The notes beneath the pieces were generated by a model. It saw nothing but the letters and a program-made list of their open reading frames with translations. It was not told where the DNA came from and did not search any database. Below, one piece after another: positions 1 through 27,369 of a stretch of DNA of 27,369 nucleotides (the stretch's first letter is position 1; every line of letters starts with the position of its first letter). The DNA comes from a virus. Both the position numbers and the translations under genes were made by a program. The DNA lies in IMG/VR virus record IMGVR_UViG_3300033571_019044, positions 1-27,369 of that record, one strand, 5' to 3'.

Positions 1-1
1 G

Positions 2-472
2 AAGCATAATGACTTTTCTGCGTTCATATGTGCTGGTTTTGGCTACGACAATAATCTTTACATCATTGATGTAAAGCGTGGCAAATGGGAAGCACCAGCG
101 CTATTAAAAGTTGCTAAGGACTTTATCAATAAGCACAAGGAAAGCAATACCAAGATTGGAAAACTTCGCTATATGGCTGTAGAGGATAAAGCTAGTGGTA
201 CGGGGTTAATTCAAACCATTGCTAAAGAAACAACTTTACCTATTCGGGCTATTCAGCGCGGCGATGACAAGCTATCGAGGACTATGGACGTCATTCTTTA
301 TGTTGAAGACGGCCGAGTCCTATTGCCAGCTAATGCACCATGGTTATTGAACTACGTTGAAGAAATTGAAGGGCTCTCCGCTGATTGGTCACATGATCAT
401 GATGACCAGTGGGACCCGACTATTGATGCGATTAATGATTCATTAGCTAAAAAGCCAACTGTATTTGATTAG
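2..472 (+). CDS. terL: Phage terminase large subunit, C-terminal nuclease part (5' end outside window)
   Basis: The reading frame is open from base 2, so the gene enters from the left and only its last 156 residues are visible. This is the nuclease half of the DNA-packaging motor, which cuts concatemeric phage DNA at the prohead. The motif VEDKASGTGLIQ and the late acidic motif HDDQWDPTIDAI (family form HDDxxDA) are typical of terminase RNase H-like nuclease domains. An internal ATG at 173 is not the true start, because clear terminase sequence (for example GYDNNLYIIDVKRGKW) lies upstream of it. The N-terminal ATPase is not in the window. The gene ends 8 bases before the portal gene, whose ribosome site GAGGAAAT lies in the gap. 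Confidence 0.93.
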   Translation, partial: KHNDFSAFICAGFGYDNNLYIIDVKRGKWEAPALLKVAKDFINKHKESNTKIGKLRYMAVEDKASGTGLIQTIAKETTLPIRAIQRGDDKLSRTMDVILYVEDGRVLLPANAPWLLNYVEEIEGLSADWSHDHDDQWDPTIDAINDSLAKKPTVFD

Positions 473-480
473 AGGAAATT

Positions 481-1815
481 ATGGCTGAAATTAAAAAGCC
501 CGATGCAATTGGCGATGCAGGGGCGTACACAAACTTTGTCTCAAATGTTGGTACAGATCGCGATAAAGCATCACACGGATCATTTGTTAAGAAGGTTATT
601 CCAGATGAGCAATTAGAAGCGGTTTATCAACATTGGTTAGCTAAGCGCATTGTGAACCGTCCAGCAAGCGACATGCTCCGAGCGGGTTGGTTTTATGAGG
701 GCATTCAGGACAGTGATTTAGAGAAGTTAAAAGAGGCGTGTAAGGCTTTTAATTTAGATGGGGTGCTCTTATCTAGCTTGATCCTTTCTCGCTTGTATGG
801 CGTTTGCTATGTGCTTCTAGGGACTGTGGACGGCGGCAACTTGGATCAACCTTTCGAGCTAAATAAATTGGGTATTGGACGTTTAGAGTTTTTTACTGTA
901 CTCAAGAAAAAGCAGATTGAGCCCGATACTTCAAAGTACTTGCCACCAAATGAGGCAGGTGGGCTTTTAAAGCAGCCTGAATTTTACAAGCTTAAACTCG
1001 ATGGCAAGTCTAACCAAAGGATCCATCACACACGCTTAATCAAAGTATGCCATGCAGATGTAGTCAATGAAGAGCCTGTAAGTGTTTTACAGGAAGTTTA
1101 TGAGGACCTTTTAGATCATGCCGCAGTTAAGAAAGCCACTGCTAGTTTAGTCCACGAATCAAAAATTGATGTAATTAGAACACCGCATTTGGTTGATAAG
1201 ATCAAAGAGGATCTAAAAGGTGTAGCAGAACGCTTTCTTAGTGTTGGATTGCTTAAAGGTCTAAACGGCATGATCGTTTTGGATAAAGAGGAAGAGTATG
1301 ACTCTAAATCTTATAGCTTTGGTGGTTTACCTGAACTTATGCGTGAGTATTCGATTCAAACTTCTGGAGCAGCTGATATTCCATATACGATTTTATTTGG
1401 CCAATCACCTGCAGGTATGAACGCAACTGGTGAGCATGACACTCGGAACTATTACGACAGTATTGCTACTAAGCAAACATGGTCATTAAAGCCAGTCATG
1501 ATGAAGTTTTTAAGAGTGATTGTTCAAACAACATTTGGTCGTCAGTTTCCAAGCTTGGATGTTGTGTTTAACCCACTATGGCAATTAGACGCTAAGGTCC
1601 GCTCTGAGGTTGAAAAGGCCAACGCAGAACGGGATTCCAAGTATTTAGAAATGGGCATCATTACCGAGCCACAGATAGCAAAACAGCTTGTTATTGACGG
1701 TGTTTATTCAGTGATTAATGAAGATCATATCAAAGTGCTTGAAACAATGGTGAAGCCAGATGACAACGATAATTCAGATACTGAAACCACACCTCCAGCA
1801 AGCGAAGAAACGTAA
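481..1815 (+). CDS. Portal protein, DUF1073 / HI1409 family
   Basis: This 444-residue protein is the probable portal ring subunit, which forms the DNA channel at one capsid vertex and docks the terminase. The N-terminal motif IVNRPASDMLRAGWFYEG and the later block LFGQSPAGMNATGEHD followed by RNYYDS (residues about 303-326) are the hallmarks of the HI1409/DUF1073 phage portal family. The length is normal for the family. The acidic, Thr-rich tail after about residue 420 looks disordered. The start is well placed after GAGGAAATT. The 3' end overlaps the MuF-like gene by 56 bases in another frame, which suggests translational coupling. Confidence 0.92.
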   Translation: MAEIKKPDAIGDAGAYTNFVSNVGTDRDKASHGSFVKKVIPDEQLEAVYQHWLAKRIVNRPASDMLRAGWFYEGIQDSDLEKLKEACKAFNLDGVLLSSLILSRLYGVCYVLLGTVDGGNLDQPFELNKLGIGRLEFFTVLKKKQIEPDTSKYLPPNEAGGLLKQPEFYKLKLDGKSNQRIHHTRLIKVCHADVVNEEPVSVLQEVYEDLLDHAAVKKATASLVHESKIDVIRTPHLVDKIKEDLKGVAERFLSVGLLKGLNGMIVLDKEEEYDSKSYSFGGLPELMREYSIQTSGAADIPYTILFGQSPAGMNATGEHDTRNYYDSIATKQTWSLKPVMMKFLRVIVQTTFGRQFPSLDVVFNPLWQLDAKVRSEVEKANAERDSKYLEMGIITEPQIAKQLVIDGVYSVINEDHIKVLETMVKPDDNDNSDTETTPPASEET

Positions 1816-2572
1816 GAAAGGGCGTAAAGCTTCTAAGCCTAGAGCCGTGCACGTAAATCGCCGTGTAGAGCTTTATTACACAAGGCAATTGCTTGCTATA
1901 TCTATATACTGTCAGGAACAAACCAAGGATCTTGTTATTCCAACGGTTGGTCAGAACATCGGTGATGCTTGGTTTTCTGACATGATGACGGCGTTTAGGG
2001 AAAAGCTGACAAAGTATGTTGTTGAGATTTCACGACCATTGGCCACAAAAGTTGTGACTGATACCCAAAAGGAAGTGGACAAGCAAATTGCAGAGCACAC
2101 CAAAACAATTATTGGTGTGGATCTCACGCCGTTTTACCGAGCTGCTGATATTCAGGATGAGGTAGATCTAAACATCACGGCAAATGTCAGTTTGATTAAG
2201 TCTATTCCGCAGCAATATGCCGATAAGCTTGAGGTATTAATAACAAATGCTTTGCAGACTGGACAAACCAATGAAGAGCTGGCCAAAGCAATTAAGCAAT
2301 TGGGCTTATCTACTGATTATCGTGCGAGGCTTATTGCTGGTGATCAGATGGGCAAGATTAACGGCCAGATTAACAAAGCCAGACAGCTTTCAATGGGTGT
2401 TGAGACATACACATGGCAAACGGCGAAAGATGAGCGAGTACGGCCTGATCATCAACATAAGCAGGGTAAAACCTTTAGATGGGATTCACCACCAGATGGC
2501 GGACATCCCGGTCAGCCTATACGGTGTCGTTGTACAGCATTGCCTAACTATGAGGATATATTGATTGATTAA
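1760..2572 (+). CDS. MuF-like head morphogenesis protein
   Basis: This is a 270-residue minor head protein of the phage Mu gpF (MuF) family, normally packaged in or attached to the prohead next to the portal. The C-terminal 50 residues carry the family signature: W-x-T-A-x-DERVRPDH (about residues 217-229), then PPDGGHPGQPIRCRCTA near residue 255. The N-terminus is basic (QQAKKRKKGRKASKPRAVH). The ATG at 1760 lies inside the portal gene and has only a weak upstream ribosome site, so coupled translation is likely. A slightly later start is possible. No extra C-terminal toxin domain is present, unlike some MuF proteins. Confidence 0.9.
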   Translation: MTTIIQILKPHLQQAKKRKKGRKASKPRAVHVNRRVELYYTRQLLAISIYCQEQTKDLVIPTVGQNIGDAWFSDMMTAFREKLTKYVVEISRPLATKVVTDTQKEVDKQIAEHTKTIIGVDLTPFYRAADIQDEVDLNITANVSLIKSIPQQYADKLEVLITNALQTGQTNEELAKAIKQLGLSTDYRARLIAGDQMGKINGQINKARQLSMGVETYTWQTAKDERVRPDHQHKQGKTFRWDSPPDGGHPGQPIRCRCTALPNYEDILID

Positions 2573-2580
2573 TACAAGTC

Positions 2581-2608
2581 ATTTATGAGATTTTTATAGT
2601 TCATAAAT
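2581..2608. promoter_or_regulatory. 8-bp inverted repeat upstream of inserted gene
   Basis: ATTTATGA (2581-2588) and its exact reverse complement TCATAAAT (2601-2608) flank a 12-base AT-rich spacer. The dyad sits between the MuF stop and the GTG start of the AT-rich gene at 2644. It could be an operator or part of a promoter for that gene. No convincing -35/-10 pair with standard spacing was found, so the role is inferred from position only. Confidence 0.35.
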
Positions 2609-2643
2609 ATCGAGTTAATTAATTAAATTAAAAGGGGTGGGAT

Positions 2644-3492
2644 GTGGAAATTAAAAATGAAATTGCAAAAGATTATGAAGAATATTGCAATCAAAGGTTA
2701 ATATCTGAATTTGGTAATTATAAGGCTGGTGGACATAATCCAATGCATTTATATCATCGTTATAAATACAGAATATTAGATGCACATCCTAGACAAGTAA
2801 TTGAACCACCTAATTTTATTATTCCTACAGAACACTTATCTGCATATGAAAAAATTATTACAGATATAAAATCAGGAAATCCTTTAAACAAATATCAAAG
2901 TCGAAATCTTAAAAGGCTAGATTATGATGATGATATGTTATCCCATTGGAGAATTCAGCACTTTCATTTAGGGGAAACTTTAGAAAGTGATGGATTTGTA
3001 TCTCGAACATCGGATTTATTATTTATTCATTTTTCTAATACCGACGCGCATATTATTGGAATTTTCTCACATGGTGATTGGTGTGATTTAGATATTATTG
3101 AAACAATTCATAATAATTGGCCACAAATTCTTATGAAATTTAAATGCGAAACGAATAGCGAGCCGCTAACAGAAGATCAATATCGTATTTTGAGAAGTAA
3201 AAATTGTAATGTTGCAGTTAGAGTTAAAGATGGAACTGAGTACTATCCACCTGGCTTAGGTGTTGTTTCTAGTGGTTCTCCTATACAGGCAATTGTAAAT
3301 GTTCAGCATGTCTTAATTAATTTCGAGAATAAATTTAATGAGATTGTTTCTAATATAGACCAGATAATTGATGAAGATCCTCAGAAAAGAACAACTGAAA
3401 TAGCAACTATAGGCTTAGAAATGGATAAGGTTAATCAAAGGTTTGTTTATAAAATCAAAGAAACAGGCTATAGATTTACTTTAAATTATTAA
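2644..3492 (+). CDS. Uncharacterised AT-rich accessory protein (moron candidate)
   Basis: This is a 282-residue protein that I cannot assign. The start is GTG, chosen because AAAGGGG lies 5-11 bases upstream. It is soluble, with no signal peptide or membrane span. The central part carries a dense set of conserved-looking residues: HWRIQHFHLG (H101, H106, H108), R121 in SRTSD, then FSHGDW (H143, D145, W146) and HNNWP (157-160). That layout of His, Arg and Trp is suggestive of an enzyme active site, but this is inference. Codon use is far more AT-rich than in the flanking head genes. It interrupts the conserved order MuF then DUF2213, has a dyad upstream and a perfect terminator downstream, and so looks like an independently expressed insertion, perhaps a lysogenic-conversion or anti-phage gene. 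Confidence 0.75.
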   Translation: MEIKNEIAKDYEEYCNQRLISEFGNYKAGGHNPMHLYHRYKYRILDAHPRQVIEPPNFIIPTEHLSAYEKIITDIKSGNPLNKYQSRNLKRLDYDDDMLSHWRIQHFHLGETLESDGFVSRTSDLLFIHFSNTDAHIIGIFSHGDWCDLDIIETIHNNWPQILMKFKCETNSEPLTEDQYRILRSKNCNVAVRVKDGTEYYPPGLGVVSSGSPIQAIVNVQHVLINFENKFNEIVSNIDQIIDEDPQKRTTEIATIGLEMDKVNQRFVYKIKETGYRFTLNY

Positions 3493-3523
3493 TAAGAAAT
3501 CATGCTTTAAGTATTTTGAAGTC

Positions 3524-3548
3524 AAACCCACCAATTGGTGGGTTTTTT
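3524..3548 (+). terminator. Rho-independent terminator after inserted gene
   Basis: The perfect palindrome CCCACCAATTGGTGGG (3527-3542) is preceded by AAA and followed by six T. The stem can extend with A-T pairs, giving AAACCCACC/GGTGGGTTT with an AATT loop. It ends the AT-rich insertion and lies 14 bases before the start of the DUF2213 gene. It can also work in the opposite direction because A residues precede it. Confidence 0.85.
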
Positions 3549-3562
3549 ATTGAGCGCAATTT

Positions 3563-4756
3563 ATGAAAAACATTTACCTCTTCAAGGTAGGTGACTTTGC
3601 GCCAAGCGAATCGACACGCTCATTTACCAAAGAGGGGTATCTGAAATGCGTCAATGTTCGCTTAGCTAAAGCGCCTCAGGTCCGTCAGTACTACGCCTAT
3701 GAGTTCCCATCTTTAGAGGGATATTCAGCAGACCAGATCATCAACATCTATACGCCTGCAGAAGAGCTCTTTAAGCCTGAAACGATTGCAAGTTTCAATG
3801 GCGTAGATGCTACTGACTATCACCCACCTAAAAATGAAATTAATGCCTCTAACTGGAAGGATTATCACATTGGTTATTGTGAGAACGTCCGACAGGAAGG
3901 CGATTATCTAGTGGGTGATCTGCTCATTAAGGACAAGATCAGCATTGATCTGATCCAAAGTAACGAGCGCATTGAGATGTCGCTTGGCTACGGGGCCATG
4001 TTAGTTGTTGAGCAAGGTACAGCGCCAGACGGTACGCCGTACCAAGCTAAATTTATCAATTTTAATGGTGATCACATAGCTCTCGTTAAGTACGGGCGCT
4101 GTGGTGGTGATTGCCGCATCGGTGACGAAAAGCAAACTCCAAAGGGGAAAACAATGGAAGTAAGTGTAAACGGTATTCGTTTTGACATTGGCGATAACAA
4201 GCCCTTGGCGGATGCATTAAAGCAGCAACAAGAGCAGCTGGAAAACTTGAAGGCTGCAAAACTTAAAGTTGGTGATAAGCATTTTTCTATCGGCGATGAA
4301 CTAAACGCAGTTCAAGCTGTAGTAGATCAATTGCATACCGAAAAAACCACTCTTGAGCAAAAAGTGGGAGATCTGGAAAAGAACCAAATGACTCCAGAAA
4401 AGGTTGAGCAAGCCGCTGCCGAACGTGCAGCTGTGATTGCCGATGCTAAAGCATTGGTGCCAACGGTAAAAACTGAAGGCTGCACATGTGAGCAAATCAA
4501 ACGTGACGTTATTGCAGCTAAAGCGGGTGATGCTTTAGTAACAGCTTTAATGGGTAGCGTTGCTGTAGGAGATGCAAAGCCTGAGCAGATCAATACAACT
4601 TTCCGCGCATTGTCGGCTGTAAAAGGAACTCATCCATCGAACCCGGTGGCCGATGCTTTGAACCACCAACAAAATATTAATGCTGGTGATGGTAAACCTT
4701 CTGGCGGTGGGGAAGAAAAGACCTACAGCAAAGAAGACGCATACAAAACAATTTAA
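3563..4756 (+). CDS. DUF2213 prohead protease fused to capsid scaffold
   Basis: This 397-residue protein has two parts. Residues about 20-190 match DUF2213 proteins, thought to be prohead proteases: EGYLKCVNV, the block DYHPPKNEINASNW (H87), EMSLGYG (S140) and HIALVKYGRCGG. H87 and S140 are candidate catalytic residues by analogy with the His/Ser pair of HK97-type proteases. That pairing is inference. Residues about 200-397 are charged and coiled-coil-like (QQQEQLENLKAAK, EKTTLEQKVGDLEKNQ), as expected of a scaffold. An in-frame ATG at 4154 (M198) has its own strong ribosome site, so a scaffold-only product may also be made. The gene sits directly before the cement and capsid genes, as expected. 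Confidence 0.87.
   Translation: MKNIYLFKVGDFAPSESTRSFTKEGYLKCVNVRLAKAPQVRQYYAYEFPSLEGYSADQIINIYTPAEELFKPETIASFNGVDATDYHPPKNEINASNWKDYHIGYCENVRQEGDYLVGDLLIKDKISIDLIQSNERIEMSLGYGAMLVVEQGTAPDGTPYQAKFINFNGDHIALVKYGRCGGDCRIGDEKQTPKGKTMEVSVNGIRFDIGDNKPLADALKQQQEQLENLKAAKLKVGDKHFSIGDELNAVQAVVDQLHTEKTTLEQKVGDLEKNQMTPEKVEQAAAERAAVIADAKALVPTVKTEGCTCEQIKRDVIAAKAGDALVTALMGSVAVGDAKPEQINTTFRALSAVKGTHPSNPVADALNHQQNINAGDGKPSGGGEEKTYSKEDAYKTI
4154..4756 (+). CDS. Candidate nested scaffold protein from internal start
   Basis: An in-frame ATG (M198 of the DUF2213 protein) is preceded by AAAGGGG with a spacing of 6 bases, a better ribosome site than most in this window. It falls exactly at the junction between the protease domain and the coiled-coil scaffold part. 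The product would be 200 residues with the helical region at its N-terminus. The arrangement parallels the lambda C/Nu3 pair, where a scaffold is made from an internal start of the protease gene. Evidence is positional; expression is not shown. Confidence 0.55.
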   Translation: MEVSVNGIRFDIGDNKPLADALKQQQEQLENLKAAKLKVGDKHFSIGDELNAVQAVVDQLHTEKTTLEQKVGDLEKNQMTPEKVEQAAAERAAVIADAKALVPTVKTEGCTCEQIKRDVIAAKAGDALVTALMGSVAVGDAKPEQINTTFRALSAVKGTHPSNPVADALNHQQNINAGDGKPSGGGEEKTYSKEDAYKTI

Positions 4757-4769
4757 GGGGATGTAAATC

Positions 4770-5240
4770 ATGGTTAAGCAATACGATGCCGCACCAGGTA
4801 TGAAGTTTCACCTCATTGGGCCAGAGGATATTTTATCCCTGCCTGTAGCTGGTGCCAGCTTGGTGAACGATGGTGATGTGGTTGTACGAAGTACTGACGG
4901 AAAAACAGTTTCAGCGGTAACTGGTGCAACTAATACCAAGTTTGGAATTATCGTACGTCATGGCGTAGGCAAATCAGGTAAAACGGCAGATGGCAAAGAA
5001 GCTTATAAAGCAACAGATGTCGCACCAGTGATGACGATCGGCTCGATCTACGTGAAGGTCACAGCACCAGTCACTGACATTACCGCTAAGGTTTATGTCA
5101 AAACAGCTAACGGAACTACAGCAGCGCCGTTAGGTTCTTTATCCCCAACAGCATTAGATGGTACAGAGTTACCGAACGCATCTTGGGAAACAATTTCAAA
5201 TGAACAGGGCTTAGCTGCTGTTCGCTTACGCGGGGCATAA
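4770..5240 (+). CDS. Capsid decoration / cement protein
   Basis: This is a 156-residue small beta-rich protein (many Val, Thr and Gly; no helix-rich region) lying between the scaffold-protease and the major capsid gene. In DUF2213/DUF2184 phages this slot holds the structural cement protein that stabilises the expanded capsid. Motifs such as GASLVNDGDVVV and YVKVTAPVTDITAKVYVKT fit a beta-barrel. The ribosome site AAGGGGATG lies just upstream, and the gap to the capsid gene is 5 bases. The family call is from context and general resemblance. Confidence 0.72.
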   Translation: MVKQYDAAPGMKFHLIGPEDILSLPVAGASLVNDGDVVVRSTDGKTVSAVTGATNTKFGIIVRHGVGKSGKTADGKEAYKATDVAPVMTIGSIYVKVTAPVTDITAKVYVKTANGTTAAPLGSLSPTALDGTELPNASWETISNEQGLAAVRLRGA

Positions 5241-5245
5241 TAATT

Positions 5246-6220
5246 ATGAGTAAATTGGCAGCGATGAAGCTACGTTTAACACCAGTAGCTCAAGTGGTAC
5301 AGGCAAACATTGGTGATGCATTTAATATTGATGCATTAGCTCAGTTATTCGTTAAATTGGAAGAATTTAACGACATGGACCCACAGCTTCAGCAAGTCAT
5401 GGATTATGCGAAGTACATCCCAGTTAAACCTGTAAGTGGTGTTTTTGGCGGTGGTGAAGTCTTAACCCGTAAAAAAGGCGTGGGGATTGGTAAAGAATAT
5501 TCAGGTACAGGTAATGACATTCCTGTGGCTGAAGTTGACTATGACACTGTTTCACTACCAATTAAGGTAGGTACAATTAGTTATTGGTATTCAGTACTTG
5601 AACTAGAAACTGCTCAGAAAATGAATGTAACGCTTGAAGCTGATAAGGTTCAGGCGGCACGCTTAGCAGCTGAGAAGCACTTAAGTAACATTGCTTGGTA
5701 TGGGAATGATGCTACTGGTATCAAAGGTTTCCTAAATCAAACTGGTGTAACCGTGGTTACAGCTCAACATAATTGGGCTACAGCAACCATTGAAGAAGTA
5801 CTATCAGATTTCAACTCAAGCCTAGCTGATGCAGAAGATCAGATTGATGGTGATGTTTCAGTTCAGCCTGACACTTATTTGATGGCATCAAATCAGTACA
5901 AGCATCTTTCAACTCGAATCGTCCCTGATTCTGGTGGCAAAACTTTCTTAAAGTTCATTGAAGAAAATAACATCTTTGCCACTCAAAATAAGCCTTTAAC
6001 CTTCCGTGGTTTAGGTCGTTCAAACGGTAAAGGTACAGCTGATGCAGACCGTTCTATTATTTATCGTCGTGATCCATCATGCATTCAAATGAAATGTAAT
6101 GACGTCACTTTCTTGGCAGCTCAACCAGTTGGCTTAGATATCAAAGTGCCTGGTCACTACAAATATCAAGGCGTATGGTTGAAGCGTGTTGATTCTCTTC
6201 GTTACTTGGATCACGTGTAA
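5246..6220 (+). CDS. Major capsid protein, DUF2184 family
   Basis: This 324-residue protein is the probable HK97-fold shell subunit. Supporting sequence includes SYWYSVLELETAQ, an Ala-rich helix (DKVQAARLAAEKHL, about residues 131-144), WYGNDATGIKGFLNQ and PDTYLMASNQYKHLS, all characteristic of the DUF2184 major capsid family. There is no long N-terminal delta domain, consistent with a separately encoded scaffold. Codon use is the most optimised in the window, as expected for the most abundant protein. A terminator-like hairpin begins 35 bases after its stop, inside the next ORF. Confidence 0.9.
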   Translation: MSKLAAMKLRLTPVAQVVQANIGDAFNIDALAQLFVKLEEFNDMDPQLQQVMDYAKYIPVKPVSGVFGGGEVLTRKKGVGIGKEYSGTGNDIPVAEVDYDTVSLPIKVGTISYWYSVLELETAQKMNVTLEADKVQAARLAAEKHLSNIAWYGNDATGIKGFLNQTGVTVVTAQHNWATATIEEVLSDFNSSLADAEDQIDGDVSVQPDTYLMASNQYKHLSTRIVPDSGGKTFLKFIEENNIFATQNKPLTFRGLGRSNGKGTADADRSIIYRRDPSCIQMKCNDVTFLAAQPVGLDIKVPGHYKYQGVWLKRVDSLRYLDHV

Positions 6221-6233
6221 GGATTAAAACAGT

Positions 6234-6617
6234 ATGAAATATTCTTATATTTATAGCGGCTTACAAGCCGCTTTTGTTTTTTCTGGTGTTGCTGTTTTGC
6301 CTACTGGTACCCCAACGCTTGTGGATGAAGAATCACACAAGAAGCTTTCTAAAAATAAGTTTGCTAAACATCTTATTGATATCGGTGAGCTCGAAGTTCA
6401 GGAAATCCCAGATGATGAGCCAAAAACAGCGGGTAAAACAGGTGGCCGTGGTGGTAAAGGCGGCAAATCAAACGATGCAGCTAGTGACGCATCTAAGGCT
6501 GCAGATGAAGCTGCTTTGGCCGCTGTGAAAGCTGAACTAGCAGCGCTTGAAGTAACGTTCAGTGATGATGAAACACTTGAGCAGCTTCAAGCTAAGTTAG
6601 CTCAGGCTAAGGAATAA
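6234..6617 (+). CDS. Small head protein with Lys/Ala-rich tail
   Basis: This 127-residue protein is of unknown precise role, between the capsid and DUF4054 connector genes. The first 60 residues (FSGVAVLPTGTPTLVDEE, then KFAKHLIDIGELEV) look like a compact folded domain. Residues about 65-100 are a low-complexity Gly/Lys/Ala/Asp stretch (KTGGRGGKGGK), and the end is a predicted amphipathic helix. AAGGA lies 11 bases before the ATG. The first 13 codons contain a near-perfect GC stem followed by a T-rich run (see 6255), so the N-terminus doubles as a possible transcription attenuator. Confidence 0.72.
   Translation: MKYSYIYSGLQAAFVFSGVAVLPTGTPTLVDEESHKKLSKNKFAKHLIDIGELEVQEIPDDEPKTAGKTGGRGGKGGKSNDAASDASKAADEAALAAVKAELAALEVTFSDDETLEQLQAKLAQAKE
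6255..6283 (+). terminator. Terminator-like hairpin inside the start of the 6234 gene
   Basis: AGCGGCTT (6255-6262) pairs with AAGCCGCT (6265-6272), giving a 7-bp stem with a 4-base loop. It is followed by TTTTGTTTTTT. It lies 35 bases past the major capsid stop. In RNA terms this is a good intrinsic terminator, but the bases are also codons 8-17 of the next gene. Confidence 0.55.
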
Positions 6618-6626
6618 GGTAGACAT

Positions 6627-7010
6627 ATGGACGTACAAACGTTTCGCCAGAAATTCTCTACCGATACGGCTTTAGTCAGTTTGCCTGATGCAAAGATTCA
6701 AGATGCATTAGAAGAAGCAGATCTGGTCGTATCTCAAATTGAGTTTGGCGCATTAAAGGAGCGTGCTGTAGGTCTATATGCAGCGCATATTCTTAAAGTA
6801 GGCATCTCAAGCGGCAACGGTGCCGCTTTTAGTAACGCCTCGAGCATGACAATCGCGGGCCAAAGCGTGAGTTATTCCCGATCATCGAAAGAAGCTTTCT
6901 ATGATCTCAGCATGTATGGCCAGCGTTACCTTGCCTTAAAAAATTCCATTCCAATCGATGATGAAGGCACAAACCCTAATCGTTTAGGTGTTAGTGCTTT
7001 TGTTGTATAG
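6627..7010 (+). CDS. Head-tail connector, DUF4054 family
   Basis: This 127-residue protein is a probable head completion or adaptor that binds under the portal. The pattern is typical of DUF4054: FRQKFS near the N-terminus, a helix ending in ADLVVSQIEFG, the AAHILK helix (about residues 50-55), then a Ser/Gly-rich stretch with SMTIAGQSVSYS and the late FYDLSMYGQRYLALK. The length is standard. It has AAGGTAGAC just upstream and forms a tight run with the next three genes. Confidence 0.82.
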   Translation: MDVQTFRQKFSTDTALVSLPDAKIQDALEEADLVVSQIEFGALKERAVGLYAAHILKVGISSGNGAAFSNASSMTIAGQSVSYSRSSKEAFYDLSMYGQRYLALKNSIPIDDEGTNPNRLGVSAFVV

Positions 7011-7019
7011 GAGAGACAC

Positions 7020-7211
7020 ATGCCTTTTAAATATCAGGCACCAGAAGGTTACAAGCCAACTAAAATCGTTATTGCTGGGCAAAACCTAGATATCAAAAAC
7101 GGCGTTTTAGAATCGGTTAATGACATTATCCATATTTTAAAGCCCTTAGGTTTTGAGCGTTACATTGAAGTGGTTGAGCCAAAGAAATCGGCGGCATCTG
7201 CTAAAGAGTAA
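7020..7211 (+). CDS. Small hypothetical head-tail region protein
   Basis: This 63-residue protein sits between the DUF4054 connector and the gp10-like gene. It starts MPFKYQAPEGYKPTKIVIAG and ends in a basic, Ala-rich tail (KKSAASAKE). GGAGAG lies 5 bases before the ATG. Small proteins in this slot are common in related phages, but I do not recognise a defined function. Tight spacing on both sides supports that it is real. Confidence 0.75.
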   Translation: MPFKYQAPEGYKPTKIVIAGQNLDIKNGVLESVNDIIHILKPLGFERYIEVVEPKKSAASAKE

Positions 7212-7218
7212 TTAAGCT

Positions 7219-7701
7219 ATGAGCGATTATCGTGTTGATAGCCAAGTCAACTTTGATGAGATGAATGATCGCGTTAGGTTTGAAATAAGACGCACGATTA
7301 ACGCTCTTACTTTACGCTTACAGCGGATTGTTCAGGAAGATATGCTGAGTGGCCAACGGCTGAACGTACAGTCTGGCCGCTTGCGTGGATCCGTTTCATC
7401 TAAAGTAGATGAGGATAAGGATTCGATAGAAGGAACGGTGGGAGCTGGTGGTGCATTAGTACCTTATGCACCTGCACATGAGTTTGGTTTAAATGGTTCT
7501 TTGGGAGTTAAAGCACACCTAAGAACAATTAAGCAGGCTTTCGGCCGACCTATATCACCGGTTCAAGTCAATATTAAAGCTCATTCAAGGAATGTACGTT
7601 TTAGAGAATTGCGCTTTATGCGTGATTCACTGGATATCGTGGCCAAGATTGTGCCGAAAAATATTGATGCAGCAATAGAGCGGGGTTTAGCAAGTGGATA
7701 G
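7219..7701 (+). CDS. HK97 gp10-like neck / tail completion protein
   Basis: This 160-residue protein resembles HK97 gp10-type neck proteins. Typical elements are RLNVQSGRLRGSVSS (residues about 47-61), then APAHEFGLNG, and a C-terminal helix (RELRFMRDSLDIV, PKNIDAAIERGL). It is basic and has a helical N-terminus. It overlaps the next gene by 8 bases, which fits coupled translation of two proteins that act together at the head-tail joint. Confidence 0.8.
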   Translation: MSDYRVDSQVNFDEMNDRVRFEIRRTINALTLRLQRIVQEDMLSGQRLNVQSGRLRGSVSSKVDEDKDSIEGTVGAGGALVPYAPAHEFGLNGSLGVKAHLRTIKQAFGRPISPVQVNIKAHSRNVRFRELRFMRDSLDIVAKIVPKNIDAAIERGLASG

Positions 7702-8137
7702 CGAAGCAATCTATCAAGCGTTGTTTGATCGGTTAAGTACAAAAGTAGAAGGATTGATTACCGTAAGTCGCCGTTTACGTCACTTTAACCATGTAACACC
7801 AGAACAGCGCCCGGCCATGTTTATTACACAAGGCAATCAGCAGGAAGTACCTGTACATGGTATGGATTCAAAAGTTGAACTTGCTGCTGAGGTGTATCTC
7901 TATATCCATGAGGCTGATAGAGCTAAACCTCCATCATCACAGATGAATATATTCATCGATCGTGTACGTGAAGCTATTAAACCCGACCATCCAGATTTTA
8001 ATGAGTGTCAGACCTTAGGAGGTTTGGTTGAGCATTGCTGGATTGAAGGCATAATAGAAGTGTATGAAGCAGTAGAAAATATGCTGGATGATCAGGCGAT
8101 TGCAATTATCCCTATCCGGATCCTTACAACCAATTAA
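7694..8137 (+). CDS. Tail terminator-like protein (gpU position)
   Basis: This 147-residue protein starts at GTG inside the end of the gp10-like gene, where GGGGTTTAGCAA serves as the upstream region. The sequence has the alpha/beta pattern of tail terminator or completion proteins: an N-terminal helix (YQALFDRLSTKV), strands around RPAMFITQGNQQEV and ELAAEVYLYIHEAD, a helix QMNIFIDRVREAI, and a final strand AIAIIPIRILTT. Gene order (connector, gp10, this gene, tube) matches the tail terminator slot. Assignment is mainly by context. Confidence 0.7.
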   Translation: MDSEAIYQALFDRLSTKVEGLITVSRRLRHFNHVTPEQRPAMFITQGNQQEVPVHGMDSKVELAAEVYLYIHEADRAKPPSSQMNIFIDRVREAIKPDHPDFNECQTLGGLVEHCWIEGIIEVYEAVENMLDDQAIAIIPIRILTTN

Positions 8138-8155
8138 CAAAATATTCATTTTATG

Positions 8156-8178
8156 ACCGCCTCGATGGCGGTTTTGTC
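8156..8178 (+). terminator. Hairpin between neck and tail tube genes
   Basis: ACCGCC (8156-8161) pairs with GGCGGT (8167-8172) around a TCGAT loop. It is followed by TTTGTCATTTT. The T-run is interrupted, so this may be a partial terminator that lowers read-through between the head and tail blocks. Confidence 0.55.
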
Positions 8179-8199
8179 ATTTTAGAGAGGTCAAAATAA

Positions 8200-8967
8200 A
8201 TGGCTCAATATTTATTTGGTGCCGGCAAGATCTTTGCCACACCGATTCAAGATGTATACGGGCAACCGATTAGTAATCCCACACCAGTTGAAGTGGGGGT
8301 TATGCAATCCGTTGGTGTAGATATTAGCTATGACTTAAAAGAGCTTTTCGGTCGTGGTCAATTTGCTGTAGATGCTGCGCGTGGTAAAGGTACCATTAAA
8401 TGTAAAGCTTCTTTCGGGCGTATTAACGGTACTTTGTTAAATTCCATTTTTTTCGGTGGTGTTGTTGCTGAAGGTGGAATCGAAACAGTTTCCCAAACCA
8501 TTAATGGTGAAGTGATTCCGGCTGGTGGCACTGTTACACCGGTTGTTCCTAACAACGGTACATATGTAAAGGATCTAGGCGTAACAGATGCTAAAGCAAT
8601 CCCACTTAAACGTGTAGCTTCAGCACCAGCAACAGGGCAATACAGTGTAGATGCGGCAACCGGTGCTTATACATTTGCTGCTGCAGATGCAGGTAAAACG
8701 GTATTTATTACCTTCCGTTATTCAGCAATGGTGGCGGGCGCTAAATCAATCACTGTCTCAAACCTAGATATGGGTTATACGCCAGAGTTTGCCGTTGACC
8801 TTCAACGTGACTACAAAGGTAAGTTCATGCACATGAATTTCTTCCGTTGTACCAGTAACAAATTAGGGTTTAGTTCAAAACAGGACGATTACGACATTCC
8901 TGAGTTTGAATTCCAGCCAATGGCTGACGATCTTAACCGTGTTTTCAAAATCGATTTATCGGAGTAA
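8200..8967 (+). CDS. Major tail tube protein
   Basis: This 255-residue protein is the probable subunit of the tail tube. The N-terminal half (MAQYLFGAGKIFATP; VEVGVMQSVGVDISYDLKELFG; KGTIKCKASFGRINGTLLNSIFFG) is characteristic of phage tail tube proteins. Residues about 90-175 look like a beta-sandwich insertion (GGTVTPVVPNNGTYVKD, TGAYTFAAADAGKTVFITF). The C-terminus DYDIPEFEFQPMAD closes the fold. Gene order (before the two-frame chaperone and tape measure) supports the call. AGAGAGG precedes the ATG. Confidence 0.85.
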   Translation: MAQYLFGAGKIFATPIQDVYGQPISNPTPVEVGVMQSVGVDISYDLKELFGRGQFAVDAARGKGTIKCKASFGRINGTLLNSIFFGGVVAEGGIETVSQTINGEVIPAGGTVTPVVPNNGTYVKDLGVTDAKAIPLKRVASAPATGQYSVDAATGAYTFAAADAGKTVFITFRYSAMVAGAKSITVSNLDMGYTPEFAVDLQRDYKGKFMHMNFFRCTSNKLGFSSKQDDYDIPEFEFQPMADDLNRVFKIDLSE

Positions 8968-8973
8968 TGCCAG

Positions 8974-9288
8974 ATGCAATTTAAGCAAGTTGAAAACCCT
9001 CGTGGCTCTACAGTTATTGTTGATGGTCAGCCATTTGTTTTTGCTCCATTGTCTCTTGGTGCAGTTGAAAAACTATTGCCGGCACTTCAATCATTCAAGC
9101 CAGATGATGTCGGCACAGTAATTGATGTGGCACACAAATCATTGAAGCGAAATTACCCCGATATTACTCGTGATGATGTTGCAGAGATGCTATTTATGGA
9201 CCAGCTCACAGAAGTGATGGAAGCTGTAATGTCTGTGTCTGGTCTAAAAGGGAATGACGACAACTCTGCAGGTGGCTCGGGGGAATAG
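8974..9288 (+). CDS. Tail assembly chaperone, short frame (gpG-like)
   Basis: This 104-residue protein lies between the tube and tape measure genes, where tailed phages encode a chaperone that coats the tape measure during tail assembly. It starts MQFKQVENPRGSTVIVDGQ, has a helical middle (LSLGAVEKLLPALQSF; RDDVAEMLFMDQLTEVMEAV), and ends in a Gly/Ser/Asp-rich linker (GNDDNSAGGSGE). A run of five G at 9279-9283 just before the stop allows a -1 slip into the following frame. Ribosome site is weak (GGAGTAATGCCAG). Confidence 0.78.
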   Translation: MQFKQVENPRGSTVIVDGQPFVFAPLSLGAVEKLLPALQSFKPDDVGTVIDVAHKSLKRNYPDITRDDVAEMLFMDQLTEVMEAVMSVSGLKGNDDNSAGGSGE

Positions 9289-9554
9289 ACTGGGAGGAGT
9301 TGTACACGCATTTAGTGCTGACGATAGGCAAAGATTACGACTATGTGCGTAACGAAATGGATCTGCCAAGATTAAGGGCATTAAGTGCGTATCAGCAAAG
9401 TAACCCTCCCGCACATATTGGAATACAACGCCTTTGTCGTATCTTGGAGGCATTTATGGGAATTGAGGAAACTGAACCAGTTAAAACAATTTCTAATGAA
9501 GATGATGAAGACGATATGCTTGAGGTTTTAGAAAGTTTTCCGCAGGGTGGTTAA
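9258..9554 (+). CDS. Tail assembly chaperone, T extension reached by -1 frameshift
   Basis: The frame is open from 9258 (after a TGA at 9255) to 9554. It is probably expressed as an extension of the 8974 gene, not from its own start. After a slip on the G run the fusion would continue GIDWEELYTHLVLTIGKDYD, the kind of W-x-x-LY-T motif that opens T domains of phage chaperones. The rest is helical (LPRLRALSAYQQS; IGIQRLCRILEAFMGI) and ends in a strongly acidic tail (NEDDEDDMLEV). A TTG at 9300 is an unlikely start because GGGAGGAG abuts it with no spacing and conserved-looking sequence lies upstream. Confidence 0.7.
   Translation, partial: RQLCRWLGGIDWEELYTHLVLTIGKDYDYVRNEMDLPRLRALSAYQQSNPPAHIGIQRLCRILEAFMGIEETEPVKTISNEDDEDDMLEVLESFPQGG
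9279..9283 (+). other. Probable -1 ribosomal frameshift site (G5 run)
   Basis: In the chaperone frame the codons are TCG-GGG-GAA-TAG. The GGG codon at 9280-9282 can slip back one base to 9279-9281 with full re-pairing, giving entry to the T frame at GGA-ATA-GAC-TGG. The site must lie between 9258 and 9288 because the T frame is closed at 9255. The G run is the only homopolymer there. The stop codon just downstream may favour slippage. Confidence 0.6.
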
Positions 9555-9625
9555 TGCTGCCCTATTTGCAAAATGTGTAAGCGTTGGTTAAAGTTTGTAA
9601 ATTAAAACTTTATAAGGATAAATCT

Positions 9626-10126
9626 GTGGCTTTAACTAATTGTAAAGAGTGTGGGGCTCAAGTTAGCACTCAAGCTAAAAACTGTCCAAACTGTGGGGCT
9701 AAAGTCAAAAAGCGCTCTATTCTTAAGTGGATTTTTTTAGGATTCGTCATTCTGTTTATTATTGGAATCATTGCTGGTGGTGGTGAAGGATCTTCTTCAT
9801 CAAATAGCACTAAAGAATTGTCACCTAAAGAAGATGCACTTAAAAATACTGTCTTAGATTATGATTGGGCAAAAGGTGGTTTTGATAGTGTCATGTTAGT
9901 TGATTTTAAAATTAAGAATAATAGTAAATATGACATTAAAGATATCACCGTAGAGTGTGAACACTATTCCAATAGTAAAACAAAGATCGACAGCAATAGC
10001 CGAGTAATTTATGAGATTGTTAAAGCTGGTGAAACTAAAACAGTCAAACAATTTAATATGGGCTTTATACATTCTCAAGCTGCATCGTCAGGTTGTGGAA
10101 TAACTGACTTAGTTGTTATTCAGTAA
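9626..10126 (+). CDS. Zinc-ribbon, single-pass membrane accessory protein
   Basis: This is a 166-residue protein of unknown function. I place the start at GTG 9626, with AAGGA 7 bases upstream. An ATG-less extension to 9584 is possible but gives an unlikely leader. Order: a double CxxC zinc ribbon (CKECGAQ...CPNCGAK, residues about 6-25), a basic patch KKRS, one membrane helix (ILKWIFLGFVILFIIGIIAGG, about 32-52), a Ser/Asn linker, then an exported-looking beta domain (DFKIKNNSKYDIKDITVEC, EIVKAGETKTVKQFN) similar in style to FxLYD-type beta-sandwiches. It interrupts the normal chaperone to tape measure order and is followed by two terminators. This is typical of a moron, perhaps for superinfection exclusion (inference). 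Confidence 0.75.
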   Translation: MALTNCKECGAQVSTQAKNCPNCGAKVKKRSILKWIFLGFVILFIIGIIAGGGEGSSSSNSTKELSPKEDALKNTVLDYDWAKGGFDSVMLVDFKIKNNSKYDIKDITVECEHYSNSKTKIDSNSRVIYEIVKAGETKTVKQFNMGFIHSQAASSGCGITDLVVIQ

Positions 10127-10144
10127 GTATTCTGCGTCAAAATT

Positions 10145-10168
10145 AACCCCGTTCTAACGGGGTTTTTT
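10145..10168 (+). terminator. Strong rho-independent terminator after zinc-ribbon gene
   Basis: AACCCCGT (10145-10152) pairs with ACGGGGTT (10157-10164) around a TCTA loop. A run of six T follows (10163-10168). It lies 19 bases after the stop. Confidence 0.85.
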
Positions 10169-10178
10169 ATTTTAATTT

Positions 10179-10202
10179 ACCTTGCATCGGCAAGGTTTTT
10201 TT
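10179..10202 (+). terminator. Second tandem terminator before tape measure gene
   Basis: ACCTTGC (10179-10185) pairs with GCAAGGT (10190-10196) around ATCG. Seven T follow (10196-10202). It sits only 18 bases before the tape measure ATG, so the tape measure message must either read through two terminators or start in the short gap. Confidence 0.8.
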
Positions 10203-10219
10203 ATGCCTAAGAGGTAGGT

Positions 10220-13200
10220 ATGGCAAATAATAACCGTGTTGAAGTACATGTCGGTGCAAAAACTTCTGAGCTCAAGGAGGGGATACAAGATGCAGAAAAA
10301 ATAGTTTCTGATGCTTCCAAGAAAATTGAAAACACCGGAAATAATATCGACTTTAAACTTGATCTATCAAATATGAGATCAGAGTTAAATGGTTTTGCAT
10401 CTGGCCTTTCAGAGAGATTTAAAACTGTAGGGAACGATATTAAAAGCTCCCTTACCAGTGGCTTATCTCTAGTTAAAGGCGGATTTTTTCTTGGCATTGG
10501 GCAGGAAATTGCTAGAAGTGTCGCCGAAGGGGTGGCTGCAATTCCAGATCTAGTTTCCGCCGTAGGTAAAGCGTCTAAGGAGCTAGAAATTCAATCACGC
10601 TTGGCTAATGCGAATACTAATGAATTCCAAGAATGGGCCTTCGCTGCAAAAAAAGTAAATGTCGAGCAGGATAAGCTTTCGGACATCATGAAAGATGTTA
10701 ACGATAAGTTCGGTGACTTCATGCAAACGGGCGGCGGAGAAATGGCCGACTTCTTTGAAAAGATTGCCCCTAAAGTTGGTGTTACTGCAAAACAGTTTCA
10801 AGGATTATCCGGTCCACAGATCCTTGAGAAGTACTACCAGACATTACAAAAGGCAAATGTCTCACAGGCTGAAATGACTTTCTACATGGAAGCCATTGCG
10901 AATGATGCGACTTTATTAGCGCCATTACTGGATAAAAATGGACAAAAATTAAAAGAGTATGCAAGACAAGCGCATGATTTAGGCGTAATCATGAGTGAGG
11001 ATGCAATTGCTGCCACTAAAGAATTTAATACAGCATTAGAGACCATCCAAACGACCTTACAAGGCGTTTTAACACGTTTAGCTGCTCAAGCCGCACCAGC
11101 ATTAACGGATTTAGCAAATCAATTTTTGACATTTGCTGTAGATTCCAAAGATGCCATTGATGATTCCATTAAATCAATTATTGGTATTTTTGAAAGTCTC
11201 TTTTCTATTCTGAGTGAACAGTTCACTACCATTGCAGGAATATGGAATGATTTAACGGGAAACATTGGTGACGATGCAAATACACAGATAGGTTTTATGG
11301 ATGCTATTTCTGTAGCGTTGCGTGCACTGGGTGTTGTAGTTACTGGATTTCAAGTTGGGGTTCAATCGGCTTTTGCAATTATTCGCGCCGTCGTTGTCAC
11401 AGTTTGTCAGGCCTTAATCATTGCTTTTAATGGTCTTATGGCAGGCTTTGATATGGTGCGCAATACCATTCAGTTCGGCTTAGATGTACTTCAAGTTAAA
11501 TTTCAAGCATTTGGTAGTGTCGTTAATAATATTCTTCACTTCAATTTCTCAGGTGCGAAAGCAGCTTGGGAGGGTGGATTATCTCAGCTTGGAGGTATTA
11601 CCGAACGCTATACAAACCAAATGAAAGGTCGAATGAACGATCTTAAAAACTCTTGGAATAATGGCGCTTCAACCGCTGCTAATTCGCTTGTCACAGCAGG
11701 TAAGAGAATTCTTGATGTAACAACTGCAGGTAATCAAAAGATTACTAATTATGTTTTTAAGGATCCAACTACTCCACTTGGGCCACCTAAGCCACCAAAA
11801 CTTGCACTAGGCTCTGCACCACCAAGTATTAATAAGGGTATTGGTACTGGTGTAAAAGATGACAAGGGCGGCTCTAAATCATCTGCAAAATCCAAAGCTG
11901 AGCAAGAGGCTAAGGAACGGCAAAGACAAGCCGAGCAGGCAGCTAAAGCACTTGCTGATATTCGGTATAAATATGCATCCGAAGAAAAGAAAGTGGCTCT
12001 AGATCTTCAAAAGGCATTAGATGAGATTGAAAAATCTAAGATGACGGCCGATGAAAAAGCAGCTGCTAAAGTCAAAGCTGAAAAGGATGCCTCAGACAAG
12101 ATTATTGCTATCCGTTTAAAAGAGTTTGAGGAATACAAAAAAGCTCGTGAAGAACAGATAGACAATTATCAGCAGCAAGCACAACGCTTGTATGAAATAG
12201 AGGCTGCGCGGATCCAAGCTGAATATGATGCTAAGAAGATTTCAAATGTTCGCAAAGTTCAATTAGAGAAGCAGCTCGAAGATCAATTACGCGAAATTAA
12301 ACGACAAGGTCTTTTAGAGCGTCTTGCGCTTGAGAACGAGCAAACTGGAATCACTGGCAAACAAGGTAATCAAAACCAAATCACGAACAATATATCTGAT
12401 TTAGAGACAGATCAGAAAGTTTCTGACACTAAGTCTATGGGCTTAATCAGTGATGCGGAAATGAAAGACTTTGAAGCTAAGTTCGGTGGGTTTACTTCTC
12501 GGCTTGCAAACCTTTGGGATCAGGGCATTCAGTCTTTAATGAATGGCACATTGACATGGAGTAACGCAACTAAAGCAGTACTTGCTGACATGGGTGCATT
12601 TGCCTTGCAATCTGCTACTAAAGAGCTTCAAGGCTGGCTAAGAATCCAAGCGATTAAATTAGCACGTAAGCTCGGTTTCGTCGGTGCTGAAACGGCAGCC
12701 GAAGCTTCAGGTCAAGCTGCACAAACAGGGGCAACGATTGCAGGTGAAGCAACTCGTACCAGTGTTACTGCTGCGGGTGGTTTGGCTCGATTGGGCTTAA
12801 AGGCTGCTGAAGCTATCAAGGGCATCATGATGTCTGCTTGGGAAGCAATGGCGGGCGCATTCAAAGCAATGGTTGCCATTCCATACATCGGTCCAATTCT
12901 CGCCGTAGGTGCCGGTGCTGCTGCATTTGGTCTAGTAGCCGGCCTTGCTGGCAAGATTAAATCTGCTCGAGGCGGTTATGACATTCCATCCGGTGTGAAT
13001 CCTGTTACTCAGCTACATGAAGATGAAATGGTTTTACCTTCACAACATGCAAATACCATTCGTGAAATGGGTAAAGCTATGCGTAGTGGTGCAAGTTTCG
13101 GAGCAGCTGCAGCAACTGAAGGCGGAGGCGCTGGACCAACAATTCATATTAGTGCTGTGGATGCAAAAAGTATTGAGCGGCTATTAAAAAATAATGGTCG

Positions 13201-13258
13201 TGCAGTCGCTAGTGGCTTACATAGCTATGTTCGTGGCTTTGGTAAGAATGGTAAGTAA
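10220..13258 (+). CDS. Tail tape measure protein
   Basis: At 1012 residues this is by far the largest gene in the window. It is the scaffold that sets tail length and is ejected into the host envelope. N-terminal: helical heptads (GIQDAEKIVSDASKKIENTG). Residues about 363-413: hydrophobic helices (ALGVVVTGFQVGVQSAFAII). Residues about 558-707: a very long charged coiled coil (AEQEAKERQRQAEQAAK onward). Residues about 873-913: Gly/Ala membrane-like segments (AIPYIGPILAVGAGAAAFGL). The C-terminus has GGYDIPSGVNPVTQLHEDEM, a motif often found at tape measure ends. GAGGTAGGT precedes the ATG. Two terminators lie directly upstream. Confidence 0.93.
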   Translation: MANNNRVEVHVGAKTSELKEGIQDAEKIVSDASKKIENTGNNIDFKLDLSNMRSELNGFASGLSERFKTVGNDIKSSLTSGLSLVKGGFFLGIGQEIARSVAEGVAAIPDLVSAVGKASKELEIQSRLANANTNEFQEWAFAAKKVNVEQDKLSDIMKDVNDKFGDFMQTGGGEMADFFEKIAPKVGVTAKQFQGLSGPQILEKYYQTLQKANVSQAEMTFYMEAIANDATLLAPLLDKNGQKLKEYARQAHDLGVIMSEDAIAATKEFNTALETIQTTLQGVLTRLAAQAAPALTDLANQFLTFAVDSKDAIDDSIKSIIGIFESLFSILSEQFTTIAGIWNDLTGNIGDDANTQIGFMDAISVALRALGVVVTGFQVGVQSAFAIIRAVVVTVCQALIIAFNGLMAGFDMVRNTIQFGLDVLQVKFQAFGSVVNNILHFNFSGAKAAWEGGLSQLGGITERYTNQMKGRMNDLKNSWNNGASTAANSLVTAGKRILDVTTAGNQKITNYVFKDPTTPLGPPKPPKLALGSAPPSINKGIGTGVKDDKGGSKSSAKSKAEQEAKERQRQAEQAAKALADIRYKYASEEKKVALDLQKALDEIEKSKMTADEKAAAKVKAEKDASDKIIAIRLKEFEEYKKAREEQIDNYQQQAQRLYEIEAARIQAEYDAKKISNVRKVQLEKQLEDQLREIKRQGLLERLALENEQTGITGKQGNQNQITNNISDLETDQKVSDTKSMGLISDAEMKDFEAKFGGFTSRLANLWDQGIQSLMNGTLTWSNATKAVLADMGAFALQSATKELQGWLRIQAIKLARKLGFVGAETAAEASGQAAQTGATIAGEATRTSVTAAGGLARLGLKAAEAIKGIMMSAWEAMAGAFKAMVAIPYIGPILAVGAGAAAFGLVAGLAGKIKSARGGYDIPSGVNPVTQLHEDEMVLPSQHANTIREMGKAMRSGASFGAAAATEGGGAGPTIHISAVDAKSIERLLKNNGRAVASGLHSYVRGFGKNGK

Positions 13259-13268
13259 GGGGGTATAA

Positions 13269-13922
13269 GTGTCAAACGTATTATTTCCAGAGTTACCCGG
13301 TCTTGAATGGGATACTTCAATTACTCCCATGTTCAACACCAAAATCATGACTTCAATTAATGGCCGAGAACTCCGTGCGAGTTTTCAGTCCGCACCGAAA
13401 TATGAAATCTCGTTGTCTTACGCATTTTTGCGTGAAAATAAGGGGAGAAAGGAATTGCAGCAACTACAAGGTTTTTATTTAGAGCGCCGAGGGGCGTTTG
13501 ATTCATTTCTTTATAAGATGCCTGAGGATAATGAGTTTAGCTGTACCTTTGTTGGTGATGGAGCTACTACCTCATTTCAGCTTTATAAGGATATGTATAC
13601 AAGTCAATTGCCACTCGGAAATACCGAAGAGCAAATTGTCGGTGAAGTAGATCCTAATATGTGGAATCAAACCCCGGTTAAAAACATGTGGAATTCCAAC
13701 CAAGAAAAGTTGATGTGGAATACAGCATCTGCTCAGGTGACGAGTGACGGCAAATACATTCTTTCACAGCCAATTGAAGAGGGAGTAGAAGTAACTGTAA
13801 AGGGCACTTTCTATTATCGATGCCGCTTTAAAGATGATACTCAACAGTATGTCAACTTTATGCATAAGTTGTGGAAGGCGAATAAGGTTGAATTAATTGG
13901 ATCTCTAGGAAATAAGATATGA
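13269..13922 (+). CDS. Distal tail protein, DUF2460 family
   Basis: This 217-residue protein starts at GTG with AAGGGGGT upstream. LFPELPGLEWDTSITPMF at the N-terminus, RASFQSAPKYEISLSYAFLRE and FYLERRGAFDSFLYK are the signature of DUF2460 (TIGR02217-type) tail proteins, thought to act as the distal tail component linking tube and baseplate hub. An unusual stretch with three Met-Trp-Asn repeats (NMWNQTPVKNMWNSNQEKLM, about residues 135-157) forms a small internal repeat. It overlaps the next gene by ATGA. Confidence 0.88.
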   Translation: MSNVLFPELPGLEWDTSITPMFNTKIMTSINGRELRASFQSAPKYEISLSYAFLRENKGRKELQQLQGFYLERRGAFDSFLYKMPEDNEFSCTFVGDGATTSFQLYKDMYTSQLPLGNTEEQIVGEVDPNMWNQTPVKNMWNSNQEKLMWNTASAQVTSDGKYILSQPIEEGVEVTVKGTFYYRCRFKDDTQQYVNFMHKLWKANKVELIGSLGNKI

Positions 13923-14776
13923 GACAAGCATCACCTAAACTTATTGCCTTGTTAGATGCTGATCAGTTCATCATGGCAGATCTGTACACCATCACTACTA
14001 TACAAGGCATTGAATATTGCTATACCAACTATGACGTAAATTTGACCGTGCAAGGTAAGGAGTTTCGTGCTGATGGCCCAATCATTAGCCGCGAAGGTAC
14101 TAGCCTTTCTTTAGGAATAGAAGTTGATAATTTATCTATCAAAATTGAAACCAATGAAAGCACAAAGTTCGGTGACGTGCCTGTAGCACAGGCTTTTCAT
14201 AACGGCGTTTTGGATGGTGCTCGTTTTAAGCTTGAACGTATTTTTATGGATATAAACACTCCAACTGATACAAGTGCAGGCACTTTGGTTTTATTTGAAG
14301 GTCGCATTGTTGAGCCTGAACTCGATCGTTATGAAATTAACGCTAGCGTGGTTTCAGAAGTAGATGACTTAAAACTTCAAATGCCAAGGAACTTATATAC
14401 ACCAGGTTGCTTAAATACCTTGTTTGATAGTGCGTGTGGACTGCTAAGTGCTGATTTTGCCGTGAATACGTCTATCGGGCCTAATAGTACACCTAGCCGC
14501 ATCCTTTGTGACTTAAGTCAGCCGCAGGGGTGGTTTACACAGGGGGTTATAGAATTCTTGGAAGGTGCAAACATTGGTATTAAGCGTACAGTCCGTTTGC
14601 ATGAATCGGGCGCATTGCTTCTAACTCTACCACTTCTCGACATGCCTGCTATTGGAGAAGCAATTCGAGTGTATCCGGGTTGTGACAAACGACTCGATAC
14701 ATGTACTAACCGATTTAATAACCGTGCTCGGTTCCGTGGTGTTCCATTTGTACCAGTACCTGAAACCTCAATCTAA
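13919..14776 (+). CDS. Baseplate hub protein, DUF2163 / BR0599 family
   Basis: This 285-residue protein begins in an ATGA overlap with the DUF2460 gene. RQASPKLIALLDADQFIMAD at the start and the C-terminal cysteine block (PGCLNTLFDSACGL, then PGCDKRLDTCTNRFNNRARF) mark the DUF2163/BR0599 family. The four cysteines of the second half are in the arrangement that, in lambda gpL-like relatives, binds an iron-sulphur cluster. Cluster binding here is inferred. It acts with the NlpC/P60 and gpJ-like proteins downstream to form the tail tip. Confidence 0.88.
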   Translation: MRQASPKLIALLDADQFIMADLYTITTIQGIEYCYTNYDVNLTVQGKEFRADGPIISREGTSLSLGIEVDNLSIKIETNESTKFGDVPVAQAFHNGVLDGARFKLERIFMDINTPTDTSAGTLVLFEGRIVEPELDRYEINASVVSEVDDLKLQMPRNLYTPGCLNTLFDSACGLLSADFAVNTSIGPNSTPSRILCDLSQPQGWFTQGVIEFLEGANIGIKRTVRLHESGALLLTLPLLDMPAIGEAIRVYPGCDKRLDTCTNRFNNRARFRGVPFVPVPETSI

Positions 14777-14792
14777 TTTTTTTACTTAACCC

Positions 14793-14817
14793 AAGCCCTG
14801 CAAATGCAGGGCTTTTT
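14793..14817 (+). terminator. Rho-independent terminator before tail fibre gene
   Basis: AAGCCCTGC (14793-14801) pairs with GCAGGGCTT (14806-14814) around AAAT. Five T follow the GC (14813-14817). It separates the baseplate hub gene from the fibre gene, which starts 14 bases later with GGGGGGAAG. Confidence 0.85.
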
Positions 14818-14831
14818 ATTGGGGGGAAGAA

Positions 14832-16703
14832 ATGCCTTTACCTAATGCTGACCAGTTCGTGGGTCAAAACGTTACAGAATCAGGGTTTAAAGATGCCCAA
14901 ACACAGCTTATTAACTACCTTGCAAATGAGGTACCTTCTGCTAGTGATGTTGATAACTCAATTGACAATAAAATGGCTGAGCTTAAGGATTTTAATAAAG
15001 CAATTGGTCAGGAAATTGTTATTGGCTCTACTGATAATTCTGGAGCAACTTTAAATAATGTCCCAGTTGGAACTTATGTTCTTAACAAACCTGTTTCAGC
15101 AGGAACTGTAATTCGTAAAATTTCCTTTGTTTCAAAGTTTGCAGTTGGCACAGCAACCATTAAGGTTTTTACGTTATCAAATGGAACATTTACATTATCA
15201 CGAATAGTTGAGAGTCTAACTGTCAGCCATATAGGTTTAAATGAGTTTGATAATGTTAATATTGTATTAAATGAAGGCGAATACTTAGCGTTCTCAGTTG
15301 TTAGTGCTGGTGTAGTTGCTTATATCAACAAAACCACTCCAATCCCGACCTATTTTACAAATCCTAGCGCTACGGCAACTTCATTTCCAAATACAGCAGC
15401 GGGATCGACAGCAATCTTGCAAATAGCCTTTCACATGTTCCCAAACCTAGAAGGGATCGCTTCTACATTCTCCGATCTTGATAATCGGGTAATTGGGAAT
15501 ACATCAATTCTGTCTAATGTTGCTGATATACAGAAGTTTGGCGTTCATTACACCCCGGTTTTTGCCTCTGGAAATGCAAATGTTGCGCAATGGATTCCAG
15601 CCAAAATAGCAGATAAAAATGGAGTTGTGACTAAGTTTTCAACCTACGCTTCAGCATCTGGAAAAGTACAAATAGGCGCATACCTGAAATCTGGAACTCA
15701 CTTTATTCGTCAGAGATTTCTTGAAGTTGATGTAAATATTGGCTTGAATGAAATTGATGTCAGCTTACAGGTTAATGTAGGTGAATATATTGGTTTACGT
15801 ACGTCAGTTGTTGGACAAACAGTTTACGTGGCTGCAACAACTGATCATGATGGAATTTATAGTACTACAAGTCTATCAGATGACGCAGAGTACACGACAA
15901 ATCCAAATATGAGCTATGCCTTCCAGTTTAGTTTTGATCAGTTCTTTAGTAAGTTGCCTGCTTCGAGTGTGCCAATTGATCCCAATAATCATTGGTTAAA
16001 TCAGGTTCTCTCCACCTTTGGTGATTCTATCACTTGGTACTATTTACAAGCTTTTGCTAGTAGTCATCTTGAATATGGTCAAACTGCGCGCGGGTACCAA
16101 ACAAAAGTAAAAGAAATCCTGGGTTGTATTATTGATAATCATGGACAATCTGGCTGGGACATGACGCAAATCTACAATAGCCAAATTAAGCTATTTAACT
16201 TTGCAAATACTTATGCAACGACAATAACCAGTGGGGCAAATGATTGTCGAAAAGGTGTAAAAGTCTATCCCTCAGAAGGTACTCCTGAAACAACAGAAAC
16301 TGAACCTAGACCAATTGGAAGCACCTTCGATACAACGACATATGTGGGTGCTTTACAAGCATCGATTGAACATGTAATCACTTCAAATCCGACATGCAAG
16401 ATTTTTCTTATTACCCCAATTCGCGGTTGGTATAACGAGTACAACACAGCGAATGTACCTAACGAGGATCCTAATGTAGTTGGTTTAATGTCTGAAGCAT
16501 ATGCGGATGCAATGAAAAAGGTTGCAAAGCTTTATGGTATCCCATGTTTGGACTGGTATAACTTAACAGAGCTAAATGATCTAAATAAAAATCATTGGCT
16601 TGGTGATAACCCAAATGTGTTTACATCTTATCTACTTCACCCGACCAATGCATTTTTTGATCGAATGGGTGAGGTGTTAGCTTACTTCTTAAGGCAGTAC
16701 TGA
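14832..16703 (+). CDS. Tail fibre/spike with C-terminal SGNH (GDSL) hydrolase
   Basis: This 623-residue protein is a probable receptor-binding protein carrying an esterase. Residues 1-65: tail-attachment helix region (NADQFVGQNVTESGFKDAQ). Residues about 68-210 and 235-375: two related beta domains, each with a GLNE-x(4-8)-V-x-x-GEY block. Residues about 388-623: SGNH hydrolase with FGDSITWY (S399), SGANDCRKG (N470, the GxND block) and LLHPTN (H603). The usual Asp three residues before the His is replaced by Tyr. SGNH domains on Acinetobacter phage fibres are known to de-esterify capsule or surface glycans; this target is inferred. Its place, between the hub gene and NlpC/P60, and its own terminator upstream suggest a swappable module. 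Confidence 0.85.
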   Translation: MPLPNADQFVGQNVTESGFKDAQTQLINYLANEVPSASDVDNSIDNKMAELKDFNKAIGQEIVIGSTDNSGATLNNVPVGTYVLNKPVSAGTVIRKISFVSKFAVGTATIKVFTLSNGTFTLSRIVESLTVSHIGLNEFDNVNIVLNEGEYLAFSVVSAGVVAYINKTTPIPTYFTNPSATATSFPNTAAGSTAILQIAFHMFPNLEGIASTFSDLDNRVIGNTSILSNVADIQKFGVHYTPVFASGNANVAQWIPAKIADKNGVVTKFSTYASASGKVQIGAYLKSGTHFIRQRFLEVDVNIGLNEIDVSLQVNVGEYIGLRTSVVGQTVYVAATTDHDGIYSTTSLSDDAEYTTNPNMSYAFQFSFDQFFSKLPASSVPIDPNNHWLNQVLSTFGDSITWYYLQAFASSHLEYGQTARGYQTKVKEILGCIIDNHGQSGWDMTQIYNSQIKLFNFANTYATTITSGANDCRKGVKVYPSEGTPETTETEPRPIGSTFDTTTYVGALQASIEHVITSNPTCKIFLITPIRGWYNEYNTANVPNEDPNVVGLMSEAYADAMKKVAKLYGIPCLDWYNLTELNDLNKNHWLGDNPNVFTSYLLHPTNAFFDRMGEVLAYFLRQY

Positions 16704-16704
16704 T

Positions 16705-17130
16705 ATGAAAAATATAGAAGCTGTACAAGAGGCGTTAACTTGGCTAGGCACACCTTACCATCACCAAGGACGAGTAAAAGGTGTTGGGGTAGATTGCGGA
16801 ACTTTGATCTGTGAGGTCTACGAGAAGGTAGGACTGATGGATTATTTGGATCCGCGACCATATCCCCCAGATTGGCACATGCACCAGATGGGGCAACGCT
16901 ACTTAGAGCTTATTCAAGGCGTATGTGATCCAGTCGAAGGGCCACCGCAACCGGGCGACATCGTTTTATATCACTTTGGCAAATGCATTAGTCATGGTGC
17001 AATTGTCATCGAGTGGCCGCAGGTCATTCACAGTTATATCCATCAAGGAGTCATTATCCAAGATGGAACAAAAGGAAGTTTAGCCCGGCGGATTGCCGGG
17101 TTTTTTCGTATGAAGAGGCTAAAAGAATGA
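16705..17130 (+). CDS. NlpC/P60 tail peptidase (lambda gpK-like)
   Basis: This 141-residue protein is a cysteine peptidase of the tail tip, thought to open peptidoglycan cross-links or to process tail assembly. The catalytic set is clear: C31 in GVDCGTLICEVY, H97 in ISHGAIVI and a third polar position at H109 (VIHSY). DPRPYPPDWH is also typical of phage members. The start ATG lies one base after the fibre stop codon. The last 4 bases overlap the gpJ-like gene (ATGA). The codons for RRIAGFF (17084-17106) form a terminator-like hairpin. Confidence 0.9.
   Translation: MKNIEAVQEALTWLGTPYHHQGRVKGVGVDCGTLICEVYEKVGLMDYLDPRPYPPDWHMHQMGQRYLELIQGVCDPVEGPPQPGDIVLYHFGKCISHGAIVIEWPQVIHSYIHQGVIIQDGTKGSLARRIAGFFRMKRLKE
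17084..17106 (+). terminator. Terminator-like hairpin inside NlpC/P60 coding sequence
   Basis: CCCGGC (17084-17089) pairs with GCCGGG (17095-17100) around GGATT and is followed immediately by six T. It lies 20 bases before the start of the gpJ-like gene. The sequence is also codons for RRIAGFF, so its dual role is uncertain. Confidence 0.5.
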
Positions 17131-19616
17131 GTGGTGTTTTTGGTAGTACAACAATTAGTACGTCAGATACACGTATTAATTCAATGCGTATCCAGCAATC
17201 TGCTTATGGGCTTTGTCAGCCTTTGGTTTACGGGAAAACCCGTGTAGCAGCTAATATGTTTTGGTATGGAGATTTTACAGCTACTCCTCATACAACGGTT
17301 CAAAAGTCTGGAGGTAAGGGCGGAGGCACTAAAACAAGTAACACAACATTTAGTTATAGTGCATCTCTCATGCTTGGCTTGTGTGAAAATCAGATTAAAA
17401 AGATTGGCTTGATATGGGTTGATAAGGAGCAATTTGTTTCCAAGCAAGAAGGATCCATTGTTTTAGATCCAATTGATCAGCTTAAGTTTGAATTATTTGA
17501 TGGAAACAATAACCCACCGTGGGGTTGGTTAGTTTCAAAACATCCTAATCAAGCCATAAATTATCCCTATCTTGGATATGTGGCAGCTGCAAATTATGAG
17601 ATGGGGAATAGTGCAAGCCTTTCAAATCATAACTTTGAAGTGATTAGTACAATTACTTTGTCAGATACTATTGATGATGCTAATCCTGCAGATGTGATTG
17701 AAGACTTTATTACGCATCCACGTCATGGGGCCGCGCCTAATCTAAACATGGCAGATTTAGAAGAGTTCCGTACCTATTGCCGAGCAGCCAACCTTCTTAT
17801 TAGTCCAGCATTCACCGAACAACGTGCAGCTTATGAAACGATTAATGAGATTGTCGAAGCTGTAAATTGTGCTGTGGTACCAAGTCCAGACGGTTTAAAG
17901 ATCCGTTCTTTTGGTGACTCGGCAATTACAGGTAACGGTGTAACTTTTACTCCTGATCTAACACCTGTTTATCATTTAACAGATGATGATTTTATCGGTG
18001 ATGATGAACCGGTACGAGTACGCCGTAGCCGTGATACAGATGCTTATAACCATGTTCAGATTGAGTACATCAACCGATACAACCAGTACAACACAGAGAC
18101 TACTGAAGCGAAGGACCAAGCCAATATTGAAATGTTTGGCTTACGTACCGAAGATCCAGTAGAAAACCACTTCTTTTGTGAGCCAAAAATAGCTCGTCAT
18201 GCCGCACAGCTTCGCTTACAACGTTTGCTTTATGTGCGTAACGAATATGAGTTTAATTTGGGGTGGAAGTACTGCCGCTTGGAGCCTATGGATATTGTCA
18301 CCATTACGGATGAAGCACTGGGCTTAAATCAATTTCCTGTACGTATTACACGCATAGAAGAAGATGAAAACGGCGAGCTTACCATCACAGCAGAAGAGTT
18401 GGCCTTAGGTTCAAGATCAGCTATCGAATATGACTCACAAGCCTCTAACGGTTACCAAGGCGGAAATGAAGAGCCGGGTAATGTGAATGCACCTGTTATT
18501 TTTGAACCTCCATTGGATCTAACAGATGGTAAGAATCAGGTATGGGTTGCGGTGTCTGGTGGCATCAATTGGGGCGGCTGTAATGTATGGGCAAGTCTGG
18601 ATAATACGACTTATGAAATGATTGGTACTATTTACGGTTCTGCTCGATATGGCCAATTAGTTACGGCCATTGATGCCGATGACACAGCGTTACAAGTTGA
18701 ACTCAATACAGTCAGTCAGATTTTTAGCGGCACTTTACAAGATGCGCAAGCCGACCAAACGCTTTGTAAAGTCGGTGACGAGTATTTCAATTATCAGGTG
18801 GCCACTTTAAACGGATCTGGGCTTTATACGTTGAGTGATGTGTTGCGTGGACGTTTTGATGATGCCACGATTCATAATGCGGGTGAGCCTTTTGTACGTC
18901 TTGATCGGGCTATCTTTAATTATCCTTTTAATGAAAATCTGGTGGGCAAACAGATCTTTTTGAAGTTCACAAGCTTTAATGGCCTAGAACGTAAAGAGCA
19001 AACATTAGATGAGGTAACGGCATACAGCTATACATTGTCTGGTGGACGACCTGCAGGTGTTAAAGGCTTATCTCTTCAATCGCCGTTTGTTGGTACCACA
19101 TTTAAAGTTCAATGGCAAAGCTCAACCGGTGCAGATGGGTACCGTGTGCAAGTCTGGTCAAATGGTGCAATGATTCGGCAAGTTGATACAACCAATACGG
19201 ATTATAGCTATTCGATTGAAGAGGCTAAAACGGATGGTATAGGCCGTGCTTATACAATTCGTGTTGCTAGTAAAAACGGCGACCAGATCAGCACCTTTGC
19301 AGAATTAAGTATTAGCAATCCGGTACCGCCAGTACTTCTAAATGTTTATACCTCAGCGACTATTGACTCAGTCACAGTGACATGGGTCCCTAGTGAGGTT
19401 CCGGATCTGAAAGATTATGCTGTTTGGCTCAGCAGTACTTCTAATTTTGATCCAACAAAAACGCCGCCTTCATGGACCGGCACAGAATTAACAACCACAA
19501 TTGGAGGGTTACAACCAACAACACCATATTACATTCGTGTTGCTGCACGTGATGTATGGGAAAACACAGTCTGGAACTATTCAAATCAGATTACTCAAAG
19601 TACTTCTGAAGCTTAA
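17127..19616 (+). CDS. Central tail tip / host-specificity protein (gpJ-like)
   Basis: This is an 829-residue protein. I choose ATG 17127, which overlaps the NlpC/P60 stop as ATGA. A longer frame to 17013 only reads through the upstream gene. The N-terminal part (GLCQPLVYGKTRVAANMFWY, SASLMLGLCENQIKKIGLIW) and the middle (NPADVIEDFITHPRHG; YNHVQIEYINRYNQYN; PMDIVTITDEALGL) match tail tip proteins of the Phage-tail_3 type. Two fibronectin type III-like domains close the protein (about residues 640-730 and 731-826). It is shorter than lambda gpJ (1132), with receptor binding probably handed to the separate SGNH fibre. Confidence 0.88.
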   Translation: MSGVFGSTTISTSDTRINSMRIQQSAYGLCQPLVYGKTRVAANMFWYGDFTATPHTTVQKSGGKGGGTKTSNTTFSYSASLMLGLCENQIKKIGLIWVDKEQFVSKQEGSIVLDPIDQLKFELFDGNNNPPWGWLVSKHPNQAINYPYLGYVAAANYEMGNSASLSNHNFEVISTITLSDTIDDANPADVIEDFITHPRHGAAPNLNMADLEEFRTYCRAANLLISPAFTEQRAAYETINEIVEAVNCAVVPSPDGLKIRSFGDSAITGNGVTFTPDLTPVYHLTDDDFIGDDEPVRVRRSRDTDAYNHVQIEYINRYNQYNTETTEAKDQANIEMFGLRTEDPVENHFFCEPKIARHAAQLRLQRLLYVRNEYEFNLGWKYCRLEPMDIVTITDEALGLNQFPVRITRIEEDENGELTITAEELALGSRSAIEYDSQASNGYQGGNEEPGNVNAPVIFEPPLDLTDGKNQVWVAVSGGINWGGCNVWASLDNTTYEMIGTIYGSARYGQLVTAIDADDTALQVELNTVSQIFSGTLQDAQADQTLCKVGDEYFNYQVATLNGSGLYTLSDVLRGRFDDATIHNAGEPFVRLDRAIFNYPFNENLVGKQIFLKFTSFNGLERKEQTLDEVTAYSYTLSGGRPAGVKGLSLQSPFVGTTFKVQWQSSTGADGYRVQVWSNGAMIRQVDTTNTDYSYSIEEAKTDGIGRAYTIRVASKNGDQISTFAELSISNPVPPVLLNVYTSATIDSVTVTWVPSEVPDLKDYAVWLSSTSNFDPTKTPPSWTGTELTTTIGGLQPTTPYYIRVAARDVWENTVWNYSNQITQSTSEA

Positions 19617-19631
19617 TTTAAATTAATTCAT

Positions 19632-19657
19632 AGCACCTATTTAGGGTGCTTTTTTTT
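19632..19657 (+). terminator. Terminator ending the tail operon
   Basis: AGCACC (19632-19637) pairs with GGTGCT (19645-19650), with TATTTAG as the loop, followed by seven T (19651-19657). It lies 15 bases after the gpJ-like stop and before the lysis genes. Confidence 0.85.
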
Positions 19658-19679
19658 GCCTACTTCTGGAGTAAAAGGC

Positions 19680-20069
19680 ATGGAACCAGTTTCTACGAGC
19701 GGTTTAACAGCATTATTAAAATTTTATGGGGCAGCAATTATGGTGACTTTAGCGGTTGCCTTAGTTGCAGCAGTTGTATTGATGACACGTATGCCACGTT
19801 CACCTCAAGAATGGGCAGTGGGGCTCATTTGTACGGTTGTATCAAGTCTTGCAGGCGGTTCATTCATTATTGTGAAGTGGGGGCTTCATGAGTGGATTAC
19901 AGATGTTTGGGGCATGATGGCACTAGGTGGATTCTTCTTCGTTTGTGGTATTCCTGGTTGGGCTTTGGTTCGGTGGACATTTAACTTTATCAATAAACAG
20001 GAAGGTAAGACGATTATCGAAGTAATCAAAGAAGTTAAGAAAGCCAGAAATGATATCGAAAACAGTTAA
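19680..20069 (+). CDS. Putative holin, three membrane helices
   Basis: This is a 129-residue protein. I choose ATG 19680 because GGAG lies 8 bases before it; a TTG start at 19656 falls inside the terminator T-run. Three hydrophobic helices are visible: about residues 9-36 (FYGAAIMVTLAVALVAAVVL), 49-67 (VGLICTVVSSLAGGSFIIV) and 78-100 (MMALGGFFFVCGIPGWALV). A charged C-terminal tail follows (EVIKEVKKARNDIENS). Topology and its place directly before the endolysin fit a class I-type holin, which makes the pore that releases endolysin. Family identity was not checked. Confidence 0.72.
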   Translation: MEPVSTSGLTALLKFYGAAIMVTLAVALVAAVVLMTRMPRSPQEWAVGLICTVVSSLAGGSFIIVKWGLHEWITDVWGMMALGGFFFVCGIPGWALVRWTFNFINKQEGKTIIEVIKEVKKARNDIENS

Positions 20070-20071
20070 TG

Positions 20072-20092
20072 CCGCCTTCGGGCGGTTTTTTT
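20072..20092 (+). terminator. UUCG-tetraloop terminator between holin and endolysin
   Basis: CCGCC (20072-20076) and GGCGG (20081-20085) enclose a TTCG loop, one of the most stable RNA tetraloops. Seven T follow (20086-20092). It starts two bases after the holin stop codon and ends 18 bases before the endolysin ATG. Confidence 0.85.
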
Positions 20093-20110
20093 CATCTAAA
20101 GGAAACCGAA

Positions 20111-20653
20111 ATGAACATTGAACAATATCTTGAAGAACTCATTAAACGCGAAGGGGGGTATGTGAATAACCCAGCGGATCGAGGAGGTGCTACCAAATAC
20201 GGCATTACTGAAGCAGTAGCACGTGCAAACGGGTTTAAAGGTAACATGCGAGATTTACCACTTGAAACAGCAAAAGCTATTTATAAAAAGCAGTACTGGA
20301 CAGCACCACGATTTGACCAGGTGAACTCTGTTTCTTCTGCAGTTGCTGAAGAGCTTTTAGATACCAGTGTAAATTGTGGTACCGGCTTTGCAAAACCTCT
20401 ATTACAACGTGCTTTAAATTTGCTGAATAACCAGGGCAAAGCAGGGTGGTCAGATCTATCAGTAGATGGAATTTACGGCCCAGCCACATTAAATGCGCTT
20501 AAAACATATTTGGCCAAACGTGGCAAAGAAGGAGAGAAGGTTTTACTGCGTGTGCTCAATATTATGCAGGGCCAACGTTATATCGAAATCTGTGAACGCA
20601 ATCCTTCACAAGAACAGTTTTTCTATGGTTGGATCGCTAACAGGATCTCATAA
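20111..20653 (+). CDS. Endolysin, GH108-type muramidase with peptidoglycan-binding C-terminus
   Basis: This 180-residue protein starts at ATG 20111, with AAAGGAAA upstream. A longer frame reads only terminator sequence. N-terminal residues 5-95 match glycoside hydrolase family 108: LIKREGGYVNNPADRGGATK contains the catalytic Glu (E14), followed by YGIT and an IYKKQYW helix. Residues about 95-180 are the companion peptidoglycan-binding domain (LLQRALNLLNNQ, DGIYGPATLNALK). It cuts the glycan backbone at lysis. The length and domain layout are normal for Acinetobacter phage endolysins. No signal peptide is visible, so release depends on the holin. Confidence 0.9.
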   Translation: MNIEQYLEELIKREGGYVNNPADRGGATKYGITEAVARANGFKGNMRDLPLETAKAIYKKQYWTAPRFDQVNSVSSAVAEELLDTSVNCGTGFAKPLLQRALNLLNNQGKAGWSDLSVDGIYGPATLNALKTYLAKRGKEGEKVLLRVLNIMQGQRYIEICERNPSQEQFFYGWIANRIS

Positions 20654-20654
20654 T

Positions 20655-20786
20655 ATGAAAACCTTTCATTGTAAGCGTTCTAAGTTTGGATTAATTCTAT
20701 CAATGCTGTGCATTCTTTTGTCGGGATGCACAGCTCATACAATCAATAACAACGTAAGTGTCGGGATTTGTGTGAAAGCTCTTTAG
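20655..20786 (+). CDS. Small lipoprotein of the lysis cassette
   Basis: This 43-residue protein starts one base after the endolysin stop. A basic N-region (MKTFHCKRSK), hydrophobic core (FGLILSMLCILL) and lipobox LSGC predict lipid attachment at C25, leaving a mature peptide of about 19 residues (CTAHTINNNVSVGICVKAL). Position suggests an outer-membrane spanin partner of the Rz1 kind, but the mature part is short and lacks the usual prolines, and no inner-membrane Rz-like gene is evident. A role in lysis is therefore only inferred. Confidence 0.6.
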   Translation: MKTFHCKRSKFGLILSMLCILLSGCTAHTINNNVSVGICVKAL

Positions 20787-20799
20787 AAAGTATCTAAAG
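20781..20799. repeat. 7-bp inverted repeat after lipoprotein gene
   Basis: CTTTAGA (20781-20787) and TCTAAAG (20793-20799) are exact reverse complements around AAGTA and are followed by TTTT. It overlaps the stop codon of the lipoprotein gene. It could be a weak terminator or an operator for the AT-rich gene pair downstream. Confidence 0.4.
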
Positions 20800-20839
20800 T
20801 TTTGATATATTTAAAGCTAATATTTAGAGAAAACAAAAT

Positions 20840-21085
20840 ATGAAAATTTTTGCTTTAATTTTTTCAATTCTTTGGATTATTTCTGTTAGTGTAATTTTAT
20901 ATTTTAAAGTAACCCTGTGGGGGCTTGACGCTAATAATCTTAGTCTCATTCTTTCGGCTATTTATGCTCTCATATCTTCTGTTATGTATTTTTATCCTTC
21001 CAATGAGGCGACAATTAAGCAAACTGCTACAGCAGATAATAAAAGTAAAGTTACTCAGGTCGGAAGAGATTATACAGGTAAATAA
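20840..21085 (+). CDS. Two-helix membrane protein with C-terminal QxGRD tail
   Basis: This is an 81-residue protein of unknown function. Two membrane helices occupy residues about 3-22 (IFALIFSILWIISVSVILYF) and 33-52 (LSLILSAIYALISSVMYFYP). The remaining 27 residues form a polar tail with the motif Q-T-A-T-A-D-N-K-S-K-V-T-Q-V-G-R-D-Y. The next gene carries a closely similar motif at its N-terminus, so the two products probably share a partner or touch each other. The codons are very AT-rich. It is separated from the next start by about 20 bases, consistent with one transcript. Possible roles: membrane effector of a defence pair, superinfection exclusion, or a second holin; none is shown. Confidence 0.7.
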   Translation: MKIFALIFSILWIISVSVILYFKVTLWGLDANNLSLILSAIYALISSVMYFYPSNEATIKQTATADNKSKVTQVGRDYTGK

Positions 21086-21104
21086 TTTAATGGAGATATT
21101 TGGA

Positions 21105-22121
21105 ATGGGTGACAAAGTAGAACAATCAGCTGAAGCGAGCAACAGAAGTAATATTAATCAAGCAGGGCGGGATATCAATAATAACTATGGTCCTGGAATG
21201 TTTGAAATTATTCAAACTATCGATTATCAAGTAAGAAGTCAGTTTGAAGGACTTCTTCATAAGCATGCGCCAGTATTAATCCAAAATGAGATGCAAAAAG
21301 TTGAAGCATCAGTCAATAGTTTTAAAGAGACAATGAGTTCAAGATTGTCAGAACAATTCGAAATCTTGAAAACTTCTTTAAGCGAAGAATTATCTGGAGA
21401 AAAATTAATAAAAGGTGTTACGGATTCAAATTTTCAATATTTATTTAAAGATAGTTTAGAACAAGTTATACGTAAGAAAGAGCAAGCTCCTCAACAAGTT
21501 CTTGTCGAATTATTACTAGATAAAGTTAAGTCAGACAATAATTCGGATTATTTGGTAGATGAAGCTATCGAAGTTCTAAAGTATTTAAATAAGAACCACG
21601 TAAATTTTTTACTTTTTATTGGCATTACTCGGAAAGAAATGAGAGTGAAATTTGATAATTTGAGTAAAGAGGTACTTGAAGAATTAAAACTTTCATATTT
21701 ATTTCAAATTAGATGGACATTAAATTACTTATTACAGTTTGATATTTCTGAAATTGATCTGGAATATCTGTCTTATAAAGGTTTAATTCAAGAAGATAAG
21801 ATATATGTTGAGGATAAAAATATCTTCGATGCAATTTGTGAACATTGTATTCCTGAAGACCTAAAAAATAAGTTAAATAAAACTAACGAAGAGCTAATAG
21901 ATATCTTTATTCCTGAATTGCCAATTATTTTAGAAAAGTTTGGTTTAACTAAACCTTATACTTTTAATGTTTTGAGTAAGGTGGCACAAACGATCGTTAA
22001 TAAAAGTTATGGGAATATTGTGATGTCTATTCAGAAACATAAGGATTTAAATACTAAGATAAGACAAGAGTGGAATTTAGCTTTCGTAAAGATGATTACT
22101 CAAAATAATATAAAATGGTGA
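21105..22121 (+). CDS. QxGRD-motif protein, possible LPO_1073/Vpar_1526-like
   Basis: This is an about 339-residue soluble protein. I favour ATG 21105, with GGAG 9 bases upstream; ATG 21090 is possible. N-terminus: Q-S-A-E-A-S-N-R-S-N-I-N-Q-A-G-R-D-I-N, matching the tail of the preceding membrane protein. Residues about 30-100: a helical, partly coiled-coil region (MQKVEASVNSFKETMSSRLS). Residues about 105-330: an all-helical domain (NFQYLFKDSLEQVIRKKEQA, VLVELLLDKV, DEAIEVLKYLNKNHVNFLLF). The layout resembles bacterial proteins annotated as LPO_1073/Vpar_1526 family, whose function is unknown, but this is from memory. It is very AT-rich and lies between lysis genes and umuDC, a common site for prophage accessory or defence genes. 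Confidence 0.72.
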   Translation: MGDKVEQSAEASNRSNINQAGRDINNNYGPGMFEIIQTIDYQVRSQFEGLLHKHAPVLIQNEMQKVEASVNSFKETMSSRLSEQFEILKTSLSEELSGEKLIKGVTDSNFQYLFKDSLEQVIRKKEQAPQQVLVELLLDKVKSDNNSDYLVDEAIEVLKYLNKNHVNFLLFIGITRKEMRVKFDNLSKEVLEELKLSYLFQIRWTLNYLLQFDISEIDLEYLSYKGLIQEDKIYVEDKNIFDAICEHCIPEDLKNKLNKTNEELIDIFIPELPIILEKFGLTKPYTFNVLSKVAQTIVNKSYGNIVMSIQKHKDLNTKIRQEWNLAFVKMITQNNIKW

Positions 22122-22139
22122 TCAAAATAGATAACATTA

Positions 22140-23438
22140 TTAATTCTTTATAAGTAATAACTCATCCCACCGAAATGGATTTCGGCTCAATTTATCACGC
22201 GACATCGACCAGGTGCGACCGGGTATAAAGCAGGGGCCGACGCCTAATTTTTTCTTGCCGAATTTTGTGTGCACGTTATCAAGTGCTTTCATTAATTGTT
22301 CTTTCTTATCGATGAGCTCAAAGTCGGTTAATAGGTCATAAGTATGGCCAGATTTTGGCTCTAAGCCTGTCAACACAACACCACACTTCTTATATTTAAT
22401 TCCTTCCTTATAAATCTCATCTACCATCCTTGTTGCTGCTCTTACAAAATCAATTGCGCAATCCGTAGGTTCAGAAAACGAACCTGTAATTGATTTATTG
22501 TAGAACGGCACATTTGGGTCGAAAGGGTTTGACTGTACGAAAGCAATCATACATCCACATAACAAGCCTTCATCCCTTAAGCGTTTACACGCATCCTGAG
22601 CATACATTGAGATTGCTTCTTTTAGATCCGTTAATTCAGTTACGCGGCCACCGAAAGACCTAGAGGCAACTATTTGCTTTTTTGATGGGGGAGTGTGCTC
22701 GATCTCAATGCATGAGATGCCAAGTAGTTCGTAGATCGTGCGGGCCATGACGATAGAAAATTTCTTTTGCATCTCTCGAGGTTCAGCACAAGCAAGGTCT
22801 AATACTGTTTTAACTCCCATAGAGTGCAACTTCTTTGCATGTTTACGACCAACGCCCCAAACTTCCGAAACATCTATCTGAGCAAAGTAATACTCTTTGT
22901 TGCACGGATCCATATTCACGAGATCGCACACACTGTTAAAGCCGGGGTTTTTCTTTGCAATGTGATTTGCAATTTTAGATTCTGTTTTACTTCTACCAAT
23001 ACCGACACAAACTGGTAATCCGAGCCATTTCCATATTTGTTGGCGCATTTGCTGGCCAACTTTCTCTAAATCAAAGTTCTTCTCATAAGCAGTGAAGTCA
23101 ACAAAGCATTCATCAATAGAATAAGGCTCAACTTCTTCATCAGTTACATACGAACTCAGAATCTTATGAAAACGCCTCGACATTTCTGCATACATTGCAT
23201 AGTTGCTTGAAAGTACGATTACGTTATGTTGCTGAACAATATCTTTGATCTGGAATAGCGGTACACCCATTTTTATATTTAGGGCTTTTGACTCATTGCT
23301 TCGCGCCACGGCGCACCCATCATTGTTACTGAGAACAATCACAGGCTTATTGTTCAAACTAGGATCAAAGACTCTCTCACATGAAACATACATATTATTG
23401 ACGTCAATCAAGAAAAAGACTTTGTTCTCATGTTTCAT
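22140..23438 (-). CDS. umuC: UmuC-like Y-family DNA polymerase (Pol V catalytic subunit)
   Basis: This is a 432-residue translesion polymerase. D12 in [17 protein letters not shown] and the pair D109-E110 in [12 protein letters not shown] are the metal-binding catalytic residues. [23 protein letters not shown] and [10 protein letters not shown] (helix-hairpin-helix, about 195-204) are also conserved. The length is normal. The C-terminal UmuC domain is present ([12 protein letters not shown]). The site that normally holds the beta-clamp motif QLNLF reads YDLLTDF (367-373), without the Gln. The start overlaps the umuD stop as ATGA, so both are translated together and controlled by the operator upstream of umuD. 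The gene converges on the + strand pair, with an 18-base gap. Confidence 0.95.
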
Positions 23439-23935
23439 GACTTATTTCTTATCATTTTAATAATGCATGTAACAACGCCCCAGATAATTAGTTCCTGGCC
23501 TTCTTGTAGATAGATATTTTTATAATCTGGGTTTTCGGCTTTGAGCCATTTCTTGGACTCTTCAATCATTAAGCGCTTAACCGTAAAATCATTATCAATT
23601 AGTGCAACCACAATGTCGCCGTGTTTAGCATCTAAGCTACGATCGACAATGAGCTCGTCATCAATGTCGATGCCAGCGTTGAGCATTGAGAGTGATGCGA
23701 CTTTGACAATGAAAGTTGCAGTTTCATTTTTAATTAAGTGCTCATTCATATCGAGCGCTTTGTCTATGTAGTCTTGTGCAGGAGAGGGAAAGCCAGCGGA
23801 AATTTTTTCTAGAGCGTAAGGGACAAGTAGGTGAGTTGATGGTACAACTTGCTTGATTGAAAAGGCTTCAGATAAAACAGCGCCTTGTGTGAGGTACGGT
23901 TTTATCTGGATAATGGATGGTGCAATTTCGCTCAT
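23435..23935 (-). CDS. umuD: UmuD-like S24 auto-peptidase subunit of Pol V
   Basis: This is a 166-residue protein. I choose the ATG at 23935 (MSEIAPSI), with AGGGG 8 bases before it; a longer frame to 23971 would run through the operator. Self-cleavage site A47-G48 in [12 protein letters not shown] matches E. coli CGFPSPA. The catalytic Ser is S83 in VASLSM (family form GDSM; here Gly-Asp is replaced by Ser-Leu) and Lys is K120 in FTVKRL. The 47-residue N-terminal arm is longer than the 24 of E. coli UmuD but has no visible helix-turn-helix, so a repressor role like that of long UmuDAb is not evident. RecA-stimulated cleavage would activate UmuC. Confidence 0.93.
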
Positions 23936-23950
23936 AGAATATCCCCTAAC

Positions 23951-23971
23951 TTGAATTTGTAACATATTCAA
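23951..23971. promoter_or_regulatory. UmuDAb-type SOS operator dyad upstream of umuD
   Basis: The 21-bp sequence has the form TTGAA-N11-TTCAA with the core TTTGTAACATA. It closely resembles the Acinetobacter DNA-damage box bound by UmuDAb/DdrR (TTGAA-AATGTAACTTT-TTCAA type). It lies 16-36 bases upstream of the umuD start. Acinetobacter lacks a LexA gene, so control would be by the host UmuDAb. Match is by eye. Confidence 0.75.
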
Positions 23972-24082
23972 GATGATATGCTAGAGCTTAGTTAAATTTC
24001 AAATTTAAAAAGTTGTGGATAAATAATAACTAGTCGTAACTTGTCGCGCTGAATGATGCATTTGGTCGGAAAATCAACGGTG

Positions 24083-24718
24083 CTAATTTGCACTTTTTTT
24101 AGGTTTAGGGAAGTAGTCAGCAGTAAATTCACCTAAGGGCATTTCAAAGAAAAATTGATCAGCATCTTCTTTCTTACAGTTCAACCAGTCTTCTCGATAT
24201 TCTTCAGGGATTACAATAATCGATCGTTTCTCATCTTCTGGTTTATGAAACTGCGACATGAAAGAGTGGTTGTCCGCATTAATTGTAAGCATAGACATCG
24301 ATCTGACTTGCTGTCCATCGATCACAGTTGAGTCGTATATAGCCGCTACTGTAAAAGGTAACCCGTCTTCTCTATAAATTCCCCAACGTTCTGCTTTGCC
24401 ATTCACATAACGTGGTTCAAAAATTTTTTCGACTGGTATTAATGCAAATTGGCTTTTAGCCCAAGCGTGTCGGAAGCTCGGCTTTTTATCTACCGTCTCC
24501 GTTCTGGCGTTGTAGGTATACTTTGAGAATTTTAAATCATGGTTCCATGGTGGAATCATACCGAACTTAACCTGACGCCATTCTATGTGCCCATCTTTAG
24601 AAAAAATAAGAGGGCAGTCAAATCCCGGATAAACATCCGCTTTATATTCGAAAGTAGGTTCGAATAGGTCTAGTAGGTGTGCCCGGTCCTTTGAAATAGG
24701 TTCATAATTTGCGCACAT
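24083..24718 (-). CDS. SRAP-family abasic-site protection protein (YedK/HMCES-like)
   Basis: This is a 211-residue protein. After Met removal C2 is N-terminal (MCANYEP), as needed for covalent thiazolidine linkage to abasic DNA. Other family residues are visible: WGM-like FGMIPPWN (53-59), NARTET (N70), the glutamate region IFEPRY (E101) and the late His in MSQFHKPEDEKRSIIVI (H158). Length is normal. SRAP proteins shield abasic sites in single-stranded DNA. It lies directly upstream of umuDC on the same strand, so the three form a DNA-damage group. The operator and 147 bases lie between it and umuD. The start is 11 bases after the stop of the upstream membrane gene, suggesting shared transcription with it. 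Confidence 0.92.
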   Translation of the reverse strand: MCANYEPISKDRAHLLDLFEPTFEYKADVYPGFDCPLIFSKDGHIEWRQVKFGMIPPWNHDLKFSKYTYNARTETVDKKPSFRHAWAKSQFALIPVEKIFEPRYVNGKAERWGIYREDGLPFTVAAIYDSTVIDGQQVRSMSMLTINADNHSFMSQFHKPEDEKRSIIVIPEEYREDWLNCKKEDADQFFFEMPLGEFTADYFPKPKKSAN

Positions 24719-24729
24719 AATTAACTCGT

Positions 24730-25500
24730 TCAGGTTAATTCACTTCTATCAAATGTAACTTTTATATTACCTGTATTGTTATCAATACGTTCTATTTTTC
24801 CGTTCTCATTCCTAGTTAATTGAATGTATTTTACATATATGGTAGTTACGTGGTCATTACCGTCTTTATCTAAATAGTGTAATTCGATTTCAAAAATTTC
24901 ATTTCCAGATAAATTAGCAGGGTTTATTTGGAAATGAAATTTACAATTTTCATCTTTAAATGATTTATTGTATGGAAAGCCATCGATAAGAGTATCTGGT
25001 ACTATTGGACGAACTTTTTTATTGATTTTAAAAGTTTGTGGATCGGATTTCACAATAGGAAAAATACGATTAACTTCACCAATTACTGAAAATTCAATAG
25101 TATATGTACAAAAGACATGAGGTATCGAAGGAAAAACTCTTGACTCAATATCTGAGAAAATAGGTTTAATTAATTTTTTTCTATTTATCTCCTTTTCTTC
25201 TAATATCATCAATTGTTTTTGAGCGATATGTAGATTTTTATCAGTCTGTCTGAATGTAAGTAGCAGCCAAAGAAAAGCTAATGGAGAAAATATTCCAGCA
25301 AGTAGACTGCCAAAACCACCAAAATCGATAAGTTCTGATTTAATACCAACATTACTCCATGAATAATCGTCAGGTTCTGCTAAAAAACAAATATAAGAGA
25401 TATAGATCAAATATATAAAAGTTAGTGCATAAGGTATTACTTTTAACAGATTAATTTTACTAAATATTTGTTTTTTTAAATTAAGTAATTTACTAAGCAT
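24730..25500 (-). CDS. Two-helix membrane protein with extracytoplasmic or cytosolic beta domain, unknown function
   Basis: This is a 256-residue protein. I favour the ATG at 25500 (MLSKLLNL), which has AGGTG 9 bases upstream; an ATG at 25518 adds six residues. Two membrane helices: about residues 19-40 (VIPYALTFIYLIYISYICFL) and 61-83 (GGFGSLLAGIFSPLAFLWLL). A helical segment follows (QTDKNLHIAQKQLMILEEKE). The rest is a beta-rich domain (FCTYTIEFSVIGEVNRIFP; EIFEIELHYLDKDGNDHVTT). Very AT-rich. The same frame stays open upstream of both ATGs and encodes a third hydrophobic stretch without a standard start codon. I do not recognise a defined function. Proteins of this form are common accessory genes in prophages. 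Confidence 0.7.
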   Translation of the reverse strand: MLSKLLNLKKQIFSKINLLKVIPYALTFIYLIYISYICFLAEPDDYSWSNVGIKSELIDFGGFGSLLAGIFSPLAFLWLLLTFRQTDKNLHIAQKQLMILEEKEINRKKLIKPIFSDIESRVFPSIPHVFCTYTIEFSVIGEVNRIFPIVKSDPQTFKINKKVRPIVPDTLIDGFPYNKSFKDENCKFHFQINPANLSGNEIFEIELHYLDKDGNDHVTTIYVKYIQLTRNENGKIERIDNNTGNIKVTFDRSELT

Positions 25501-25594
25501 GCTATTGGCACCTATCATAATAAAAATTAATACGGCTATTATATTGAGCCCAGCTAGAAATGCGATCCACCCACCACTACTTCCTTTTCTTTAG

Positions 25595-25720
25595 TTAGCT
25601 TAGTATCACGCTCATAACTATATAATTATTTTTCAAGCCTAATGACCAGCCGATCTCTTTATAGAATGGTTCACCATACTTAATAGTATGTTCAATGTAA
25701 AAGTAGACCCAATCTTTCAT
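25595..25720 (-). CDS. Possible 41-residue ORF in the gap between membrane gene and integrase
   Basis: ATG 25720 opens a 41-residue frame (MKDWVYFYIEHTIKYGEPFY...). GAGAG lies 7 bases upstream. The composition looks protein-like, but the end (IVMSVILS) falls where a different frame reads YSYERDTKLTKEKEVVVGG, which also looks like coding sequence. The stretch 25519-25781 may therefore be the decayed 5' part of a longer gene that once continued into the membrane protein. Otherwise this gap shows no RNA gene or strong hairpin. Confidence 0.35.
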   Translation of the reverse strand: MKDWVYFYIEHTIKYGEPFYKEIGWSLGLKNNYIVMSVILS

Positions 25721-25781
25721 TTGCAAACTCTCAATTTTTTAATAAGTAATTTATCATTTAGGACCAGCGTAATTAGCCCAA

Positions 25782-27134
25782 CTATTCACAATATCTGCTT
25801 ATAATAATATTGTTATGCTCAATCCATTTTTCTTTCATATTCCTTATTGATTTTTGTTCAAAGTAGATTCGGTTTTTGATCAAAGCTTTTGAAACGTCAG
25901 ATAACACAACATTTTCAATCATATTCATAGCTTTTCGAAGATCATCAAAAGTTACTTGGACATACCCATCGGTTACATCGTTGTCATCATCACCAACCAT
26001 GTGATTGATGAGTTTTTTAATTGTGTAACTACCAATCGCTAAACTATTTGCGATAGTTCCGAAGGTTCTTCGTAAGTCGTGAAATGTAAATTCAATACCA
26101 GTTGCTTCAGTTATCGTATGACGAGCTTCTCGCTTATCAACGATATGTGAATCAGGCGTATCACCAGCGAAAACATACTTATTATTGCCAGCAAGTTTTT
26201 TACGTTCTGCCAAGATATACCAAAGCATTTCTCCCATCGGTAGGAGAAGGTCTTCATGATTTTTCGGATCCTGAATTTTTATAGTTCCATATTTTAAGTC
26301 AACATTTGCCCATTCTAGTGTTTCACCTTCTTCTCTTCGGAATCCGGTTAGGATTAATAGGAGTAAGAAGTCCTGATTTGTGTATGCACGATGATTTAAA
26401 TTTTGATTGCCTGCCCACCAAGTCGTACACACGGCAAGTGACCAGTCGTGTATTTGGTCTGCTCGAATATATCCCTTACGACGCTTTATCTTGTTCCATT
26501 TCTTCTCTTTGTAAATAACTCCAACAGGGCTTTTTTCTGTGATAATTTTTTCATCATTATCGTTATATAGAATTGAAGCGTTGAAGTTGTAGACAGCAGA
26601 TAAAAACTTCATTGCAAGATTTGCTTGCGCTAAACTCCGTACAGATAAATCCATATGCTTGTTTAGAGTCATTTTCTGAGAAATTTCAGTAATTTTGATG
26701 TCTTTCCAATCTTTAAAATAATCATTAGCACATCGGTCGTAAGCATTGATCGTATTAGCGCTTAGCTTCTTTTTACTTTTGTAGACTTCATAAGCTTGTT
26801 CAAGCGTTGGGATTAATTCATTAGCTTCTTTTTCGGATTTAAAGTCATTCTTTAATTGTCTTTTTTGAGCAACCGGATCAATGCCCTGGTGCATCATTAA
26901 CAATATTTTTTTAGCTTCTGTACGTGCTTGCTCAAGTGTGTATACACCATGTTTACCAATAGACTTCCTTTTGTTGCGTCCATCAGGCATTCTCGTTTCA
27001 ACAAAATAGGTTTTCGACTTTGTTGCAATCAAGCCAAAGCCAATAGTAACTGAGTCACGATAAAATTTACTTCCGCTTTCTTCGAGCGGGATGTTGTCGA
27101 TAAATGTTTTTGTAAGTTTATATCTTTGGGTCAT
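25782..27134 (-). CDS. int: Tyrosine-family phage integrase
   Basis: This 450-residue protein has an N-terminal arm-binding domain (residues about 5-90: IGFGLIATKSKTYFVETRMP, DGRNKRKSIGKHGVYTLEQA), a core-binding domain (about 108-215), and a catalytic domain (about 225-410). Active residues: R266 in LTGFRREEGETLEW, K291, H352-x-x-R355 in FHDLRRTFG, H378 in INHMVG, and the nucleophile Y391 in VTDGYVQ. It catalyses prophage insertion and excision. It is the last phage gene, reading away from the host 6S RNA gene, so the attachment site should lie in the 150 bases upstream of its start or in the RNA gene. No excisionase gene is evident beside it. Confidence 0.95.
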   Translation of the reverse strand: MTQRYKLTKTFIDNIPLEESGSKFYRDSVTIGFGLIATKSKTYFVETRMPDGRNKRKSIGKHGVYTLEQARTEAKKILLMMHQGIDPVAQKRQLKNDFKSEKEANELIPTLEQAYEVYKSKKKLSANTINAYDRCANDYFKDWKDIKITEISQKMTLNKHMDLSVRSLAQANLAMKFLSAVYNFNASILYNDNDEKIITEKSPVGVIYKEKKWNKIKRRKGYIRADQIHDWSLAVCTTWWAGNQNLNHRAYTNQDFLLLLILTGFRREEGETLEWANVDLKYGTIKIQDPKNHEDLLLPMGEMLWYILAERKKLAGNNKYVFAGDTPDSHIVDKREARHTITEATGIEFTFHDLRRTFGTIANSLAIGSYTIKKLINHMVGDDDNDVTDGYVQVTFDDLRKAMNMIENVVLSDVSKALIKNRIYFEQKSIRNMKEKWIEHNNIIISRYCE

Positions 27135-27169
27135 GGTGACTTAAAAAGTACGAAACGATACGCAGCAAT

Positions 27170-27310
27170 ATACCACAATATTTCTGGAGCCTACTATAAG
27201 CCTATTTTTGATTGATTTGGTTGAAAATAATAGGTTTTTAAATTGATGATTATTGTCTTAAGTTATTGTTTTTATATTGAAATAAATGCTCCGAAGATGC
27301 CGCTGCATGT
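27170..27310. other. Candidate prophage attachment (att) region
   Basis: The stretch runs from just upstream of the integrase start into the 3' end of the 6S RNA gene. Integrases commonly recombine at the 3' end of small RNA genes and sit next to that end. The exact core cannot be seen because the matching copy lies outside the window. Confidence 0.35.
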
Positions 27311-27369
27311 GTCGTTACCCTGAACCCGATGAGTTCAAGGTGGACGCGACGTATACTTGCTGGGTTTCC
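27286..27369 (-). ncRNA. ssrS: 6S RNA, 3' part (5' end outside window)
   Basis: Reading the minus strand, the end of the window holds the conserved 3' arm of 6S RNA: CACCTTGAAC, a GGTTCAGGGTAAC block, then GCGGCATCTTCGGAG. These match the E. coli 3' arm (CACCTTGAAC, GGTTCAAGGGTTAC, GCGGCATCTCGGAG) in order and spacing, as recalled. CTTGAAC and GTTCAGG form the local hairpin. The last bases would pair with the 5' end of the RNA outside the window. 6S RNA binds the housekeeping RNA polymerase in stationary phase. The RNA ends near 27286; phage DNA starts at or shortly after that point. Confidence 0.85.

Follow-up and report, generated by a model that had tools for sequence, protein, structure and literature searches.

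Closest described systems and the A-B locus

BASS pairs consist of an NLR protein and a Bell effector (Dyrka et al. 2020, reviewed in PMC7889193). Their genes are adjacent or overlapping, and the membrane effector carries at its C-terminus a motif that the NLR carries at its N-terminus (PMC7889193); on the effector side, the motifs are 21-40 residues long (PMC12261475). A review of the field asks whether NLR-independent signalling amyloids exist in bacteria and points out a bias of past searches towards NLR/effector layouts (PMC7889193).

The locus analysed here consists of two genes that we call A and B. It resembles BASS in that the two genes are adjacent or overlapping, that the C-terminal end of A and the N-terminal end of B share a short polar motif, and that divergent versions of the motif are matched within pairs. 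It differs from BASS by its regulator, an LPO_1073 helical protein without NLR/STAND NTPase, and by its membrane protein, which comprises only 61-102 residues with one or two helices and no recognised Bell domain. Furthermore, most of the BASS pairs described come from filamentous actinobacteria and cyanobacteria, whereas A-B occurs in unicellular proteobacteria and their phages. A-B also recalls the fungal HET-S/NWD2 and HELLP/PNT1 pairs, in which a prion-like motif relays the signal of a sensor to the membrane-killing product of an adjacent gene. However, the fungal sensors are NLRs and the effectors are of the HeLo/HELL type. Small transmembrane effectors are likewise present in defence operons as SLATT or SMODS-associated proteins, but the SLATT score of A is far under the cut-off (see below).

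The A and B genes and their shared motif

The window, i.e. the whole 27,369-nucleotide stretch of DNA that was analysed (IMG/VR virus record IMGVR_UViG_3300033571_019044, positions 1 to 27,369), encodes portal, tail, GH108 endolysin, UmuC, UmuD, SRAP and integrase proteins, and its closest kin come from Acinetobacter material. The A-B cassette is flanked by the GH108 endolysin gene and umuC, with a GC content of 30-33% versus 40-43% around it. The original prediction, made from the DNA letters alone, had described two adjacent, AT-rich ORFs with a shared motif between the lysis genes and umuDC, and both ORFs and both motifs were found at that place. The gap between A and B is 19 bp in the window, and the two genes overlap in other loci. 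Searches for a terminator and for a significant promoter of A-B in the window returned none. The features of the cassette are as follows.

20840 to 21085, plus strand: gene A, coding for an 81-residue membrane protein, the proposed effector (ORF, dN/dS, conservation beside B in relatives)
20846 to 20902, plus strand: hydrophobic segment 1 of A, residues 3-21 (19-residue hydropathy window, 2.6)
20939 to 20995, plus strand: hydrophobic segment 2 of A, residues 34-52 (19-residue hydropathy window, 1.8)
21014 to 21070, plus strand: C-terminal motif of A, IKQTATADNKSKVTQVGRD, residues 59-77 (alignment with the B head, family alignment)
21092 to 21095, plus strand: GGAG, probable ribosome-binding site of B (from the sequence)
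21105 to 22121, plus strand: gene B, coding for a 338-residue helical protein of the NF045477 family, the proposed sensor (NCBIfam match, model)
21117 to 21173, plus strand: N-terminal motif of B, VEQSAEASNRSNINQAGRD, residues 5-23 (alignments; disordered in models)
21195 to 21629, plus strand: conserved helical half of B, residues 31-175 (dN/dS 0.06-0.13)
21630 to 22118, plus strand: fast-evolving half of B, residues 176-338 (identity and dN/dS), with a putative sensing role

The two hydrophobic segments of A agree with the two-helix membrane protein that had been predicted. They are followed by a polar tail that ends with IKQTATADNKSKVTQVGRDYTGK. B starts with MGDKVEQSAEASNRSNINQAGRDINNNYG, most likely at the ATG at position 21105, with the GGAG sequence ahead of it; an alternative in-frame ATG is present at position 21090.

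The order endolysin, A, B, umuC is kept in three IMG/VR contigs, whose A and B proteins are 83-90% and 53-60% identical to those of the window, respectively. The dN/dS ratios are 0.04-0.28 for A (compared with loci L002 and L003) and 0.06-0.50 for B (compared with its relatives), and thus both are real genes. Within A, the ratio is 0.04-0.05 for the membrane part and 0.21-0.28 for the tail. The first half of B evolves slowly, as indicated in the list, and its second half has a ratio of 0.35-0.50 and is 38-44% identical to those of close relatives. A slowly evolving membrane part in A and first half in B, combined with a fast-evolving far half in B, are what would be expected of a sensor-effector pair.

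AlphaFold2 modelled B as all-helical, in line with the prediction, with its first 29 residues disordered. B scores 53 bits on the NCBIfam model NF045477 (LPO_1073/Vpar_1526), over the curated cut-off of 45 (E value 3.7e-14). This profile match places B in an uncharacterised family whose name gives no function, and our literature search found no description of the function of NF045477, of its N-terminal motif or of a partner A. Among 10 B proteins, no NTPase or repeat family was found above cut-off, and Foldseek searches with two B models retrieved no similar structure from the PDB or from viral libraries. Similarly, no Pfam domain was detected above cut-off in nine A proteins. A is too short to harbour a helical bundle plus a helix. 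The candidate assignments that we discarded for A are SLATT_1 (12.9 bits for a cut-off of 41) and the phage holin LL-H family (TIGR01673; 18.5 bits for a cut-off of 34.75). Weak matches to SUFU, HEPN_IX, TetR_C_29, PbeC and SSB were regarded as noise, as none was above the curated cut-off and none recurred in homologues.

The alignment of the A tail with the B head has a Smith-Waterman score of 54, for a maximum of 39 with shuffled sequences (n=1000, p 0.001); p is 0.002 for whole A versus whole B. The two 17-codon motifs share 63% of their nucleotides, and the same codon is used for only four of the nine identical residues. The likeness is therefore held at the protein level, as had been proposed. 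The family alignment yielded a motif of ~20 residues with a consensus of roughly Q-x-Q-x-x-G-x-x-S-x-x-[IV]-Q-A-G-x-[DN]-[IV]-x-[IV]. The proportion of N, Q, S, G and T residues in the motif is 48-49%, versus 25% elsewhere, and no structure is predicted for the region by either of two AlphaFold2 models (pLDDT <50 over residues 1-29 and 1-24). The sole recurrent Pfam resemblance of the motif is to the curlin repeat (Curlin_rpt, PF07012), which was matched in 2 of 22 motifs, with a best match (E value 0.0019, 18.5 bits) below the gathering cut-off of 20.7 bits. Both window motifs have the N-x-S-x-[IV]-x-Q-x-G spacing of curli repeats. Nevertheless, in contrast with curli, the A-B motif is present as a single copy in an intracellular protein, with no secretion genes.

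Pairing and co-evolution of the motifs in homologues

Direct searches of INPHARED phages and IMG/VR with window B returned nothing or close kin only. A composite query composed of the B core, A and a piece of UmuD, aimed at Acinetobacter genomes, gave UmuD matches only, and a four-sequence profile used genus-wide recovered one locus; the NCBIfam model did better. Using the NF045477 model and B profiles, we reached divergent B proteins encoded on Acinetobacter chromosomes and in other Pseudomonadota, as well as in phages of E. coli, a gut phage contig without assignment and more IMG/VR contigs. The identity of their bodies to that of window B is as low as 22-30%, and the cassettes checked for pairing extend down to about 20% identity.

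A small membrane protein with the same C-terminal tag adjoins B in 17 of the 17 checkable loci, which represent ~14 divergent cassettes. Loci were considered checkable when B bears the motif and has an intact N-terminus and when the flank is present, namely the window, L002, L003, L004, L042, L032, L033, L035, L036, L043, L046, L052, L053, L070, L071, L074 and L075, with the E. coli locus L042 also standing for L044, L045 and L047-L051. The hydrophobic N-terminal part of these partner A proteins, 61-102 residues in total length, comprises one or two segments; in the A protein of genome G224, it is under the hydropathy threshold used. Once the motif was defined, a B-only profile recovered loci L070, L071, L074 and L075, and in this held-out test the four testable loci all fit the pairing (p 0.0005-0.001 each). 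In L074, the gene order is B-A, and an unusual QGG variant is common to both motifs.

There are exceptions. L034 codes for a B relative with a hydrophobic, glycine-rich N-terminus, without the motif and without A. This LPO_1073 relative, found beside phage terminase genes (L034, 1480-2307, minus strand; L041, 8616-9443, minus strand), possibly combines the sensor and the membrane effector in a single chain. The B gene of L005, on an Acinetobacter plasmid, is a 5'-truncated relic. In addition, the gut phage contig MT837131 (L046, 1200-2000) encodes an A-like protein with the motif twice, near tyrosine recombinases, and its B gene appears to be broken or frameshifted.

Motif scores were then compared between partners and non-partners. 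Summed over 14 divergent pairs, the own-partner score is 717, whereas 100,000 random re-pairings gave a mean of 487 (sd 38, maximum 685), corresponding to p 1e-5 for pairs that, as a caveat, share ancestry; the first ten pairs alone also gave a permutation p of 1e-5. The within-pair excess indicates correlated change, since a single old duplication would leave tail i equally distant from heads i and j. The own partner ranks first for 5 of the 14 A tails and between first and fourth for all of them, and thus the specificity is graded rather than absolute. By this sequence measure, the motifs co-evolve within pairs, as expected if they touch, and direct contact between the A and B motifs is strongly implied.

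The original prediction had proposed a sensor-effector pair sharing a contact motif, and this proposal is strongly supported by the co-occurrence of A and B in homologues, the conservation of the motif in both partners and their co-evolution. It had also suggested that the two proteins dock either on the same ligand or on each other. The same three observations favour mutual docking. Binding of both motifs to a common third partner would also generate motif likeness within one genome, but a conserved host ligand would not be expected to lead to pair-specific co-evolution across hosts, and two versions of the motif are present inside the genus Acinetobacter (the window type versus the L035/L036 type). 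We therefore regard a third partner as quite improbable. A search of 219 genomes with a motif profile identified no second kind of carrier; the two strong matches were both in G224, the locus of which is in the profile, and they are not independent.

The main rival to a motif-templated switch is a guard or toxin-antitoxin complex, in which B would hold a membrane toxin A inactive through direct, conventional (non-amyloid) pairing of the motifs, and infection would remove or alter B such that A kills. This model predicts the same pairing throughout, and a patchily distributed, mobile two-gene operon encoding a small hydrophobic protein and a co-evolving contact motif agrees with it. However, a self-similar motif is better suited to homotypic assembly, as the two sides of a binder-target interface normally differ. 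Moreover, A usually comes first and is translated first, which is the less common toxin-antitoxin order, and L034 has a B relative without A. On balance, we consider a guard complex unlikely, while taking it seriously.

Genomic settings of A-B

A-B is a conserved unit found in accessory or defence slots of mobile elements, with a patchy distribution. It occurs in 2 of 399 genomes of Pseudomonadota, 3 of 176 of Acinetobacter and 1 of 369 in a third genome survey. In E. coli, 7 of 5426 genomes have a match, which in 6 of these genomes covers 80% or more of the query.

In the L052 prophage, a complete Thoeris system directly follows A-B (ThsB, E value 1e-57; ThsA, E value 2e-201), and a gene coding for a PIN_12-domain protein, possibly another defence gene, is immediately upstream (2548-3666, plus strand). 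In E. coli P2-like prophages and phage-plasmids, A-B is inserted between the replication gene gpA and the portal gene (gpQ), a hotspot in which Rousset et al. demonstrated the presence of anti-phage systems (PMC9122126). Neither A nor B is represented among the PADLOC models. In L042, where the cassette occupies positions 5700-6860, and in L044 according to its annotation, A-B is next to PADLOC Hp1, Hp2 and Hp3, which we take to be a three-gene P2-hotspot system reported to be active against P1. The neighbour genes differ in L045, and thus A-B moves independently. One of these neighbours (L045, 2838-3704, plus strand) has an Abi_C match under the 24-bit cut-off (E value 0.0017, 18.8 bits) and no PADLOC model.

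In Acinetobacter plasmids, one of which is named pOXA58, the B relic lies downstream of a type II CBASS operon. This degraded B-family gene (L005, 4950-5525) is located directly after a Cap2-like gene and is near-identical in at least 10 plasmids. In G419 (L038), A-B belongs to an integron-like array with repeated attC-like stretches, as read from repeated translated sequence, and in L053, L071, L075 and L043 it is beside an integrase-like gene, as read by eye. The guess of an anti-phage role in the original prediction is thus backed by the neighbourhood of A-B, i.e. Thoeris, the P2 hotspot, CBASS and the integron-like array, which points to a putative role in defence.

These settings also bear on other potential roles. 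A might be a holin-like or antiholin-like protein, with B tuning the lysis timing of the prophage itself, given that A-B adjoins the lysis genes in the window, is near a spanin-like gene in L053 and has a sub-threshold match to the holin model TIGR01673. Nevertheless, lysis genes are not close to A-B in the P2 hotspot, the integron-like array, the Thoeris prophage and immunity regions, and the window separately encodes a holin-like membrane protein in addition to the endolysin. The same holin-like gene is present in an Acinetobacter prophage with a divergent A-B (L040). Alternatively, a membrane-seated A stabilised by B might block genome entry as a superinfection-exclusion protein, which would fit with the prophage location and with the small size of A. 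However, known exclusion proteins act alone, and neither a conserved helical B with its N-terminal motif nor the plasmid and integron copies would be explained. Based on the range of A-B contexts, both of these roles are less likely; we give little credence to lysis timing, and simple superinfection exclusion appears equally improbable.

Beyond A-B, three further genes of the window are worth mentioning. Between the SRAP and integrase genes, a gene (24730-25518, minus strand) codes for a 262-residue protein that has no Pfam match and whose N-terminal part comprises two hydrophobic segments. Different membrane proteins are encoded near this slot in the relatives L003 (8901-9611) and L004 (5450-5860), making it an apparent second variable accessory slot. 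A moron-like, 282-residue ORF with ~30% GC and no Pfam match is present amid the head genes (2644-3492, plus strand), and an AT-rich gene within the tail operon codes for a zinc-ribbon plus one-helix membrane protein (9584-10126, plus strand).

A candidate NLR-free switch

We consider it somewhat probable that A-B is a two-protein, prophage-carried abortive-infection switch. In this model, the soluble sensor B would recognise an infection product of another phage via its fast-evolving C-terminal half and assemble. Its flexible N-terminal motifs would then meet and fold into an ordered, probably cross-beta structure, which would template the corresponding motif in the tail at the C-terminus of A. 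The latter, a one- or two-helix inner-membrane protein, would cluster and permeabilise or depolarise the membrane, such that the infected cell would be arrested or killed before maturation of the invading phage. The amyloid step is suggested by analogy, from the layout and composition of the motifs, and the membrane damage, the phage defence and the sensing half of B are similarly putative. The more specific view, that A-B is a compact, prophage-borne immune switch of unicellular bacteria that signals through amyloid without an NLR, with a templated, prion-like state handed from a new helical sensor fold to a membrane killer of 60-100 residues via a lineage-specific, co-evolving motif, is plausible but falls somewhat short of even odds in our estimation.

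A potential relationship of B with Abi-alpha proteins deserves attention, as the Abi-alpha protein of an Enterococcus prophage makes infected cells lyse prematurely (PMC6356687). Both are prophage-borne and helical, their cores align in register over about 55-95 columns, and the helical core and C-terminal L-T-S-V-G pattern of B recall Abi-alpha. The profile-profile comparison, using nine proteins fetched with PF14337 for Abi-alpha, gave a score of 23.8, versus a maximum of 18.3 over 250 column shuffles and 13.3 for the reversed profile; its nominal E value of 0.017-0.05 (probability 1-3%) is not significant as such. No Pfam match to PF14337 was found among the 10 B proteins at E ≤ 1. In addition, Abi-alpha was shown to act as a single gene, with no motif partner. 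Kinship of B with Abi-alpha/DUF4393 is thus suggestive, a lead rather than a proof.

The original prediction considered A-B the best candidate for an undescribed system. This is half right: our literature search found no paper describing the pair, but B already belongs to NF045477, and the logic of shared motifs is known from BASS and NLR amyloid signalosomes. What A-B adds is a candidate NLR-free form of bacterial amyloid signalling carried by prophages, or a new kind of system should its motifs prove to work by another principle. With ~1.3 kb, A-B represents a concrete, minimal candidate for an NLR-independent signalling amyloid in phages of E. coli and Acinetobacter, testable by plaque assays and motif swaps in an E. 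coli laboratory strain. The natural motif variants, matched within pairs, are suited to studying how templating specificity evolves, and A-B provides a testable role for the LPO_1073 family.
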